Shown here in pieces: positions 1-64,000 of a stretch of DNA of 64,000 nucleotides. The position numbers were made by a program, and so were the translations under genes. How positions within the stretch are numbered: position 1 is the stretch's first letter; each line of letters opens with the position of its first letter. The notes beneath the pieces are model-generated. The model was not told where the DNA came from. It ran no database searches and worked only from the letters and a program-made list of their open reading frames with translations. Where the stretch lies: positions 3,971,501 through 4,035,500 of the forward strand of contig NZ_AP014627.1 of assembly GCF_001547895.1 (NCBI RefSeq). The letters are read 5' to 3'. The stretch is from Pseudomonas sp. Os17 (GTDB lineage Bacteria > Pseudomonadota > Gammaproteobacteria > Pseudomonadales > Pseudomonadaceae).

Positions 1-855
1 GTTGCAGTACGCCGCCTGTGCCCTGGTCGGGGCTATGTCCTGCCACCCCGGCAGCTCGACCCGGGCCACGCCGGCCACATGCAATTGCGCATCAATGGCC
101 GAGCGAGCCACCTCGATACCCAACCGCCGTCGCGGATTGACCCAAGCAGCCAGCTTGCGCTCAGCCTCGGCCAGCGCGGCGTCACTCTCCGGCCCCGGGC
201 CCTTCATGTGCAGCACCGCGTCGATGCGATACGGCAGCACCTGGGCACTCTGCACCGTGACTCGATCCCCCAACGGCCGCACGTCCTCATCGTTGAGGGC
301 TGCCGCGACTGTCGCCAGCAGCCCTGGAGCGGCCGTGCCGTCGCCTTCCAGGCTCAACACCGTGACCGTCACGCAGGCCGGTGACGGGCTTTCGGCCTCG
401 GCATCTGCCACCAGGGCCGAGGCATTGCGCGCATGTAAGATGTAGCTGTTACGGGGCCCGGCGGTGGTCAGCCCCTCATAGGCCAACTGGACACGCTCGC
501 GCAGACCGTCGTCAGTTTCCTTGACCTCCTCCACCGGCGGCACCGCCTGGGGGTCGCCGGACTGGATCACCAGGCGCTGCAAGTTGACGTTGGCCGCCAG
601 GTGATCCAAGTCCGTGCCTTTGGCGTGGGCCAGCAGCAGCGCCTTGGCCGCATCATTGACCCGGGCCCGCAACTGCATATCGCCGTAGGCCGACAGCTCC
701 AGCTGCTTGGTGACCGGGTCACTCTCCAGGTCGGCGGTCCAATTCTCGCCCATGTGCCGGCGAAAGGTCGCCAGCTTGCCCTGATACAACGCTTCAAAGT
801 CCAGGGCTTCCAGCACCTGCGGCGCCGGTAGTACCGACAAGTCCAGCATGCTCAT
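1..855 (-). CDS. J: Baseplate assembly protein J, P2 gpJ-like (partial, C-terminus off the left edge)
   Basis: The reading frame stays open from an ATG at 855 to the window edge (285 codons), so the C-terminus is missing. The translation starts MSMLDLSVLPAPQVLEAL, continues LYQGKLATFRRHMGENW and includes ATGTDLDH-like and GPRNSYILHARNAS stretches, which is the pattern of the P2 gpJ / Mu gp47 baseplate family. This protein forms the baseplate wedge of contractile tails. The ATG overlaps the stop codon of the gp25-like gene upstream (ATGA), and GGAGG lies just before it. That order (W then J) is the P2 order. Identification is from family resemblance and gene order. Confidence 0.9.
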   Translation of the reverse strand, partial: MSMLDLSVLPAPQVLEALDFEALYQGKLATFRRHMGENWTADLESDPVTKQLELSAYGDMQLRARVNDAAKALLLAHAKGTDLDHLAANVNLQRLVIQSGDPQAVPPVEEVKETDDGLRERVQLAYEGLTTAGPRNSYILHARNASALVADAEAESPSPACVTVTVLSLEGDGTAAPGLLATVAAALNDEDVRPLGDRVTVQSAQVLPYRIDAVLHMKGPGPESDAALAEAERKLAAWVNPRRRLGIEVARSAIDAQLHVAGVARVELPGWQDIAPTRAQAAYCN

Positions 856-1178
856 GCCGTTACCTCCAAAACCGCACTATTACCCAGGTACTGACCGACC
901 AGCTCGAAGCTGATCTGGCCACCCACCACCGCTACCACCCGCACCCGCTCCAGCTTCAAGCGGGGCTCCCAGCGCAACAGCGCCCGCGCCACCTCAGCCT
1001 GTACCGCGCTTTTCCAGCCGCCGGTCACAGGCAAGTCGACGTAGCGGCGCAGGTTGCTGCCGTACTCCGGACGCATCCGGCGACTGCCCAGCGGCGTGGT
1101 CAGGATGTCCTCGATGGACTGCCGCACATGCTCGATGCCGGACAGCGGCTGGCCGGTGCGGCGATCCATTCCGATCAT
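852..1178 (-). CDS. W: Baseplate wedge protein, gp25/P2 gpW family
   Basis: This 108-residue protein has the hallmark gp25/gpW layout: an N-terminal GMDRRTGQPLSGIEHVRQSIEDILTTPLGSRRMRPEYGS segment (split here only by position), then a short alpha/beta domain with a polar turn. T4 gp25 and P2 gpW are structural wedge proteins with lysozyme-like folds but no lytic activity in the tail. The key residues LTTPLGSRRMRPEYGS at about 27-42 are the most conserved part of the family. It overlaps gpJ by four bases, so translation is probably coupled. It belongs to the leftward late operon. Confidence 0.93.
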   Translation of the reverse strand: MIGMDRRTGQPLSGIEHVRQSIEDILTTPLGSRRMRPEYGSNLRRYVDLPVTGGWKSAVQAEVARALLRWEPRLKLERVRVVAVVGGQISFELVGQYLGNSAVLEVTA

Positions 1179-1182
1179 TGCG

Positions 1183-1383
1183 TTACTCCTGCTGCAAATC
1201 CGAGTGCTTGCTCAGGTACTCCAGCGCGACGCTGTCACCGGTGGGAGCGGATACCCGCCCCTGGGCCACGGCCAACTGGCGGCCGTCCGGCAGGATCAGC
1301 ACACGGGAGGTGTAGAGGGTGTCGCGGAACACTGTAGGGCCGGCGCTGGCTGATGCGTCGGTGAGCTTTTTTGAGGTAGTCAT
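1183..1383 (-). CDS. Small phage protein of unknown function next to the baseplate genes
   Basis: The protein has 66 residues if translation starts at the ATG at 1383, which has a GGAG ribosome site nine bases upstream. The longer frame to 1416 has none. The sequence begins MTTSKKLTDASASAGPTVFRD and ends DSVALEYLSKHSDLQQE. I see no transmembrane segment or known motif. It sits four bases before the gp25-like gene and so belongs to the late operon. It might be a small baseplate or tail accessory protein, but I do not recognise the family. Confidence 0.7.
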   Translation of the reverse strand: MTTSKKLTDASASAGPTVFRDTLYTSRVLILPDGRQLAVAQGRVSAPTGDSVALEYLSKHSDLQQE

Positions 1384-1661
1384 GATTTCTCCGTGTATAA
1401 AAAATCCCGCGTACAACAGGCTTCCAGCTAAAGCTGCATAGCTTTGAGTAGATCAAACTAACGCGCCCTCCATTAGCTGCAATTGAGAGGCACATAGAAA
1501 CGGCACCAGGAGATGCCAGCGCCACTCAATTTTTTTTGGACTAAATTTTGTTACTACTCAGCAAGTGAGCCGTAGGTGATCTATATAGAATTAAAGAGCC
1601 TACTTCCTTACGGTTTAGGCTCAGCTTAAAAAGGCGTCTTAAACTCGCAAAAGGAAAGGCT

Positions 1662-2210
1662 ATGATTATAAAAAACGCCATATGCATCAGCTTGTCCTTA
1701 CTGATGACAGGCTGTATTAACTTCACCTCTCCCGCCCGAAGCTCAAAGCTCGAGGCATCGTCAAGTTACTGGTTTGATTACGACGCATCTCGACGCGGGG
1801 CGTTTCTTGTACCAGATGGCACGAAGATCAAAATCTGCGCGGAGCCTCCACCAGATGTTGCACTAAGCTTGGTTTCGAAGCTCGAAGCCGATGTAAAAAA
1901 AGACGGTGTTGGGGAGGTATCAGGAAAAACCGAGTTCAATACAACAGTCGTAAAACTGGTGGAGCGAACTCAAATGACAATGCTCCTACGAGAGTCTCTT
2001 TATCGACTTTGCGAACAGTCCTTGGGACAGAACTTTACGTCCGCCGAAATACTTAAAGCTTATGAAGACACTGTGCAAGCGGCAGCTGACATAGCCAAGA
2101 CAGATTTGATAAAAGCACAGGAAAGCCTAGTTAAATCCGAGACAGTACAAACCCTTGTTAACCAAGGAATAAGCCCCGTAGAAATACAGGAACTTCTCGA
2201 GCGCAAATAG
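1662..2210 (+). CDS. Lipoprotein cargo gene (moron) inside the late operon
   Basis: This 182-residue protein starts with a lipoprotein signal peptide, MIIKNAICISLSLLMTGC, whose lipobox LMTGC gives a lipidated Cys18. The mature part is polar, contains a Cys (KICAEPPP, about 60) and ends in helices (DTVQAAADIAKTDLIKAQESL). It lies on the strand opposite to the surrounding late genes, has visibly lower GC than they do, a good ribosome site (AAGGAAAG) and its own terminator downstream. A 7-bp inverted repeat (GAGCCTA/TAGGCTC, 1596-1622) lies 40 bases before the start. These are the classic marks of a moron expressed from the prophage. An outer-membrane exclusion or lysogenic conversion role is inference; the family is unknown to me. 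Confidence 0.85.
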   Translation: MIIKNAICISLSLLMTGCINFTSPARSSKLEASSSYWFDYDASRRGAFLVPDGTKIKICAEPPPDVALSLVSKLEADVKKDGVGEVSGKTEFNTTVVKLVERTQMTMLLRESLYRLCEQSLGQNFTSAEILKAYEDTVQAAADIAKTDLIKAQESLVKSETVQTLVNQGISPVEIQELLERK

Positions 2211-2302
2211 GGCATTCGTCTAAACGTAGATTTAACAATCAGCCAATGACTCCTTACCCCACTAGTGCAAAGTGGCAAGTCAAACAAAATGAAAGGAACA
2301 AC

Positions 2303-2336
2303 CGCCGGAAGTGCTCCGCACTCCGGCGTATCTTTT
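2303..2336 (+). terminator. Rho-independent terminator after the lipoprotein gene
   Basis: An 11-bp stem (CGCCGG plus AGTGC, one bulged A, paired with GCACT and CCGGCG; loop TCC) is followed by TATCTTTTT. It closes the lipoprotein transcript. The stop codon of the converging gpV gene lies in its T-tract, so it may also limit transcription into or out of the late operon. Confidence 0.85.
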
Positions 2337-2914
2337 TAATGCTTATGGTTCGCTGTATTGCCGGTGGTATCAACAATTCTGCCGCCGCCATTGATGTCAC
2401 CAGCAACACTCAATGCTCCAACGATTTGGACATTTCCCTCAAGGGTGATTTCTCCTGCTAGCAGGATGGTTGAGGCCTTGCCAGCAATCGAGTCGTCAGT
2501 AACCACCGCCGAGCTGCTGCCGACCTGAATGGTCACCGTTCCGCTGGGCAGGTTGATGCTGTAGCTCTTGGTCTGCCAGTCGTAGACCAGCGAACCGCCA
2601 TCATCGAAGCGCCAGACCTCGACGTGGTCGCGGTTGTCCGGCTGCGCACCAGCGTTGCCGTACAGGCCAGGCACAAACGTACCTTGTGCTGGTTCACCGC
2701 TGGGGCTGATCAGGGCTCCCTGCTCACCCAGACTCGGCGCCCGCCAGTGCCGAGCCTTACCGGCAGCTTGGCTGTGCCAGCGAACCCAGGCGCTGGTCCA
2801 GCCGGCACCATCAGAAACCCGCACCGTCCCGCCAGCGAGATCCACGCCCACCACGCTACAAGGGATGATCAGGCCGGCCAACATACGATCATGCTGTGCG
2901 CTGACGTAGCTCAC
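2336..2914 (-). CDS. V: Baseplate spike / assembly protein V, P2 gpV-like
   Basis: The protein has 192 residues and starts with GTG at 2914, with GGAGGAG eight bases upstream and a GTGA overlap with the previous gene. The N-terminal half is an OB-fold-like domain (RVSDGAGWTSAWVRWHSQAAGKARHWRAP followed by EQGALISPSGEPAQGTFVPGLY, each typical of gpV/gp45). The C-terminal half is a beta-helix with repeats of V-x-G and ends TGNTANHKH. In P2 gpV and phi92 gp138 such a terminal HxH motif binds an iron ion at the spike tip, so the needle should pierce the outer membrane. Confidence 0.93.
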   Translation of the reverse strand: MSYVSAQHDRMLAGLIIPCSVVGVDLAGGTVRVSDGAGWTSAWVRWHSQAAGKARHWRAPSLGEQGALISPSGEPAQGTFVPGLYGNAGAQPDNRDHVEVWRFDDGGSLVYDWQTKSYSINLPSGTVTIQVGSSSAVVTDDSIAGKASTILLAGEITLEGNVQIVGALSVAGDINGGGRIVDTTGNTANHKH

Positions 2915-3423
2915 GACAACTCCTCCGGACGGACATCACCGACACCCTCACCCAGGTTAAACACCAACGTGCCCGGCGGCTGATCAGGCCACGGCCATTC
3001 CTCTTTGCCGAGGTATATCCCCTGGGTCCACTCCACAACCCAGACCGCGTACCCATCCAGCTCAGGCCGCGTCCAGTCCTGGGCAGACCGCACAAACTCG
3101 GCGGCAGTTACTTCGACGCCCCAGGTCTGCATGCGCAACAGCACCGCAATCTGCGAAGCGACAAAGGCCGCTTGTTGCTGGCACTGGGGCAGTTCAGATC
3201 CCACGATTACTCGCGCCTCAAAGCGAGCCTCCAGCGCCGTCTCGCCGGTCATCTGATCGGTACCCGGCTCCAGCTCCACCAGTTCAATCACCACCGCCGG
3301 AATAGCCATACGCTCAAGCATGTCAGGCATGACCGCTACATAAGCCAACCCAGGGATGGCATCGCGAATATGTTGCTCTATCGCGCTGTACAACTGGTCC
3401 AGGCTGATAGGTTCATCAGGCAC
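2911..3423 (-). CDS. Tail-associated phage protein of unknown detailed function
   Basis: I place the start at a GTG at 3423, because AGGTGG lies seven bases upstream and the gene then overlaps the preceding stop by eight bases. The product has 170 residues, starting VPDEPISLDQLYSAIEQHI. It has an alpha/beta pattern: an N-terminal helix, IPAVVIELVELEPG, ARFEARVIVGSE and a Trp-rich tail (WVVEWTQGIYLGKEEWPWP). Its position between the Z-like protein and gpV suggests a tail-tube terminator or completion protein, like Gifsy-2/lambda gpU-type or P2 gpR/S proteins. That role is inferred from gene order only. Confidence 0.75.
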   Translation of the reverse strand: MPDEPISLDQLYSAIEQHIRDAIPGLAYVAVMPDMLERMAIPAVVIELVELEPGTDQMTGETALEARFEARVIVGSELPQCQQQAAFVASQIAVLLRMQTWGVEVTAAEFVRSAQDWTRPELDGYAVWVVEWTQGIYLGKEEWPWPDQPPGTLVFNLGEGVGDVRPEELS

Positions 3424-4069
3424 GTTTGCCACCTCGCAGATACTTCTGCAGCTCAAAGTTCAGTTCCTGTTCGAGGATTTCCAGCAGCCTTTCATCAGCG
3501 CGCTTGACCCATTCATCAAAGATCGGCCGCACGTCATCCAGCGACACCTTGGCCTTGGCCAGAGGAAAGCGGTTGTCGTTCTCGTTGATGAAGCCAGAGC
3601 GCCGCTTTCCCTCCCGTGTTTCGGGGTAGTTGCTCGGGTCGAAGTGCTTGCTGCCAGTCCGAATCCAGATATCGGCCTGACTGCCATAGACCTTCTTGAA
3701 GAAGGCCCCCTGATAGCGCCGCCCCGCCACCGACACACCCGACCGATTCTGGCGGGCTCGACCGATCCGGCTCGACTCAATCGGGTTGATACCGAACCAG
3801 AGCTTGCCCTGTCCTTTGCTGTTGATGGGGTAAGCCCGCAAACGCTGGCGAACAGCCCCAACCGCAATGCGCTCCTTGCTGCTGACAGCCCTGGCAATGT
3901 AGGTCCGCAACCAACGCAAGGTCTTGTTGATCGCCCGGCGCTGGGCCGCTGCCGCTGCCTTGGGCACCACGGCGGCAAAGTCCTTGAACGCCTGCATATC
4001 GACGGCCGAGGGCTGCAGCGTGATCATGCCTTCGCTGGCCGATTGCCGAGCGTAGCTGCCGATGCTCAT
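3416..4069 (-). CDS. Minor tail protein Z-like (tail completion)
   Basis: The protein has 217 residues and is very basic. It opens with MSIGSYARQSASEGMITLQP and includes AAAAAQRRAINKTLRWLRTYIARAVSSKERIAV and SGVSVAGRRYQGAFFKKVYG. This resembles the lambda gpZ (minor tail Z) family in length, in the N-terminal AINK.. helix and in the central R-R-PGAF-like motif. GpZ-type proteins finish the tail end that meets the head. The start codon overlaps the upstream FII-like gene (ATGA). Confidence in the family is moderate to good. Confidence 0.8.
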   Translation of the reverse strand: MSIGSYARQSASEGMITLQPSAVDMQAFKDFAAVVPKAAAAAQRRAINKTLRWLRTYIARAVSSKERIAVGAVRQRLRAYPINSKGQGKLWFGINPIESSRIGRARQNRSGVSVAGRRYQGAFFKKVYGSQADIWIRTGSKHFDPSNYPETREGKRRSGFINENDNRFPLAKAKVSLDDVRPIFDEWVKRADERLLEILEQELNFELQKYLRGGKRA

Positions 4070-4380
4070 GGATTGATCCTCAGAATGAGACTGACCAGGC
4101 CATCGCCTCCTGGCTCAATCAGAATCAAGGTGTACAGGCCACCTCCATCGTGCGCGGGCAGATCGATGCGCACCTGCTGACGTACCTCTACCCCTTCGGC
4201 ATCCGATACACGGATCACCAGATGTGGCTCGCGCAGGCCCGTATTCATCTTGCCGAGCTTGGGTTGCAGCCAAGGCGCCGAGAACATCCCCAGCACCTCG
4301 CGCCCTTCGATATAGGCCGTATCCCCCAGCGCCTCGAACACCGCATCGTCAGCATCGGCGACCAACTCGCGAATGCCCAC
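4066..4380 (-). CDS. Head-tail attachment protein, lambda gpFII-like
   Basis: Translation most likely begins at GTG 4380, three bases after the capsid stop and nine bases after GGAG. This gives 104 residues starting VGIRELVADADDAVFEALGDTAYIEG. The predicted small beta-barrel (EVLGMFSAPW.., HLVIRVSDAEGVEVRQQVRIDLP) and the position right after the capsid gene fit the gpFII / Gifsy-2 family of head-tail joining proteins. The longer frame to 4422 would overlap the capsid gene by 40 bases and lacks a ribosome site. Confidence 0.78.
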   Translation of the reverse strand: MGIRELVADADDAVFEALGDTAYIEGREVLGMFSAPWLQPKLGKMNTGLREPHLVIRVSDAEGVEVRQQVRIDLPAHDGGGLYTLILIEPGGDGLVSLILRINP

Positions 4381-4382
4381 GG

Positions 4383-5378
4383 CTACATCTCCAGCAGGAT
4401 CTGCGCCAATGGCCGCGTGCACAGGTGCAGCGGGTTCGACTGCGCCTCGCCGGCCATGCCCTTGCCGAACGGCATCGGCTCGATCTTGCTGTAGTACGGC
4501 AGGCCCTCGGTGTTAACCGTCTCCATGTAGTCGGCCGGGGCAAACACCGAGATGTACAGATCCGGTACGCCCTCGGGAATCAGCAGCGCCTTGTCGTCAT
4601 GAACAAAGGAAACCCCAGCAACCTTGCCGCGATAGCGTTCCCAGACGATGCCGCCGAACTCGAAGCTCTCGCGGGCATCACCCCGCAGTGCTGCCGCCTG
4701 CTGGGTGTTGAGGAAGGTTTCCTTGACCTTCTCGTGGGCAATCATCTTGTTCCAGAAGTGCTTGCCACAGAACGCCCGCGATCCAGTGCTGGTGATACTG
4801 CCCAGGGCATCCTCTTGCAGATCCAGAGCCTCGCCGCATTTGACGCGGATTTCAGTGGTAGGGTCGTTGAGCCCCATCGGCATCTTTTTACGAGTCACCC
4901 CAAAGGTCTTGTAGATGTCCAACAGCACCGTCTTGCCGTCCGCATCGAGGATCTGGCCGTTCAAGGCACCCATGCGCTGGAATTCGTGGGTGGCGTCCAA
5001 CTGTCGACGGCACTTGGCCAGGCGTTTGTTAACCACGTCCTGCACCGATTGCAGCTCGCTGCGGGTACCGAAGGCGCGGATGCCCTGGATCTCGTCGGCC
5101 TTGATGGCGAAGCGTTCCGGCAGGTGCACGGTGTTAAACGGGATCAGGTTGCGCTTGCTACCACCGACCACCAGGCCCGAGGTGCCACGCTCGCCCGCAG
5201 GGACCAGGCCGATGGTGTCGCCGTCCTTCTCGATCTGCACTGTCAGGGTGGTAATACCCTGCTCCTGAAACAGGCCCAGGCCGCTGATACGACCCGGGAG
5301 ATACTCCTGATCGTTGATCGCCGCCGTCAGCGAAGAAACAGAAAACGCGTCGTCGTTGAAAATCTCAATGTCAGCCAT
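4383..5378 (-). CDS. E: Major capsid protein, lambda gpE family
   Basis: The chosen ATG at 5378 has GGAG nine bases upstream. The 331-residue product (lambda gpE has 341) begins MADIEIFNDDAFSVSSLTAAIND and has the family sequence features YLPGRISGLGLFQEQGITTLTVQIEKDG-type N-arm, SKRNLIPFNTVHLPERFAIKADEIQGIRAFG and a C-terminal FAPADYMETVNTEGLPYYSK stretch. It makes the T=7 type shell. A terminator-like hairpin separates it from the decoration gene upstream, unlike its tightly overlapping neighbours. Confidence 0.96.
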   Translation of the reverse strand: MADIEIFNDDAFSVSSLTAAINDQEYLPGRISGLGLFQEQGITTLTVQIEKDGDTIGLVPAGERGTSGLVVGGSKRNLIPFNTVHLPERFAIKADEIQGIRAFGTRSELQSVQDVVNKRLAKCRRQLDATHEFQRMGALNGQILDADGKTVLLDIYKTFGVTRKKMPMGLNDPTTEIRVKCGEALDLQEDALGSITSTGSRAFCGKHFWNKMIAHEKVKETFLNTQQAAALRGDARESFEFGGIVWERYRGKVAGVSFVHDDKALLIPEGVPDLYISVFAPADYMETVNTEGLPYYSKIEPMPFGKGMAGEAQSNPLHLCTRPLAQILLEM

Positions 5379-5396
5379 GAAGCAATCTCCAGAAAG

Positions 5397-5419
5397 CAAA
5401 AAACCCGCAAAGGCGGGTT
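5397..5419 (-). terminator. Terminator-like hairpin between decoration and capsid genes
   Basis: On the minus strand a 7-bp perfect stem (AACCCGC / GCGGGTT, loop of four) is followed by TTTTTTGCTTTCT. It lies 19 bases before the capsid start codon, in the middle of the late operon. It could act as an attenuator read through under Q control, or as a stabilising 3' end for the decoration mRNA. Confidence 0.75.
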
Positions 5420-5441
5420 CGGTAAACGAGGATGAATCGCC

Positions 5442-5786
5442 CTAGCGGACGAACACAAAATGAGTGGCCAGGGCCCTCTCGGCGGCTGGGTCCAGGCCGG
5501 TCAGGTGCGCTTCGCTGACCTCAGCCAAACGCACCACAGCGCGACCGCGACGAACCACATCCGACTCACCCAAGGGGCCATAGAGAATGGCCTGTGCGTT
5601 TTCGCTACCGTCCTCGGCGGTCGGTTTGTAGGGGGCAAACTCACCGGTAGCTACCACCAGGCCGAGGATCTGCCCCGGCTCCAGGGCTGGGCCCGCCGCC
5701 ACGTTGATGGCTTCGCGGGAAATGGTGCCAGCCCCTTCGGACAGCAGGAATTCACCCGCATGCATCGGCTCACGTTGAATGGTCAT
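5442..5786 (-). CDS. D: Head decoration protein, lambda gpD family
   Basis: The 114-residue protein begins MTIQREPMHAGEFLLSEGAGTISRE and carries the decoration-family core GPALEPGQILGLVVATGEFAPYKP and AQAILYGPLGESDVVRRGRAVVRLAEVSEAHL. GpD trimers stabilise the expanded capsid at three-fold sites. The start overlaps the protease stop by four bases. Length and context match lambda gpD (110 residues). Confidence 0.93.
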   Translation of the reverse strand: MTIQREPMHAGEFLLSEGAGTISREAINVAAGPALEPGQILGLVVATGEFAPYKPTAEDGSENAQAILYGPLGESDVVRRGRAVVRLAEVSEAHLTGLDPAAERALATHFVFVR

Positions 5787-6925
5787 GGTCTAACTCCTTT
5801 TGCGGATGGGTTTCGTGCGGCCTGGCGAGCGGCCCAGATAGAGGGCTGATCAATCTGTTTGGCCTGCACTTTGGGTGGTGGATCTGCTTCGAGCGGCAGG
5901 CTGTTGTCGATCTCGAAACCCTTGCCGCTGCCCACCAGCTTGTCGAACAGCCGGGCCCGCACAGCGGCGGCATCCAGACCGGCCGTCACATACTCGGCAC
6001 TGAACTCAGGCAAACGGGCGGCCACGCACAGATCGTTGATGGCTTTGGCCCGGGTCAAACCCGCCTGGACAACGGCCTCGCTTTCCAGCTGGGTGGATTT
6101 CAATAGCGGCTCGATCAGGTTACTGATACCGGCAGCCGTGCAGCTCTGGGTGACCAGCAGCGCAAGCTGCGCGGCATCCACCACCGGAGCCGGCTCTGGC
6201 GGATCGGCTGGCACCTGCGGATCTGGCTGCGGCGCTTCATCCAATTGGGCCAGCAGCTCAGCCGGCGCGTTGTGAAAGCGTTGCAGCGCGGCGCCCTGGC
6301 CCAAGCAAGCTTTGACCGTGACGCCGTCGCCCACCTCGTCCGCCAGGCCAAGGGCCACCGCCTCATTCGCCGTCAGCCACGTCTCAGCATCAACGAGGCG
6401 CCGCAGCTCCTCTTCATCGATGTCCGGTGCCTTGGCCTTATAGGCGGCGATGATGGCTTCCATGGTCTGGTCGAGCACCTGGGCCACCTTGCGAAAGTCC
6501 TCGGCATCGCCCGAGGCGTAGGTCCAGGGGTTGTGAATCATCAGCATGGCATTGGCCGCGATCACCACCCGGTGAGCGCCGCACACAGCAACGCTGGCAG
6601 CACTGGCGGCCAGGGCGTCGATACGGCCGGTGCAGCGCTCCCCCAACCGCGACAGCGCGTTGTGAATGGCCAGGCCGTCGAACAGGTCACCGCCGACGCT
6701 ATTAAACGCGGCAATCACCGGAGACACGCCGTCGTCCAGGGCTCGCAGATCCTGCACAAACTGATTGGCCGTCACGCCCCACGCGCCGATCTCGCCATAC
6801 ACGAACACCTCGATGTTGCGCTGTTCGGCTTCGCCACTGGCCCGTAGGGTGTACCAGGTTTGATCCTTCACCGGCACCACAGCGCCGGCGGCGTCATAGA
6901 CGCGGACCTGAGTTTTCTTGCTCAT
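5783..6925 (-). CDS. C: Capsid maturation protease with scaffold tail (lambda gpC-like, ClpP/S49 fold)
   Basis: The 380-residue protein has an N-terminal ClpP-like protease. NSVGGDLFDGLAIHNAL (75-91) is the oxyanion region, the nucleophile is Ser108 in LAASAAS, and the likely general base is His131 in MLMIHNPW. After about residue 210 comes a Pro/Ala-rich linker (PQPDPQVPADPPEPAPVV) and a helical C-terminal third. In lambda this part is also made separately as the Nu3 scaffold. It would process the portal and scaffold during prohead assembly. It overlaps the portal gene upstream and the decoration gene downstream by four bases each. Confidence 0.93.
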   Translation of the reverse strand: MSKKTQVRVYDAAGAVVPVKDQTWYTLRASGEAEQRNIEVFVYGEIGAWGVTANQFVQDLRALDDGVSPVIAAFNSVGGDLFDGLAIHNALSRLGERCTGRIDALAASAASVAVCGAHRVVIAANAMLMIHNPWTYASGDAEDFRKVAQVLDQTMEAIIAAYKAKAPDIDEEELRRLVDAETWLTANEAVALGLADEVGDGVTVKACLGQGAALQRFHNAPAELLAQLDEAPQPDPQVPADPPEPAPVVDAAQLALLVTQSCTAAGISNLIEPLLKSTQLESEAVVQAGLTRAKAINDLCVAARLPEFSAEYVTAGLDAAAVRARLFDKLVGSGKGFEIDNSLPLEADPPPKVQAKQIDQPSIWAARQAARNPSAKGVRP

Positions 6926-8403
6926 GGTTGCTCCTTGTCGTCGAGCAACTCGACGCTTTCAAGAGTGGTGTAATTGAGGCCAAGGCCCTGCGCGCGTTGC
7001 AGATCCGCGGCGTTTTCAGCATCGACCGTTTCGGCGTCATAGCCGGTGCGCAGCACCATCTCGCTGCGCGAGGCGAAGCCAGCCTGTACTTCCATGCGTC
7101 GTGCTTGAACGTCCTGCACTGGCTGGATGTAGGCCCAGCCTTGAGGCACCCAACGAGTGCGCAGGTACTCACGGCGCCGTTGCGCGTAGTCCTCCAGCTG
7201 CAGCGTCCCCGAGAGCACGGCCATGTCCATCCAGGCCGCCCGAACAGGGCGGCACAGCTGGTGCACGTAAACGCTGAACTGCAGTTGCTCTAGGCGGCGC
7301 CGGAACTCGTTGAGCACCACCCGCAGAGCCCGGTCGTTGATCTCGCGCATGTCACCCGTGAGGATCTCGTAGGGCGTGCCGGTACCCGCTGCAGCAGCCA
7401 TCAGTTGCTGCCGCATGAAGTCGGGGTAGTTGTTGCCCGCGTCCGGCGGCTTGGAAAACTCGACCTCCTCACCCGGCCCCAGCTCCTGCATCGTGCCCGG
7501 CTCCAGCGCCACCATCGGCGTGAAACCATCGCGGTCCGCCATCAGCGGTTGGCCGGTGACTGGATCTCGCGGCGCCGGCCCCGTCTCGGGCGTCGGCCGC
7601 GAAATGAAACCGGCGAACAGGTTCGCCACCTCCTGCCGGAACAACACCGCGTCATCGTAGTTGTCGAGACTGCGCAGGCGCTTCAGCACTGGCGACAAAC
7701 GCGGAACACCGCGCAACTGGCCCGGCTCTATCGGTTCGAAGATGTGCAGCACTTGGGACGCTGGCACCCGTAACAACTGGTTATAACCGCCGTTCAACGA
7801 CGAGGAGTCCCCCGGGTGCGAGCGATACATCCAGTACGCCACCCGCTTGCCCATGGTGTTGAACTCGATCCCGGCTCGAATGACATTGCCATCGCGGGTA
7901 CTTTCAAACTTGTCATGAGGTACGAACTCCGGCGCCAGCAGTTGCAATTGCAGCGGCACCGCCAAGCCTTCGTTCAGACTACGAGGACGCAGGCGCACGA
8001 AGCATTCGCCCGATGTCTCGACTGTTCTAGCCACCAGGGCCTGCAGACCATAGAAGTCGGTCAACTCATCGGCGTCCGATTCATCCACCCAGTCCTCCCA
8101 CAACTCCTGCAGCAGCTCGCGCAGGTCGTGGTCAGCCGTCCGTGGCCTGGGATTGATCCCGGTGCCGACCAGGTTGCTGACCCGCTTGTCGATCACGTTG
8201 AACGCATACGGGTCGTTGCGTACCGCCGCCCGGGAACGCGAGCGCAGGTTGCGCAAGGCCGGGGTGTTGATGGTGTTGATGCCGTTGTCGGGGGCATCCC
8301 AGCCCGAGGAGCGGCGCCCCTCTCCGGCGCCCTCGTAACTGGCCTTGATATTGGACGGCAGCAAGAAACCGTTACGGGTCAGCGTCGGAAAGTGGCGAGC
8401 CAT
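6922..8403 (-). CDS. B: Portal protein, lambda gpB family
   Basis: The 493-residue protein has the lambda-type portal features: SRAAVRNDPYAFNVIDKRVSNLVGTGI near residue 60, ETSGECFVRLRPR, LLAPEFVPHDKFESTRDGNVIRAGIEF, AYWMYRSHPGD, ASQVLHIFEPIEPGQLRGVPRLSPVL and TPYEILTGDMREINDRALRVVLNEFRR. It forms the dodecameric DNA gate at one capsid vertex and docks the terminase. It starts directly at the end of the gpW-like gene (shared base 8403). Confidence 0.96.
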   Translation of the reverse strand: MARHFPTLTRNGFLLPSNIKASYEGAGEGRRSSGWDAPDNGINTINTPALRNLRSRSRAAVRNDPYAFNVIDKRVSNLVGTGINPRPRTADHDLRELLQELWEDWVDESDADELTDFYGLQALVARTVETSGECFVRLRPRSLNEGLAVPLQLQLLAPEFVPHDKFESTRDGNVIRAGIEFNTMGKRVAYWMYRSHPGDSSSLNGGYNQLLRVPASQVLHIFEPIEPGQLRGVPRLSPVLKRLRSLDNYDDAVLFRQEVANLFAGFISRPTPETGPAPRDPVTGQPLMADRDGFTPMVALEPGTMQELGPGEEVEFSKPPDAGNNYPDFMRQQLMAAAAGTGTPYEILTGDMREINDRALRVVLNEFRRRLEQLQFSVYVHQLCRPVRAAWMDMAVLSGTLQLEDYAQRRREYLRTRWVPQGWAYIQPVQDVQARRMEVQAGFASRSEMVLRTGYDAETVDAENAADLQRAQGLGLNYTTLESVELLDDKEQP

Positions 8404-8609
8404 TACAGTCCCTTGCCTCCATGGAAAAGCCTGATCACGCGAGCGCGTGGTCCGGCGGCTGCACTCAGGCTGCCCCGGATCTCCTCGCGGGCCCTGAGCA
8501 GTTCATCCACCGTGCGGTACTCCACGGTGCGGTCGCCATAGCGCACGGTTTTTTCACCGCGAGCGATAGCGCCCTCGATAGCGTCGAGGTGTTTCTGGGT
8601 AAAGGACAT
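8403..8609 (-). CDS. W: Head-tail joining protein, lambda gpW family
   Basis: The product is a 68-residue basic protein, MSFTQKHLDAIEGAIARGEKT, followed by VRYGDRTVEYRTVDELLRAREEI. This is the gpW pattern: helix, a GD.TV.YR beta hairpin, then a helix. Lambda gpW (68 residues) has the same length and stabilises packaged DNA at the portal. It sits between terminase and portal as in lambda. Confidence 0.95.
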   Translation of the reverse strand: MSFTQKHLDAIEGAIARGEKTVRYGDRTVEYRTVDELLRAREEIRGSLSAAAGPRARVIRLFHGGKGL

Positions 8610-8610
8610 A

Positions 8611-10632
8611 TCAGCGTCTCTTCAGATAGCCGCTAGTAGACATACGGCGTTGAGGGGGTGGAGCTGCTGGCCGGGGCATAACCGCCGTGGCGGTCGGCTG
8701 AACCACCGGTTCAACGACTGGAGCTGGTTTTGGCTCATCAGAAACAGACTCCACCTGCGCAGGTGCAGCGGTTGCCACTTCATCGAACAGCCCGGACTGG
8801 GCCATGGCCTGCCGCACGCGGTCCCAGTCGGATTCGAGGTACCGATTGATGCCCAGGTAATGCGCCATCGCCAGGCAATACACCATCAGGTCGAGCCCCT
8901 CGTTCCGGTCGGCCTTGCCCTTGACCCACTCAATGCGCTTGTGGCCTTTGACGTAACGCGCCACCTTGCTCTCAGCCACACACTGGTCGAAGAACTCATC
9001 GGGCAAGTCATTGGCAAAGTGCAAGGCACCCGGCCCGCTCTCGAAGGGATAGCGGTTGTAGATCCAGTCCTTGGCGGTATCGGTACCAACAAACCACAGC
9101 TCGGCGCCGTTGCGTTCGGTCTGGCCCTTCCAGGTCACGTCTACCATCGACGGCCGCTGGGCGATCACTGGCCGACCTGGCTTGCTCGCACCCTTGATGG
9201 CGAAGACGTTGCGCCAACGGCGGAGCCGGCAGAACTGATAAACCTCATCCGTGTGATGGCCGCCCGAGTCGACACCAGCGGCAAGGATCGCCAGACCGAC
9301 GCCGCAGGGGTGCCGGTAACGCGCCTTGAGCTTCTCATCCAGCAACGCCCAGGTCTGTTCGTTCGCCGGGTCGCCCCAGATCACCTGGTGGTCGATCACC
9401 CAGCGCTCCATGCCGACACCAAAGCCCATAACCATCAGCTCCAGGCGGTTGGCCTGGACGTCGACAGCGGCGGTCAGCATCAGCACACCGGCTGGCATCG
9501 ACCCGAGGCAGTAGTTCTCAAGGCGTGCCCGGTCCCGCAGCACATGGGCCTTGGTCTGCTCTTGAGCGCTGTCCCACACCTTGGCAAGCCGGGTGTTGTA
9601 GAACACCTGCATCGGCTCCAGATCGCCCTTGGCCTGGGCTTTCTTGGCCTTCTCGAACTGCCGCGCCAGCGTGCGCCAGTCCATCCAGCCAGGTGGCGAG
9701 TACAAGGCGTTGAGGTGGAAACCTACCGTTTCGCCATCGCCCTGGGCATGTGATCGCCATTCGCCGTTGGCCAACATCCAGCCTTTGTGGTGTTCCTCGA
9801 TCAGAACGTCACAATCCAACCCGGACGCTGCGCACTTGTAATGTACGACGCTGAAATCGGCCGAGTAGAGTAGGTTTTCCCACTCAAGTACCTGCATGTG
9901 CCCACAATACGGACACGGTACGTAGTAGTAACGTTGGTCACTGGACTCGAACAGATCGCTGATCCGCGATGCCCCCTTGATCGTGGGCGAGCTGGAGAAA
10001 TAGAACTTGGCGTTGCGGCCGAAGGTACTGCCCCGGGTTTCCGCCAGCTCGATGGGGTCACCCTCCTCGCCGACGTCCACTTCCCAGCGGTCGACCTCAT
10101 CGCCGTACACATAGCGAGCCGACAGCTCGGCCAAGTTGGCCGCAGACCCCGCCGTCGTCACGTACAACGACCCGCCTTCAAACTCCTTAGTGTCCATGGT
10201 GTTGCGCGAATCCCGCGAGCGGCTGGACGCCACCCGTTCGCGCAGTACAGGCGTGGCCTTGATGGTCTTGCCGATCCGTGAAGACACCCGCTTGGCCAGG
10301 CCCAGGCTGGGCAGCAACGTCAGAATGTTGGACGGTGCCATGTGGATCAGGCCGCCGATCCAGTTCAAGGCAATCTGAGTTTTCATCAACTGCGAGGCCA
10401 CCATGGTGACCACGCGCTTGCAGGGGTGAGCCGGTGACAGGCAGCGCATGGGCTCCCGGGCATAAGGCGTCCGCGAGGTCCGGTACTGGCCCGGCTCAGC
10501 GGCGCCGGTATCGCGGGGGATGCGCATGTACTCATCCGCCCATTCATCAATCCACACATCAGGGTCAGGCTGCAGGCCACGAAAGTAGGCCTCGCGGTAA
10601 ACCTCCGCGCCGTCAGGTCTGGCCAGGTTCAT
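8611..10632 (-). CDS. A: Terminase large subunit, lambda gpA family
   Basis: The product has 673 residues (lambda gpA 641). An ATPase domain includes the variant Walker A region ASQLMKTQ (79-86) and Walker B YVYGDEVD (175-181, acidic D178 E179). The C-terminal nuclease region includes AAVDVQANRLELMVMGFG, AAGVDSGGHHTDEVY and VKGHKRIEWVKGKADRNEGLDLMVYCLAM. It cuts concatemers at cos and drives DNA translocation. The last about 60 residues are Pro/Ala-rich and end SGYLKRR, which may be the portal-binding tail. The gene overlaps the small subunit gene by 20 bases. Confidence 0.96.
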   Translation of the reverse strand: MNLARPDGAEVYREAYFRGLQPDPDVWIDEWADEYMRIPRDTGAAEPGQYRTSRTPYAREPMRCLSPAHPCKRVVTMVASQLMKTQIALNWIGGLIHMAPSNILTLLPSLGLAKRVSSRIGKTIKATPVLRERVASSRSRDSRNTMDTKEFEGGSLYVTTAGSAANLAELSARYVYGDEVDRWEVDVGEEGDPIELAETRGSTFGRNAKFYFSSSPTIKGASRISDLFESSDQRYYYVPCPYCGHMQVLEWENLLYSADFSVVHYKCAASGLDCDVLIEEHHKGWMLANGEWRSHAQGDGETVGFHLNALYSPPGWMDWRTLARQFEKAKKAQAKGDLEPMQVFYNTRLAKVWDSAQEQTKAHVLRDRARLENYCLGSMPAGVLMLTAAVDVQANRLELMVMGFGVGMERWVIDHQVIWGDPANEQTWALLDEKLKARYRHPCGVGLAILAAGVDSGGHHTDEVYQFCRLRRWRNVFAIKGASKPGRPVIAQRPSMVDVTWKGQTERNGAELWFVGTDTAKDWIYNRYPFESGPGALHFANDLPDEFFDQCVAESKVARYVKGHKRIEWVKGKADRNEGLDLMVYCLAMAHYLGINRYLESDWDRVRQAMAQSGLFDEVATAAPAQVESVSDEPKPAPVVEPVVQPTATAVMPRPAAPPPQRRMSTSGYLKRR

Positions 10633-11245
10633 TGACTACCTCCCAGTTGGTTTCAAGGGTGTGGCCAAAGTCCTCCGCAGACATGCGGCTGGCCTCTTCC
10701 AGCCGTGTGCGCAAGGCTGCCGTGAGGTGCCTTTCGATCTCCCAGGCGTCGGTCATCGCGGCAAGCTCAGGCGCGAGCTGCGGCGGCATACCCAACAGCG
10801 TGTCGCGCAGCATGCGGCCGGCGTTGTAGGCACCGGACTGCACCGCTGTGACCTCCACGGTCGAGCCCTGGACCTTGTTAAATTCCGCCTCGGCCAGCTG
10901 TGCCAGATAGTACTCGCGGTGAGCGCGAGCCTTTTGAAAGTCTGGCTGCTTGCCCGGCGCGATAGCCAATGGCTGCGGCGCAGCCGTGGAAGTCGGCTCG
11001 GCAAGTGGGGTGAGTTGGCTGTGAACATCGCGCTGGACACGATCCTGTTGATGGCGAGCCGAGACAGCGGCCTTGCTCGGGTCTGCGGTTTCAGCAATGA
11101 GGGCTTGAGTGGCCAGGACATCGACCTTCTTGCCATCCGGCGAAAGCACCAACCGGTTGTTGTCTTTGAGCCAGGTGATGTAGCTGGGCGACCTGCCGAT
11201 GCGAGCCGCGAAGGCGCTCTTTGACAGGTAGGTTGGTTCTGTCAT
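10613..11245 (-). CDS. Nu1: Terminase small subunit, lambda Nu1-like
   Basis: The 210-residue protein starts with a winged-helix/HTH motif, YLSKSAFAARIGRSPSYITWLKDNNRL (5-31), as expected for the cos-binding Nu1 family. An internal coiled region follows (KARAHREYYLAQLAEAEFNKVQGSTV, about 104-130), then a C-terminal part that should bind the large subunit. It is longer than lambda Nu1 (181). It overlaps the large subunit gene and is preceded by a repeat-rich region that may be the packaging site. Confidence 0.88.
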   Translation of the reverse strand: MTEPTYLSKSAFAARIGRSPSYITWLKDNNRLVLSPDGKKVDVLATQALIAETADPSKAAVSARHQQDRVQRDVHSQLTPLAEPTSTAAPQPLAIAPGKQPDFQKARAHREYYLAQLAEAEFNKVQGSTVEVTAVQSGAYNAGRMLRDTLLGMPPQLAPELAAMTDAWEIERHLTAALRTRLEEASRMSAEDFGHTLETNWEVVNEPGQT

Positions 11246-11440
11246 GAGCCCTCCTTTTTCAACGGCTTTTCAATCGAACCTTTCAATTTCAATGGATTGA
11301 ATTTCAGTAAGCTGGCAGCCCTGCCGCTAACGAAGTCCCGCGGGTTCCCGACCCCGTGTCCTCGGGAGCGTCCCAGGGTCCCCGGCGCTTTCTGAGCCAT
11401 TCTCGATACGCTAATCTCCACCACTGCCCCTCCAACGCAT
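11246..11440 (-). other. Candidate packaging (cos) region upstream of the small terminase gene
   Basis: In lambda-type phages cos lies just before nu1. Here the equivalent stretch holds three TTTCAAT boxes (11268-11274, 11281-11287, 11287-11293), a palindrome TTCAATGGATTGAA (11288-11301) and a GC-rich stretch with CCCGCGGG (11339-11346 region) and CCCCG/CGGGG-like symmetry. Small-terminase binding boxes (R-site analogues) plus a GC-rich nicking site would look like this. A 60-codon minus-strand frame (11242-11424) runs through it and ends in ATGA with the small terminase gene; I cannot say whether it is translated. No cos cut site can be proven from sequence alone. Confidence 0.35.
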
Positions 11441-11452
11441 CAAGGATGAAAC

Positions 11453-12187
11453 GTGTTCTGGAATAGAGAGAAGAAAGTTCGAGTTGAGCTGACAGCTCCA
11501 ATAACCATCACCCAGCCAAGTTGCTCAGGCCTGCAAGCGTCGACTTCACAGACGCCGGTTCCGAAGACCGTAGACAAAGACTTTGCCTTAAAGCTGTTGA
11601 TCGGTATTGCACTCTTCCTACAGGCAGCTCTCTTTGTCGATGGTTACCTGGAACTCACCGCTTACTTTGAGCAGTTCGGCATCTCGACAGGTGAGCTCGA
11701 TTTGGCTAACCCAGCGATTTTAGCTACAGGTTATTTACACTGGTTCACCACCGTTATGAGCTGGGTTGATGGGATGCCTATCATCGGCCCATTTTTGCAA
11801 TGGCTCCCATTTGCTGTCGTTGCTACGGCTTATGTATGCGCACTTGCAAACCATGAAACGAAGGCGCAGTCCCTCATCGAAAAAGGCCTAATGGGTAGTC
11901 TTGCCCTCTTTGTAGTTTTCATACTGCCCATCGTCGGAGTGCAGCATGGCATTGACAGAGGCAGGCAAGACATCAGTAAAACCACCGGTATCGACGTAGC
12001 AAACGGAATTAGCAAGGAACACAGCGTCGTAACCAAAGATGGAGAAAAAGTTACTGGCCACCTCGTGGCAGCAGACACTAAAAGCACGTTCCTTCTCTCG
12101 AACCAAACCGTCTACAAAATCGATAACAGAACAAACCAGGTAATGAGAAAAATATTGCTGAAGGCGAAACCCCAAAAAGCACTCTAA
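11453..12187 (+). CDS. Integral membrane protein of unknown function (prophage cargo)
   Basis: The gene starts with GTG at 11453, five bases after AAGGATG, and encodes 244 residues. After a polar N-terminus of about 40 residues there are three to four hydrophobic segments: LLIGIALFLQAALFVDGYL (about 49-67), ILATGYLHWFTTVMSWV, FLQWLPFAVVATAYVCAL and MGSLALFVVFILPIVGV. A polar C-terminal domain of about 80 residues follows (DRGRQDISKTTGIDVANG.., VVTKDGEKVTGHLVAADTKSTFLLSNQTVYKID), probably a small beta domain. It lies opposite to the late genes between holin and terminase and is less GC-rich. This is the place where related phages often carry an HNH gene. Superinfection exclusion is a guess. 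Confidence 0.8.
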   Translation: MFWNREKKVRVELTAPITITQPSCSGLQASTSQTPVPKTVDKDFALKLLIGIALFLQAALFVDGYLELTAYFEQFGISTGELDLANPAILATGYLHWFTTVMSWVDGMPIIGPFLQWLPFAVVATAYVCALANHETKAQSLIEKGLMGSLALFVVFILPIVGVQHGIDRGRQDISKTTGIDVANGISKEHSVVTKDGEKVTGHLVAADTKSTFLLSNQTVYKIDNRTNQVMRKILLKAKPQKAL

Positions 12188-12358
12188 GAATCAAATGCCG
12201 TGGACCTAGCACACTAAGTTTGAAAAGACGGACATCCCTGCACCGATCTCAGTTGCAGGGAAACCGCGAGTTCGCTAACCCGTGTAGGGGCCGGCCCCGG
12301 GGGAGGACCCAAAAATCTGAAATTTTGGCCCGGCCCGCCGGGGCCTCGCCCCACCCAT

Positions 12359-12700
12359 TCAGGCCGTCCCACCGCTGGGTGGCTGCTCCGAGACGCCGAT
12401 CCGCTTCGCCGCCCAGCGCTCGTACAAGCCAATGGCAACATCCGCCCCAGCCATCGCCGTCAGGCAACCGAAGGCGCCCGCCGTCCAGACCGACACACCG
12501 GCGCCGATCAGCAACATCATTGCCGCCATCCCGCAGACGATGCAGGCACCGGACCGTAGCGCAAGACGCCGAACCAATGCCCAACCTCTCGCCCCTTCCT
12601 TGTCTGCTCGCCACATCTCCCCGGAGACACCGCCCACCAGGGCCAGGACGATCACTAACCAGATCGGCATCTCTGCCAGTGCTTGTTGCTCGTTCGTCAT
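12359..12700 (-). CDS. Holin (three transmembrane segments)
   Basis: The start at ATG 12700 follows AAGGGGCGGGCG. The 113-residue product starts MTNEQQALAEMPIWLVIVLALVGGVSGEM and has hydrophobic segments at about 11-28, 47-66 and 69-89, then a basic, polar C-terminus (LYERWAAKRIGVSEQ). This fits the class I holin families seen upstream of terminase in Pseudomonas prophages. It would form inner-membrane holes for lysis. It is the first gene after the late-operon terminator, as expected for a Q-dependent gene. Confidence 0.85.
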   Translation of the reverse strand: MTNEQQALAEMPIWLVIVLALVGGVSGEMWRADKEGARGWALVRRLALRSGACIVCGMAAMMLLIGAGVSVWTAGAFGCLTAMAGADVAIGLYERWAAKRIGVSEQPPSGGTA

Positions 12701-12718
12701 CGCCCGCCCCTTAAACGC

Positions 12719-12744
12719 AAAAACCCGGCGCAAGGGCCGGGTTT
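12719..12744 (-). terminator. Terminator in front of the late operon (tR'-like)
   Basis: A perfect 9-bp stem (GCC-rich AAACCCGGC / GCCGGGTTT, loop of six) is followed on the minus strand by TTTGCGTTT. It lies 19 bases before the holin start and downstream of the Q-like gene. In lambda the late transcript stops at such a terminator until Q modifies RNA polymerase. The same logic is likely here. Confidence 0.85.
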
Positions 12745-13220
12745 GGTGTGTGGGTGCCTGCCGCTCTCTGCGGTCGCACCTATCGAAGATGGCTACTTTT
12801 TACAGGTGGATTCCGGTGGCAGCAACCCTGTTTTAACGCCACCCGGTGAATGTCGGGTGAACGCCTAGGCAATGTCGGCGAATATCTTTATTTCGGCTTT
12901 CAGCGCCTTTGGCGCTGTCCGACCTGTCCCACTGATAGTGAGTCAGGCAGGACAGCTACAGGCCCCGAAATACAAGACTCTGACCTACTGTCCTACCTCT
13001 ATCTTTCCTTTCTCGCATGTAAGAAGAAATTGAAAGGCACGCGTGCGCGCCCACGGCGCGTAATGTGTGCCCGCTGCGCTCATGTGTGCGCATGACGCGC
13101 TGAGAGGTTGGACAGTAGGACAGCCCAGGAATGACAAGGCCCGCGCTTGTCCTGCTGCGTTAAAACGCGGTCGGACAAGGCGAGCCAGTAGGACAGAGAC
13201 AAACGCACCAAGGGTAAGCG
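12745..13220. promoter_or_regulatory. Repeat-rich non-coding region between Q-like gene and late terminator
   Basis: I find no convincing gene here. The region holds at least seven copies of GGACAG or its complement (12915, 12924, 12950, 12988, 13110, 13118, 13191). Three of them are extended to GTAGGACAG (13115-13123, 13188-13196, and inverted at 12988-12996). There is also a hairpin AGCGCC-TTT-GGCGCT (12902-12916). It should contain the late promoter and the Q-utilisation site. The repeats could also be iterons of the replication origin, given the primase gene next door. Confidence 0.5.
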
Positions 13221-13586
13221 TCAAGCCACCTTCCCCATCAGCATGCCCTCGATGAACACATGCGCCTGATGCAGGCGCTGGTAGTACGTCTCACGACTGC
13301 AACCACAGTGCGCGTACTTCTGAGCCAAGAAGCTGTCGTGATTGCAGTAATGCTCCATCACCACCAGGGCCAGCTCGGGCGGCAGGTGCTTGTTGACGAT
13401 CAGCTCGATATCGGCCGATTCATCCAGCAGCACCCGACTGCCACGGGTTCCCCGTATCAGCTCGCCTTTGCATTCCATCAGCATGGCGATCATGTTACCG
13501 CCGCCGGCCGTGCCGATGGCCAGGTTCGTGGGCATGTGCAGATCCTGGGCCCAGAGTTTGAGCATCTCGTCGATTCGCTTAATCAA
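13221..13586 (-). CDS. Q-like late antiterminator / phage transcription regulator
   Basis: The likely start is TTG at 13586, overlapping the primase stop, with GGAGGAG just upstream; this gives 121 residues. The longer frame to 13733 lies inside the primase gene. The N-terminus LIKRIDEMLKLWAQDLHMP is helical. The C-terminus carries a sigma-region-4-like helix-turn-helix (LAQKYAHCGCSRETYYQRLHQAHVFIEG). Size, HTH and position directly upstream of the late terminator match Q/ArpU-type late regulators. An assignment as Q is inference from these points. Confidence 0.7.
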   Translation of the reverse strand: MIKRIDEMLKLWAQDLHMPTNLAIGTAGGGNMIAMLMECKGELIRGTRGSRVLLDESADIELIVNKHLPPELALVVMEHYCNHDSFLAQKYAHCGCSRETYYQRLHQAHVFIEGMLMGKVA

Positions 13587-15798
13587 AGCAAGGCTCCTCC
13601 TCCATCGGCGCCACCTGCAATGCAGATCCGCGCCCCCAGTTGGTCGGCTTCTGATAGGCCCATGGGCGTATACCACTCTTGGCCAGTGCCGGCATACGCC
13701 TCTTACGCCACCCCAGCCGATGCATGATCGCACCCACGCGCATCTGCTCCGGCTTCCCCCAGTGACTGGGATCGATCTTCAGAACCTCGGACAGGATCTG
13801 ACTGCCGGTGGTGGTCTCCCCAAGGTGCGACTCTTCCAACCACTTCAGAATTGGCACCTCCCATTCATCCACCACAAAGCGCTCTTCCTGCGCCTCGGCG
13901 AACAACGGCGCTTCATCACGGATCACCCACCAGATATCGCCGGCCTGATAGCAGAACATCGCCTCGGCCCAGAGCTGGTCGCGGATCTTCCGCAATTGCT
14001 CCAGGTCGACCTTGGTGCAGGCCACCGGCCAATAACGCCGGTTGCCGGTGGCGTCCTTGAGGTATTCATCCTGGTTGGTGGTGCCCACGAAAACACACTG
14101 GCGTGGCACGTCCATCGTTCTGCGGCCGTAGCTCTCGCGGTAGGTGTCCACCGAGGCCGAGAAGAACTGCTTGGCCTTGGTCGATTCGGCTTTGTTGAAG
14201 CTGTCCAACTCGCCCAGCTCGATAATCCACTTGCCCCGGATCGCCTGGAACGCATCCTTGTCGCCCAGGGTAAACGGCGTGTCCATAAACCACGAACCGC
14301 CGAGAATACTCATGGCCGTTGACTTACCGGCGCCCTGGGCGCCTTCCAGAATCATCACCGAGTCCGCCTTGCAACCCGGCGCCATCACCCGGCCCACCGC
14401 CGAAACCATCCAGCGCTTACCGACCTTTGAGCTGTAGTCGGTCGGTTCCACGCCCATGATCTCGGTGAGCCAGGAATCGAGGCGGGGCACGCGATCCCAC
14501 TCAAGGCCACGCAGATAATTGCGCACCGGGTGAAACGCTCGATAGTGCGCCACCACGCTCACCGCCTCGATCACGTTGCCGACCTTGACCCGCAGGTTGT
14601 ACTGCTGCGCGAGCCACTTCATCACCAGCATGTCGTCGATGTCGGCCCAGTCGCCGGTGTCGCCGCCATAGGGCGGTACCCGCAGCTTGACGATCTTGGC
14701 GCTGAACGAACAGAAGCCAATCACCCCGGCCCAGCGCTCATCATTGCTCAGGATCAGTTCAACGTTCTGCATGTGTGCGATCAGCATGCCGCTATCACTG
14801 CGGGCCAACTGATCCCGCCAGCCGCCCGCGGCGGGTGGCCTGACCACCGCCAGCACCTGACGACGCACTGCCTCCAAACCTTCGGCGCAATGCAGGTCGT
14901 TGAAGTCGGTCCACTTGATCTCCCGCTCGCCGGAAAAGATCGGGGCCACCACCTGGCCACCGACCACCGTCGCCGCGTTTTCAGCACGCTCTCTGCCTGG
15001 GTTCCAGGGCTCGCCGTTGGCCCGCCTGGTCTTCCAGTCATCATCCCGACAGACAATGATCGGGCACCCAGCAAAGCGCTCACGCATCGCCTTGCACACC
15101 GGCATGAGATTACCCGCATCAAAGGCGATGGCCACGGTCAGCGAGGTCGCCATATGCAGGCTGGCGCCGGTGGCGTAGCCCTCACACACCAGCACCGGCT
15201 CGCCGGGCTCAGGGTGCGGACCGATCAGGTGGAAAGCGCCCTCTTTGGACAAACCATAGGGCCAATAGGACTTGTCGCGCCCGGTGTCTTCCTGCTTTTC
15301 GGGATAGATCACCTGCAAGCCGACGATCTGGTCGCGTACGTTGCTCATAGGCACCAGGAACGCACCCGAGCGCGGCGCATAGCGCACCCCGAAGCCCACC
15401 ACTTGCTTGCGGTCCAGGTAGGTGCTCTTGCCCTTCTCCGGCATGCGCTTGAACAACCCAGCGGCACGCTTTGCCGCACGACGCGCTGCATTGGCGGCGA
15501 CTTCCGCCGCCCGGCGTTTCGCCTCTTCCTGCCGGGCGCGCATCACCTCACGCTCCTCGGCACTCATCCGCCCGGGTTTGACCTTAATCTTCTGTGTCAC
15601 ACCCGAACGCCAGTCGCCAAAGCTGCCGAAGATCAGGGTCTCGCCCTTCTCGGTGTAGTGCTCATGCACCACGTACCAGCCGTTTTTCTCCTTGCCCTTA
15701 TCCTGCGCCGTCTTGCAGCGAGTGAGTTTGCCGAACACCAACGGCTGCGCGGGCTCCAGGCCATAATCGGCGAACTGCCCCAAGACCTCATCAAGCAT
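13579..15798 (-). CDS. Replicative primase/helicase: Toprim plus VirE-type ATPase
   Basis: Starting at ATG 15798 (GGAGG nine bases upstream) the protein has 739 residues. It has an N-terminal basic region with a helical Arg/Ala-rich stretch (80-120). A Toprim domain follows, with CEGYATG at 205-211 and the acidic DDD at 252-254. The C-terminal superfamily 3-like ATPase of the VirE family has Walker A GAQGAGKST at 486-494, followed by ELGELDSF (Walker B region) and FVGTTNQDEYLKDATGNRRYWPV (sensor and arginine). It would prime and unwind DNA at the phage origin. It overlaps both neighbouring genes. Confidence 0.94.
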   Translation of the reverse strand: MLDEVLGQFADYGLEPAQPLVFGKLTRCKTAQDKGKEKNGWYVVHEHYTEKGETLIFGSFGDWRSGVTQKIKVKPGRMSAEEREVMRARQEEAKRRAAEVAANAARRAAKRAAGLFKRMPEKGKSTYLDRKQVVGFGVRYAPRSGAFLVPMSNVRDQIVGLQVIYPEKQEDTGRDKSYWPYGLSKEGAFHLIGPHPEPGEPVLVCEGYATGASLHMATSLTVAIAFDAGNLMPVCKAMRERFAGCPIIVCRDDDWKTRRANGEPWNPGRERAENAATVVGGQVVAPIFSGEREIKWTDFNDLHCAEGLEAVRRQVLAVVRPPAAGGWRDQLARSDSGMLIAHMQNVELILSNDERWAGVIGFCSFSAKIVKLRVPPYGGDTGDWADIDDMLVMKWLAQQYNLRVKVGNVIEAVSVVAHYRAFHPVRNYLRGLEWDRVPRLDSWLTEIMGVEPTDYSSKVGKRWMVSAVGRVMAPGCKADSVMILEGAQGAGKSTAMSILGGSWFMDTPFTLGDKDAFQAIRGKWIIELGELDSFNKAESTKAKQFFSASVDTYRESYGRRTMDVPRQCVFVGTTNQDEYLKDATGNRRYWPVACTKVDLEQLRKIRDQLWAEAMFCYQAGDIWWVIRDEAPLFAEAQEERFVVDEWEVPILKWLEESHLGETTTGSQILSEVLKIDPSHWGKPEQMRVGAIMHRLGWRKRRMPALAKSGIRPWAYQKPTNWGRGSALQVAPMEEEPCFD

Positions 15799-16015
15799 GG
15801 CGGGCCCTCCGCACATCATCGATCTCCTGACAGGTCACACACATGGTGCAACCCGGCTGCGCCAAGCGGCGCGCTTCGGGAATAGGACCGTCACAGTCTT
15901 CGCAGATAAGGAAGGAATGCGCCGCCAACTCAGGTCTTAGCAACTGACGCGCCGCAAGCGCTTGATCGAGGCGCTCTTGCACCAGATCGTTGGCAAAATC
16001 CGCAATGTCAGCCAT
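15791..16015 (-). CDS. DksA/TraR-type C4 zinc-finger protein
   Basis: From ATG 16015 the protein has 74 residues: MADIADFANDLVQERLDQALAARQ, then LICEDCDGPIPEARRLAQPGCTMCVTCQEID. The C-x2-C-x17-C-x2-C pattern is that of TraR/DksA. Short TraR-like proteins bind the secondary channel of RNA polymerase and imitate DksA with ppGpp. A phage copy may redirect host transcription during lytic growth. It overlaps the primase gene by eight bases and the cII-like gene by eight. Confidence 0.9.
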   Translation of the reverse strand: MADIADFANDLVQERLDQALAARQLLRPELAAHSFLICEDCDGPIPEARRLAQPGCTMCVTCQEIDDVRRARHA

Positions 16016-16526
16016 GGTCCGCCCCCCGAGTGGTCTGGTTGACGTAACAGGCACGGTTAAACATGCCCAGCAGCCCCTGTATGCCGCGAAACACCTGCAG
16101 GCGGATTTCGGCCAGCTCGGCGTCACTTACCACACCATCGCCGATGCTCTTGGCCCAGGTGTCGGCCAGGTCGGCAACCTGACGGAAATACACCGCGATG
16201 CCCGTGGTCAGCGTCTCCGGCATGTCGTTGGTGTAAGCCTCGGCCAACTCCTGCCAGATCGTGTCCCCTACCAAGGCATGCACCGCATCGAGAATGCGCC
16301 GGTCCTTGGTCAGCTCCAGAATCTCGCCGAATTCTTGAATGTTGATGCTGTGGCTAGGGTGGGTGGGAGACAGCTTGTGCTGCAGCGTGGTCGGGTTGCG
16401 GCCGGTGGTGGCAGCGATGGCAGCGGCGCCGCCGGGATAGTCCCGGGCAGCATGGTAAAGCGCGAGATCGAGCGGCAAAACTTCCCGCTTGGCCCGCTCA
16501 ATGCAGTTCAGAGCAATACGGCTCAT
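16008..16526 (-). CDS. CII-family phage regulatory protein (Phage_CP76 type)
   Basis: The ATG at 16526 has AGGATTA upstream; the protein has 172 residues. MSRIALNCIERAKREVLPLDLALYHAARDYPGG leads into an HTH-like AAIAATTGRNPTTLQHKLSPTHPSHSINIQEFGEILELTKD. This pattern (LALYHAARDYPGG..A.A.G.....L..KL.P....H.L...E...I...T.D) is the CP76/CII family of Pseudomonas and Burkholderia phages. It is probably the activator or repressor that decides between lysis and lysogeny. It is the second leftward gene after cro. Confidence 0.88.
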   Translation of the reverse strand: MSRIALNCIERAKREVLPLDLALYHAARDYPGGAAAIAATTGRNPTTLQHKLSPTHPSHSINIQEFGEILELTKDRRILDAVHALVGDTIWQELAEAYTNDMPETLTTGIAVYFRQVADLADTWAKSIGDGVVSDAELAEIRLQVFRGIQGLLGMFNRACYVNQTTRGADHG

Positions 16527-16852
16527 GGCATTAATCCTAAAAGTTGCCAGTGCCGCGCGGCATGCAGTGGTGATACATTTGCCGCGTGGCTTGAAAGGGC
16601 CCAAACGCCGGCTAGGTCCGCAAGACCGACACCGGCACCGTGCCGAGGCGAACAATCCGTTGTTCACCCCTGGCGCAACAGCTGCCCAATCTGTGGTGGA
16701 GAAGGCAGCAACCCAAGGCTTCCGAGCCTTGAAAGCGCGGTTGAAGTAGACGTTTTTGCATGTGGTGTGCGCGCCTACCTACACCGCGACCCGGCGACAC
16801 TGTGGTGGTGTGTGCCGGGAGGAACTGGGCGGCCCTTGGGTCGCCTTTTTTC
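16527..16852 (+). ncRNA. Structured cro-cII interval; possible plus-strand antisense RNA
   Basis: No convincing protein gene lies here. On the plus strand there is a compact hairpin with a tetraloop, CAAGGCT-TCCG-AGCCTTG (16714-16731), and further GC-rich pairing. A clear terminator follows at 16828-16851 that works only in the plus direction. The known genes on both sides are on the minus strand, so the terminator implies a plus-strand transcript antisense to the cro-cII leader. Lambda oop and the P4 immunity RNA are precedents in this position. No promoter has been proven, so this is a hypothesis. Confidence 0.35.
16828..16851 (+). terminator. Plus-strand terminator facing cro
   Basis: An 8-bp stem (GGCGGCCC with GGGTCGCC, one G-U pair, loop TT) is followed by TTTTTT, then TCTTAGG. 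On the minus strand there is no U-tract after the stem. It ends two bases before the cro stop codon. Confidence 0.8.
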
Positions 16853-17044
16853 TTAGGCTGCTAACGCAGCATCTTGTTTCGTAGAGCTAACCTTGAGCTC
16901 CCCCCCAGATAGGGCCTGCAATTGGTACTGCCTCAATTGAGGTACACGCACACCCCATTGGGATACCGCCGCAGGGGAAATACCCAATGCAGCAGCCAGC
17001 TTCGATTTGCTCTTGAAAAATGTGACTGCATCTTCGGTGAGCAT
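16853..17044 (-). CDS. cro: Cro-like repressor
   Basis: The 63-residue protein starts MLTEDAVTFFKSKSKLAAALGISPAAVSQWG. The HTH (KLAAALGISPAAVSQWGVRVP, about 15-35) is of the P22 Cro type. It is divergent from the S24 repressor gene with a 100-bp operator region between. GGAG lies ten bases before the ATG. Its job would be to shut off repressor transcription and tune the leftward lytic operon. Confidence 0.9.
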   Translation of the reverse strand: MLTEDAVTFFKSKSKLAAALGISPAAVSQWGVRVPQLRQYQLQALSGGELKVSSTKQDAALAA

Positions 17045-17144
17045 CAGGGCACTCCTTCAGTTACACAGCCAAAATTTAAGAACATTTAAATTATTTTTGC
17101 AACAGCTAAACAAAACTTAATTCCAAAGGATTTAAGCTAGCTTA
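17045..17144. promoter_or_regulatory. Immunity operator region with divergent promoters
   Basis: A TTGCAA at 17097-17102 reads the same on both strands. On the minus strand it is followed after 17 bases by TTAAAT (17074-17079), a good promoter for cro. On the plus strand TAATTC at about 17118 could serve the repressor. TTTAANNGTTCTTNAA overlaps the cro -10 (minus strand, 17074-17090), and TTAAGCTAGCTTAA (17132-17145) is a perfect palindrome touching the repressor start codon. CTTAA/TTAAG half-sites also lie between (17115-17136). These are probable CI and Cro operators. Confidence 0.75.
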
Positions 17145-17798
17145 ATGAATATGTCCGAACGAATTGCCTACGCCCTGAGCACATCTGGCAAGCAACCAAG
17201 AGACCTCGCTAGAGAGATCGGGATCAGTGTTGCTCGCATAAGTCAATTGAAGGCTGGGTCCGGAGGCATAAAGGCAGAAAATCTATTCGCCTTTGCTCGC
17301 GCGACAAACTGCTCGGCACGATGGCTAGCAGAAGGTGCTGGAAAGCCAGAAGATGGGGATAGTTCGCCAGCCCAAGACTTCACCATCATTCCTCCATACA
17401 GCACTAGAACGTCTGGCAACGGACAATTGAACGACAACGCAGAAGCCCCTTGCGGACTGGTATTCAAGCGTGAGTGGCTCAACCAGATGAATCTTGAAGA
17501 ACGCAATCTCAAGGTTATATATAACCAAGGTGGCAGCATGGTGCCGACCTTGGCAGATGGCGATATGCTACTCCTTGATGAAAGCCAGACTGAGCCCTCG
17601 AATCGGCGGATCTTTGCCATTAGCCGTCCAGACGGTGAACTCACTATCAAACGACTTGTGCTCACAATGACCAACGGATGGATCATTCGTAGTGACAATG
17701 AAGACAAGCGTCAGTATCCCGACGAGATCGCCTCAGAACAAGAAATACGCCACCTTCATATAGCAGGCAGAATCGTCTGGCATGGCGGAGCGCTTTAA
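17145..17798 (+). CDS. CI-type prophage repressor with S24 peptidase domain
   Basis: The 217-residue protein has an N-terminal HTH_XRE domain (KQPRDLAREIGISVARISQLKAGSGGIKAENLFAFARAT, 16-54) and a C-terminal LexA-like S24 domain. Ser131 in GGSMVPTL and Lys169 in ELTIKRL are the catalytic dyad. A possible cleavage pair is Cys103-Gly104, although it is closer to the serine than in LexA or lambda CI. It should hold the prophage silent and release it after SOS induction. The start codon overlaps an operator palindrome, so it may control itself. Confidence 0.92.
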   Translation: MNMSERIAYALSTSGKQPRDLAREIGISVARISQLKAGSGGIKAENLFAFARATNCSARWLAEGAGKPEDGDSSPAQDFTIIPPYSTRTSGNGQLNDNAEAPCGLVFKREWLNQMNLEERNLKVIYNQGGSMVPTLADGDMLLLDESQTEPSNRRIFAISRPDGELTIKRLVLTMTNGWIIRSDNEDKRQYPDEIASEQEIRHLHIAGRIVWHGGAL

Positions 17799-17821
17799 AA
17801 AATCAAGATCAGGGAGCCCTT

Positions 17822-18214
17822 ATGACAACGAATGTCATCCGCAGCAAAAACGCCCCACAGAGAGCAGGGCTAACCCACGAAGAGATCTGGGACGGGCCAG
17901 ACCAAGGACTAATTATGTCGTGGGAGGTAGGGCGCGCTCGTGCCATGACATATCCAGAGCTTGCCCAGCAGTGCCTGTCCGGCCAGCTTCCCATCTTGGG
18001 CTGGAAAGGGGGAGTATCCCGGGCACTAAAAAAACGCGAAAAATTCGGTTCACTTAAGTACCTAGCGCAATGGCAGGGACTAAGGGGCGAAGATCTCAAC
18101 ATTGATTGCTCGAAGGAGCACACGCTTACCTGCACAAACACTGGGATGGCCGTTACGTTCACATCAGATAAGGCGAAATACGTCAATCAAAGCACGGAAA
18201 ACGATAGCGATTAA
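17822..18214 (+). CDS. Hypothetical protein co-transcribed with the repressor
   Basis: The 130-residue product starts MTTNVIRSKNAPQRAGLTHEEIWDGPDQGLIMSWEVGRARAMTYPELAQQCLSG when read in segments, and it has no transmembrane segment. It is soluble, mixed alpha/beta, with Trp-containing motifs (LPILGWKGG, LAQWQGLRGEDL). It begins 23 bases after the repressor stop, with AGGGAG before the ATG, so it is probably expressed in the lysogen. I do not recognise the family. Location next to CI suggests a lysogenic conversion or exclusion role. Confidence 0.75.
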   Translation: MTTNVIRSKNAPQRAGLTHEEIWDGPDQGLIMSWEVGRARAMTYPELAQQCLSGQLPILGWKGGVSRALKKREKFGSLKYLAQWQGLRGEDLNIDCSKEHTLTCTNTGMAVTFTSDKAKYVNQSTENDSD

Positions 18215-18227
18215 GGAGAGACGCGAA

Positions 18228-18860
18228 ATGGTTGATTTGCATCAGGAATTTCAAAATAGCCGTTTTTTTCATGAGGCTCGCATAGACAGGCGATCTGTAG
18301 ACGCACTGATCGGTATTGCAGCAGGCATAACGGCCGATGGAAACATCAACGAAAAAGAAGCAATTTTTCTGAAAAACTGGATCAAAAGTAACCTAATTCA
18401 TCTTGATGATCCTGTTGTAAACATCCTTTACCGGCGCCTGGACGATATGCTACGCGACGGGATTCTTGATTCTGATGAAGCAGCAGAGCTACTGAGCCTC
18501 CTTAAGCAGTTCACAGGGATTCAGGAGGGGCCCGCAAAACTCTTCTCAGCCCCAACATCCCTACCCCTGAACAACCCTCCCCCCACCCTCTCCTGGGAAG
18601 ACCAAGTATTTATGCTTACCGGGACAATGGCATATGGTCCTCGAAAACATTGCGAAGCCTTGATCACAGAGCGAGGTGGCCGTATTGGAGGCTCCGTTAG
18701 CAAGAAGGTTAATTTTCTGATTATCGGCAGCATTGGCAATGAACAATGGATGCACACAAGCTACGGGCTAAAGATCAAAAAAGCCGTTGAGCTCCGCGAA
18801 GCAGGTACGCCGATTTCGATCATCAGTGAGGAGCACTGGCAAAGAGCCATATTCGGATGA
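18228..18860 (+). CDS. BRCT-domain protein with TerB-like N-terminal region
   Basis: Start ATG 18228 follows AAGGAGAG; the product has 210 residues. Residues about 20-95 (SVDALIGIAAGITADGNINEKEAIFLKNWI, then DGILDSDEAAELLSLLKQFTG) are helical with acidic loops and resemble the TerB/DnaJ-associated helical domain. Residues about 122-205 form a BRCT domain (FMLTGTMAYGPRKHCEALITERGGRIGGSVSKKVNFLIIGS, ending AGTPISIISEEHW), as in DNA ligase LigA. BRCT domains bind DNA ends or protein partners. It lies 13 bases after the previous gene in the repressor operon, so it should be made in the lysogen. Confidence 0.85.
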   Translation: MVDLHQEFQNSRFFHEARIDRRSVDALIGIAAGITADGNINEKEAIFLKNWIKSNLIHLDDPVVNILYRRLDDMLRDGILDSDEAAELLSLLKQFTGIQEGPAKLFSAPTSLPLNNPPPTLSWEDQVFMLTGTMAYGPRKHCEALITERGGRIGGSVSKKVNFLIIGSIGNEQWMHTSYGLKIKKAVELREAGTPISIISEEHWQRAIFG

Positions 18861-18904
18861 GTGTCGCTCCAGACCACTACCGCAACCCGCCTAACTGGTA
18901 AGAC

Positions 18905-18925
18905 CTCTTAAAGAAAAATTAAGAG
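18905..18925. repeat. Inverted repeat upstream of the rightward phage promoter
   Basis: CTCTTAA and TTAAGAG face each other across seven A-rich bases. The halves resemble the TTAAG/CTTAA half-sites of the immunity region, so this may be an auxiliary operator. Confidence 0.55.
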
Positions 18926-18928
18926 ATA

Positions 18929-18957
18929 TTGACATAAGGATTTAAGAGTTCTTTAAT
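18929..18957 (+). promoter_or_regulatory. Strong sigma-70 promoter with repressor-type operator for the rightward cluster
   Basis: TTGACA (18929-18934), 17 bases, TTTAAT (18952-18957). The operator-like TTTAAGAGTTCTTTAA (18941-18956) overlaps spacer and -10 exactly as a near-identical sequence does at the cro promoter. This places the small genes up to the integrase under the same repressor. Confidence 0.8.
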
Positions 18958-18992
18958 TTGCCTCACTCTTCACCACAGAGCGAGGCAATACC

Positions 18993-19172
18993 ATGCACAC
19001 CACCGCCACACTGCACGTCCATCCGGCATGTGCCAGAAACCCAAAACTGATTGAGCAACTGCAATCCAATACCGGCTGCCTGGTTGTTCTTCACGACAGA
19101 AAACTGAAGCTCGTGGCAAAAAAACGCGGGCCCTCCCCCTTCGATCCGAACGGTGGAGGTAACGCGGCATGA
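18993..19172 (+). CDS. Small phage protein, first gene of the rightward cluster
   Basis: A 59-residue open frame begins MHTTATLHVHPACARNPKL and ends SPFDPNGGGNAA. It overlaps the next start codon (ATGA at 19169-19172), which is strong evidence of translation in an operon. A short hydrophobic stretch (GCLVVLHDRKLKLVAKKRG) and a basic C-terminus are visible. Function unknown. Confidence 0.75.
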   Translation: MHTTATLHVHPACARNPKLIEQLQSNTGCLVVLHDRKLKLVAKKRGPSPFDPNGGGNAA

Positions 19173-19753
19173 GCAAATTCAGAGTCGACAACCGCACGCT
19201 GCAACTGCTCAAGGCCCAGGTCAACCTGAGCGAAACCTTCCACCACACCCTGCGCGATTCACCACAGCGCACGGCGCTGAAGCTTCGGCTGAAGGTTGAT
19301 CGAAACCCGGCAGACACCACTTTTGTTGTCGAGGTTGGCAGCGAACGCCACACACTGACCCTGGCCAACGACAAGAAAGCCCACCTGAAGCTGGCTGACT
19401 TCATCGAAGAAATCGCCAACGGCCCAATCGATCCTAACGCCGAGCTGGCTCCACCACGGCACGCCGAGCGCGTGTTCGGAGCCTTCAGCGCCCAACAGCG
19501 CGAGCAGGTGTTTGGCGTGGTGTGCCTGGGCGGTTTCCTCGATCTGGATCTCGGGTTTGAACTGCCGATTCGTCTGGCCGTGCACCGCACCCGAACGCGC
19601 AAGGGCGTCACTGTGATCCTGAGCATCGGCGTCAAAAGCCCAAGGACCAAGTGCTTCACCGTCTCAGGCAGCGACGTGCAGATGTACCAGGACGTCTGCG
19701 AATCCATCCTTCACCTGGCAGCGCTGGCGACTCCCGCCGCGCACGCTGCTTAG
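19169..19753 (+). CDS. Hypothetical phage protein
   Basis: The 194-residue protein starts MSKFRVDNRTLQLLKAQVNLSETFHHTL and contains RHTLTLANDKKAHLKLADFIEEIANG and a more hydrophobic centre (VFGVVCLGGFLDLDLGFELPIRLAVHRTRTRKGVTVILSIG, in parts). It is probably a soluble alpha/beta protein. It is linked by overlap to the gene before and by nine bases to the KilAC gene after. I do not recognise the family. Confidence 0.75.
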   Translation: MSKFRVDNRTLQLLKAQVNLSETFHHTLRDSPQRTALKLRLKVDRNPADTTFVVEVGSERHTLTLANDKKAHLKLADFIEEIANGPIDPNAELAPPRHAERVFGAFSAQQREQVFGVVCLGGFLDLDLGFELPIRLAVHRTRTRKGVTVILSIGVKSPRTKCFTVSGSDVQMYQDVCESILHLAALATPAAHAA

Positions 19754-19762
19754 GAGGCCACC

Positions 19763-20047
19763 ATGGATCGCAACCTCAAGGAAACGGCCCGGTACTTCGG
19801 CATCACACGACCGCAGCTGATCGGCCTGATGCAAGAGAAAGGCTTGCTCAACGCCGAGCGACTGCCAGCCTATCCAACGCGCGACCGTGAGTACCTGGGA
19901 ACCAAGGAAGGCAAATGGTTCCACCCGGAGCTGGGCCTGCAGTACAGCCAGTCAACGCGGGTTCGACAGGCCGGCATTCCCTGGCTTGCCGAGCAACTGG
20001 GCCTCGCCCTGCCCGCTATACCGGCAGATCGCCGTGACGTGGCCTAG
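19763..20047 (+). CDS. KilA-C domain antirepressor-like protein
   Basis: The 94-residue protein, MDRNLKETARYFGITRPQLIGLMQEKGLL followed by RDREYLGTKEGKWFHPELGLQYSQSTRVRQAGIPWLAEQL, matches the KilA-C (ANT) domain: an HTH-like TARYFGITRPQLIGLM, then the basic R.G..WL.. end. It has only this domain, without an N-terminal BRO or Rha part. KilAC proteins often relieve prophage repression. GGAGG precedes the start. Confidence 0.85.
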   Translation: MDRNLKETARYFGITRPQLIGLMQEKGLLNAERLPAYPTRDREYLGTKEGKWFHPELGLQYSQSTRVRQAGIPWLAEQLGLALPAIPADRRDVA

Positions 20048-20213
20048 GGAGTACGCCCGCCAGATCATCGCCTTACGGACCAAAGAGGAGCGTAACGCCG
20101 CGCTCCTTGAGGTACCCGAGCATCTGCGCGAGCTGACCAAAGCCCACTGCCTGATCACCTGGAACCACCCGAAACGCCGCCAGCGCATGGAGAGCCAGCA
20201 AGCCAATGACTAA
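20034..20213 (+). CDS. Small phage protein overlapping the KilAC gene
   Basis: A GTG at 20034 gives 59 residues, VTWPREYARQIIALRTKEE, then RNAALLEVPEHLRELTKAHCLITWNHPKRR. It overlaps the KilAC stop by 14 bases and the next start by eight. The composition (basic, helical) and the double overlap favour a real gene. Similar small proteins occur in Pseudomonas phage early clusters, but their job is unknown to me. Confidence 0.65.
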   Translation: MTWPREYARQIIALRTKEERNAALLEVPEHLRELTKAHCLITWNHPKRRQRMESQQAND

Positions 20214-20532
20214 CGCCAACCAGACCCCACTGCGCCTGATGCCAGCACCGGAAACCGCCACCGTCGAGCTGCTGTATCGCACCTTCGGCGACGTACTGAT
20301 CCCGCTGGAAAAGATCCGCGTGCAGTACTTCCGCAACCTCAACGAACAGTCGTTCGCGGCCGAGATCAGCAGCGGCCGCATTCAACTGCCCGTCACCACC
20401 CTGGACAGCAGCCGCAAGGCACCGAAGTACGCACACATCCGCCACGTTGCCGCACTGATCGACATCCGCGCCTACCGAGCCGATGAAGAACACGCCAAGC
20501 AACAGCACGACGCCAACGAGCACGACCAATAA
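20206..20532 (+). CDS. Pyocin activator PrtN-family regulator
   Basis: The 108-residue protein contains TVELLYRTFGDVLIPLEKIRVQYFRNLNEQSF, then AAEISSGRIQLPVTTLDSSRKAPKYAHIRHVAALID, which is the full PrtN pattern. In P. aeruginosa PrtN activates the R/F pyocin genes after SOS. A prophage copy could drive phage genes or act on host pyocin loci. The tail from residue 90 is polar (DEEHAKQQHDANEHDQ). It sits in the repressor-controlled rightward cluster. Confidence 0.88.
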   Translation: MTNANQTPLRLMPAPETATVELLYRTFGDVLIPLEKIRVQYFRNLNEQSFAAEISSGRIQLPVTTLDSSRKAPKYAHIRHVAALIDIRAYRADEEHAKQQHDANEHDQ

Positions 20533-20576
20533 TCCAAAGGCTGCCACCACCAGCCAAACCCACCGGAGCACACCAC

Positions 20577-20996
20577 ATGACCCACATACAGATCATTGCC
20601 CTGATCGGCCTAATACTCACAGTCGCCCTGCTCTACTGGGCCGGCTACCTGATTGGCCAAAGCAATGGCCGAGCAGCAGGTGTCGAGGAAGGCAAAGCCG
20701 TTGCTGAAGCAGACAACGCAAGAGCCCTGCGCGAGCTGAAAACCGCCCTCAAGTTCGTGCGAGCCGATAACCAAAGGCTGGCGGAACTCCACGAACGCCT
20801 GCAGGACAGCCAAACCCTTAAACCAGTACATCGGCATACCTTGCTGGCCATCGCAGATCTTCTGCGCATCGCCGCCGAGACATTCAGCGCCTTCAAGACC
20901 GGAAAAAAACTCGAAAGAGACTCGCGCTCGCTGCGCGATCAAGCCTTGGCCATGGCCGCCCTGGTGGAGCCAGCAGCAAAGGAGGAAGCGGCATGA
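20577..20996 (+). CDS. Membrane-anchored coiled-coil protein
   Basis: The 139-residue product has one N-terminal transmembrane segment (IIALIGLILTVALLYWAGYLIG, about 6-27). A long charged helix follows, with heptad-like spacing (VEEGKAVAEADNARALRELKTALKFVRADNQRLAELHERLQ, about 36-77), then a second helical region (LLAIADLLRIAAETFSAF). It may be an inner-membrane protein with a cytoplasmic coiled coil. It overlaps the next gene by four bases. Function unknown. Confidence 0.75.
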   Translation: MTHIQIIALIGLILTVALLYWAGYLIGQSNGRAAGVEEGKAVAEADNARALRELKTALKFVRADNQRLAELHERLQDSQTLKPVHRHTLLAIADLLRIAAETFSAFKTGKKLERDSRSLRDQALAMAALVEPAAKEEAA

Positions 20997-21334
20997 GCCA
21001 GCAGATAGATGGACCAGCCCGCTATCAGAAACCGGAGGAAAGCGGCATGCCGCACGCTCAGCCCACCGCCCAAACCATGACCGCTTTGCTCTGCAACGCC
21101 GCCAGCGTCGACGCGCAGAAAACAAAGAGCCTCTGCTGCGCAGCAGCAGGCATTACTGCCCTTGCCAGCAGCACCACCGAGGCGCATACACCCCACGAAA
21201 AGCTGCGCAGGGCCGCCGTACCTGGAGCAACGCTGAACGCTCAGAGCGGGCCGCTCGCGCAGCTTGCTCAGGGGTATAAGCACCCGTCGACGATCAAGGG
21301 TTACCAGCCAGTGCAACAGGCTCAGGAGGCATAA
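20993..21334 (+). CDS. Hypothetical phage protein
   Basis: The 113-residue product begins MSQQIDGPARYQKPEESGMPHAQPTAQ and is rich in Ala, Thr and Ser, with two Cys (SLCCAAAGITALA). No domain is recognisable. Overlap with the gene before (ATGA) and three-base spacing to the next gene support translation. Confidence 0.6.
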   Translation: MSQQIDGPARYQKPEESGMPHAQPTAQTMTALLCNAASVDAQKTKSLCCAAAGITALASSTTEAHTPHEKLRRAAVPGATLNAQSGPLAQLAQGYKHPSTIKGYQPVQQAQEA

Positions 21335-21336
21335 CA

Positions 21337-21573
21337 ATGGAACTACAAAGCGAAACCCTGGCCGACGAAGAGCTCGCAACCATCACTGGCTATCAGCTCC
21401 CGTCCAAACAGATCCAATGGCTGACCAACAACCATTGGGAGTTTGTTCTGACCGGTGCCCGACGTCCCATCGTTGGCCGGGTTTACGCCAGGATGAAGTT
21501 AGCCGGCGTTAAACCCTCTGCAGCTAGTGCCGTGACTGAAGTCTGGTCGCTCAACCTTGCGAATGTGAGCTGA
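21337..21573 (+). CDS. Excisionase-like protein (DUF4224 type)
   Basis: The 78-residue protein MELQSETLADEELATITGYQLPSKQ, then IQWLTNNHWEFVLTGARRPIVGRVYARMKLAG, is the DUF4224 pattern that regularly precedes tyrosine integrases in Pseudomonas prophages. The ELATITGY..PSKQ.QWL.. segment is the presumed winged-helix DNA-binding part. It lies three bases before the integrase start, so it is probably the xis partner. Confidence 0.85.
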   Translation: MELQSETLADEELATITGYQLPSKQIQWLTNNHWEFVLTGARRPIVGRVYARMKLAGVKPSAASAVTEVWSLNLANVS

Positions 21574-21576
21574 CCC

Positions 21577-22641
21577 GTGCGCAAGAGAACCACAGCCAAC
21601 CGCGACCTACCGCCGCGCATGGTGCGCCGTATCAGAAAGGGCAAGAACGGCCAGATCTGGACGGCGTACTACTACGACGGCAGGGACGCCACCGGCAAAC
21701 GCAAGGAAATCCCACTGGGCACCGACCTCGATCAGGCCAAGGAGGAATGGGCCAGGCTGGAACGCAGAACGCCACCCAAGCCTAACCACCTGATGAGCTA
21801 CGTATTCGACCGGTACGAAAAGGAGATCATCCCCGGCAAGTCGATCCGTACCCAGTCGGACAACCGCAAGGAACTCAAGCAGCTCAGGAGAGCCTTTGAA
21901 AACGCACCTATCGAATCGATCACCCCCCAGGTGATCGCCCAGTACCGCGATGCCAGAACCGCCAAGGTCCGAGCCAATCGAGAAATCGCCCTACTCTCTC
22001 ACGCATTCACCATTGCCCGAGAGTGGGGCCTGACCGACAAAGCCAACCCGTGCTTCGGCGTTCGCCGCAACAAGGAAAAGCCCAGGGACTACTACGCCGG
22101 CGAGACCGTATGGAATGCGGTCTACGCCGAGGCGGTGCAGGAACTGAAGGACGCGATGGACCTGGCCTACCTAACCGGACAACGCCCCGCAGACGTGCTC
22201 AAGATCGCCGCCACCGACCTGAACAATGGGTTCTTACTGATAGGTCAGGGCAAGACCGAAAAGCGCCTACGCCTGCGCCTGGAGGAAGAAGGCGTGCAGT
22301 CAGGCTTGAGCACTTTTATCGAGGATCTAAAGGAACGCAGAGCCATCAACGGCATCAGGACGTCGACGCTGATCACCAACGCCTCAGGGCTACGAATGAG
22401 CCAGCAGATGCTACGCAACCGCTGGGACGATGCGCGGGAGAAGGCCGCCATCAAGGCTGCGGCCGATGGCGATCCGGCACTGGCGGTCAGCATTCGGCAG
22501 TTTCAGTTCAAGGACATTCGGCCCAAGGCGGCTAGTGAGATTGAGCTGACGCATGCAAGTAGGCTGCTTGGGCATTCAACCGAGGAGATGACCAAGAAGG
22601 TCTATCGGCGAGTTGGGGAGATCGTTAAACCTACGAAGTGA
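21577..22641 (+). CDS. int: Tyrosine-recombinase phage integrase
   Basis: The 354-residue protein starts with GTG 21577. It has an arm-binding N-terminus (KGKNGQIWTAYYYDGRDATGKRKEIPLG, about 21-48), a core-binding domain (about 70-165) and a catalytic domain. Catalytic residues are Arg203 (TGQRPADV), Arg315 in FKDIRPKAAS, His333 (LLGHSTEEM) and Tyr343 (KKVYRRVG). The first residue of the usual H-x-x-R is Lys312. It would insert and excise the prophage. Its reading direction toward 22.6 kb puts an attachment site downstream, either near 22.65-22.73 kb or at the tRNA-Cys gene at 28.3 kb. Confidence 0.95.
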   Translation: MRKRTTANRDLPPRMVRRIRKGKNGQIWTAYYYDGRDATGKRKEIPLGTDLDQAKEEWARLERRTPPKPNHLMSYVFDRYEKEIIPGKSIRTQSDNRKELKQLRRAFENAPIESITPQVIAQYRDARTAKVRANREIALLSHAFTIAREWGLTDKANPCFGVRRNKEKPRDYYAGETVWNAVYAEAVQELKDAMDLAYLTGQRPADVLKIAATDLNNGFLLIGQGKTEKRLRLRLEEEGVQSGLSTFIEDLKERRAINGIRTSTLITNASGLRMSQQMLRNRWDDAREKAAIKAAADGDPALAVSIRQFQFKDIRPKAASEIELTHASRLLGHSTEEMTKKVYRRVGEIVKPTK

Positions 22642-22675
22642 ACCCCTGCTTCCAAAAATCGTAATCGGCAGTTCA

Positions 22676-22688
22676 CGGCCAAAAGCGG
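22676..22688 (-). repeat. 13-bp repeat copy 1 (inverted) of CCGCTTTTGGCCG
   Basis: The plus strand reads CGGCCAAAAGCGG here, the exact reverse complement of 25131-25143. The two copies flank the ATPase / small Cys-His protein pair. Similar sequence is common in Pseudomonas intergenic DNA. Confidence 0.6.
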
Positions 22689-22737
22689 TCAGTCCGCGCC
22701 TACAAAATTAGGAGTGATGCACGTGCTTTTTTTAGAC

Positions 22738-24483
22738 TCAAACGCTAGTGCTTTCAATAAGCATTTTGCGAATAGTCAGGTTTTCTAGCTTTGCAACGAT
22801 AGGGCTGCTGTTATCAATATGTTCTTTTACATGCATCCCTTCATTGTAAATTACACCGAGCAAGTAGAGCGTCTCGCTTACCTCAACGCCAGCGGATTCC
22901 GCAACATCTAATTTTGCTTTTGTTCCATTGCTTGTTAAAAAAGTATTTCTGTCAACCTCTGAGGTAATTTTTTCGAAAAGGATGTTTTCTATTTTTACTC
23001 GAACATAACAACAAACCGCAAATGGATCATAGTCATCGCTGCCGTTTGAGTATTTCTGCCATTCACCGTGGGTGTGTGCATGGAATATTGTTGAATCCCC
23101 CCATGTCTCTTTTAATCCGAGGGATTGAAACTCGGCCCTTAAATTTATAGCTGTAGGGCAATAATGCAGATGATGTCTATCTACACCAGAGGAAATTGTA
23201 GGGTCAGCTCTCTTAACAATTAATTTTTTGAAATGCTCATTCAAAGCAGGTTTAGATTTTTTGAGAAAATAAATTTTTTGATCTTTGAATGTAAAGTTTC
23301 TGAAGTAAACAGGGTTCAAATGGGTAAGGATAAGTGGATATATTTTTTGCCCTAGCGATTTTTTTTCTTTTATAAGGTTTGATATGTAATATTGTACCGC
23401 CACAAGGTTTGCGTCATCTAAATAATCAAATACCTCATCTATGACAAGTATGCAGTCCTTTCGATTTTGTGCGTTGTTTACTTTTTGAAGCCACACCGCA
23501 AAGCATAGTGAGTCTCGTTGCCCATTTGATATGTTGGATGCCGCTGGAAATTCAACAATGAGCTTTCCTCCCGACTCTGTTGGACGAATATTTTTCCATG
23601 TTGTGTCAAAAGAACTGATAACTTTTTCATATCTAATTTTATCATTGAGATACGATCTATACTTACAAGCTTTTTTAAAGATTTCTTTGTCCTGATTGTA
23701 GTTCAGACATATTTGATAAGCATTCAGAAGCGTATCGATTCTATCTTGCTGAGTTGAGTCGATTCTGGCTAGCAATGAGGAAACTGAGCTTATGCATTCG
23801 ATGCTTCCTAGGTCTTCTGCTATATGATTAGTGGCCCATAAACGCAGGCTGTCGGCAGTGCCAGTCTCTTGATTGATTCTTCCAATTATGGTGCTTATTT
23901 TTTGCTGAATGCGAGTTCCTGAGTACTTGTCCAAAAGGAGATATAAATTTTGAATTTCTTCTATAAACTCGGGGGCTATTAGTAACTGATCAATATTTCT
24001 CAGTATCTTGGCATTTGCACCGAAAATCGACTTTGTCTGCGTAAAGTTGTACAAGAAATTTGTTTTGGTCGGGATTCGGGCGACGAGTACAAATGGATCA
24101 ATTGCGATTGATGCCGAAGCAGTTGTGAAATTCCCCATGTTTCTTTTTGTACTTTTGGCTATTAGCCTATTGCTTATCACGTGAACGTCGTATCTGTCGC
24201 TTATAGAGTTCGATGTTCCGTCAGCGCTTAATGTAGCAACTGAATCATCTTGGGAGATAGTTATGGATAATTTGGGTTGTAGATCTTCATTGCCTTGATG
24301 CATTTGTTCTTTAGCTAGGGTCAAGCGTACAGAATTGAGGCCAGCAAAGGCTGCAGCGAAGGAGCTTTTCCCGAAGCCATTAGGCGCAACAAGCAAAGAA
24401 GGTTTGTTTGGAATTATATTAAGCTCAAAGAGCTGATTCTCAATGCCTTTTACATTTTCAATGTGGATAGACCTGATCGTCAT
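22738..24483 (-). CDS. ABC/SMC-type ATPase, probable phage-defence protein
   Basis: The 581-residue protein begins MTIRSIHIENVKGIENQLFEL. Its Walker A is APNGFGKSS (33-41), the ABC signature is SNGQRDS (319-325) and Walker B is CILVIDE (344-350) followed by VFDYLDD. The two halves of the ATPase are separated by about 270 mostly helical residues, as in OLD/RecF-like AAA proteins. The C-terminal 170 residues contain CPTAINLRAEF, HAHTHGEWQKY and a conserved-looking RVKIENILFEKI helix; no nuclease motif is obvious. The gene is much more AT-rich than its neighbours, a sign of transfer. It follows a small Cys/His protein gene on the same strand. Confidence 0.85.
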   Translation of the reverse strand: MTIRSIHIENVKGIENQLFELNIIPNKPSLLVAPNGFGKSSFAAAFAGLNSVRLTLAKEQMHQGNEDLQPKLSITISQDDSVATLSADGTSNSISDRYDVHVISNRLIAKSTKRNMGNFTTASASIAIDPFVLVARIPTKTNFLYNFTQTKSIFGANAKILRNIDQLLIAPEFIEEIQNLYLLLDKYSGTRIQQKISTIIGRINQETGTADSLRLWATNHIAEDLGSIECISSVSSLLARIDSTQQDRIDTLLNAYQICLNYNQDKEIFKKACKYRSYLNDKIRYEKVISSFDTTWKNIRPTESGGKLIVEFPAASNISNGQRDSLCFAVWLQKVNNAQNRKDCILVIDEVFDYLDDANLVAVQYYISNLIKEKKSLGQKIYPLILTHLNPVYFRNFTFKDQKIYFLKKSKPALNEHFKKLIVKRADPTISSGVDRHHLHYCPTAINLRAEFQSLGLKETWGDSTIFHAHTHGEWQKYSNGSDDYDPFAVCCYVRVKIENILFEKITSEVDRNTFLTSNGTKAKLDVAESAGVEVSETLYLLGVIYNEGMHVKEHIDNSSPIVAKLENLTIRKMLIESTSV

Positions 24484-24585
24484 ATGTCACTCCTATATTT
24501 TTCTTATCGCTTTTTTATTTTGGAGGGCTGCTCAATATTTAGAATCAATAAATATTAATAACAAGAAGATAGGCTAGGCGCGACT

Positions 24586-24617
24586 GTTTGGCCACCTTTA
24601 TGGCAGCCAAACTTTTT
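24586..24617 (+). terminator. Plus-strand terminator between two minus-strand genes
   Basis: GTTTGGC (24586-24592) pairs with GCCAAAC (24606-24612), followed by TTTTTAGG. On the minus strand no U-tract follows. No plus-strand gene is seen upstream, so it may end a non-coding RNA or a leftover transcript. Confidence 0.6.
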
Positions 24618-24633
24618 AGGTATTTATAGTAAA

Positions 24634-24858
24634 TTATTTTTGTAGCTCTTCGACAATTTTATTCAATTCTTCTTGTGCTTTTTTTATTATCGCAGGTGCG
24701 CACTCCATGCAAATATTTAGGCGCTGCCCCGGGACCTTTTCATAAGCAAAATGTTTTTCGCCTTTGGAAATTGTATGGCTGCTTTTTGCATCACACTTGC
24801 GGGTGCCCGCACTAATTTCAAACCTGAAGTCGCTGATGATGTTTCTAATATTTGACAT
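24634..24858 (-). CDS. Small Cys/His protein, probably zinc-binding
   Basis: The 74-residue product starts MSNIRNIISDFRFEISAGTRKCD. Cys22, His28, His36 and Cys50/Cys53 (KCDAKSSHTISKGEKHFAYEK, then NICMECAPAII) look like a zinc ribbon similar to a PARP-type or treble-clef finger. A charged C-terminal helix follows (KKAQEELNKIVEELQK). AGGGAG lies before the ATG. It is 150 bases upstream of the ATPase gene on the same strand, so the two may form one system. The family is not known to me. Confidence 0.75.
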   Translation of the reverse strand: MSNIRNIISDFRFEISAGTRKCDAKSSHTISKGEKHFAYEKVPGQRLNICMECAPAIIKKAQEELNKIVEELQK

Positions 24859-25251
24859 GTTCGTCTCCCTGAACGTGGCGTTATGCCTTCTTGGTTATCT
24901 TCGTGCCAGCATGCCACAGCTCTACACACGATTGATAGGGCATTAATTCGAAGCTACAGAGCTTCTCGGGGTGTAGGTCTACCAAGGTCTGCCGCTACCA
25001 GTACGGGGCTGATTCAACTCACATCCATCGACTAATTGCCTTCGTTGGACAGGCGCCCTTACTGACTTTAGACCATAATCAACTTTTGTTTGGAAGCCCC
25101 TTTTGGTCGACAGCGGTCGTTCTTGAACGTCCGCTTTTGGCCGATTACTGGCTGTCACGAATGCTAGAAATCGGCCAGAAGGGGCCAGTCGAAGGCATCC
25201 AGGAAATCAGGGGCGATTCAAACTTAAGGAAAGGCTGCTTTGTACCAGCAG
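24859..25251. other. Gene-free interval with repeat remnants
   Basis: No supported gene. It contains CCGCTTTTGGCCG (25131-25143, second copy of the repeat at 22676) and an inverted repeat TGGCCGATT / AATCGGCCA (25138-25146, 25169-25177). These look like pieces of a common Pseudomonas intergenic repeat between two cargo modules. Confidence 0.5.
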
Positions 25252-26436
25252 CTAGTCAAGCCAGCTAAAGAATTTCGACTCAAAGTCCCAAACTGTGAAG
25301 TAGTGGTCGCCGTCCCAGTAGGCTATCTTTCCTCGATCAGTTACGGATCGTTTGGCACGGAAAACAGTATCGGTATTCTTCAGCGCAAGAATCCTTTGAT
25401 CTAGGATTGGGACTTCGTGACCCTGTAATCCATGGGTATCCTGCCCAACGATATGCTTAGGCAGGGCCATTAGCAATGCGGCGTGGGTGGTTTCCTTTAA
25501 CACAAGCGCGAAGACATTCCCGATTGTGCCGTACCCATCGCGCGCGTGTACAACTAAGGCATTGCTGCCCCCCTCCAACCGTCGCAACACCGAAATCAAA
25601 TGATCATCTGATACCAGCGCCGACTTATCGCGAATAACACCTCCCTCAGCTTGGCGGCACCATTCGGCAACATCCTTCGACGTGTTCAGTTCCAGCAGAC
25701 CAGAAGATCGGTTAGCAAATCTTTGTGCGCCGGGCAGGTAACGTGAAGTGGTGACGAAAATCCCACGATCAGCACCGTCATTCGCAACAACACCTCGAAG
25801 AGCTGCTACCGCTTCTAGTCCAATAGGGCGGGATGGTGAGTATCGCTTGGCCTGAACGTAAACGAGGGTGTCCCCTAATGGCCCGCGTTGGAGCAATCGG
25901 ACATCGACGCCGCCATCTCCTACACCGGGTCCCAGCTCTGCCTCATAACCTAGGTTCTGGAATATTCGATAGAGCAGTACTTCAAACTCACGGTGGTGAA
26001 GACTAAGTAGCCGCTCAGGGCGAGAGTAGAAATACTGATAGAGCTCAGCATAAAGATCGCCGAAGTCCTCTATTATTAGGCTGCACACCCACCTCCATTG
26101 AAAGTACGCGTCATAGGCAGTCTGTAACTCTTCTGTTTCGGCCAGAAAATAGAAGGAGTGCCCATCACAGTTTTCAAACCAAAAGCCGTATGCTCCAGCA
26201 ACCTCCTGAAACTGCGCCCGCAATTTTGGATCGTAGTCTTCATCCAGAAGCCGCCCCAGATCTCCTCCGCTGCGGAGAATGAAAATCACGGCGCCATCTC
26301 CTGGCTCCCCGTCTACATGCTCGGCGTAAGAGACAAAGTCACTGTCATGCCAAAGGTCGTGGGAAACAGCCCAGGCTTCGAGAGCTTTCTGCGCATCCTG
26401 AATTAATTTTTCCAGCTGCTTATCTGTGTATTCCAT
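25252..26436 (-). CDS. Mrr-like restriction endonuclease (modification-dependent type IV candidate)
   Basis: From ATG 26436 the product has 394 residues. Residues about 149-240 form an Mrr_cat domain: HREFEVLLYRIFQNLGYEAELGPGVGDGGVDVRL with Asp178, then LVYVQAKRYSP with the Q-x-K variant (Gln195, Lys197), and LRGVVANDGADRGIFVTTSRY. This is the PD-(D/E)xK fold of Mrr nucleases that cut foreign or modified DNA. The 140-residue N-terminal and 150-residue C-terminal parts are unfamiliar and may read the DNA. The gene stands alone, between repeat-containing spacers, in the cargo region. Confidence 0.88.
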   Translation of the reverse strand: MEYTDKQLEKLIQDAQKALEAWAVSHDLWHDSDFVSYAEHVDGEPGDGAVIFILRSGGDLGRLLDEDYDPKLRAQFQEVAGAYGFWFENCDGHSFYFLAETEELQTAYDAYFQWRWVCSLIIEDFGDLYAELYQYFYSRPERLLSLHHREFEVLLYRIFQNLGYEAELGPGVGDGGVDVRLLQRGPLGDTLVYVQAKRYSPSRPIGLEAVAALRGVVANDGADRGIFVTTSRYLPGAQRFANRSSGLLELNTSKDVAEWCRQAEGGVIRDKSALVSDDHLISVLRRLEGGSNALVVHARDGYGTIGNVFALVLKETTHAALLMALPKHIVGQDTHGLQGHEVPILDQRILALKNTDTVFRAKRSVTDRGKIAYWDGDHYFTVWDFESKFFSWLD

Positions 26437-26569
26437 TGACACGTATCTCGCTTGCCAGTAGCAACCTGGCCCGCAGGGGAAGAAACGATCTATCTCGAAA
26501 CGCTATTATGTGAATCATTCATAGTTTCGTAGACGCCTCAAAAACCTCAAAATCGAGCCTAGGTAAACA

Positions 26570-26588
26570 TCTGCTTCTGGCCGAAAGC
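26570..26588 (+). repeat. Degenerate third copy of the CCGCTTTTGGCCG repeat
   Basis: TCTGCTTCTGGCCGAAAGC resembles the exact copies at 22676 and 25131. It lies between the Mrr-like gene and the NUDIX/HNH operon, so each cargo block is bordered by one copy. Confidence 0.45.
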
Positions 26589-26657
26589 ATTCGTGATCCA
26601 ACGCGACCTGAATGTTGCTCTAGCCAGAGAACCAAAAAACTACATAGCAGCACCCAA

Positions 26658-26846
26658 TCAAGCCTTATTCAAACGCAGCACAAAACCACGCAAGTGGGTC
26701 AGTGCAGCCATTTGAGGATCAAGACCACGAAGAGTAGTTGTCCGCTGGCTGCCATCAGGAAGATAAACGACCAAGTCGTCTCCATGAACAATGTAGTGGC
26801 TGGTATACGTCGTACCTTCGTGCTCAAAACTAATTTCTTCTTCCAT
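26658..26846 (-). CDS. Small acidic protein at the end of the NUDIX/HNH operon
   Basis: From ATG 26846 the product has 62 residues: MEEEISFEHEGTTYTSHYIVHGDD, then LVVYLPDGSQRTTTLRGLDPQMAALTHLRGFVLRL. It is a beta-rich fold with an acidic start. It begins 15 bases after the HNH stop, in the same operon. It could inhibit or assist the nuclease (for example as an immunity or DNA-mimic protein), but nothing proves this. Confidence 0.7.
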   Translation of the reverse strand: MEEEISFEHEGTTYTSHYIVHGDDLVVYLPDGSQRTTTLRGLDPQMAALTHLRGFVLRLNKA

Positions 26847-26860
26847 ATCCAACTCCCGAA

Positions 26861-27685
26861 TTAAAGACCGTTCAACCGTGCGGTCAATATTTGCCTGTCT
26901 GCATCATCATCCAGCACATGCATTCTGCGGTGGCAGTTGGGACAAAGCGCAGCCGTGTTTTCCACCGTATCGGCACCACCTTTTACAAGCCACACAATGT
27001 GATGCGTCTCGAGAAAGGGGCTTCCGTCCTTCTTGTTGAACGGTGCAGCTTCTTGGCACAAGTCACACCGCCCCTTGGATCTGCGCTTGGCATGCTCCGC
27101 TACCCAGGCCGAACGCTGATGCTGGGTAACTTTGGCACTGCGCTTTCCAACACTTGCCCGCCCCTGGCGCCGAGCGAGCGCCTCTACCTCCGCATCACTC
27201 AATTTACGTGCTTGCTTCTCTTTCACCTGGCTTAGCTGTTGCAGCGTGGAATCTGGTATGGCCGGCAAAGCACCTGACTTAGGGCGTAGCGGGAATACCC
27301 ACACAAAGCGCTCCTGCCCCTCAGCGTCAGGCTGCCTCTCCCGATACGGCTCATCAGCCAGCACTACCTCACCGATGTAGGTATAGGTTTTAGCAGTGAA
27401 TACTTCGAACAGATGCACGGATACGCCGTTGGCACAAGACTCGTTCAGCGTTCTGTTTTGGTTAAATGCCAGCGACTGATCACCCTGCTGCCCCATACCG
27501 GTGTAGTGCAGCACATCATTAACCCAGCGATCGTCATAAATGGACGCCACATGGTTCGAAACGATGACGAGGGTGTTAGTGCGATTTGAGCGGCGCATCC
27601 CACCTTGCGGACTGCATTGAAACAACTGCGTCAGATCGTCGTTATTGAGATTAGAGCCTGGGACTGGAGGAACAAAATTAACCAT
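26861..27685 (-). CDS. SRA-like plus HNH endonuclease (type IV restriction candidate)
   Basis: From ATG 27685 the product has 274 residues. Residues about 20-135 (GMRRSNRTNTLVIVSNHV, DRWVNDVLHYTGMGQQGDQSL, VHLFEVFTAKTYTYIGEVVLADEPYRERQ) resemble the ScoMcrA-type SRA fold, which reads 5-methylcytosine or phosphorothioate DNA. The HNH domain is C-terminal: zinc Cys207, Cys210, Cys248 and Cys251, with His228-His229 and Asn243 in ETHHIVWLVKGGADTVENTAALCPNCH. ATG overlaps the NUDIX stop by eight bases, so translation is coupled. It probably cuts phage DNA with modified cytosines. Confidence 0.85.
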   Translation of the reverse strand: MVNFVPPVPGSNLNNDDLTQLFQCSPQGGMRRSNRTNTLVIVSNHVASIYDDRWVNDVLHYTGMGQQGDQSLAFNQNRTLNESCANGVSVHLFEVFTAKTYTYIGEVVLADEPYRERQPDAEGQERFVWVFPLRPKSGALPAIPDSTLQQLSQVKEKQARKLSDAEVEALARRQGRASVGKRSAKVTQHQRSAWVAEHAKRRSKGRCDLCQEAAPFNKKDGSPFLETHHIVWLVKGGADTVENTAALCPNCHRRMHVLDDDADRQILTARLNGL

Positions 27686-28067
27686 ATGTTCGGATGATCT
27701 CTTCAGCAATTGAAACATCAGCAGGAGCAAGGTCGTATTGCAGTAACTCGTGAGGTCGCACCCACTCGATCAGGTCATGTACCTGCAGGACGAATTGGGT
27801 GGATTGCAAAACGACGCTGACGGCGATCAGTTCGATCGTGCCGCCGGGATAGGTGTAAATCGAAGAAGTGAGAATCTCTCCGGCGACGGACTCAACACCC
27901 AACTCTTCACGTAGTTCACGGGTGATGCAGTCCTGCGCTGTTTCGCCATGTTCAAGCTTACCGCCCGGAAACTCCCACATGCCCGCCAGCTTCTGGCCTG
28001 GAGCTCTGCGCGTGATAAGAATTTTCCCGTCGCGATGTACGACCGCGGCAGCTACTGGTGCTTTCAT
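27678..28067 (-). CDS. NUDIX hydrolase, NudG-like (pyrimidine/modified-cytosine nucleotide type)
   Basis: From ATG 28067 the product has 129 residues. The Nudix box is complete: GGKLEHGETAQDCITRELREELGV (35-58, in two parts). The C-terminal signature LLQYDLAPADVSIAEE matches NudG (EALQYPLAPADIPLLEAF in E. coli) better than MutT. NudG removes CTP, dCTP and 5-substituted dCTP. Longer starts at 28103 or 28238 are possible but have no ribosome site. It leads the operon with the SRA/HNH nuclease gene, which suggests joint action on modified cytosine. Confidence 0.85.
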   Translation of the reverse strand: MKAPVAAAVVHRDGKILITRRAPGQKLAGMWEFPGGKLEHGETAQDCITRELREELGVESVAGEILTSSIYTYPGGTIELIAVSVVLQSTQFVLQVHDLIEWVRPHELLQYDLAPADVSIAEEIIRTYG

Positions 28068-28197
28068 AGCGCGATTCCTTATCGCCAAGTCCGAAAGATC
28101 CATAGGAACGAAGGGAAAACATCTTAGCCGAGAACCATCACCAGCCCGCACTCCGGGGAGGGAAATTCTCTTCAGCGCGACGCCAAAAACAGACGAG

Positions 28198-28231
28198 TTG
28201 CGGAAGTGATCTAAAAATTTGCGGAAGTGAT
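28198..28231. repeat. 13-bp direct repeats spaced by 21 bp upstream of the NUDIX operon
   Basis: TTGCGGAAGTGAT occurs at 28198-28210 and again at 28219-28231, two helical turns apart. They lie 130-165 bases upstream of the NUDIX start and close to the tRNA-Cys terminator. They may be operator sites or recombination arm sites. Confidence 0.65.
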
Positions 28232-28252
28232 TGCCCAAATCCCAGGCAATAA

Positions 28253-28284
28253 AAAACCCCGTAGACGTTAATCTACGGGGTTTT
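28253..28284 (-). terminator. Terminator after tRNA-Cys
   Basis: On the minus strand a 13-bp stem (AAAACCCCGTAGA / TCTACGGGGTTTT) with a six-base loop is followed by TTATTG. It ends the tRNA transcript. Confidence 0.9.
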
Positions 28285-28290
28285 CAAGGG

Positions 28291-28364
28291 TGGAGGCCGA
28301 GGTCGGAATCGAACCGGCGTAGGCGGATTTGCAATCCGCTGCATAACCATTTTGCTACTCGGCC
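28291..28364 (-). tRNA. tRNA-Cys (anticodon GCA)
   Basis: The minus strand folds into a full cloverleaf: 5' GGCCGAG pairs with CTCGGCC before TCCA. The anticodon loop is TTGCAAA (GCA) on the stem GCGGA/TCCGC. The T arm has GGTTCGATTCC and the CCA end is encoded. It lies 5.6 kb from the integrase and is a plausible, but unproven, insertion site for the cargo or the phage. Confidence 0.97.
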
Positions 28365-28760
28365 CCAAGCGTCCAGTACCGTAAAACAACACTGAACACG
28401 TACAAACTGGAACGGCTTTCGAGATCAACCTCATCTCGCAACTCTTTGATTTTTAAAGAGTTTTTCCGTTTCCTCGCTGAGGAATGGTCGCAATTATGGA
28501 CATGTTTTCCATTCCTGGCAACTCCTATTCGATATTTTTTCTGCCGGGCTGTTTCTACAGGTTTCCGGGCAACTGCAAATCCGTGTCGGAGTGGGCAACG
28601 GCGCTGGATGATTGCACAGATGACGGCGGATTGCTCGCTGCTCTTTCCGCACCCTGCCACCTACCCGATCGGGTTATGGCGCGTGTCCGGCCGCTCGCGG
28701 ACAGTAGCGCCAACGGCTCGACCCGGGCTCCTTCCATCAGGTTCAAGGCGGAATTCCAGC
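28365..28760. other. Gene-free interval before the binding-protein gene
   Basis: No supported gene. The frame of the next gene extends upstream to 28446 but lacks a signal peptide there, while an ideal signal peptide begins at 28761. The part at 28440-28510 is AT-rich and may carry the promoter. I see no clear operator. Confidence 0.4.
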
Positions 28761-29861
28761 ATGCGCATAGCATTCCCTGCGGTATTTGGCGTGGTTCTGG
28801 CGGTGGCGGCAGTCGGGGGGCAGGCCCAGGAGTCCGCGGACAAGACCTTGCGCCTGTACAACTGGTCGGACTACATCGGTGAGCACACCCTCGCCGGCTT
28901 CGAGAAGGCCAGCGGGATCAGGGTGATCTACGACACCTTCGACTCCTACGAGACCGTGCAGGGCAAGCTGCTTCCGGGGCGCTCCGGCTATGACCTGGTG
29001 GTGCTCAACGCCGCGCTGGTGCCGCCCTTGATCAAGGCGCGGGTGTTCCAGCCGTTGAACAAGCAGTTGCTACCCAGCTGGCACAATCTCGACCCTCTGG
29101 TACTCAAGAGCCTGGAGAACTACGACGCGGGCGTGCAGTATTCGGCGCCCTACACCTGGGGCAGCAATGGCGTGACCTACAACGTCGACAAGATCCGCGA
29201 GCGGATGCCGGATGCACCCATCGGTTCCCTGGCGATGCTGTTCGACCCCAAGGTGGTGTCGCGCTTCGCCGACTGCGGAGTGACTCTGCAGGACTCGCCC
29301 ACCGATATCCTGCCGCTGGTCCTGGCCTGGCTGGGGCGCAATCCCAACAGCGCCGAGCCCGCCGATCTCAAGGCCGCGCAGGACGCCTTGATGGCCGTGC
29401 GCCCCTACATCCGCAAGTTCGACTCCACCAGCTACCTCAACGGCCTGGCCAATGGCGAGCTGTGCCTGAGTGCCACCTGGTCCGGCGACTACGCCACGGC
29501 CCAGGCCCGCGCCAATGAAGCCGGAGCACCGGTCAAGCTTAACTACTTCATTCCCAGGGAAGGTTCGCTGATCTGGTTCGACGACTTCTACATCCCCGCC
29601 GACGCCCCGAATGCGGCCAATGCCCACGCCTTTATCGAGTACCTGTTGCAGCCCCAGGTCATGGCCGAGGTCAGCGACTACATCCGCTATGCCAATGCCA
29701 ACCTCAAGGCCACACCGCTGCTCAGCGCCGAAGTGCGCGACAACCCGGCGATCTACCCCGATGCCCAGACCCGCGAGCGCCTGTTTACCCAGACCATCCA
29801 GTCACCCGCCAGTACCCGCCTGATCACTCGCACCTGGAACATGGTGAAGATCGGCAAGTGA
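28761..29861 (+). CDS. Polyamine-type ABC transporter substrate-binding protein (PotF/SpuD family)
   Basis: From ATG 28761 the product has 366 residues. A signal peptide (MRIAFPAVFGVVLAVAAVGGQAQ) is followed by the family start LRLYNWSDYIGEHTLAGFEKASGIRVIYDTFDS and the conserved GYDLVVLNAALVPPLI, PYTWGSNGVTYN and GSLIWFDDFYIPADAPN. The last motif contributes the aspartate/tryptophan residues that hold putrescine or spermidine. No permease or ATPase gene is adjacent, so it must work with a transporter encoded elsewhere. The next gene is an omega-aminotransferase in the same direction. Confidence 0.92.
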   Translation: MRIAFPAVFGVVLAVAAVGGQAQESADKTLRLYNWSDYIGEHTLAGFEKASGIRVIYDTFDSYETVQGKLLPGRSGYDLVVLNAALVPPLIKARVFQPLNKQLLPSWHNLDPLVLKSLENYDAGVQYSAPYTWGSNGVTYNVDKIRERMPDAPIGSLAMLFDPKVVSRFADCGVTLQDSPTDILPLVLAWLGRNPNSAEPADLKAAQDALMAVRPYIRKFDSTSYLNGLANGELCLSATWSGDYATAQARANEAGAPVKLNYFIPREGSLIWFDDFYIPADAPNAANAHAFIEYLLQPQVMAEVSDYIRYANANLKATPLLSAEVRDNPAIYPDAQTRERLFTQTIQSPASTRLITRTWNMVKIGK

Positions 29862-29919
29862 TCCGGCGGTGCGGATCCCACACGCTGTCCACGCAACGCT
29901 TTGACCCGAGGTGAAGCCC

Positions 29920-31335
29920 ATGGCTATCCAATCCGCAACCTTCTTCCAGCAGTTCGACGAGCCAAAGCTGGTGGCCGCCGACAAGGCGCATTACATGCAC
30001 GGTTTCCACATGTTCGACGAACACCGCGAGCAGGGTTCGCTGAACATCGCCGCCGGTGAAGGCACCTACATCTATGACACCGCCGGCCGGCGCTACCTGG
30101 ATGCGGTCGGTGGCATGTGGTGCACCAACATCGGCCTGGGACGCGAGGAAATGGCCGAGGCCATCGCCGATCAGGTGCGGCAACTGGCCTACTCCAATCC
30201 GTTCTGCGACATGGCCAACGTCAGCGCCATCCAGCTCTGTGAAAAACTCGCCAGCCTGGCGCCGGGCGACCTGAATCACGTGTTCCTCACCACCGGAGGC
30301 TCCACCGCGGTGGATACGGCCTACCGCCTGGTGCAGTTCTATCAGAACAGTCGCGGCAAGCACGAGAAAAAGCATGTGATCTCACGGATCAATGCCTACC
30401 ACGGCTCCACCTTCCTCACCATGTCCATCGGTAACAAGGCCGCCGACCGCGCTCCCGAATTCGACTTCATGAGTGATCTGTTCCACCACATCTCCTGCCC
30501 CAACTACTACCGCGCCCCGGCCGGGATGAGCGAGGCGGATTTCCTCGATTTCCTGGTGGCCGAGTTCGAGGACAAGATCCTCACCATCGGCCCGGACAAG
30601 GTGGCAGCGTTCTTCGCCGAACCCATCATGGGCTCCGGCGGAGTGATCATTCCGCCCGAGGGTTATCACCGGCGCATGTGGGAAATCTGCCAGCGCTACG
30701 ACCTGCTGTATGTGGCTGACGAAGTGGTGACCTCATTCGGACGTCTGGGCACCTTCTTCGCCTCGCAGGAGGTGTTCGGCATGCAGCCGGACATCATCAC
30801 CACCGCCAAGGGCCTGACGTCGGGCTACCTGCCCCTGGGGGCCTGCCTGTTTTCCGAGCGCATCTGGCAGGTGATCGGCGAGCCGGGCAAGGGGCGCTGC
30901 TTCACCCACGGCTTCACCTACAGCGGGCACCCGGTGAGCTGCGTCGCAGCGCTGAAGAACATCGAGATCATCGAGCGGGAGAACCTGCTGGCCCATGTCG
31001 AGGATGTCGGGCGCTATATGGAGCAGCGCCTGCAGACCCTGGCCGAATTGCCCCTGGTGGGCAATGTGCGTTGCATGCGGCTGATGGCCTGTGTCGAATT
31101 CGTTGCGGACAAGCAGAGCAAGGCGCTGCTGCCGGAAGCCCTGAACATCGCCGAGCGCATCCACCTGCGGGCCCAGGCCAAGGGCTTGCTGGTGCGCCCG
31201 ATCGGCCACCTCAACGTCATGTCGCCGCCGCTGATCATCAACCGCCAGCAGATCGACCAGATCGTCGACACCCTGCGCGAGTGCATTCTGGAGGCCGCCG
31301 CCGAGCTGCGTCGCGACGGTCAGTACCTGGGGTGA
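29920..31335 (+). CDS. Class III omega-aminotransferase (SpuC-like, polyamine:pyruvate type)
   Basis: ATG 29920 follows GAGGTGA; the product has 471 residues. Motifs of the family: GRRYLDAVGGMWCTNIGLG, TTGGSTAVDTAYRLVQFY, YHGSTFLTMSIGN, AEPIMGSGGVIIPP, LYVADEVVTSFGRLG and TTAKGLTSGYLPLGA, where the lysine binds PLP. Together with the polyamine-binding protein upstream it suggests uptake and deamination of putrescine or related amines. The spacing of 58 bases suggests an operon. Confidence 0.93.
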   Translation: MAIQSATFFQQFDEPKLVAADKAHYMHGFHMFDEHREQGSLNIAAGEGTYIYDTAGRRYLDAVGGMWCTNIGLGREEMAEAIADQVRQLAYSNPFCDMANVSAIQLCEKLASLAPGDLNHVFLTTGGSTAVDTAYRLVQFYQNSRGKHEKKHVISRINAYHGSTFLTMSIGNKAADRAPEFDFMSDLFHHISCPNYYRAPAGMSEADFLDFLVAEFEDKILTIGPDKVAAFFAEPIMGSGGVIIPPEGYHRRMWEICQRYDLLYVADEVVTSFGRLGTFFASQEVFGMQPDIITTAKGLTSGYLPLGACLFSERIWQVIGEPGKGRCFTHGFTYSGHPVSCVAALKNIEIIERENLLAHVEDVGRYMEQRLQTLAELPLVGNVRCMRLMACVEFVADKQSKALLPEALNIAERIHLRAQAKGLLVRPIGHLNVMSPPLIINRQQIDQIVDTLRECILEAAAELRRDGQYLG

Positions 31336-31389
31336 CGCGCCTGCAACCGATGCCCCCGGCGCCCTGTCGCGGGCTCTTACCCGGCCTGC

Positions 31390-31412
31390 GCCCGGCAGTT
31401 AAACTGCCGGGC
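31390..31412. repeat. 23-base near-perfect palindrome touching the LuxR start codon
   Basis: GCCCGGCAGTT (31390-31400) and AACTGCCGGGC (31402-31412) form an 11-bp inverted repeat around one A. It ends directly before the ATG at 31413. It may be an operator, a translation-blocking hairpin or a terminator without U-tract. Confidence 0.85.
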
Positions 31413-32285
31413 ATGAGCGCACCTGCCGATACCTCCTCCGCCCTTCCGTCCCTCCAGGCCCTGCAGACCTGGCATGCCGGCCTGGCCGAAGCTTTCCAGG
31501 CTGTGGACGACGATGCATTCCTGCCCCGCCTGGCAGCAGCGCTGAACGCCCTGACCCCGATCGAATCCATGATGATCAGCCTGGAGCGCAAAGGCCTGCC
31601 ACCGCAGTTGCTGCACGAACAAGGCATAGTCGGCGAATACCGCGACGAGATCATCAACCGCTACTTCTCCCGGGGCTACCTGTTGGACCCCTTTTGCCTA
31701 GCCGTGGAAAACGGCCTGGCGGAAGGCTTCTACCACCTCTCGGAAATCGCCCCGGACGACTTCTTCAGCAGCCAGTACTACAAGACCTACTACCTCAAGA
31801 CCGGGGGTGCCGAGGACAGCTACTACATCGTCGACCTCGACCCCCAGAGCAAGATTTCCCTGTGCATGTTCCAGGGCCTGAGCGGCGCACGATTCGCCAG
31901 CGCGCCCCTGGCCCTGCTAAGGGCCGTGGAGCCGCTGGTGCGCGAGCTGTTGCGCCGTTTCGGCACTGCCGGCGGCCTGCAGCAACTGCTGCGCCAGGCC
32001 CCGGTCGATCGGTTGCCAACCCGGGCACCGGCCAACCTCAACCAGCAGCTCGAAGCCGCCTTCATGAGTTTCGGCCATCCGCTGCTGACGGTCCGCGAGC
32101 GGGAGATTGCCCACCTGATCCTGCGCGGCCACTCGGTGAAATCCACCGCCAAGGTGCTGCAGATCTCTCCAGAAACCGTGCGCATGCACCGCAAGAATCT
32201 CTACACCAAACTGGCCATCAGCTCCCAGGCCGAGCTGTTTTCGCTGTTTATCGACTGGCTGACCCAGCCCCCCGCCGCCGGCTGA
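31413..32285 (+). CDS. LuxR-family transcriptional regulator
   Basis: The 290-residue protein starts MSAPADTSSALPSLQALQTW. Residues 1-200 are a sensing domain of no named family (NRYFSRGYLLDPFCLAVENG, FYHLSEIAPDDFFSSQYYKTYYL). Residues about 222-285 carry the LuxR HTH: LTVREREIAHLILRGHSVKSTAKVLQISPETVRMHRKNLYTKLAI. No autoinducer-binding residues of the LuxI/R type are seen. It follows the aminotransferase gene by 77 bases and faces the second binding-protein gene, so it probably controls polyamine use. The start codon has no usual ribosome site because of the palindrome before it. An in-frame GTG at 31333 is an alternative. Confidence 0.87.
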   Translation: MSAPADTSSALPSLQALQTWHAGLAEAFQAVDDDAFLPRLAAALNALTPIESMMISLERKGLPPQLLHEQGIVGEYRDEIINRYFSRGYLLDPFCLAVENGLAEGFYHLSEIAPDDFFSSQYYKTYYLKTGGAEDSYYIVDLDPQSKISLCMFQGLSGARFASAPLALLRAVEPLVRELLRRFGTAGGLQQLLRQAPVDRLPTRAPANLNQQLEAAFMSFGHPLLTVREREIAHLILRGHSVKSTAKVLQISPETVRMHRKNLYTKLAISSQAELFSLFIDWLTQPPAAG

Positions 32286-32328
32286 AGCGCCACGGGAGTG
32301 AGTGTGCTGCTGATGCCCCACAACAAGA

Positions 32329-32361
32329 ACGCCGTGTCCACGGGGTGAACACGGCGTTTTT
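32329..32361 (+). terminator. Terminator between converging luxR and binding-protein genes
   Basis: ACGCCGTGT (32329-32337) pairs with ACACGGCGT (32349-32357) and is followed by TTTTT. It serves the plus-strand gene. A-rich sequence on the other side may let it work in both directions. Confidence 0.88.
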
Positions 32362-32382
32362 CAAGGCGGCGGGGGGATGCCG

Positions 32383-33423
32383 TCAGCGCGCGGCCCAGGC
32401 GTTGAAGCGCTGCTCCAACTCCTCGCCATGGTCGACCCAGAAGGCCGCATCCACCGCTCGCGCGCCTTTCAGGTTGGCTTCATAGGTCGGCAATTGCTGC
32501 TGCACCGTTTCAGGCAACAGCGGCAAGGCCTGACGGTGGACCGGGCCGTAGGGAATGTTCTGCGAGAACACCTTCTGCGCCTGGGGCTGACTGGCGAACA
32601 GGATGAAATCCTCGGCCAGGGCCTTGTTCGGCGAACCTTTGACCACGGCCCAGTACTCCGGGTCGTACAGGCTCTGAGGCCAGAGAATGCTCAACTGCAT
32701 GCCCTCCTTCTGAGCCATGGCAATGCGTCCGTTATAGGCCGCGCTCATCACCACATCGCCGGCCACCAGCCATTGGGGCGGCTGGGCCCCGGCTTCCCAC
32801 CACTGGATAAAGGGCTTGATCTGATCCAGTTTGGCGAAGGCCCGGGTCACCCCTTGCGCAGTACCGAGCACCTGGTACAGCTGCTCGGGGGCGACGCCGT
32901 CCGCCAGCAGAGCGATCTCCAGGGTGTACTTGGCGCTCTTGCGCAAGCCGCGCTTGCCAGGGAAGTCCTTGAGGTTCCAGAAGTCCGCCCAGGAGCCCGG
33001 GGCCTTGGCCAATTTCTGCGGGGCAAAGGCCATGACCATCGACCAGACATAGGTCGCCACACCGCACTCGCTCAGGGTGCCTGGAACGAACTGCGCCGGA
33101 TCACCAAAACGCGACAGGTCCAAAGACTCGAACAGGCCCTCGTCGCAGCCGCGCAACAGTTCCGGGCTTTCCACTTCGACCACGTCCCAGCTGGTCTTGC
33201 CGACATCGACCATGGCCTTGATCTTCGACAGTTCACCGTTGTACTCGCCGGCCACCACTCGGCCCGCCCCGCTCTGGTTGAATGGCTGGAAATAGGCCTT
33301 TTCCTGGGCCTGCTTGGTGGCCCCGCCAAAGGAAATGACCGTGAGGTTCTGCGCCTGGGCCGAAGCCCCGGCACATAGCACAAGCCACGACAATGCAACG
33401 CCGCAACGCAAGGTGTTGGACAT
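32383..33423 (-). CDS. Spermidine/putrescine-type ABC substrate-binding protein
   Basis: From ATG 33423 the product has 346 residues with signal peptide MSNTLRCGVALSWLVLCAGASAQAQ. The mature protein starts NLTVISFGGATKQAQEKAYFQPF and has the family features WDVVEVESPELLRGCDEG, FGDPAQFVPGTLSECGVATYVWSMVMAF and GAQPPQWLVAGDVVMSAAYNGR. This is the PotD-like group that often binds larger amines or opines. No membrane components are close. Confidence 0.9.
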   Translation of the reverse strand: MSNTLRCGVALSWLVLCAGASAQAQNLTVISFGGATKQAQEKAYFQPFNQSGAGRVVAGEYNGELSKIKAMVDVGKTSWDVVEVESPELLRGCDEGLFESLDLSRFGDPAQFVPGTLSECGVATYVWSMVMAFAPQKLAKAPGSWADFWNLKDFPGKRGLRKSAKYTLEIALLADGVAPEQLYQVLGTAQGVTRAFAKLDQIKPFIQWWEAGAQPPQWLVAGDVVMSAAYNGRIAMAQKEGMQLSILWPQSLYDPEYWAVVKGSPNKALAEDFILFASQPQAQKVFSQNIPYGPVHRQALPLLPETVQQQLPTYEANLKGARAVDAAFWVDHGEELEQRFNAWAAR

Positions 33424-33927
33424 GAAACCCTTCCTCAAGAAAGCCGGCTCGCCCGCACGAACCTGCACAGCAGGAGCCTGGAAGCGACCGTATTCACGGG
33501 CGGTACAGCACCAGGCACGACGAGTCTTGGTCAGCGGTACACGAACCGGCGCAGCCTTGGTTGCGCAGCCGGATGGTTACCGTTGCGGGCTCTGTGGCCC
33601 CGTTCGCTTGATGTATTGGCGACCTGTCCGGGGTCGCCGGACGCGGTCTTGCTTGAATGGCGGTTCATCGCTTGCTCCCTGTTGTTTTTGTAGGAAGAAC
33701 AAATCGATCGGCAGTGCATCGCAACAACGTCCCGGGCAGTCGGGCAGGCGCATGCAGGGGTTTATTGTTTGCCCAACCCGAGGCATTGCGAAACGAGGTT
33801 TTTCTGAGGCACAGGCAAGGGAAAAGCTGCCTAGACGGCAGACTCGGCCCGAGATCGACGAAGGGAATGCGCACACCGAGCGGCGCGCCTGGACGGACAA
33901 GCAAGTCCGCCAGAGCAACAACAGAAA
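33424..33927. other. Gene-free interval upstream of the binding-protein gene
   Basis: Open frames here have no family resemblance, no ribosome sites and cover both strands, so I call no gene. An inverted repeat GGCGACC / GGTCGCC (33618-33624, 33632-33638) is a possible operator for the leftward gene. Confidence 0.4.
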
Positions 33928-33954
33928 CCCCGCCAGGGCATCACCCGGGCGGGG
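33928..33954 (-). terminator. Terminator after the AEC transporter gene
   Basis: CCCCGCC and GGCGGGG pair with an inner GGG/CCC. On the minus strand TTTCTGTTGTT follows. It lies 36 bases after the stop of the AEC transporter. Confidence 0.8.
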
Positions 33955-33989
33955 CGTTTTGACAACTCATGGGTCAAGGGCGCCGCAGC

Positions 33990-34937
33990 TCAATCCAGCA
34001 CGACCAGCAACCCCGAGATCACCCCGATGCCCATCACCGCCGAGAGCAGCATGCTGCTGGACACCTCGATCTCGTAGGTCTTGTAGCGCGAGGCCAGGAT
34101 AAAGACGTTCACCGCCACTGGCAGCGCCGCCATGATCACCGCGATCTTGACCAGGAAATCGCCGAGGCCGAACACATAGCGGGCGGACACGAACACCAGC
34201 ACCGGCAGTACCACCACCTTCAACAGCGCCAGGGCCAGGGAGTCGCCCTTGATCAGGTTCTGCTGGCGGTGCACGGCAAAGGCAGCACCCAGGGCCACCA
34301 GCGCCAGGGGGCCGGTGGCGTTGGTCATCTGCGTGGCGAAGATCTGCAGCGGACCGGGCAAGCGCCACTGCAAGGCAATGCACAGCGCCGCCAGGGCCAC
34401 CGCCAGAATCAGCGGGTTGCTGATGATCGACTTGCCGGTGGTCAGCAACACACGGCCCAGATCCGGCTTGTCCCGGGCCTCGCGCGGCTCGGTGAGTTCC
34501 ATGATCAGGGCGCCCCCCGCCAGGATCACCAGGTTGTCGGCCATGGTGATCATCAGCGTGGGCAGCGCCGCTTCATCGCCAAACGCCATGACCATCAAGG
34601 GCAACCCCATATACCCCACCACCCCGGATATGGACGACAGCCCGCGCAGGCCGGCCACCCGCGCGTTGCCGCCCCAGATCAGCCGCCCGCCCACGGCGGC
34701 GATCATGAAGGTCACCAGGCAGGCCAGGTAATAGGCGCCGAGCAAGGCCCAATCCAGCTCGCCATGGTCCCGGGTGCCGAGGGTCTTGATAAAGATGAAG
34801 CACGGCAGGAACAACCAGAACACCACCCCCACCAGGCCCTTGACCGTTTCCTTGCCGATCACCTCCAGCCGCACTATCCAGTAGCCGGCAAAAATCATCG
34901 CAAACAGCGGCACCACCACCGTAAAGACCTTATCCAT
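33990..34937 (-). CDS. AEC family (auxin efflux carrier-like) transporter
   Basis: From ATG 34937 the product has 315 residues with about ten hydrophobic segments: VFTVVVPLFAMIFAGYWI at the N-terminus, VFWLFLPCFIFIKTL, the family hallmark in the fourth/fifth segment (GLRGLSSISGVVGYMGLPLMVMAFGDEAALP) and PVLVFVSARYVFGL. Bacterial AEC members carry malonate and other small carboxylates. It overlaps the metallolyase gene by eight bases. The pair suggests that the enzyme's substrate or product is a carboxylate moved by this carrier. Confidence 0.9.
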   Translation of the reverse strand: MDKVFTVVVPLFAMIFAGYWIVRLEVIGKETVKGLVGVVFWLFLPCFIFIKTLGTRDHGELDWALLGAYYLACLVTFMIAAVGGRLIWGGNARVAGLRGLSSISGVVGYMGLPLMVMAFGDEAALPTLMITMADNLVILAGGALIMELTEPREARDKPDLGRVLLTTGKSIISNPLILAVALAALCIALQWRLPGPLQIFATQMTNATGPLALVALGAAFAVHRQQNLIKGDSLALALLKVVVLPVLVFVSARYVFGLGDFLVKIAVIMAALPVAVNVFILASRYKTYEIEVSSSMLLSAVMGIGVISGLLVVLD

Positions 34938-36177
34938 GGGCCGGTTGCTCCTGAAGAAGCTGGCGCTCGGCATAACGGGCCAGGTGCATCGGGCTGTAGG
35001 TGCAGGAGCGATAGAACTCCATCACCCCGGCCATCGCGTGCTGATAACGGACCTCGATGTCCGGCATCGAGGCCCGCATTTCCTCCTTCAGACTCTCGAC
35101 GATTGGCCACAGCTCCTCATCGGCAATCTCGGCCACCTGGGTGCTCAGCGATGAATAATCGGCCAGGGCCTGACGGATGGTCTGCGGATGCAAGCCCACA
35201 TAATTGACGAAGTAAGCCTTCTCATCCTGAGTTTCCAGAAAGTCCGGAATATTCAAGACGCCATAATTGGAAAGTGTTTCAAACTTGCCACTGACCGGAC
35301 GATAGACACCGGGCAACTGCAACAACTTTTCCTCACAGTAACGGGCGGCACCGATCAACTTGTCTAGATCCAGCGGCTGCGCGCCCAACTGTATATTGTT
35401 GTCCCGACACAACTTCACAACTTGCTCCAGCGGTGCAATTCCGGAGCGGTTGCCAAATCCGGCCAGGGCCCCTTCAACCATCTGAAAACCGCATTGAATC
35501 GCCTGCATGGTATTGGCCAGGGCCAGCCCGTTGTCGTTATGGGCATGCAGGCAGAACACCAGGCGGGGGTAATCCGCCACCAGCTTGGAGCACAGCCAGC
35601 GGGTCACATGGGGTTGCAGCGAACCCACGGAGTCGTTGATGCGGATGATGTCCACGCCCAGGTTGACGGCCCAGTCGATCTGCCGGCAGATCTCGGCATA
35701 ACGCTGCTCGCACACTCCATTACGGAAGTTGTTGAGCACGCTGGCCTTGAACTTGACGGCGCCGAGGTCGCGAAACGCCCGGATTGCGCGCTCGAACTCC
35801 CGGTCGCTCTGCCGGTAGGTGATCATGCCGAAGCTGAAGACGGTGTCGGCAATCCATTCACGTCGATGGGCCCGGGCCTTGAAATAAGCCAAGGCGGTTT
35901 CCCAGCAGTTCAACAGGACGATGAACGTGGCCTGGGTATCGGCCGGCAATTCGCCGGCTTGCCGTGCCCGATGCAGACGGTCCCAGACCAGCGGTTCCTC
36001 CGGTCCGCAACCCACCACGAAATCCCGCAGTCCGGCCTCGACCATGGACTTGAGGATGGATAACTTGGCGTCCAGCGTGATGGGAAAGGCTGTGCGTTCA
36101 ATCCCCTCCCGAAGTGTTTCATCCACCAGATAGGGGACGGAAAAATCACGGTAGCGAATTCCATTTTCAAGTTTCAT
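34930..36177 (-). CDS. DRE-TIM metallolyase (isopropylmalate synthase / HMG-CoA lyase superfamily), substrate unknown
   Basis: ATG 36177 follows AGGAGCAGGGCG; the product has 415 residues. The TIM-barrel start is VDETLREGIERTAFP with metal ligand Asp19 and catalytic Arg23. Usual synthases read DTTLRDGEQ, so this one is divergent. Further metal ligands are His211 and His213 (CLHAHNDNGLALANT). GFGNRSGIAPLE (241-251) replaces the normal GxGERxGNxxLE. No LeuA regulatory domain follows, but a C-terminal helical part does (ALADYSSLSTQVAEIADEEL). It may condense acetyl-CoA with a keto acid or cleave a hydroxy acid. Coupled to the AEC carrier. Confidence 0.85.
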   Translation of the reverse strand: MKLENGIRYRDFSVPYLVDETLREGIERTAFPITLDAKLSILKSMVEAGLRDFVVGCGPEEPLVWDRLHRARQAGELPADTQATFIVLLNCWETALAYFKARAHRREWIADTVFSFGMITYRQSDREFERAIRAFRDLGAVKFKASVLNNFRNGVCEQRYAEICRQIDWAVNLGVDIIRINDSVGSLQPHVTRWLCSKLVADYPRLVFCLHAHNDNGLALANTMQAIQCGFQMVEGALAGFGNRSGIAPLEQVVKLCRDNNIQLGAQPLDLDKLIGAARYCEEKLLQLPGVYRPVSGKFETLSNYGVLNIPDFLETQDEKAYFVNYVGLHPQTIRQALADYSSLSTQVAEIADEELWPIVESLKEEMRASMPDIEVRYQHAMAGVMEFYRSCTYSPMHLARYAERQLLQEQPAHG

Positions 36178-36538
36178 CGCCCTGCTCCTTTTTATTGGTT
36201 TTTTCGCAGCCCACACTGTTTTGCTTGGCACACAAGACTTGCAACAACCGCCACACCATATAACAGCGAGTCAAAACCCGACCTAAGAAATACCTTAAAA
36301 AACAGCGCAAATACGGCTCAAAAAAAACGCCCAGAACCGAAACATTCGCACTCCAAATCTCCCTATTTAAATAAACAGGCGTCAGGGCTTGTTGAAGCCG
36401 CACCGCGCTCGCCACAAACGCTTGCGACCGCCGTGGGCAACCGGCATGCCGGCCAACGGTCCGCCTCGGTATTCCCTGCCGGATGCCTGCGCAAGCGCTA
36501 GAATCTGCGCTACCTTCCCCAGGCGACGAGAGCCGTTC
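36178..36538. promoter_or_regulatory. Divergent promoter region between metallolyase and PatB-type genes
   Basis: No gene is supported. The sequence 36200-36385 is AT-rich for this genome, which fits promoters in both directions. I see no strong inverted repeat. Confidence 0.45.
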
Positions 36539-37687
36539 ATGAGCTTCGATTTCGATACCCTGCACCCCCGCCATGGCACCGGCAGCACCAAATGGAGCCG
36601 CTACCCCGAAGATGTCCTGCCGATGTGGGTGGCCGACATGGACTTCGCCGTGGCCGACGGCATCCTCCAGGCCCTGCGCCAGCGCCTGGAGCACCCGCTG
36701 CTGGGCTACAGCGTGGCCCGCGACGAATTGCGCGACGCGGTGGTCGCCGACCTCTGGGACAAGTACGCCTGGCGCGTGCAGCCCGACGAACTGATCTTCC
36801 TCCCCGGGGTCGAGCCCGGCTTCAACATGGCCCTGCATGCCTTCGTCAAGCCCGGGCAATCGGTGGTACTGCAGACTCCCAACTATCGCCCGCTGCGCCT
36901 GGCCCCGGACAACTGGGGCCTGGACAAGGTCGAAGTGCCGTTCCTGCTCACCGAGCAAGGCACCTATGCCACCCCCATGGATGCACTGCGCCAGGCCCTG
37001 CAAGGCGCCGGGGCGATGCTCCTGAGCAACCCGCACAACCCGCTGGGCAAGGTTTTCCCCCGGGACGAACTGCAAGCGGTGGCCAACGCCTGCCTGGATC
37101 AGGGCGCACTGATCATCTCCGACGAGATCCATGCCGAACTGTGCTTCGACGGCCGCCGGCACATTCCCACCGCGTCCCTGAGCCCGGAGATCGCCCGCCG
37201 CACCATCACCCTGATGTCGGCCAGCAAGGCCTACAACATCGCCGGGATGAAGACCTGCTTCGCTATCGTCCAGGACCCGGCCACCCGCCTGGCCTTCAAC
37301 AACGCCCGCGCCGGCATGGTGGACAGCGTCAGCCCCCTGGGCCTGGAGGCGACCCTGGCCGCCCTGACCCACGGCGGCCCCTGGCTGCAGGCGCTGCTCG
37401 GCTACCTGCAAGCCAACCGCGACTACCTGCTGCACGCGGTGCAGACCCGCCTGCCGGGCATCCGCATGCACGCGCCCCAGGGCACGTATCTGGCCTGGCT
37501 CGATTGCAGCGCCCTGGGCCTTGCCGATCCCTACGCCTTCTTCCTCAAGGAGGCCAAGGTCGGCCTCAGCGCCGGGCTGGAGTTCGGCGACGACTGCGGG
37601 CAATTCGTGCGCCTGAACTTCGGCTGCCCGCGGGCCATGCTCGAAGAAGGCATCCAGCGCCTGCAGGACAGCCTGCAACGGCGCTGA
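36539..37687 (+). CDS. PatB/MalY-type PLP C-S lyase (aminotransferase class I/II fold)
   Basis: From ATG 36539 the product has 382 residues. It opens MSFDFDTLHPRHGTGSTKWSRYPEDVLPMWVADMDF, the exact signature of the PatB/MalY family. PLP contacts: LLSNPHNPLGKVF, ISDEIHAELCFDGRRH and the lysine in SASKAYNIAGMK. These enzymes cleave cystathionine and other cysteine S-conjugates to pyruvate, ammonia and a thiol. The upstream extension to 36389 has no support. Confidence 0.92.
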   Translation: MSFDFDTLHPRHGTGSTKWSRYPEDVLPMWVADMDFAVADGILQALRQRLEHPLLGYSVARDELRDAVVADLWDKYAWRVQPDELIFLPGVEPGFNMALHAFVKPGQSVVLQTPNYRPLRLAPDNWGLDKVEVPFLLTEQGTYATPMDALRQALQGAGAMLLSNPHNPLGKVFPRDELQAVANACLDQGALIISDEIHAELCFDGRRHIPTASLSPEIARRTITLMSASKAYNIAGMKTCFAIVQDPATRLAFNNARAGMVDSVSPLGLEATLAALTHGGPWLQALLGYLQANRDYLLHAVQTRLPGIRMHAPQGTYLAWLDCSALGLADPYAFFLKEAKVGLSAGLEFGDDCGQFVRLNFGCPRAMLEEGIQRLQDSLQRR

Positions 37688-37809
37688 TCGCCGCACAAAC
37701 CCACCCCGCAGCGCAGCCGCCAGGTTCCCGCCCCTGGCGCTGCGCCCTCCTGGCCGGCCCCGCAGCCACGCCCCCGCCCTGCCCCGGGCGGTGCGCTGAC
37801 ACGCGCCCA

Positions 37810-37842
37810 ATGGATCCATAAAAATCACCCCAATGGATCCAC
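37810..37842. promoter_or_regulatory. Two upstream VanR-type operator copies
   Basis: AATGGATCCATA (ATGGATCCAT at 37810-37819) and a one-base-imperfect copy ATGGATCCAC at 37833-37842 lie about 100 bases upstream of the main vanA operator. Their centres are 23 bases apart, about two helical turns, which suits cooperative binding or looping. Confidence 0.75.
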
Positions 37843-37898
37843 AAACCTCTAAAACCTCAAAAACAGCCGATTATCGAACAGAAAATCCGCGCATTCAT

Positions 37899-37939
37899 TT
37901 GACACCCCCAGAGTACGAACCCTTTAATGGATCCATTAA
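37899..37939 (+). promoter_or_regulatory. vanAB promoter with VanR operator on the -10
   Basis: TTGACA (37899-37904), 18 bases, TTTAAT (37923-37928). The perfect 16-bp palindrome TTAATGGATCCATTAA (37924-37939) covers the -10 and start site. Known VanR operators are built on ATTGGATCCAAT, so repression by VanR and relief by vanillate are expected. Confidence 0.88.
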
Positions 37940-37969
37940 GTAAAAACAACAAACGCCTGGAGAGACGTC

Positions 37970-39028
37970 ATGTACCCCAAGAATGCTTGGTACGTTGCCT
38001 GCACCCCCGATGAATTGCAGGGCAAGCCCCTGGGCCGGCAGATCTGCGGCGAACGAATGGTGTTCTACCGCGCCCACGAAGGCCGGGTAGCCGCCCTCGA
38101 GGATTTCTGCCCCCATCGCGGCGCCCCGCTGTCGCTGGGCTATGTCGAGAGCGGCAACCTGGTGTGCGGCTACCACGGCCTGGTGATGGGCTGCGACGGC
38201 AAGACCGTGGACATGCCCGGCCAGCGGGTACGCGGCTTCCCCTGCAACAAGACCTTCGCCGCGGTCGAGCGCTACGGCTTCATCTGGGTCTGGCCCGGCG
38301 ACCAGAGCCTGGCCGATCCGGCACTGATCCATCACCTGGAATGGGCCGACAACGAACAGTGGGCCTATGGCGGCGGGTTGTTCCACATCCAGTGCGACTA
38401 CCGGCTGATGATCGACAACCTGATGGACCTGACCCACGAAACCTACGTCCACGCCTCCAGCATCGGCCAGAAGGAGATCGACGAGGCGCCGCCACAGACC
38501 ACGGTGGACGGCGATCAGGTGGTCACCGCCCGCCATATGCACAACGTCATGCCGCCGCCGTTCTGGCGCATGGCCCTGCGCGGCAACCAGCTGGCCGACG
38601 ACGTGCCGGTGGACCGCTGGCAGATCTGCCGCTTCAGCCCGCCCAGCCATGTGCTGATCGAAGTCGGCGTGGCCCACGCCGGCCACGGCGGCTACGACGC
38701 CCCGGCGGCATTCAAGGCATCGAGCATCGTGGTGGATTTCATCACCCCCGAAAGCGACACCTCGATCTGGTACTTCTGGGGCATGGCGCGCAACTTCAAC
38801 CCCCAGGACCAGGCCCTCACCGCCAGCATCCGCGAAGGCCAGGGCAAGATCTTCAGCGAAGACCTGGAGATGCTCGAACGCCAGCAGCAGAACCTGCTCG
38901 CCCAGCCCCAGCGCAGCCTGCTCAAGCTGAACATCGACGCCGGCGGCGTGCAGTCGCGACGGGTACTGGAACGCCTGATCGCCCAGGAGCGCGAGCCCCG
39001 GGAAGCACTGATCGCGGCAAGCCGTTAA
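37970..39028 (+). CDS. vanA: Vanillate O-demethylase oxygenase subunit
   Basis: The 352-residue protein opens [24 protein letters not shown]. The Rieske centre ligands are Cys47, His49, Cys66 and His69 (CPHRG and CGYHG). The mononuclear iron site is His156 and His161 with bridging Asp153 (DLTHETYVH). It demethylates vanillate to protocatechuate plus formaldehyde, taking electrons from VanB. It is first in the vanAB operon and is controlled by the VanR operator palindrome upstream. Confidence 0.97.
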
Positions 39029-39087
39029 GCCCTTCTCCGCCCCCGACAGCCAGCCGGCCCGGATGCGGCCACTGGCGAGGACCGACA

Positions 39088-40038
39088 ATGATCGACGTAC
39101 TGGTGGTCGCGCGCCACAACGAAGCCCTGGACATCTGCAGCTTCGAACTGGCCGCGGCCGACGCAAGCCCCCTGCCCGCCTTCAGCGCCGGCGCCCATAT
39201 CGACGTGCATCTGGCCAACGGGCTGGTGCGCCAATATTCACTGTGCAACCACCCCGAAGAACGCCACCGCTACGTGATCGGGGTGCTCAAGGATCCGGCC
39301 TCGCGAGGCGGCTCAAGCAGCCTGCACCAAGAGCTGGAAGTGGGCACGCGCCTGCGCATCAGCCAGCCGCGCAACCTGTTTGCCCTGGCCCCCGGCGCGC
39401 GGCGCAGCCTGCTGTTCGCCGGCGGCATCGGCATTACCCCGATCCTCAGCATGGCCGAACACCTGGCCCACGGCGGCGCGGATTTCCAGCTGCACTACTG
39501 CGCCCGTTCCGCCGAGCGCGCGGCCTTTGTCCCGCGCCTGCGGCAATCGCCTTTCGCCGAGCGGGTCAGCCTGCATTTCGACGAACAGCCCGAGACGGCC
39601 CTGGATATCGCGCACGCCCTGGCCGCGCCGCAGGATGATCTGCACCTGTACGTCTGCGGCCCCGGCGGGTTCATGCAACACGTGCTGGACAGCGCCAGGG
39701 CCCTGGGCTGGAAGGAACAATGCCTGCACCGCGAGTACTTCAGCTCCGCGCCCGTGGACCACGGCAGCGACGGCAGCTTCGCGGTCAAGCTGGCCAGCAG
39801 CGGCCAGGTGTTCCAGGTGCCGGCCGATCGCAGCGTGGTCCAGGTGCTGCAGGACCAGGGCATCGAAGTGGCGATTTCCTGCGAACAAGGGATCTGCGGC
39901 ACCTGCCTGACCCGGGTGCTGGAGGGTGTACCGGAGCACCGCGACCTGTTCCTCACCGAGGAAGAACAGGCGTGCAACGATCAGTTCACGCCCTGCTGTT
40001 CCCGCGCCAAGACCCCGTTACTGGTGCTGGATCTCTAG
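39088..40038 (+). CDS. vanB: Vanillate O-demethylase reductase subunit
   Basis: From ATG 39088 the product has 316 residues. The flavin-binding RQYSLCNH (48-55) and nucleotide-binding [10 protein letters not shown] (111-120) and CGPGGFM (190-196) are present. The C-terminal plant-type 2Fe-2S domain has Cys265, Cys270, Cys273 and Cys303. It passes electrons from NADH through FMN to VanA. It lies 59 bases downstream of vanA. Confidence 0.96.
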
Positions 40039-40215
40039 GCATTGCACGAAAAGCCTCGATACTCGGTGATGCTGCGTTGAAAACGGTCTTGTGCGCGAGT
40101 CCGATCGGAATGCTCATTGACACCCCGTAACGTCGGACGCGACCCCGGCCGCTCCTCGACCGTTTTCGCCTTGCCTGACCTACATCTCAAAACTGCTCGT
40201 ACAGAGCCTTGCGCC

Positions 40216-40929
40216 TCACGGCGAGGGCAGGATCAGCTTCATGCGCTCGTCGGCCACGGCCGAGCCGAAGATCTCGGCGTAGCGCAAGGTGGCGTTCGCA
40301 TGCTCGCGCATCAGCGCTTCGGCCCGCGCGCCCTGGCCATTGACCAGGGCGTCGAACACCGAATGATGCTGCATGTGGGCGTAGTTGAAGCGCCGGTATT
40401 CTCGGGCCATGTCCTGGCGATCCACCGCCAGGGCGGTGACCGAGGCGAACGGCAGATGGTCGTTGCGCGCCAGGGCATCGGCGATCGCCGGGTTGCCGCT
40501 GCCCGCCACGATCACCTGGTGAAACCGCATGTTGAGGTCGTGGTAGACCTCCAGGTCTTCCTCGTTGACGTAACCCTTGTCGAACAGCGCATCGCCCTCG
40601 ACCAGGCAACGTTCGAGAATCGCCCGGCCCTCGGCCGACAGCCCGCGCTCGGCGGTCTGGCGCGCCGCCAGGCCTTCCAGCACCCCGCGCACCTCCACCG
40701 CCCCGGCAATGTCCTCGGCGCTGACCGACCGCACCTGAAAACCGCGACCGCCGAAACGCACCAAGAGGCCTTCCTGCTCCAGGGTGCGAAAGGCCATGCG
40801 CACCGGCATGCGCGACACCCCGAAGCGCTCGGCGGTAGGCACTTCCATCAAGCGCTCGCCTGCCGCCAGCTCGCCCGAGGCGATCATCTTGCGCAGCGCG
40901 ACCAGTACCGTTTGACCGGGTTTGCTCAT
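40216..40929 (-). CDS. vanR: GntR-family repressor VanR
   Basis: From ATG 40929 the product has 237 residues. The winged-helix domain includes ALRKMIASGELAAGERLMEVPTAERFGVSRMPVRMAFRTLEQEGLLVRFGGRGFQV (about 11-66). The FadR/VanR-type C-terminal FCD domain follows with likely metal or ligand residues in HDLNMRFHQVIV and YAHMQHHSVFDALVNG. It faces vanAB tail to tail, a common van arrangement. It should bind the GGATCC-centred palindromes at vanA and at the transporter gene at 49.2 kb, and leave them when vanillate is present. Confidence 0.92.
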   Translation of the reverse strand: MSKPGQTVLVALRKMIASGELAAGERLMEVPTAERFGVSRMPVRMAFRTLEQEGLLVRFGGRGFQVRSVSAEDIAGAVEVRGVLEGLAARQTAERGLSAEGRAILERCLVEGDALFDKGYVNEEDLEVYHDLNMRFHQVIVAGSGNPAIADALARNDHLPFASVTALAVDRQDMAREYRRFNYAHMQHHSVFDALVNGQGARAEALMREHANATLRYAEIFGSAVADERMKLILPSP

Positions 40930-41002
40930 CCGGGCAGCTTCCTTAAAAAAGGTGGGCGGCCATAGTAACGCAAGGCCCGCCACAACACGCCCCCCGACAA
41001 TA

Positions 41003-41156
41003 CCTGTAGCCGCTGCTGAGCCCGCGAAGCTGCGCAAAGGTCCGCAGGACCTTGCCTGGCGATCTCCCGCCGAACCTGCAGCGCCTTCGAAACCGCCGCG
41101 CCTCCTGCGACGAAGTGCCGCCCAGAGCGTTCGCAGCCTGCGGCAGCGGCTACAGG
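41003..41156. repeat. Pseudomonas intergenic repeat with 14-bp inverted ends
   Basis: CCTGTAGCCGCTGC (41003-41016) and GCAGCGGCTACAGG (41143-41156) bound a GC-rich, imperfectly symmetrical stretch. This sequence type is common between Pseudomonas genes. It ends five bases before the porin stop. Confidence 0.8.
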
Positions 41157-41160
41157 GTTT

Positions 41161-42417
41161 TCAGAGTGACAAGGGGTAGCTGACGATCAGCCGGGTCTGG
41201 TCGAAGTCGCTGTTGAAGCTGCGCCGGTTGGTGGCGTTGTTCAACCGCAGGCTGAGGTTCTTCAAGGTGCCGCTCTGCAGGGTGTAGCCGATCTCGGTAT
41301 CACGCTCCCACTCATGGCCGTCCTTGCCGGCCTTGGTGGTGGCGTTGTCGCCACGCCCGTAACGCACCATGGCCAGCAGCCCGGGAACCCCGGAAGCGGC
41401 AAAGTCATAGTCGTAGCGCAGCTGCCAGGAACGCTCGCCGGCGTTGCTGAAATTGCCGTTGAACATGTCGTTGCCCAGGGTCCGGCCGCTGCTGCCATAG
41501 ACCGACATCCAGGGGCTGTCGCCGCTGACCTTCTGCACCCCCAGGTACAGCGTGTGCCCGGCCCGCGCGGCGGAAAACAGGCCATAGGCGGTGTGGCTGT
41601 CGACCCGGCCGATGCGCGCGCTGCCATCGTCGCGGTCGATGAAGTAGCCCAGGTTGCCCCCCAGCACCCAGTCGCCCAGCGGCTGTTTGTGCTGCAGGTT
41701 GAAATAGCTCTGGCGGTAGATGTCCTGCAGTTGCGAATGCCAGGCGCCGAACAGGGTGCGCTGCTGGTTGAAGCGGTAGTCGGCGCCCACGTAGTTGAAG
41801 CCATCGGACTTCACCCCCGGCGCGGCCCAGGCCGACAGGTCCTGCATGTCCGACGAGTTGCGCAGGCTCACCGCCCGGTACTGCCCGGCCTGCAGGCCCA
41901 GGCCGTCGATCTCGCGGGACACCAGCATGGCCCCGCGAAAGGTCTGCGGCAGCAGGCGGCCATCGTCATAGCGCAGCAGCGGCACGTCCGGCAGCAGTTC
42001 GCCGAGCTTGAACTCGGTGGCGGAAATCCGCGCCTTCAACGCTGCCCCGGCGCGGCCGAAATTGTCCGCCGCGCGGCCGTCGTCGTGCACCGGCAGCAAC
42101 TCCGAACCGCTGACCCGGCGGCTGCTGTCGAGCTTGAGGCCGAACAGGCCGATGGCATCCAGGCCAACACCCACGGTGCCCGGGGTGTAGCCGGAGCTGA
42201 ACTTGAGGATGAAGCCCTGGGCCCACTCCTCGATCTGCCCCTTGGGCGCGTCGTGGTCGCGAAAATCCCGGTTGAAGTAGTAGTTGCGCAGCAGCAGGTC
42301 GGTCTTGCTCCCCTCGAAGAAACCGCTGTCCTCGCCAGCCCAGGAAGGGGCACACAGGCCCGCTGACAGACAAGCCCCGACCAGGGAACGGCAAAGCATC
42401 GGATGACGGGTGTTCAT
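41161..42417 (-). CDS. OprD-family outer-membrane porin (aromatic acid type, OpdK-like)
   Basis: ATG 42417 follows GGAGAAC; the product has 418 residues with signal peptide (MNTRHPMLCRSLVGACLSAGLCAPSWA). OprD signatures: LLLRNYYFNRDFRDHD, EWAQGFILKFSSGYTPGTVGVGLDAIGLFGLKLDSS, LLRYDDGRLLPQTFRGAMLVSREI, WQLRYDYDFAASGVPGLLAMVRYGRGDN and a terminal SYPLSL barrel strand. It should let an aromatic acid through the outer membrane. It is the last gene of the apparent mdlC operon, separated from the aldehyde dehydrogenase gene by a terminator. Confidence 0.92.
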   Translation of the reverse strand: MNTRHPMLCRSLVGACLSAGLCAPSWAGEDSGFFEGSKTDLLLRNYYFNRDFRDHDAPKGQIEEWAQGFILKFSSGYTPGTVGVGLDAIGLFGLKLDSSRRVSGSELLPVHDDGRAADNFGRAGAALKARISATEFKLGELLPDVPLLRYDDGRLLPQTFRGAMLVSREIDGLGLQAGQYRAVSLRNSSDMQDLSAWAAPGVKSDGFNYVGADYRFNQQRTLFGAWHSQLQDIYRQSYFNLQHKQPLGDWVLGGNLGYFIDRDDGSARIGRVDSHTAYGLFSAARAGHTLYLGVQKVSGDSPWMSVYGSSGRTLGNDMFNGNFSNAGERSWQLRYDYDFAASGVPGLLAMVRYGRGDNATTKAGKDGHEWERDTEIGYTLQSGTLKNLSLRLNNATNRRSFNSDFDQTRLIVSYPLSL

Positions 42418-42494
42418 TATTATTGTTCTCCGTTTTTCATGGACGCAGCCGTGCCCCGACAGGCCCGTGACGGCCCGTCCATTCACGGATGCTC

Positions 42495-42518
42495 AAAAAC
42501 CCGGCCAGGGCGGCCGGG
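42495..42518 (-). terminator. Terminator after the aldehyde dehydrogenase gene
   Basis: GGCCGGG/CCCGGCC stem (42500-42506 with 42512-42518), followed on the minus strand by TTTTTGAGC. It lies between the aldehyde dehydrogenase and porin genes and suggests that the porin also has its own promoter. Confidence 0.82.
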
Positions 42519-42536
42519 GTTGTTCAGGTCAGCCCG

Positions 42537-44012
42537 TCAGAAGGGATACTGACGCGGCCGGTGTTGCACGCTGATCCAGTGGTCGCGGGTGAACTCGTCG
42601 ATCGCCCAGTCGCCATTGAAGCGCCCCAGCCCGGAGTTCTTCTCGCCACCGAACGGCGCGTTGGCCTCATCGTTCACCGGCACATCGTTGATATGGGTCA
42701 TGCCCGCGCGCACCTGGCGGGCGAAGTTCACCCCGCGCTCCAGGCTGCGGGTGAACACCGCGCTGGACAGGCCGAACTCGCTGGCATTGGCCAGCTCCAG
42801 GGCATGGGCTTCGTCCCGAGCGCGCAGCAGCCCCACCAGCGGGCCGAAGATCTCATTGCGCGCCAGGTCCATGTCGGCCCCCACCTCGCCGTAGACATGG
42901 GGCGCCAGCAGATTGCCGTTCACCCCGCCCTCGTACAGCGGCTCGGCGCCCTGCTCCCGGGCCAGGGCGATCTTGTCCTGCAGGCCCTGCAACTGGCGGG
43001 CATTGATCACCGGGCCGATCACCGTCTCCAGCGATAGCGGATCCCCCACCTTGAGTTGCTTGACCCGGGCCACGAAACGCTGGGCAAAGGCTTCGTAGAG
43101 CCGCTCATCGACGATGATCCGGTTGATCGCCATGCAGATCTGCCCCTGGTGCAAGAACTTGCCGAACACCGCGGCGTTCACCGCCTGCTCCAGGTCGGCA
43201 TCGTCGAGCACCACGAACGGGCTGTTGCCCCCCAGCTCCAGGGCCACGTGCTTGAGATGCTCGCCCCCACTGGCGATGCGGCCGATACCGCGCCCCACCG
43301 GGGTCGAGCCGGTAAAGGTGATCAGCGCCGGCACCGGGTGCTCGACAAAGGCATCGCCAATCTCGCTGCCGGCCCCCACCACCACGCTGAACACCCCGGC
43401 GGGCAGCCCCGCTTCCTCGAAGATCCTCGCCAGCAGCAGGCCGCCGCACACCGGGGTATCGCTGGCCGGCTTGACCACCACCGCGTTGCCCAGGGCCAGG
43501 GCCGGAGCGATGGAACGCTGGGTCAGGTGCAGCGGAAAGTTCCACGGGCTGATCACCCCCACCACCCCCAGGGCGCTGCGGTACACCCGGCTTTCCTTGC
43601 CCGGTACATCGGACTCGACAATCCGCCCATGGACCCGCGCCGGGAACGACGCCGACTCCAGGGTAATGGCCCGCGCCGCGCCCCACTCGGCCAGGGCCTT
43701 GATCCGCGTACTGCCGGATTCGCGGATGATCCAGTCGACGATTTCCTCCTGGCGCCGGTCGAAGATCGCCACCGCCCGGTGCAGCACCACCGCGCGCTGC
43801 GACGGGCCCAGGGCCGCCCATTGCGGCTGCACCTGGGCAGCCCTGGCGTAGGCCGCATCCAGGTCGCTGCGGTTGGCCTGGGCCACTTCCAGCAACAGCG
43901 CGCCATCGTAGGGGTTGGTCACCGCCAGGGTCTTGCCGGCGGCACCGGCGCGCCACTGCCCGGCGATGGGTTGCAGATGCAGATCGCGATAGACCGCGTT
44001 GGATTCACTCAT
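42537..44012 (-). CDS. Aldehyde dehydrogenase, probably benzaldehyde/vanillin type
   Basis: From ATG 44012 the product has 491 residues. Catalytic residues are Asn158 (SPWNFP), Lys181, Glu259 ([10 protein letters not shown]) and Cys293 ([12 protein letters not shown]). The sequence is of the salicylaldehyde/vanillin/benzaldehyde dehydrogenase group. With the benzoylformate decarboxylase in the same gene order it should oxidise benzaldehyde, or a hydroxylated or methoxylated form, to the acid. It is separate from the vdh gene at 56.2 kb. Confidence 0.88.
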
Positions 44013-44086
44013 GAACAATCTCCTCAAGAAACAGCATTCATAAACCGATGTGTCGCCCAAAACCCGGCTTGTATGGGGCGGGCTTG

Positions 44087-44170
44087 TGTAGGAGCTGGCT
44101 TGCCAGCGAAGACGCCCGCAAGAAACACACAAGACCCAAGGCCCTGTTCGCCGGCAAGCCGGCGCCTACA
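44087..44170. repeat. Intergenic REP-like palindromic element
   Basis: TGTAGGAGCTGGCTTGCCAGC begins the left arm (44087 onward), and the right arm ends GCCGGCGCCTACA (44170). Each arm has its own palindrome (GCTGGC..GCCAGC and GCCGGC..GCCGGC). The right end supplies the TAG stop codon (44166-44168) of the gene at 44166-45089. Confidence 0.8.
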
Positions 44171-45089
44171 AAGCGGCGCGTTGTTCGATCAGCCGCAGCA
44201 GGCCGAGCAGGGTTTCGGTGTGGGGCACCGCCACCCCCGCCTGCCGCGCCCGGGCCACTACCTGGCCGTTGATCGCGCCGATCTCCGTGGGCCGTCCGGC
44301 CAGCACGTCCTGCAGCATCGAGGGCTTGTGGCTGCGGTGGTTGGCCATGGCAAAGGCCACGCTGTCCAGGCAGCGCTGGGCATCCAGCACTATGCCCTGG
44401 GCGCCGGCCACGGCCACCACCTCCATGACGATGGCCCGGGCCAGCGCCACGCCTTCCGGCGCCGCGTCCAACTGGCCGACGGTGCAGCCGGTGGCCGCGC
44501 ACAGGCTGTTCAGCGCCGCGTTGAAGGCGACCTTCTCCCAGATCGACGTCCACACCTCGGGGTCCACCGCGCAACTCAGCCCGGCCGCATCCAGTACCGC
44601 CGCCACTTCAGCGCTGGCCTGGCGCTCACCCTCGTCGAGGGCCAGCACCCGGACCATGCCCTGGCCGTGGGAATGCACCTGCCCCGGCCCGAGCAGGTCG
44701 GCGGGCCAGTTGGTCATGCCGATCAGCACCTGCTGCGCGGCCACGTGGCGCGACACCGCTTCGGCATTGCCCAGGCCGTTCTGCAGGGTCAACACCCGGG
44801 TGTGCCGGGTGATATGCCCGGCAACGCTGCGCAAGGCACTGTCGGTGTGCAGGGTCTTGGTGAAGACCAGCAGCAGGTCCGGGTGCCCGCTGGCCTGTTC
44901 CGGGCGGCAGGCGTTCAAGCCCCGGATGCGCCGCTCGCCGTGGTCGGTGGCCAGCAACAGGCCGTCGCGCTGGATGGCCGCCAGATGCGCGTCGTTGATG
45001 TCCAGCAGCGTCACCTGCTGCCCGCTTTCGGCCAGCAGGCCGCCAAACAGCGAACCCATGGCGCCCGCGCCGAGAATGGTGATGTTCAT
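44166..45089 (-). CDS. PanE/ApbA-family 2-hydroxyacid dehydrogenase (ketopantoate reductase fold; candidate D-mandelate dehydrogenase)
   Basis: ATG 45089 follows AGGAGG; the product has 307 residues. NADP-binding ILGAGAMGSLFGG (4-16), LLLVFTKTLHTDSAL, LTLQNGLGNAEAV, the catalytic lysine in WEKVAFNAALNSLCA and the C-terminal SMLQDVLAGRPTEIGAINGQVV (glutamate) are all kept. Family enzymes reduce ketopantoate, but Enterococcus D-mandelate dehydrogenases belong to the same family. Placed between a benzoylformate decarboxylase and an aldehyde dehydrogenase, an oxidation of mandelate to benzoylformate is the more likely job. The reaction is inferred from context. Confidence 0.85.
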   Translation of the reverse strand: MNITILGAGAMGSLFGGLLAESGQQVTLLDINDAHLAAIQRDGLLLATDHGERRIRGLNACRPEQASGHPDLLLVFTKTLHTDSALRSVAGHITRHTRVLTLQNGLGNAEAVSRHVAAQQVLIGMTNWPADLLGPGQVHSHGQGMVRVLALDEGERQASAEVAAVLDAAGLSCAVDPEVWTSIWEKVAFNAALNSLCAATGCTVGQLDAAPEGVALARAIVMEVVAVAGAQGIVLDAQRCLDSVAFAMANHRSHKPSMLQDVLAGRPTEIGAINGQVVARARQAGVAVPHTETLLGLLRLIEQRAAL

Positions 45090-45127
45090 CGAACCTCCTG
45101 ATGGAATGAGCCTTTCAAGGGCCACGT

Positions 45128-46519
45128 TCATGACTGGCCCGGCAGGCGCCGGGGAATGTGCCGGCGCACGATCAGCAGCGCGATCAGCGCCATGAGCATC
45201 ACCGCGCCCAGCAGTGTCAGGTAGCCCTGGGCGCCGCCCCGGGTGATCACCAGGGCCCCGGCGAAGGCACTGAGGATCGCCCCCAGGCGCCCGAAGGCCA
45301 GGGCCGAGGCGGTGCCGGTGGCGCGCACGCCGGTGGGGTAGATAAAGGCACACAGCGCATACATGGTGGACTGCACCGCGTTGACGAACAGGCCGTGCAC
45401 GCCGAAGCCGAAGATCAGCAAGCCGGTGTGCTGATGGATATCCACCCCCTGCAAGGCAAAGGCGCTGGCCGCGCCGCCGGCACAGCAGATCAGCAACGGC
45501 CAGAACGAGCCCCAGCGGGTGATGGCCACCGCACAGACCAGCGCGCCGATGACCCCGCCGAGGTTGTAGGCGGTCAACCCGGAACCGGCCACCGACAGCT
45601 CCAGGCCTTCGGCCAGGAGCATGGTCGGCAGCCAGCTGAAGGCGCTGTAGACCGCGGTCAGGCACATGAAGAAGGCCACCCAGAGGGCCAGGGTGTCGCG
45701 CCCGTAGCCCCGGTCGAACAGGCTGCGGAAACCGCCCTGCTTCTCGCTCTTCTGCTCCAGGGCATCGCTGTAGCTCACCCCTGCGGCCATGGGCCGGCCC
45801 ATGCGCCCCAGCAACGCGCTCAACTCCCCCCAGCGCTGCGGTCGGCGCGCCAGAAAGCGCGGCGACTCCGGCAGGGTCACCAGCAACAGCAGGGCGAGCA
45901 CCATGGGCAGGCTGCCACCAATGAAGAACAGCGTGCGCCAGCCATACAGCGGCAACACATGGGACGCGAACAGCCCCGCCAGCATCCCGCCCAGGGGCAC
46001 GCAGACGATGGTCGCGGTCACCGCCAGGGTGCGCCGCCGCGCCGGAGTGAACTCCGCCGTCACCGTGGTCGCGCTGGGCAGCGCGCCTCCGATGCCCAGG
46101 CCGGCGATGAAGCGCAGGACCGCCACCGCCAGCGCATTGGGCGCCAGGCCAATGGCGCAGGTGGCCGCGCCAAACACGAACACGCTGGCGATGACCGCCA
46201 TGCGCCGGCCGAAACGATCGGCGAACAGTCCGGCACAGGCACTGCCGATGCCCATGCCGATCAGCCCGGCGGCCACCGCCGGGGCGAACGCCTCGCGGGT
46301 GATGCCCCATTCCTTGATCATCAGCGGAATGGCGAAACCGATCAGTTGACCGTCGAAGCCGTCCATGACGATGGACAGCGCCGCCAACAGCACCACCAGC
46401 TTCTGCATGCCGGTGAAAGGGCCCTGGTCGAGCAAGGTGCCGATGTCGGCATGGGAGGCAGCGCAACGCGCCGACTGGGGCGCATCGTCTATCGCTGCTG
46501 TGACCGAAGTCGTGTTCAT
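45128..46519 (-). CDS. MFS transporter, aromatic acid:H+ symporter (AAHS) family
   Basis: ATG 46519 follows AAGAGG; the product has 463 residues and 12 predicted transmembrane helices. AAHS marks: VLLAALSIVMDGFDGQLIGFAIPLMIKEWGI in the first helix with the conserved DGFD, GLFADRFGRRMAV in loop 2-3, RFIAGLGIGGALPSATTVTAEFTPARRR and YPTGVRATGTASALAFGRLGA in the second half. It probably imports mandelate, benzoylformate or a related acid for the operon around it. It lies 82 bases after mdlC. Confidence 0.92.
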   Translation of the reverse strand: MNTTSVTAAIDDAPQSARCAASHADIGTLLDQGPFTGMQKLVVLLAALSIVMDGFDGQLIGFAIPLMIKEWGITREAFAPAVAAGLIGMGIGSACAGLFADRFGRRMAVIASVFVFGAATCAIGLAPNALAVAVLRFIAGLGIGGALPSATTVTAEFTPARRRTLAVTATIVCVPLGGMLAGLFASHVLPLYGWRTLFFIGGSLPMVLALLLLVTLPESPRFLARRPQRWGELSALLGRMGRPMAAGVSYSDALEQKSEKQGGFRSLFDRGYGRDTLALWVAFFMCLTAVYSAFSWLPTMLLAEGLELSVAGSGLTAYNLGGVIGALVCAVAITRWGSFWPLLICCAGGAASAFALQGVDIHQHTGLLIFGFGVHGLFVNAVQSTMYALCAFIYPTGVRATGTASALAFGRLGAILSAFAGALVITRGGAQGYLTLLGAVMLMALIALLIVRRHIPRRLPGQS

Positions 46520-46601
46520 ATCCACCTCTTTTTATTCTTCTGGTGAGTCCGCAAGCTGCGGTGGGCAAGGCCGGGCACCGGGCCCGGCGACAAGGCTGTC
46601 T

Positions 46602-48304
<1,703 letters not shown>

Positions 48305-49201
48305 ATGAGCCACATCGATCTGAACCTGATCCGCACCTTCGTCACCCTCTACGAAGCCCGCAGCGTGACCCTGGCCGCCGAGCGCCTGTTCGTCACCCAG
48401 CCCTCGGTCAGCTACGCCCTGGCGCGGCTGCGGGACCTGTTCGACGACGGCCTGTTCAGCCGCAGCCGCGACGGCATCCAGCCCAGCCAACTGGCCGATG
48501 AGCTGTACCCGCCCCTGCGCGAATCCCTGACGCGGATCGAAAACACCGTGCACAGCACCCGGCACTTCGACCCGGCGACCACCGAGCGACGCTTTCGCAT
48601 CGCCCTCTCCGATCTCGGCGAAATGGGCTTTCTGCCGCTGATCCTGGCGCGCCTGAACCAGCAGGCCCCGGAGGCCGAAGTCGAGGTCCTGCCGCTGCAG
48701 GTGGACCAGGCCGGGGAATGGCTCGGCAGCGCCAAGGTCGACGCGCTGATCTGCCGCAAGCCCCTGACCGGCACCCGCAGCCAGGTACTGATCCGCGAGC
48801 GCTACGTGTGCCTGCTCAGCGACCGCCACCCGCGCATCGGCGAACACCTGAGCCTGGAACAGTTCCTCGCCGAACGGCACATCGCCGTGACCCGCACCAC
48901 CGGCCACGGCAGTGTCGAGGACGTGCTCAAGCAAATGAACGCCACGCGCCGCATCAGCCTGCAGGTGCCGCACTTCTCGGTGCTGCCCAAGGTCCTGCCC
49001 GGCACCGACCTGCTGGCGGTGCTGCCGGCGCAGATCGCCCGCCTGTTCACCCTCGAAGGCGGCCTGCGGCAACTGGAGCTGCCGTTCCCGGTGGGGGAGT
49101 TCGACGTGTCCCTGCACTGGCACCCCAACAGCGACAGCTCCGCCGCCCTGACCTGGTTCCGCCAGACCGTGGCCGCGGCGATCATCGACGGCCAGGCTTG
49201 A
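48305..49201 (+). CDS. LysR-family regulator, likely activator of the mdlC operon
   Basis: The 298-residue protein has the N-terminal HTH (LIRTFVTLYEARSVTLAAERLFVTQPSVSYALARLRDLFDDGLF, about 8-51) and a PBP2-like effector domain (RFRIALSDLGEMGFLPLILARL at 94-115, ending SSAALTWFRQTVAAAI). It belongs to the NodD/NahR-like branch by its RIALSDLGE motif. It is divergent from mdlC with 116 bp between. An aromatic hydroxy or keto acid is the probable inducer. Confidence 0.9.
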   Translation: MSHIDLNLIRTFVTLYEARSVTLAAERLFVTQPSVSYALARLRDLFDDGLFSRSRDGIQPSQLADELYPPLRESLTRIENTVHSTRHFDPATTERRFRIALSDLGEMGFLPLILARLNQQAPEAEVEVLPLQVDQAGEWLGSAKVDALICRKPLTGTRSQVLIRERYVCLLSDRHPRIGEHLSLEQFLAERHIAVTRTTGHGSVEDVLKQMNATRRISLQVPHFSVLPKVLPGTDLLAVLPAQIARLFTLEGGLRQLELPFPVGEFDVSLHWHPNSDSSAALTWFRQTVAAAIIDGQA

Positions 49202-49234
49202 AGCAGCGCCCGCGGGCGCATCCGGTTGCGCAGG

Positions 49235-50560
49235 CTAGGCCAGGGCCGCTTGCGCCTGCGGCGGCGCCGGGCGCAGCAGCAACAGGCAAGCCGCCGCCAG
49301 CACGAAGACCACGGCAAACACCCCGTACAGGTGCAGCGGCTGCCAGCCGGCATCCAGCAGCACCCCGGCCACCGTCGGCGAGACAATCGCGCCGATGCGC
49401 CCGATGCCGATCCCCCAGCCCACTCCGGTAGCCCGCACCGAAGCGTCGTAGACCACCGGCGACAAGGCATACAGCCCGGCCACGCAGCCGTTGGCGAACA
49501 GCCCGATCAGCAACCCCAGGCCCAGGGCCGCGGCAATCGACGAGGCGCTGCCGACAAACAGCACCAGGAGCCCGGCGGTCACCAGCATGAACAGCGACAG
49601 CACCCGGGTCAGCGGCCAGCGCGAAGACAAGCCGCCGATCAGCGCCGCGCCGAAGATCCCGCCGACACTCAGCAGCACCCCGCCGGTGATCCCCTGCTGC
49701 GCCGAAAGCCCGGCGGCCACCAGCAGTTTCGGGGTCCAGCTCATGACGAAGTAGAAGCCGAACATCACCAGGAAAAACAGCAGCCAGATCAGCAGCGTGG
49801 TGCGCCGCATCGGCCCGGCGAACAGCTGGCCGAAGCCGCTGCCGGCGCCCTCCTCGCGCAGCGCCGCCGCGGGCAGCCGCGCCAGCGTCGGGTGCCCCAG
49901 GCGCTGGGCCAGGCGATTGACCCGCGGCAACGCATCGGCCGGGCGCCGGGCCAGGAGAAAGTCCAGGGATTCGGGGAGCCAGAGCAGCACCAGGGGGATC
50001 ACCAGCAAGGTGACGACGCCGCCAAACACAAACACCGAGCGCCAGCCCCAGTGGCTCAGCAGCCACACCGCCAGCAAGCCGCCCAGGGTCGCCCCCAGGG
50101 CATAGCCGGTGGATTGCAGGCTCACCGCCAGCCCCCGCCAGCGGCGGCTGGCGTATTCGGCGGCGATCACGTTGCTGCTGGCCAGGATGCCGCCGATGCC
50201 CAAGCCGGTCAGGCCGCGCAACAACGCCAGTTGCAACGGACTCTGGCTGGTGGCCGAAAGCAGCATGCCGACACCGGACAGCAACAGGCACCCCAGAATC
50301 AGCGGCCGGCGCCCGAAGCGATCGGCCCAGGGCGCGATAAACAGCGAACCGCCGGCCATGCCGAACAATCCGGCACTGAGCAGCAGGCCGATCTGCGCGC
50401 CGTTGAGTTGCCACTCGGCGGACACCGAGGCGGCGGTGAAGGCCATCACCAGCACATCGAAGCCGTCGATCATGTTGAGGACGATGCAGATACCGATCGC
50501 CAGGCACTGGAACGCCCCCATCGGCCCCTGATCGAGCCGTTGCTTGAGATCACCGTTCAT
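49235..50560 (-). CDS. vanK: AAHS-family MFS transporter, VanK-like (vanillate uptake candidate)
   Basis: From ATG 50560 the product has 441 residues and 12 predicted helices. It begins MNGDLKQRLDQGPMGAFQCLAIGICIVLNMIDGFDVLVMAFTAASV. The DGFD motif, the WADRFGRRPLI loop and VYDASVRATGVGWGIGIGRIGA are of the AAHS type. A VanR-type operator lies in its presumed promoter (50751-50764), with a second copy at 51051. That makes vanillate or ferulate the likely cargo. The long leader (180 bases) has no other gene. Confidence 0.85.
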   Translation of the reverse strand: MNGDLKQRLDQGPMGAFQCLAIGICIVLNMIDGFDVLVMAFTAASVSAEWQLNGAQIGLLLSAGLFGMAGGSLFIAPWADRFGRRPLILGCLLLSGVGMLLSATSQSPLQLALLRGLTGLGIGGILASSNVIAAEYASRRWRGLAVSLQSTGYALGATLGGLLAVWLLSHWGWRSVFVFGGVVTLLVIPLVLLWLPESLDFLLARRPADALPRVNRLAQRLGHPTLARLPAAALREEGAGSGFGQLFAGPMRRTTLLIWLLFFLVMFGFYFVMSWTPKLLVAAGLSAQQGITGGVLLSVGGIFGAALIGGLSSRWPLTRVLSLFMLVTAGLLVLFVGSASSIAAALGLGLLIGLFANGCVAGLYALSPVVYDASVRATGVGWGIGIGRIGAIVSPTVAGVLLDAGWQPLHLYGVFAVVFVLAAACLLLLRPAPPQAQAALA

Positions 50561-50739
50561 GGCCGCACCTGCCGTTCGGCCACGAGCCGAAGCGCAACAC
50601 CCAGCGAACCTGTGCACACAGACAGCCAGCGCGCGCCAGCCAGGTGGCTGCACGCCGTCGAAAAGACATTCATGACGAAACCCTTTTTGTTGTTTTTATT
50701 GCGGACGGTCAGGAGGGCTCCTGCCATCGCCAGGTCGCC

Positions 50740-50768
50740 AATAAAGCGCTTAATGGATCCATTAGCAA
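50740..50768 (-). promoter_or_regulatory. Promoter of the VanK-like gene with VanR operator
   Basis: On the minus strand TTGCTA (50768-50763), 17 bases, TTTATT (50745-50740). The spacer contains the perfect palindrome TAATGGATCCATTA (50751-50764), the same as at vanA. Confidence 0.8.
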
Positions 50769-50902
50769 GGGATAAGCCGACTGAAAAGGCTGCTCAAAAA
50801 CCCCTTGGCCAGCCATGGACGGGGTCAATTTCCATAAGGATCAAACGCTTAGGTGCCCGACACGGCGCCGGGATTAGCGGGCGATTATCGGCCAACCAAG
50901 CA

Positions 50903-51035
50903 TGTGGCGAGGGAGCTTGCTCCCGTTCGATGGCACAGCCATCGCACAGCCTGCGGGTGCGATAGGCCTGGAAACGCTCGCCGGCCAGCGATGGGGGCGC
51001 TGCGCACCCCAGGGGGAGCAAGCTCCCTCGCCACA
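50903..51035. repeat. Palindromic element with perfect 22-bp inverted ends
   Basis: TGTGGCGAGGGAGCTTGCTC begins the left end (50903-50924), and its exact 22-base complement is 51014-51035. It is a common Pseudomonas intergenic repeat type. It separates two VanR-type operators. Confidence 0.9.
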
Positions 51036-51050
51036 AGGTTTGCCCCCTTG

Positions 51051-51062
51051 ATTGGATCCAAT
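51051..51062. promoter_or_regulatory. Distal VanR-type operator
   Basis: ATTGGATCCAAT is a perfect 12-bp palindrome and equals the published VanR operator core. It lies 14 bases after the acyl-CoA dehydrogenase stop and 290 bases upstream of the nearer operator. Confidence 0.8.
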
Positions 51063-51075
51063 AACCTGCATCACC

Positions 51076-52830
51076 TCAGATAAAGGCCAACCCTGCCCGG
51101 GCGCTGCGTACCGCCGTCATCCGCTGTTCGACCTGGGGCAACAGGTAGCTGAAAAAGAACCCCGCCGTCTCCAGCTTGGCCCCACGCAGCGGGTCGCCCT
51201 CGGGCAGCCTGCGCGACACCCGTGCCGCCCGGGTCCAGGCCAGTGCCAGCAGGCTCAGGCCACACAACGCCAGAAAATCCCCGGCCGCGCGATACGGGTA
51301 CTCGGCATCCTCCAGCGCCCACTGCTGCACCTGGGCCACCAGTGCCTGCAACGCCTCGGCCAGATCCGCCAACGACCGGGCGAACCCCGCGCACTCGAGC
51401 ACCTGGGCGCCGCGCCCGGCCTCATCGCGCAATTGCTCAAGCAACAGCGCGAAGCCCTGCCCGCCATCCCCCAGTACCTTGCGCAACAGCAGGTCGTTGG
51501 CCTGAATCTCGTTGCTGCCTTCGTAGATCATGGCGATACGGCTGTCGCGCAGGGTCTGCTCGATGGCGAACTCGGCGACGTAGCCGTAGCCGCCGAAGAC
51601 CTGCAAGGCGTTGCTGGCCTGACGAAAGCCCTGCTCGGTAAAGAACGCCTTGATGATCGGCGTCAGCAGTTGCGCCAGCTGATCGGCCTGGCGCCGGACC
51701 TGGGGTTCAGGGTGATGCTCGGCCTGATCCAGCAAGTGCGCGGCCCAGTAGCCGATGGCCCGCAGGCCTTCGCTGGTGGCGCGCAATTCCAGCAGCACGC
51801 GGCGCATGGCCGGGTGGTAGCGAATCGGGTCGGCGGCCTGGGCGGCGACCCCGGCGGGGCGCAAGGGCGCACGCATCTGCTGGCGTTCGCCGGCGTAGTC
51901 ACGGGCGTTCTGCCACGCCGCTTCGACATGCCCCAGGCCTTGCAGGCCCACGTGCAGGCGCGCCGAATTCATCATCACGAACATCGCCGCCAGGCCGCGA
52001 TGGGCCTCGCCCACCAGCCAGCCCTGGGCCGCCTCGAACACCAGGGAACAGGTGGCGCTGCCCTTGATCCCCATCTTGTGTTCGATGCCGTCGCAGCGCA
52101 CGCCGTTGCCCTGGCCCCGCTCCAGGCGCTTGGGCACCAGGAACAGCGAGATCCCGCGGCTGCCCTCCGGCGCGCCCGGCAGCCGGGCCAGCACCAGGTG
52201 CAGGATGTTGTCGGTGAGGTCATGCTCGCCGCCGGAAATGAACAGCTTGCTGCCGCTGAGGCGATAGCTGCCGTCGGCCTGGGGCTCGGCGCGACAGCGC
52301 AACAGGCCGACATCACTGCCGGCCTGGGGCTCGGTCAGGCACATGGTGGGCAGGCTTGCGCCGCTGATGATCCCCGGCAGGTAGCGCTCCTGGAGCCAGG
52401 GCGCGCCGTGGGTCTTGAGGCACAGGTAGGCGCCGTGGGCGATGCCGGTGTACATGGCCCAGGCGTGGTTGCTGGCATAGAGCATCTCTTGCAGCGCCGC
52501 GTCCAGCAGTTGCGGCAGGCCCTGGCCACCCAGGGCTTCGGCGCAAGCCAGGGCCGGCCAGCCGCCCTCGACATAGGCCCGGTAGGCCTCGGCAAACCCC
52601 TGCGGGGTGCTGACCTGCCCGTCCGCCCACCGACAGCCCTGGCGATCGCCGCTGGCGTTCAGCGGCGCCAGCACGTCCTGGCTGAAACGCCCGGCCTGCT
52701 CCAGCACCTGCAGCGCCAGGGGCAGGTCCAGCGCCTCGAACGCCGGGCTCCGACGCCACGCCTCGGGGGCCTCCAGCCAGTGCTCAAGGACAAATTGCAT
52801 ATCGCGCAGCGGCGCCTGGTAGCTCCACAT
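51076..52830 (-). CDS. Acyl-CoA dehydrogenase of the ferulate cluster (large, DmdC-like type)
   Basis: The 584-residue protein starts MWSYQAPLRDMQFVLEHWLEAPEAW. It is of the long acyl-CoA dehydrogenase class. FAD-site parts: MCLTEPQAGSDVGLLRCRAEPQADG, LFISGGEHDLTDNILHLVLARL, and a C-terminal FGGYGYVAEFAIEQTLRDSRIAMIYEGSNEIQANDLLLRKVL with the catalytic Glu in YEGSNEIQ. In Pseudomonas ferulate clusters such a gene (acd) lies with a thiolase gene. It may serve an alternative beta-oxidation of phenylpropanoids. AGGTG precedes the ATG. Confidence 0.92.
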   Translation of the reverse strand: MWSYQAPLRDMQFVLEHWLEAPEAWRRSPAFEALDLPLALQVLEQAGRFSQDVLAPLNASGDRQGCRWADGQVSTPQGFAEAYRAYVEGGWPALACAEALGGQGLPQLLDAALQEMLYASNHAWAMYTGIAHGAYLCLKTHGAPWLQERYLPGIISGASLPTMCLTEPQAGSDVGLLRCRAEPQADGSYRLSGSKLFISGGEHDLTDNILHLVLARLPGAPEGSRGISLFLVPKRLERGQGNGVRCDGIEHKMGIKGSATCSLVFEAAQGWLVGEAHRGLAAMFVMMNSARLHVGLQGLGHVEAAWQNARDYAGERQQMRAPLRPAGVAAQAADPIRYHPAMRRVLLELRATSEGLRAIGYWAAHLLDQAEHHPEPQVRRQADQLAQLLTPIIKAFFTEQGFRQASNALQVFGGYGYVAEFAIEQTLRDSRIAMIYEGSNEIQANDLLLRKVLGDGGQGFALLLEQLRDEAGRGAQVLECAGFARSLADLAEALQALVAQVQQWALEDAEYPYRAAGDFLALCGLSLLALAWTRAARVSRRLPEGDPLRGAKLETAGFFFSYLLPQVEQRMTAVRSARAGLAFI

Positions 52831-52889
52831 GGGGACACCTCATCGAGTAGAAATAGAATGACCCGCCAGGGGCGGCGGGCCGGTCGGGC

Positions 52890-54131
52890 TCAGCCGCGCC
52901 AGGCCGGGTTTTCGATCAGCAGCGCCATGCCCTGGCCGCCTCCCACGCAGGCGGCGGCGATCCCGTAGCGCAGGTTGTGCTCGCGCAGTTGCCGGGCCAG
53001 GGTCAGCACCAGGCGCAGGCCGCTGGCGGCCAGGGGGTGCCCCAGGGCCAGGGAACCGCCCCGGGCATTCAGGCGCTCACTGTCCAGCTCCAGCTCCCGG
53101 GCCACGGCCAGCAGCTGGGCCGCCTGAGCCTCGTTGATTTCAAGGCGACCCACCTGTTCCAGGCCCAGGCCGCTGCGCTGCAGGAGCAGGCGGATTGCCG
53201 GAGCCGGGCCGATGCCCATGCACTCCGGCGCCACCCCGACCACCGCACTGCCCAGCAACAGCGCCAGGGGCGTCGTGATGCAGGCCGACGCCCGCCCGAC
53301 CAGGGCCGCCGCCGCGCCATCGACCACCGCGCAACTGTTGCCGGCGGTCTGCACCCCGCCCTCGTGGATCGTCCGCAAGCACGCCAGGGCAGACAGCTCA
53401 CCAGGGCGCGGATGACTGTCCTGGCTGACCGTCTCGACACCCCGTGGCAGGCGAATGCCGCGCGGTCGATAGCAGTCGAGCTCGAAGGCCTGCTGGCTTA
53501 CGGCGACGATTTCCGGCGCGAACCAGCCCGCCTGCTGCGCCGCCAGGGCCCGCTGATGGCTGGCGCAGGCATAGCCGTCCACGGCTTCGCGGGTCAGGCC
53601 ATAACGCCGCGCCAGGTTGTCAGCGGTGGCGATCATGTCCAGCCCCGGCGCCGGGTCGTACAGCGCCTCCCATAAGAAGTCCTTGAACTGCACCGCCGCC
53701 CCCAGGCGAAAGCCGCCGCGATGGGTGTAGGCGGCAATCGGGTTGCGCGACATCGATTCACTGGCCACGCACAACGCCAGTTGCACCTCGCCCCGCAGCT
53801 GCTCGGCCGCCTGGCGCAACAGCTCGAAACCGGTGGCGCAGATGCGCTGCACCCCCAGGGCCGGCACCGCTTGCCCGACGCCGCTGTACAGGCCGATGTG
53901 CCGGGGCAGCAGGTAGGCGTCGAAACTGGCCTGGGCCATGGAGCCGGCCAGCACGCTGTCCACCGCCCGGGCATCGATGCCGGCGCGCTGCAGTACCTCG
54001 CGGCCGACCTTGATCCCCAGATCGATCGGCGAGATCTCCGCCAGGTCCCCGCCAAGGTCGACCCAGGGCGTGCGCAATGCCTCAAGGATCGCCACATCGG
54101 CAAACTCGCTGTACTGCCCGGCGCCGTTCAT
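52890..54131 (-). CDS. Thiolase-family acetyl-CoA acyltransferase of the ferulate cluster
   Basis: ATG 54131 overlaps the fcs stop (ATGA). The product has 413 residues. The nucleophilic Cys is in VQRICATGFELL (about 91), with His in GGSLALGHPLAASG and Cys in AACVGGGQGMALL near the end, so the triad is complete. It would cleave beta-ketoacyl-CoA. Its place after fcs parallels the aat gene of other Pseudomonas ferulate clusters. The upstream frame to 54425 is not translated. Confidence 0.92.
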   Translation of the reverse strand: MNGAGQYSEFADVAILEALRTPWVDLGGDLAEISPIDLGIKVGREVLQRAGIDARAVDSVLAGSMAQASFDAYLLPRHIGLYSGVGQAVPALGVQRICATGFELLRQAAEQLRGEVQLALCVASESMSRNPIAAYTHRGGFRLGAAVQFKDFLWEALYDPAPGLDMIATADNLARRYGLTREAVDGYACASHQRALAAQQAGWFAPEIVAVSQQAFELDCYRPRGIRLPRGVETVSQDSHPRPGELSALACLRTIHEGGVQTAGNSCAVVDGAAAALVGRASACITTPLALLLGSAVVGVAPECMGIGPAPAIRLLLQRSGLGLEQVGRLEINEAQAAQLLAVARELELDSERLNARGGSLALGHPLAASGLRLVLTLARQLREHNLRYGIAAACVGGGQGMALLIENPAWRG

Positions 54132-56017
54132 GGCTTGGGCTCGGCGCGCAGGATCGACGGTTCGCGGCCGCGATACAGGTCCTCGACCTGCTCGGCGCGC
54201 CACTGCAACACCGCGCGCTGGTTGATCGAGCCCTTGTCGGTGATTTCCCCGCGGTCGATGGACGCCGGCTCCACCTGCAGGGCGATCCACTCCAGGCGGC
54301 TGGCGTTGCCGCTGGCCTCGCGGTTCAGGCGCTGCAACCAGTCGCCGAACCACTGGCGCACCGGCGCGCTGGCCAGCACCTGGGCATCGCTGGCCTCGGC
54401 GCCCAGCGCCGCCAGCCGCCGGCATTCATACAGCCGCGGGAACACCAGGGCCCCCAGGCACTCGCGGTCCGGGGCGGCCACCACCAGGTCCTGGACATAG
54501 GGCGAGCCTTCGAGCACCGCGCGATTGCGCAGCGGGCCGACGCTGACAAAGACCCCGGACGACAACTTGAAATCCTCGGCAATGCGCCCGTCGAACATCA
54601 GCCCCAACTGCGGGTCCTGGGGATCGGCGAGCTTGAGCGCATCCCCCGAGCAATAGAAGCCCTGGGCGTCGAACACTTCTGCGGTCTGCTGCGCCGCGCG
54701 CCAGTAGCCGGGCATGATGTGCGGCCCGCGAAAGCGCCCTTCGAGCTTGCCGTCCACCGGCACCAGGCGCACTTCGCACCCCGGCGCCGGCAGGCCGATG
54801 TAGCCGGCCATCGACAGCGGCCCGGTGGTGAAGGTGCAGGACGGCGCGGCCTCGGTCATGCCGAGCCCGGCCATCATGCGGATGCGTTCGCCGCAATGCT
54901 GCTCGGCGACCCGGTCGAGACGGTCCCAGACACTTTGCGACAGCCCGGCGGCAGCGAAGAAGAACAGGCTCATGCGCTTGAAAAAACACTCGCGTAGCTC
55001 GGCGTCCTGCTCCAGGGCGTTGACCAGCTCCTCCCAGCCCTTGGGCACGGTCAGGTAGGCGGTGGGCGAGATCTCCTTGAGGTTGCGCAAGGTTTCGGCA
55101 AAGCCCTGGGCCGTGGGCTTGCCGTCGTCCAGATAAAAACTGCCGCCGTTGTAGAGCACGATGCCGACGTTATGGCTGCCACCGAAGGTGTGGTTCCAGG
55201 GCAGCCAGTCCACCAGCACCGGCGGCTCTTCGCCGAACACCGGGAAGGTCTGCAACAGCATCTGCTGGTTGGCGCAGAGCATGCGCTGGGTGGTGATCAC
55301 TGCCTTGGGCAGCTTGGTCGAGCCCGAGGTGAAGAGAAACTTGGCGATGCTGTCCGGCCCGGTGGCGGCAAAGGCCGCATCGGCCTCGGCCCCACCGGGC
55401 TCGGCCAGCAGGCTGGCGAAGCTCGCCTGGCGTCGCCCCGGCACCTGGCCACGCACGCAGATCAGCGGCGTCTCGGGGGGCAGCACCGCGTCGATGGCCC
55501 GCTGGTAGGCGCCAGCATCGCTGACAAACACCAGCCCCGGCTGCAACAGGTCGCAGACATGGCGCAGCTTGGCAAAGTCCTGGGACAGCAGCGAATAGGC
55601 CGGCGACACCGGGCAATAGGGAATCCCGGCGTACATCGCGCCCAGGGCCAGTTGCAGGTGTTCGATGTCATTGCCCGAAAGCAGCGCCAGCGGCTTGTCG
55701 GCGGACAACCCGTAGCCGAGCAGGCCCTGGGCGATGGCGCGCACGCTGTCGAGCATCTGCCCATAGCTGACCCGGCGCCAGTCGCCGCCGGCCTCGCGGG
55801 CGGCAATGAAGGTCTGCTCGGGGCGCACCCGGGCCCAGTGCAGCAGGCGATCGAGCAAGCGCTGCGGCAAGGGCGCCAGGGGTTCCAGGGAGCGCATGTG
55901 CAACACGCCCTGCTCTTCACTGACGGCAACCGCCGGCCGGCCGATGGACACCTGGCGGTAACGCGGCGGCTCGGCCGCGGGTGGGGATGGCGCTCTGAAT
56001 TGGCAACTCACGTACAT
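54128..56017 (-). CDS. fcs: Feruloyl-CoA synthetase
   Basis: I give the ATG at 56017 (629 residues). The ATG at 56026 and a GTG at 56011 with GGAGG eight bases upstream are also possible. It is an AMP-forming acyl-CoA synthetase: KFLFTSGSTKLPKAVITT (P-loop), VLVDWLPWNHTFGGSHN, MMAGLGMTEAAPSCTFTTG and FDGRIAEDFKLSSGVFVSVGPLRN. The long form with LPWNHTFGGSHN is typical of Fcs. It activates ferulate, caffeate or coumarate to the CoA thioester, the first step of the pathway. Confidence 0.93.
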   Translation of the reverse strand: MYVSCQFRAPSPPAAEPPRYRQVSIGRPAVAVSEEQGVLHMRSLEPLAPLPQRLLDRLLHWARVRPEQTFIAAREAGGDWRRVSYGQMLDSVRAIAQGLLGYGLSADKPLALLSGNDIEHLQLALGAMYAGIPYCPVSPAYSLLSQDFAKLRHVCDLLQPGLVFVSDAGAYQRAIDAVLPPETPLICVRGQVPGRRQASFASLLAEPGGAEADAAFAATGPDSIAKFLFTSGSTKLPKAVITTQRMLCANQQMLLQTFPVFGEEPPVLVDWLPWNHTFGGSHNVGIVLYNGGSFYLDDGKPTAQGFAETLRNLKEISPTAYLTVPKGWEELVNALEQDAELRECFFKRMSLFFFAAAGLSQSVWDRLDRVAEQHCGERIRMMAGLGMTEAAPSCTFTTGPLSMAGYIGLPAPGCEVRLVPVDGKLEGRFRGPHIMPGYWRAAQQTAEVFDAQGFYCSGDALKLADPQDPQLGLMFDGRIAEDFKLSSGVFVSVGPLRNRAVLEGSPYVQDLVVAAPDRECLGALVFPRLYECRRLAALGAEASDAQVLASAPVRQWFGDWLQRLNREASGNASRLEWIALQVEPASIDRGEITDKGSINQRAVLQWRAEQVEDLYRGREPSILRAEPKP

Positions 56018-56237
56018 GTCCTCCATCAAGGCACGCCTGCGCCGCGCACGCAGGGCGACGGCTGGCAAGCGTGGCAGCCGATGGCTGCGGCCTTGTTATT
56101 GTTATGCCCTGCCTGCACACGGGCCGCGTGCTCAAGAACCTGCTTGCGATCTGCTGCGCTTGGCTGACGCGGCGTTAAAAAGCGTTGTTCGCCAGATCGA
56201 AAGCCGGTTCAGAGGGCACCGCGCCCGTGGCGACGGA

Positions 56238-57686
56238 TCAGATCGGGTAGTGCCGCGGGCCGTTCTGCAAGGTGACCCAGCGCAATTGGGTGAAGTGCTC
56301 GATCGAGGCCTTGCCGCCAAAACTGCCGTAGCCGCTGGACTTGACGCCGCCAAACGGCATCTGCGCCTCGTCGTGCACGGTGGGCCCGTTGATGTGGCAG
56401 ATGCCCGACTCGACCCGTTGCGCCAGGGCCAGGGCCCGCCCGGTGTCGCGGCTGAAAATCGCCGCCGACAGGCCGAACTCGGAGTCGTTGGCCAGACGCA
56501 GCAACTCTTCATCGCCGCTGCCGCGCAGCAGCACCGCCACCGGTCCGAAGGACTCCTCGCGGTACAGGCGCATCGATGCGGTGACGCCGTCGAGCAGGGT
56601 CGGCTGCAGAATGCTGCCGTCCAGTTGCCCGCCGACCACCAGCCGCGCGCCCTGTTCCAGGGCATCGTCGATCAGTGCCCGGATACGCGTGCCGGCGCTG
56701 GCATCCACCAGCGAACCGAGCACCGAATCTGCGGCCGCCGGGTCGCCGGCGCGCAGGCTCTCGACCTTGGCCGCCAGCTTGGCGACGAAGGCATCGGCCA
56801 CCTTGGCATCGACGATCAGGCGCTCGGTGGACATGCAGATCTGTCCCTGGTTGAAGTAGGCGCCAAACGCCGCGGCCGCGACGGCCGCGTCCAGGTCGGC
56901 ATCGTCCAGCACCAGCAGCGGCGCCTTGCCGCCCAGCTCCAGCAAGGCCGGCTTGAGGTGGCGCGCCGCAAGCTCGCCGACAATCCGCCCGACATGGGTC
57001 GAACCGGTGAAGTTGACCCGGCGCACCGCCGGGTTGGCGATCAGCCGCTCGACAATCGCCGCGGCATCGGCCGGGGCATTGCTGATGACGTTGACCACGC
57101 CATCGCCCAGGCCGGCGTCCTGCAGCACCTGGCCGATCAGGCGATGCACCGCCGGGCTCAGTTCGGAAGCCTTGAGCACCACGCTGTTGCCACAGGCCAG
57201 GGGCATGGCGATGGCCCGGGTGGCGAGAATCACCGGGGCGTTCCACGGGGCGATGCCCAGCACAACGCCACAGGGTTGGCGCAGGGCCATGGCGAAACTG
57301 CCGGGAACATCCGAGGGAATGACTTCGCCATTGATCTGGGTGGTCATCGATGCCGCTTCACGCAGCATGTTGGCCGCCAGGCGCACGTTGAAGCCGTACC
57401 AGTTGGCCATGGCCCCGGTCTCGCCGGCGGCGGCGATGAATTCCTCGCTGCGGGCCTGCAATTGCTCGGCGGCCCCGAGCAGGCGGCTGCGGCGTTCGTT
57501 GGGGGCCAGGGCCGCCCAGGCGGGGAATGCGGCCTGGGCCGCGGCCACGGCGGCGTCGGCATCGTCCAGGGTCGCGGCGGCCACGCGCGATACCACCGCG
57601 CCGGTCACCGGGTTGCGGCGTTCGAAGGTTCGACCGTCGCCGGCGGGGCGCGACTGGCCACCTATCAGCAGGGGCACGTCCAGCAT
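56238..57686 (-). CDS. vdh: Vanillin dehydrogenase
   Basis: From ATG 57686 (AAGAGG upstream) the product has 482 residues. Catalytic Asn149 (APWNAPV), Glu250 (ALLELGGKAPL) and Cys284 (FNQGQICMSTERL) are present. The sequence and the neighbours ech and fcs identify it as the vanillin dehydrogenase that makes vanillate, the substrate of VanAB. It lies between ech and fcs. The gap to fcs is 220 bases. Confidence 0.95.
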   Translation of the reverse strand: MLDVPLLIGGQSRPAGDGRTFERRNPVTGAVVSRVAAATLDDADAAVAAAQAAFPAWAALAPNERRSRLLGAAEQLQARSEEFIAAAGETGAMANWYGFNVRLAANMLREAASMTTQINGEVIPSDVPGSFAMALRQPCGVVLGIAPWNAPVILATRAIAMPLACGNSVVLKASELSPAVHRLIGQVLQDAGLGDGVVNVISNAPADAAAIVERLIANPAVRRVNFTGSTHVGRIVGELAARHLKPALLELGGKAPLLVLDDADLDAAVAAAAFGAYFNQGQICMSTERLIVDAKVADAFVAKLAAKVESLRAGDPAAADSVLGSLVDASAGTRIRALIDDALEQGARLVVGGQLDGSILQPTLLDGVTASMRLYREESFGPVAVLLRGSGDEELLRLANDSEFGLSAAIFSRDTGRALALAQRVESGICHINGPTVHDEAQMPFGGVKSSGYGSFGGKASIEHFTQLRWVTLQNGPRHYPI

Positions 57687-57752
57687 GGTGATTCCTCTTG
57701 TTGTCTTTGTCGGGAATGCAGCGCAGCGGTGTAACAGTAAGGCCAGGGGCAT

Positions 57753-57783
57753 GGCGAACGGCGGGATGGACCCGCCGTTCGCC
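57753..57783. repeat. Perfect 13-bp hairpin between ech and vdh
   Basis: GGCGAACGGCGGG (57753-57765) and CCCGCCGTTCGCC (57771-57783) enclose five bases. No U-tract follows in either direction. It may set the mRNA ratio of ech and vdh. Confidence 0.85.
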
Positions 57784-57791
57784 GGCCGGGC

Positions 57792-58622
57792 TCAGCGTTT
57801 ATACGCCTGCAGGCCGGGCTTGATGCTCTTCTCGTCAAGAAACTGCTTCATGCCCTGCTCACGACCGCCTTCGGTGTCCAAAAGGCGCGACTGATCGAGC
57901 TTGGCGTACAGGTAGTCTTCGTTCTGCTCCCAGGTCAGCTCGCGGCAACGCTTGAAGCCGTGCTTGGCGGCACGCAGCACCACCGGGTTTTTCTCCAGCA
58001 GATTGCGCGCCAGCTCGATGGTGACTTCACGCAGTTGCGCCAGGGGCACGCTTTCATTGACCAGGCCCATCTCGGCGGCTTTCTGCCCGCCAAAGGTCTT
58101 GCCGGTCATGATGTAGTACAGCGACTGGCGATGACCCACGGTGTCGGCCATGGCCTTGCTCACCAGGTTGCCCGGCGGGATGCCCCAGTTGATTTCCGAG
58201 AGGCCGAAGGTCGCCTCATCGGCGCAGATCGCCAGGTCGCAGGCCACCAGCGGGCTGAAGCCGCCACCGAAGCACCAGCCATTGACCATGGCGATGGTCG
58301 GCTTGGCGTACATACGCAGCAGTTTCCACTGCCACTGGGAGGCTTCGCGACGGATTTTTTCCTGAAGGATCTCCGGCCCGGCATCCACCTCGCGAAAGTA
58401 CTCCTTGAGGTCCATGCCGGCGGTCCAGGCTTCACCGGCGCCAGTCAGCACCAGCACGCCGGCGGCCGGGTCCTGCTCCAGGGTTTCCAGCACGTCGATC
58501 ATTTCCCGGTTCAGGGTCGGGCTCATGGCGTTGCGTTTTTCCGGGCGATTGAGGATGACCCAGGCAATGCCCTCTTCGATTTCGACCTTGACCGTTGTCC
58601 AGCGACCTTCGTAGTTGCTCAT
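57792..58622 (-). CDS. ech: Feruloyl-CoA hydratase/lyase (HCHL)
   Basis: The 276-residue length equals the P. fluorescens AN103 enzyme. Its known active residues are at the same numbers: Tyr75 (KEYFREVD), Ser123 (GGGFSPLV), Glu143 (GLSEINWGIPPGN) and Tyr239 (DYLYAKLD). It hydrates feruloyl-CoA and cleaves it to vanillin and acetyl-CoA. It is first in the operon after the ferR-ech control region. Confidence 0.97.
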   Translation of the reverse strand: MSNYEGRWTTVKVEIEEGIAWVILNRPEKRNAMSPTLNREMIDVLETLEQDPAAGVLVLTGAGEAWTAGMDLKEYFREVDAGPEILQEKIRREASQWQWKLLRMYAKPTIAMVNGWCFGGGFSPLVACDLAICADEATFGLSEINWGIPPGNLVSKAMADTVGHRQSLYYIMTGKTFGGQKAAEMGLVNESVPLAQLREVTIELARNLLEKNPVVLRAAKHGFKRCRELTWEQNEDYLYAKLDQSRLLDTEGGREQGMKQFLDEKSIKPGLQAYKR

Positions 58623-58658
58623 GGCGATGCTCTCTTGTTCTGGCTTGAAGATGGGTCG

Positions 58659-58707
58659 AAATTAAACCGCAAAATTAGTTATGTCAATTAACTATTAATT
58701 TGATTAA
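58659..58707 (-). promoter_or_regulatory. ech promoter and probable FerR operators
   Basis: On the minus strand TTGACA (58687-58682), 17 bases, TAATTT (58664-58659). TAGTTA-N7-TAACTA (58676-58694) overlaps the -35 and TTAAT-TTG-ATTAA (58695-58707) lies beside it. Both suit a MarR dimer. Feruloyl-CoA is the usual FerR ligand. Confidence 0.75.
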
Positions 58708-58829
58708 CCATTTTTCTTCATCGCGGAAAAATCCTTCTGCAACGCCTGCCAACACAGGCAAACGTAGCTATCAGCGGCCGACCCCGGCAAACTGGATAGC
58801 CTTGTTAACCGACCCAGGATGTTTTTGTC

Positions 58830-59351
58830 ATGGCCAAGCCCGCTCCCCTCGCCGACCCGCGCGAGGCCCCACCCGCCAACGCCGAGGTCCAGGCGCCGCT
58901 GGATTCGGCCCTGGACGAACTGATTGGCTACGCCATGCGTCGCGCCCAGCTCAAGCTGTTCCAGAACCTGATCGGCCGGCTCTCGGTCCACGACCTGCGG
59001 CCCGCGCAGTTCTCGGCCCTGGCGATCATCGACAGCAACCCGGGGCTGATGCAGGCCGACCTGGCTCGCGCCCTGGCCATCGAGCCGCCGCAAGTGGTGC
59101 CCCTGCTCAACAAACTGGAAAGCCGCGCGCTGGCGGTACGGGTGCGCTGCAAGCCGGACAAGCGCTCCTACGGGATCTTCCTCAGCAAGACCGGCGAAAC
59201 CCTGCTCAAGGAGCTCAAGCAGATCGCCGCGCAAAGCGACGTCGACGCCACGTCGGCCTTGAGTGGCGAGGAGCGCGAAGAACTGCTGCGCCTGCTGAAG
59301 AAGGTTTACCAGGACCAAAGCCAAGGTGCCGGCACAGGGCCGGCACGCTGA
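58830..59351 (+). CDS. ferR: MarR-family regulator of ferulate genes
   Basis: The 173-residue protein has a winged helix (LRPAQFSALAIIDSNPGLMQADLARALAIEPPQVVPLLNKLESRALAVRVRCKPDKRSYGIFLSKTG, about 56-120) and helical dimer arms at both ends (LDELIGYAMRRAQLKLFQNLIGRL). It is divergent from ech, the standard ferR/couR arrangement. It should repress ech-vdh-fcs until the CoA ester appears. The downstream porin gene converges on it. Confidence 0.92.
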   Translation: MAKPAPLADPREAPPANAEVQAPLDSALDELIGYAMRRAQLKLFQNLIGRLSVHDLRPAQFSALAIIDSNPGLMQADLARALAIEPPQVVPLLNKLESRALAVRVRCKPDKRSYGIFLSKTGETLLKELKQIAAQSDVDATSALSGEEREELLRLLKKVYQDQSQGAGTGPAR

Positions 59352-59372
59352 GGCGGCAAGGTGCTTGCGGGC

Positions 59373-60692
59373 CTACCAGATCGGCAAGGTGTAGAGCACC
59401 AGGAAGCGGGTCTGGTTTTCATCGCGGAACGCCGCGCCCGCCGGGAAATCATTGCGATAGATCGACTTGCGCGCCACCAGCCCGAGGTTCTTCAACGGAC
59501 CGCTCTGCAGCACGTACCCCAACTCCATCTGAAACTCGCGCTCCTTGCGGTCGCTGGCGTTGAAGGCCGCCAGCTCGATATGGTCGCCGCGCACGTAACG
59601 CAGCCGACTCTTGAGCCCGGGCAGGCCGGAGGCGGCAAAGTCATAGTCGTAGATGGCTTGCCAGGTGCGCTCCTTGGCGTTGAGAAAGTCCGAACTCATG
59701 GTCAGCTCGCTCATGCCCATCAACTCGGTGCCGGAGATGTAGGGCGTGGCCGTGTCGCCACTGGAATGCATGTAGCCCAGGCTCACCCGGTGCCCGCCGA
59801 ACTTGTAGCCGAACAGCGCCGAGAGGTTGCGGTTGTCGACCCGACCGGCCTTGGCGCTGCCGTCTTCCCGGCTGAAAAAACTGCGCAGGTCGCTGCTCAG
59901 CACGCCATCGCCCAGGGGCAGGTTGTGCAGCAGGGCCAGGGTGTCCTGCTGGTAGAGGTCGGCCACCTGGGCGTGATAGGCGCGCAGGCCGAGGTCCTTG
60001 TTGACCTGGTAGTCGCCCCCCAGGTACGCCAGGTGCGAGGTGCTGGCCGTGGCATTGAAACGCCGGTTGGGCGAGGCAATGGTCATGGCCTGGTAGTCGG
60101 TGGAGTCGCGCTTGTTGATGCGGTCGATGTAGCCGGTGTTGAGGGTCAGGCCGTCGATGTCCCTGGAGCTCAGGGTGGTGCCGCGAAAGGTCTGCGGCAG
60201 CAAGCGCGACGGGCTGGCAAAGGCGAACGGCAGGAAGATCGAGACATCGCCGGTCTTCACCGTGGTCTGGGCAAAGCGCAGTTTGGCGGTGGGCGCCAGC
60301 CGCGAGTATTCATCCGCGGCGCGCTTGTCGCTGGCCGACACCGGCAGCAGTTCGGTGCCGCTGCGGTCCGGCGAGGAGTCGAGCTTGACCCCCAGCAGCC
60401 CGCGCACATCCAGGCCGAAACCGACGGGGCCCTCGGTGAACCCCGACTCCATGTTCATGATGAAACCCTGGGCCCATTCCCGGGCGGCGGTCTTCGCCCC
60501 ATCGTCCTTGTAGTCGCGATCCAGGTAGTAATTGCGCAGGGTCAGGGTGCCGTGGCTGTCGTCGATAAAACCCGCCGCCCGGACTGGGCCGGACAACAGG
60601 CTCAAGCCCAGCAAGGCCAGAGCCAGCCGCGTGGGGAGACTGGGCACACAGGAAGCTGACGCCGCAACGGCGTTGGTGGGGAGATTTGGCAT
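59373..60692 (-). CDS. OprD-family outer-membrane porin (second copy)
   Basis: The 439-residue protein has an N-terminal signal region (LPTRLALALLGLSLLSGPVRAAG) and then GTLTLRNYYLDRDYKDDG, AREWAQGFIMNMESGFTEGPVGFGLDVRGLLGVKLDSS, RLLPQTFRGTTLSSRDIDGL and WQAIYDYDFAASGLPGLKSRLRYVRGDH. It ends in LVLYTLPIW. It is an OpdP/OpdK-type channel and, from its place, may pass hydroxycinnamates. The first porin (41.2 kb) is related but distinct. Confidence 0.92.
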   Translation of the reverse strand: MPNLPTNAVAASASCVPSLPTRLALALLGLSLLSGPVRAAGFIDDSHGTLTLRNYYLDRDYKDDGAKTAAREWAQGFIMNMESGFTEGPVGFGLDVRGLLGVKLDSSPDRSGTELLPVSASDKRAADEYSRLAPTAKLRFAQTTVKTGDVSIFLPFAFASPSRLLPQTFRGTTLSSRDIDGLTLNTGYIDRINKRDSTDYQAMTIASPNRRFNATASTSHLAYLGGDYQVNKDLGLRAYHAQVADLYQQDTLALLHNLPLGDGVLSSDLRSFFSREDGSAKAGRVDNRNLSALFGYKFGGHRVSLGYMHSSGDTATPYISGTELMGMSELTMSSDFLNAKERTWQAIYDYDFAASGLPGLKSRLRYVRGDHIELAAFNASDRKEREFQMELGYVLQSGPLKNLGLVARKSIYRNDFPAGAAFRDENQTRFLVLYTLPIW

Positions 60693-61024
60693 GTCCGATG
60701 TCCATTTTTTGTTGTTGTTTTAGGGGGCGAACGAGGGCCTGGCAGCCGACGTCGCGGACAGAGAATGGAAACAGCCCAAGCCTGACGTCAACCACAAATG
60801 ACCGATAATCGAACATTAATAATATTATCTATTTTTACAGTGAATCCTTATTGATAGTTTATCTATCTGATTTAAATGGCTTTATTTGCATTTATTGGCC
60901 TAAATCAAGGCGCTATTCATTTTTTAGTTATCTTTGTTATCTTAATCGCCAGCCACCAGCGCCGGCGCATTCAGGCCCGGCGTCCGACTGGCCACCACAA
61001 CAAAAACAACAATGAGGTTTGCCC
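60693..61024. promoter_or_regulatory. Divergent promoter region between porin and MhpT-like genes
   Basis: The stretch 60800-60945 is very AT-rich for this genome. It holds an inverted repeat GATAG-TTTAT-CTATC (60853-60867) and TTATCT repeats (60826, 60860, 60926-60940). No gene is supported. It should serve both neighbours. Confidence 0.5.
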
Positions 61025-62236
61025 ATGGACAGTCCATCGCGTCGTTCGACGCTGACCATCGCTTTGTGCTTTATCGTTGCGCTGATCGAGGGGTTCGATC
61101 TGCAGGCGGCCGGCACCGCCGCCGCCGGATTGCGCCAGAGCTTCGCCCTGGATCCGAAGATGATGGGCTGGGTGTTCAGCGCCGGGATCATCGGCCTGCT
61201 GCCCGGGGCATTCTTCGGCGGCTGGGTCGCCGACCGTATCGGGCGCAAGAAGATCCTGGTCGGCGCGGTGCTGCTGTTCGGCCTGTTCTCGCTGTGCACG
61301 GCCTACGTGGAGAGCTATTCGAGCCTGCTGCTGGTGCGCTTCATGACCGGCCTCGGCCTCGGCGCGGCGCTGCCCAACCTGATCGCCCTGTGCGCCGAAG
61401 CGGTCAGCGAACGCCGCCGGGGCACGGCCATCAGCGTCATGTACTGCGGCGTGCCCCTGGGTGGCGCGCTGGCGGCGGTGGTGGCGATGTTCTCCAGCGA
61501 ACATTGGCAGACCACCTTCATCATCGGCGGCCTGGCGCCGCTGCTGGTGGTGCCGCTGATGGCCGGGTTGCTGCCCGAATCCAGTGCCTTTCGCCAACAC
61601 ACCGCCAGTGCCGGCACCCAGCGCGCCTCCACCGCCCAGGCGCTGTTCGGCGCAGGTCGCGCGCGCACCACGCTGGCCCTGTGGCTGAGCTACTTCTTCA
61701 CCCTGACCGTGATGTACATGCTGCTCAACTGGCTGCCCTCGCTGCTGCTCGAACAGGGCTTCAGCAAACCCCAGGCGGGCCTGGTGCAGATGCTGTTCAA
61801 CATCGGCGGCGCCCTCGGTTCGCTGCTCGGCGGCCTGCTGCTGGACCGCTGCAACGGGCTCAAGGTGGTGCTGTTCGTGTACGCCGGGTTGCTGGCGGCG
61901 CTGGCCGGGGTCGGGCTGTCGCAGGGCATTGCGCCCATGGCCCTGGCCGGATTTGCCGCGGGGCTGTTCGTGATGGCCGCACAATTGGTGCTCTACGCGC
62001 TGGCACCGCCCTCCTACCCGACCGCGGTGCGTGCCACCGGCGTGGGCGCTGCCGTGGCCATCGGCCGCCTGGGCTCGGTGGCCGGCCCCCTGGCCGCCGG
62101 GCAGATCCTCGCCGCCGGCGCCGGCACCGCCGGGGTTTTGCTGGCCACCTCGCCAGGGCTGGTCATCGCTGCGCTGTCGATCCTCACGGTCATCGCCCGG
62201 GCCAACGCCACGCCCGAGCTCAAGCCTGCGCATTGA
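61025..62236 (+). CDS. MFS transporter, MhpT-like (aromatic acid uptake)
   Basis: ATG 61025 follows TGAGG; the product has 403 residues and 12 predicted helices. It begins MDSPSRRSTLTIALCFIVALIEGFDLQAAGTAAAGLRQSFAL, where EGFD takes the place of the AAHS DGFD. Loop 2-3 is GGWVADRIGRKKILVG and the late motif is YPTAVRATGVGAAVAIGRLGS. This is the 3-phenylpropionate/hydroxycinnamate type. With the porin divergent from it, it probably brings in phenylpropanoid acids. Confidence 0.9.
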   Translation: MDSPSRRSTLTIALCFIVALIEGFDLQAAGTAAAGLRQSFALDPKMMGWVFSAGIIGLLPGAFFGGWVADRIGRKKILVGAVLLFGLFSLCTAYVESYSSLLLVRFMTGLGLGAALPNLIALCAEAVSERRRGTAISVMYCGVPLGGALAAVVAMFSSEHWQTTFIIGGLAPLLVVPLMAGLLPESSAFRQHTASAGTQRASTAQALFGAGRARTTLALWLSYFFTLTVMYMLLNWLPSLLLEQGFSKPQAGLVQMLFNIGGALGSLLGGLLLDRCNGLKVVLFVYAGLLAALAGVGLSQGIAPMALAGFAAGLFVMAAQLVLYALAPPSYPTAVRATGVGAAVAIGRLGSVAGPLAAGQILAAGAGTAGVLLATSPGLVIAALSILTVIARANATPELKPAH

Positions 62237-62248
62237 ACCTTGCACAGG

Positions 62249-62274
62249 GCGGTTACCGGGCTCCCGGTAACCGC
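62249..62274. terminator. Strong hairpin between converging genes
   Basis: GCGGTTACCGGG (62249-62260) and CCCGGTAACCGC (62263-62274) form a 12-bp inverted repeat. It lacks a U-tract, so it is a weak terminator or a barrier between the converging transcripts. Confidence 0.6.
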
Positions 62275-62318
62275 GCCAAGAAGCTTGGCCCGCGACTGCG
62301 CACTGTTCGAGGACGGCC

Positions 62319-64000
62319 CTAGAACCCCACCGTCGCCGACACCAGCCAGGTGCGCGGCGTCGACAAGGTCAACCCCGCCGCGCTGTCGGACGAGCTTGCG
62401 GCCGAGGCCCAGTAGGCGGTGTTGAGCACGTTCTCGACACTGGCGCGCAGGGTGATCGGTTTCTTGCCCAGCTCGAAGGCATAGCGCGCCCCCAGGTCAT
62501 AGCGCTCCCAGCCGGGGATTTTCTGCTGGTTGGCCGGGTCCAGGTATTGCGAGCTGGAGTGAATCGCCCGCGCGGTCAGGGTCAGGCCGCGCAGGCTGTC
62601 GATGTCCCATTCGGCGCCAAGGTTGGCGTTGACCACCGGCGAGCCGGTGCCGCGATTGCCGTCATACAGGCCCTGGCCGGTTTCGGTCTGCACGCTGTCG
62701 AGCAGCATCAGCCCGCCCAGCAGGCGCACGCCGTCATGGGGCTCGCCGAAGACATTCAACTCCAGGCCCTGGTTGCGCAACTGACCATCGGGCTTGTAGT
62801 TGTTGTTCTCGTCGTAGACATAGGACGGCTGCTGGATGCGAAACAGGCTGGCGCTCATGCCGAAACGGCCCAGGTCGTACTTGGCGCCGACCTCCACCTG
62901 TTTGCTGCGATACGGGGCGAACACTTGGTTGGCATTGGTGGCGGTGGTCGGGGCGGTTGCGCCCTGGCTCAGGCCTTCCATGTAGTTGCTGTACAGCGAC
63001 AGCTGATCGGTGACCTTGACCACCAGGCCCAGGGCCGGGGACAGGGCCTTCTCGTCATTCACCGGTTCTTCGCGCACGCCATCGCTCCAGGTGCTGACCT
63101 GGACCCGCTGCAAGCGTGCGCCCAGGGTCAGCAGCACCCGATCCTCGGCAAGGCTTAAGGTGTCGGCCAGGGCCAGGCTGGTGAAGCGGTTTTCCGTGTG
63201 GGTGCTGGTGTCGAGGCGATTGGGACGCCCGGGCAACGGCAGCTCCACCGGGCGGTAGAGGTTGCTGACACCGCGCGGGTAGCGCTCGCCGGCGTTGTCG
63301 AAATCCATGTTGAAGCGGTTCAGGCTCAGGTTCACGCTGTGCCCGACCGGCCCGGTCTGAAACCCGCTGCGCAGGCCGATGACGGCGGTCTTGACGTCCT
63401 CGTCGCGACGGAAGGTGCGCGGGGTCACGGTGAAGTCGCCGGCGCTGTTGGTCACCTGCACCGCATGGCGCAGAAAGTCGTAGTTGCCTTTGCGCGCCCC
63501 CAGGGCGGCGTACACCATCACTGAATCGCTGAGATCATACTCGCCGCGCAGCGCGCCGAAGCTGTCCTTGGAATGGGCATAGGTCCAGGACTGGGCGATG
63601 TTGTGGCGGATGTCTTCGGCCTTGGGCATTTTCGCCGTGGCCGCCACTTCGACCCGCTCGATCGGCGCGTCGGCGTGACGTTCCTGGTGCCCCAGGTCCA
63701 GGGACAGGCGCAGCCGCTCATCACGCAGGTCGAGGCCGATGACTCCGGTTTCGCGCTGGAGCTGCTGGTGGTCCCACTCGGTGTCGCCGGACTGGCGCAC
63801 ACCATTGAAACGCAGGCCGAAGCGGTTGCCCTCGCCAAAGCGCCGGCCGATGTCCACCGCGCCACCGGTCTGCCCGGCGGACGCATAGAGTGCGGTGAAC
63901 TCGGTCAGGGGAGTGTCCGCGGCGCGCTTGGGCTCGATGTTGATGCCGCCGCCGACGCTGCCCCGGGGCGCAATCCCGCCCAGCAGCATGCCCGGACCCT
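62319..64000 (-). CDS. TonB-dependent siderophore receptor (partial, N-terminus off the right edge)
   Basis: The frame is open to the window edge; the visible part has about 560 residues. It begins in the plug domain (GPGMLLGGIAPRGSVGGGINIEPKRA, the usual end of the plug). The beta-barrel follows, with SLALADTLSLAEDRVLLTLGARLQRV, APYRSKQVEVGAKYDLGRFGMSASLF and the C-terminal VENVLNTAYWASA..LTLSTPRTWLVSATVGF, ending in aromatic Phe as outer-membrane barrels do. It takes up a ferric siderophore or similar ligand with TonB. The start, signal peptide and TonB box are outside the window. Confidence 0.93.
   Translation of the reverse strand, partial: GPGMLLGGIAPRGSVGGGINIEPKRAADTPLTEFTALYASAGQTGGAVDIGRRFGEGNRFGLRFNGVRQSGDTEWDHQQLQRETGVIGLDLRDERLRLSLDLGHQERHADAPIERVEVAATAKMPKAEDIRHNIAQSWTYAHSKDSFGALRGEYDLSDSVMVYAALGARKGNYDFLRHAVQVTNSAGDFTVTPRTFRRDEDVKTAVIGLRSGFQTGPVGHSVNLSLNRFNMDFDNAGERYPRGVSNLYRPVELPLPGRPNRLDTSTHTENRFTSLALADTLSLAEDRVLLTLGARLQRVQVSTWSDGVREEPVNDEKALSPALGLVVKVTDQLSLYSNYMEGLSQGATAPTTATNANQVFAPYRSKQVEVGAKYDLGRFGMSASLFRIQQPSYVYDENNNYKPDGQLRNQGLELNVFGEPHDGVRLLGGLMLLDSVQTETGQGLYDGNRGTGSPVVNANLGAEWDIDSLRGLTLTARAIHSSSQYLDPANQQKIPGWERYDLGARYAFELGKKPITLRASVENVLNTAYWASAASSSDSAAGLTLSTPRTWLVSATVGF

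Follow-up and report, generated by a model that had tools for sequence, protein, structure and literature searches.

Classical restriction protects the host through methylation of its own DNA. Type IV enzymes, whose substrate is modified DNA, are mostly described as requiring no partner that protects the host. Among the latter, TagI, ScoA3IV and ScoMcrA resemble the nuclease described here in their SRA fold, pocket Asp and Tyr, Thr-Gly loop and canonical HNH site (PMC6212794, relevant sections). The TagI pocket is formed by Asp58, Tyr67 and Thr68, and a glucose on 5hmC would clash with its Thr68-Gly71 loop (same source). EcoKMcrA carries a similar HNH domain behind an N-terminal domain named NEco (PMC7461809, domain description), and term counts returned no instance of the word Nudix in PMC6212794 or PMC7461809. 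MutT homologues were noted in 2020 to adjoin SauUSI homologues in Streptococcus, in one legend sentence that assigns the pair no function (PMC7641849, Fig. 9 legend), and the PADLOC candidate model PDC-S07 co-localised with type IV RM in 23 of 23 occurrences in S. suis (PMC12813430, 2026), in a paper whose main text does not contain the word Nudix. PDC-S07 is also listed in S. thermophilus (PMC11514479, defence listing). The model is unspecific: it is found in 99% of Enterobacter genomes (PMC12851794, prevalence data), probably via housekeeping NudG, and could thus inflate defence counts that rely on it. E. coli NudG (Orf135) is listed as a 5-methyl-dCTP pyrophosphatase (PMC5389931). Our literature search, which took in few subscription papers or preprints, found no paper that brings Nudix together with SRA-HNH; a search on Nudix and type IV restriction gave PMC5731708 and PMC5512222, of which the latter, in its searchable passages, mentions the two as unrelated items. 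The initial annotation of the present locus had stated that no described system joins these activities. This holds for the function of the pairing, which the passages concerned leave unexplained, but not for co-localisation, already noted in PMC7641849 and PMC12813430.

The window analyzed here is a stretch of 64,000 nucleotides from Pseudomonas sp. Os17, whose genome is one contig of 6.9 Mb. It contains a leftward operon that encodes a Nudix protein, an SRA-HNH nuclease and a small protein (Table 1). All three open reading frames are present on the minus strand with the first two overlapping, as originally described; the gap before the small gene, given as 15 bases, is 14 when counted from that gene's ATG. 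The overlap likely reflects translational coupling. The Nudix protein has the length of most listed homologues, and conserved homologues exist for all three proteins, so none of the reading frames is due to chance. A consensus search of 26400-28500 gave no sigma-70-like promoter, where 1.6 would be expected by chance. The operon lies in a stretch of low GC content (0.45-0.52 across 22-28 kb, against ~0.6 on either side), and its tRNA-Cys neighbor likewise adjoins the unit in two related loci (L001 and L002). A tyrosine recombinase gene occupies the end of the low-GC stretch opposite the tRNA gene; a search for direct repeats of at least 18 bases linking both island ends found none, the one 22-base pair being internal. 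Downstream of the operon lie a gene for an Mrr_cat restriction endonuclease with an unassigned N-terminus and, preceded by a 74-aa reading frame, a gene for an SMC/RecF-like ATPase that weakly matches PtuA and mad3/mad8; this reading frame and the ATPase gene may form a further defense unit. The Os17 genome has no match to PF00145, the C5-cytosine methyltransferase family, and thus offers the nuclease no host mark of this type.

Table 1. Features of the Pseudomonas sp. Os17 window, numbered from its first nucleotide.
Feature	Coordinates	Strand	Description
Nudix gene	28067..27678	-	ATG start, 129 aa, first in operon
Nudix box	27897..27962	-	catalytic motif GKLEHGETAQDCITRELREELG, intact
LAPAD motif	27717..27731	-	its Asp is aligned with the equivalent Asp in E. 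coli NudG
Nudix/nuclease gene overlap	27678..27685	-	8 bases
SRA-HNH nuclease gene	27685..26861	-	274 aa, second in operon
SRA domain (predicted)	27281..27658	-	~residues 10-135; pocket Tyr50, Asp52, Tyr61, Thr62-Gly63
HNH nuclease domain	26912..27118	-	~residues 190-258; four conserved cysteines
Small-protein gene	26846..26658	-	62 aa, third in operon
tRNA-Cys	28291..28364	-	directly upstream of operon
Mrr_cat restriction endonuclease	25252-26442	-	match 1.5e-26
74-aa ORF	24634-24858	-	precedes ATPase gene
SMC/RecF-like ATPase	22738-24483	-	581 aa
Tyrosine recombinase	21577-22641	+	

The second gene product is predicted to be an SRA-HNH type IV (modification-dependent) restriction nuclease with cutting activity. 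Its nearest named relative among the matches listed is from Pseudomonas saponiphila (96%), and its homologues carry Pfam PF26348 together with HNH (precomputed, 120 listed). The HNH domain matches Pfam HNH at 1.3e-9 and its site is complete (His228/229, Asn243 and His252, with zinc-type cysteines Cys207/210/248/251). Significant sequence matches to solved structures are limited to this domain: the best is EcoKMcrA (6ghc, 2.7e-18, covering the HNH part only), with ScoMcrA and TagI also found. An AlphaFold2 model built from 25 sequences (pLDDT 87.5, pTM 0.74) was used for the N-terminal part. Foldseek placed ScoMcrA first (4.1e-13) and EcoKMcrA seventh; it also returned the SRA domain of plant SUVH5 (3.0e-6, target TM up to 0.68), UHRF1/UHRF2 SRA, MspJI and, weakly, SauUSI (E 0.015). 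The model thereby agrees with the proposal in the initial annotation, for which structure modelling had been suggested, of an SRA-like reader joined to a full HNH site. ScoMcrA has an SBD-SRA-HNH build, whereas the window nuclease is SRA-HNH; its 274 aa leave no room for a sulfur-binding domain of the ScoMcrA type.

Asp58, Tyr67 and Thr68 of TagI align with Asp52, Tyr61 and Thr62 of the window nuclease, in a brief segment whose score alone lacks significance (-0.6 bits). The nuclease also carries a Thr-Gly-Met-Gly loop resembling that of TagI and, given the glucose clash predicted there, its target is predicted to be 5mC or 5hmC. The pocket was compared across 91 relatives of at least 240 aa, out of 97. 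Among 52 nucleases with an adjacent or fused Nudix partner, Tyr50 is kept in 52, Asp52 in 50, and Tyr61 and Thr62 in 51 each; the corresponding numbers for 39 unlinked nucleases are 32, 34, 32 and 32. Judged by these aligned residues, the SRA pocket is near-invariant in Nudix-linked nucleases and looser in unlinked ones. One explanation for linkage to base-flipping readers would be that the Nudix enzyme clears free modified dCTP that otherwise fills the SRA pocket and inhibits the nuclease. This is suggested by crystal structures in which the recognition domain of CMoRE, another 5hmC-reading nuclease, holds 5hm-dCTP (PMC12923530, structural part), but we saw no evidence that a nucleotide inhibits SRA-HNH enzymes at cellular levels, and we regard this role as quite improbable.

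The first gene product is predicted to be an active NudG-like Nudix hydrolase (Pfam NUDIX, 2.5e-19; PDC-S07, 6.7e-44). Its nearest named relative among the matches listed is from P. protegens (97%), and its best solved-structure match is 2rrk (2.2e-24), the CTP pyrophosphohydrolase NudG of E. coli. The Nudix box and the NudG-like end seen in the initial annotation are both intact. We take the Asp of the LAPAD motif to occupy the position of NudG Asp118, with a role in specificity, and the corresponding MutT residue to be Asn119; the host's own MutT-like protein has Asn in its place. The protein scores below the cut-offs of both PRK10546, the NCBI NudG-type equivalog (107.4 bits, cut-off 156), and the MutT model TIGR00586 (92.3 bits, cut-off 97.9), and is therefore NudG-like but an ortholog of neither NudG nor MutT. 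It shares the box, LAPAD and nearest structure with NudG, and differs from it in this sub-threshold score (107/156 bits) and in being the operon partner of a nuclease. Across 62 restriction-linked Nudix proteins, which include two identical pairs, the box residues are conserved in 61 and the NudG Asp is kept in 61. This Asp does not single out restriction partners, since stand-alone Nudix relatives, picked by similarity, have it in 24 of 24.

The homologues of the small protein form 44 clusters, of which the named ones come from Pseudomonas only, and its gene is found 3' of the nuclease gene in four loci (L001-L004) and the window. It is predicted to fold into four strands and one helix (pLDDT 94.2), and a PDB fold search with this model gave no significant match. 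It does not belong to the wider Nudix/nuclease system.

Linkage of the other two genes was examined by scanning genome contigs with the nuclease alignment. This confirmed 496 relatives, of which the best 80 were taken by similarity, whatever their neighbors. A Nudix partner was called where the Nudix profile scored more than 50 bits within 150 bases of the nuclease or fused to it. Such a partner is present in 45 of these 80 (32 upstream, 12 downstream, 1 fused) and 35 lack an adjacent Nudix gene; linkage falls with nuclease score, from 23/26 above 400 bits to 18/33 at 350-400 bits and 4/21 below. Linked hosts comprise Pseudomonas, Sphingomonadales, Halomonadaceae, Vibrio, Acinetobacter, Bacilli and Clostridia, with metagenome bins labelled Myxococcota, Methanobacteriota and Bathyarchaeota. 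The initial annotation had proposed a genome search for the pair, and named its uniqueness to this genome or a missing SRA fold as grounds against the idea. Both are answered, since the SRA fold is predicted and the pair recurs in many genomes, in both gene orders and with fusions. A Schlafen-group-3 helicase gene (PF09848) directly adjoins the SRA-HNH unit in 8 of the same 80 loci (L010, L011, L012, L013, L018, L021, L034 and L037).

Nearer to Os17, 24 of 95 kin genomes match the nuclease at 1e-10. Only Os17 and one other genome (G016) have a close full-length nuclease, in both cases with the Nudix gene; 13 kin loci with a more distant or HNH-only match (L091-L103) have no Nudix gene within ~1.5 kb. 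Ten genomes were searched for a cleaner encoded elsewhere, and three with an unlinked nuclease (G100, G101 and G103) have no strong NudG-like gene (best at most 42 bits), which indicates that the cleaner is dispensable. A Pfam scan of one neighbor each for 10 of the 35 unlinked nucleases gave no Nudix and no other nucleotide hydrolase; the neighbor of the L075 nuclease matched shikimate kinase and, below the cut-off, a deoxynucleoside kinase. The unit also occurs on viral contigs and plasmids. On IMG/VR contigs, taking the best 80 of 175, 20 of 34 nucleases above 250 bits are linked and 1 of 44 below. On plasmids, 4 of 30 listed SRA-HNH records (of 82) are among 60 listed Nudix records (of 102), and by eye the two genes adjoin in all four by their coordinates: three Priestia records side by side and one Paenibacillus fusion. 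A Geobacillus plasmid nuclease has no Nudix neighbor. A mirror-tree comparison of 42 loci gave r = 0.778, uncorrected for shared ancestry.

Fusions occur on either side of the nuclease. In Marinospirillum, a 406-aa protein (L060:5596-6816) has the order Nudix-SRA-HNH; C-terminal Nudix fusions are found in L164 and L165, and another, annotated as NUDIX domain-containing, is carried on a Paenibacillus polymyxa plasmid. The Nudix box of the Marinospirillum protein is degenerate, with conserved box residues lost, and this Nudix part is possibly a binding-only domain. Together with the gene overlaps and fusions, this copy is what could be expected if the Nudix protein were a regulator, or an antitoxin-like restraint, acting on the nuclease by binding rather than catalysis. 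That 61 of 62 linked copies keep the box residues argues for catalysis, and a restraint is hard to reconcile with the 35 of 80 nucleases (best 80 of 496) that have no adjacent Nudix gene; we therefore consider such a role unlikely. A Nudix tree, built by a quick method on 129 columns and poorly resolved overall, contains a branch of 21 rows (SH-aLRT 95) with restriction-linked rows only, in which SRA-HNH partners in both gene orders are mixed with SauUSI-like partners. Since the stand-alone rows had been picked for resemblance to the Pseudomonas type, sampling may explain why this branch has none.

Unselected counts were obtained by searching the same 199 Bacillota genomes with six profiles, that for Nudix giving 68 hits at 1e-18. 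A Nudix gene lies within 5 kb of 8/12 SRA-HNH genes, two of the 8 being fusions, and of 10/26 DUF3427 (SauUSI-like) genes, against 1/34 for McrC, 0/74 for Mrr_cat and 0/100 for HSDR_N (HsdR). Relative to HsdR, Fisher tests gave 1e-9 for SRA-HNH and 1e-6 for DUF3427. Adjacency in 8/12 SRA-HNH genes and, within 150 bases (upstream, downstream or convergent), in 8/26 DUF3427 genes is far above a rough chance expectation of 0.00016 per restriction gene, assuming 2.8-Mb genomes. Two of the four Bacillota SRA-HNH genes that lack a Nudix neighbor have in-frame stops (L161 and L162), as does L159. On closer inspection, no Nudix gene was seen at 20 HsdR loci or at 27 of 30 Mrr loci, three short Mrr loci having been left out. 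Three checked DUF3427 genes (L130, L147 and L149) have the SauUSI build PLD-helicase-DUF3427, which differs from the SRA-HNH build of the window. The window's Nudix family adjoins such SauUSI-like genes in Bacillota much as a MutT homologue stands beside the nuclease gene in the reported SauUSI pairs (PMC7641849, Fig. 9 legend). McrBC was rejected as a general partner, the sole McrC case (G286) being also beside a SauUSI-like gene; there, McrC, Nudix and SauUSI-like genes stand in a row (L288/L149; G286:C61, ~15491-20173), so that two type IV enzymes share one Nudix neighbor. Linkage is not obligatory for the nuclease: in 249 unselected Pseudomonadota genomes it was found for 1/5 SRA-HNH genes, that of the window itself, and 1/15 DUF3427 genes.

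Seen from the Nudix side, 18 of the 68 Bacillota hits have one of the searched SRA-HNH, DUF3427 or McrC genes within 5 kb. Several of the others adjoin metabolic genes, which indicates that the family also has housekeeping members. The 50 hits outside this distance, and the match of PDC-S07 to 99% of Enterobacter genomes (PMC12851794, prevalence data), could point to a housekeeping MutT/NudG gene carried in defense islands as a chance passenger. A passenger would not be expected to avoid the Mrr and HsdR genes of these same Bacillota genomes (0/174), to give the Fisher values above, to be fused on either side of the nuclease or to form a restriction-only branch. With no Mrr or HsdR linkage within 5 kb, this explanation was set aside as very improbable.

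Our preferred explanation, to which we assign a probability of roughly 0.4, is a type IV restriction unit that includes a nucleotide-pool cleaner of its own; the main benefit would be protection of the host. In DNA, the SRA domain would flip out and bind 5-methyl- or 5-hydroxymethylcytosine, after which the HNH domain would cut nearby, as extrapolated from TagI and ScoMcrA. The Nudix enzyme would hydrolyze C5-modified dCTP derived from phage synthesis or released from broken methylated DNA. Such pool cleaning would keep modified cytosine out of host DNA, where the nuclease would otherwise cut, and a second effect of the same reaction could be to slow phage DNA synthesis. The most likely role for the Nudix enzyme is thus proposed to be removal of C5-modified dCTP, which would keep the target of the nuclease from host DNA and perhaps starve the phage. 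This one predicted reaction fits both the active-site residues and the choice of partner; from these we infer the substrates and the direction of benefit.

The initial annotation favored a two-layer attack, in which the Nudix enzyme drains the modified dCTP of the phage and starves its replication while the nuclease destroys whatever DNA is still made. It is partly supported by the predicted SRA fold, the NudG-like residue and the recurrence of the pair with fusions, and the linkage and residues speak for it as they do for host protection. Defenses that deplete nucleotide pools exist, such as dCTP deaminase and dGTPase, and the unit occurs on viral contigs (20 of 34 nucleases above 250 bits linked, best 80 of 175). 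An attack on the pool would, however, be equally useful beside other enzymes directed against hydroxymethylated phages, and McrC has a Nudix neighbor in only 1/34 cases. By eye, no plasmid accession is common to 60 of 373 listed GmrSD-type records and 60 of 102 listed Nudix records; both lists are partial and redundant, and the control is weak because Klebsiella makes up 264 of the 373. In addition, E. coli has NudG and yet is killed by T4. To our knowledge, the glucosylated target of GmrSD cannot arise from the nucleotide pool. Starvation as the main benefit therefore seems doubtful, and host protection is preferred with modest confidence because the partners are SRA-HNH and SauUSI-like enzymes and not McrBC or, on the weaker plasmid evidence, GmrSD.

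The pairing is real and wider than could be seen from one locus, and the chemical logic proposed for it, as a form of type IV restriction, is plausible. At somewhat less than even odds, cytosine-modification-dependent restriction enzymes of at least two builds, SRA-HNH and SauUSI-like, may repeatedly have recruited, swapped and fused a dedicated 5-modified-dCTP hydrolase, making up a class of restriction in which self and non-self would be told apart in the nucleotide pool, where the forbidden base is cleared, and not by marks on host DNA. If true, pool cleaning by a linked enzyme would stand as a third means of separating self from foreign, and would give the candidate PDC-S07 a role where it lies beside type IV genes. 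It would also predict that, once the Nudix gene is lost, the nuclease endangers a host that encounters modified dCTP. The family could also be a source of enzymes that act selectively on 5-methyl- or 5-hydroxymethyl-dCTP; for pool measurement, MutT2 was considered in 2023 and judged too unspecific (PMC10742078, passage on enzyme choice). Overall, the linkage suggests that some modified-cytosine defense enzymes come with their own nucleotide-pool cleaner.
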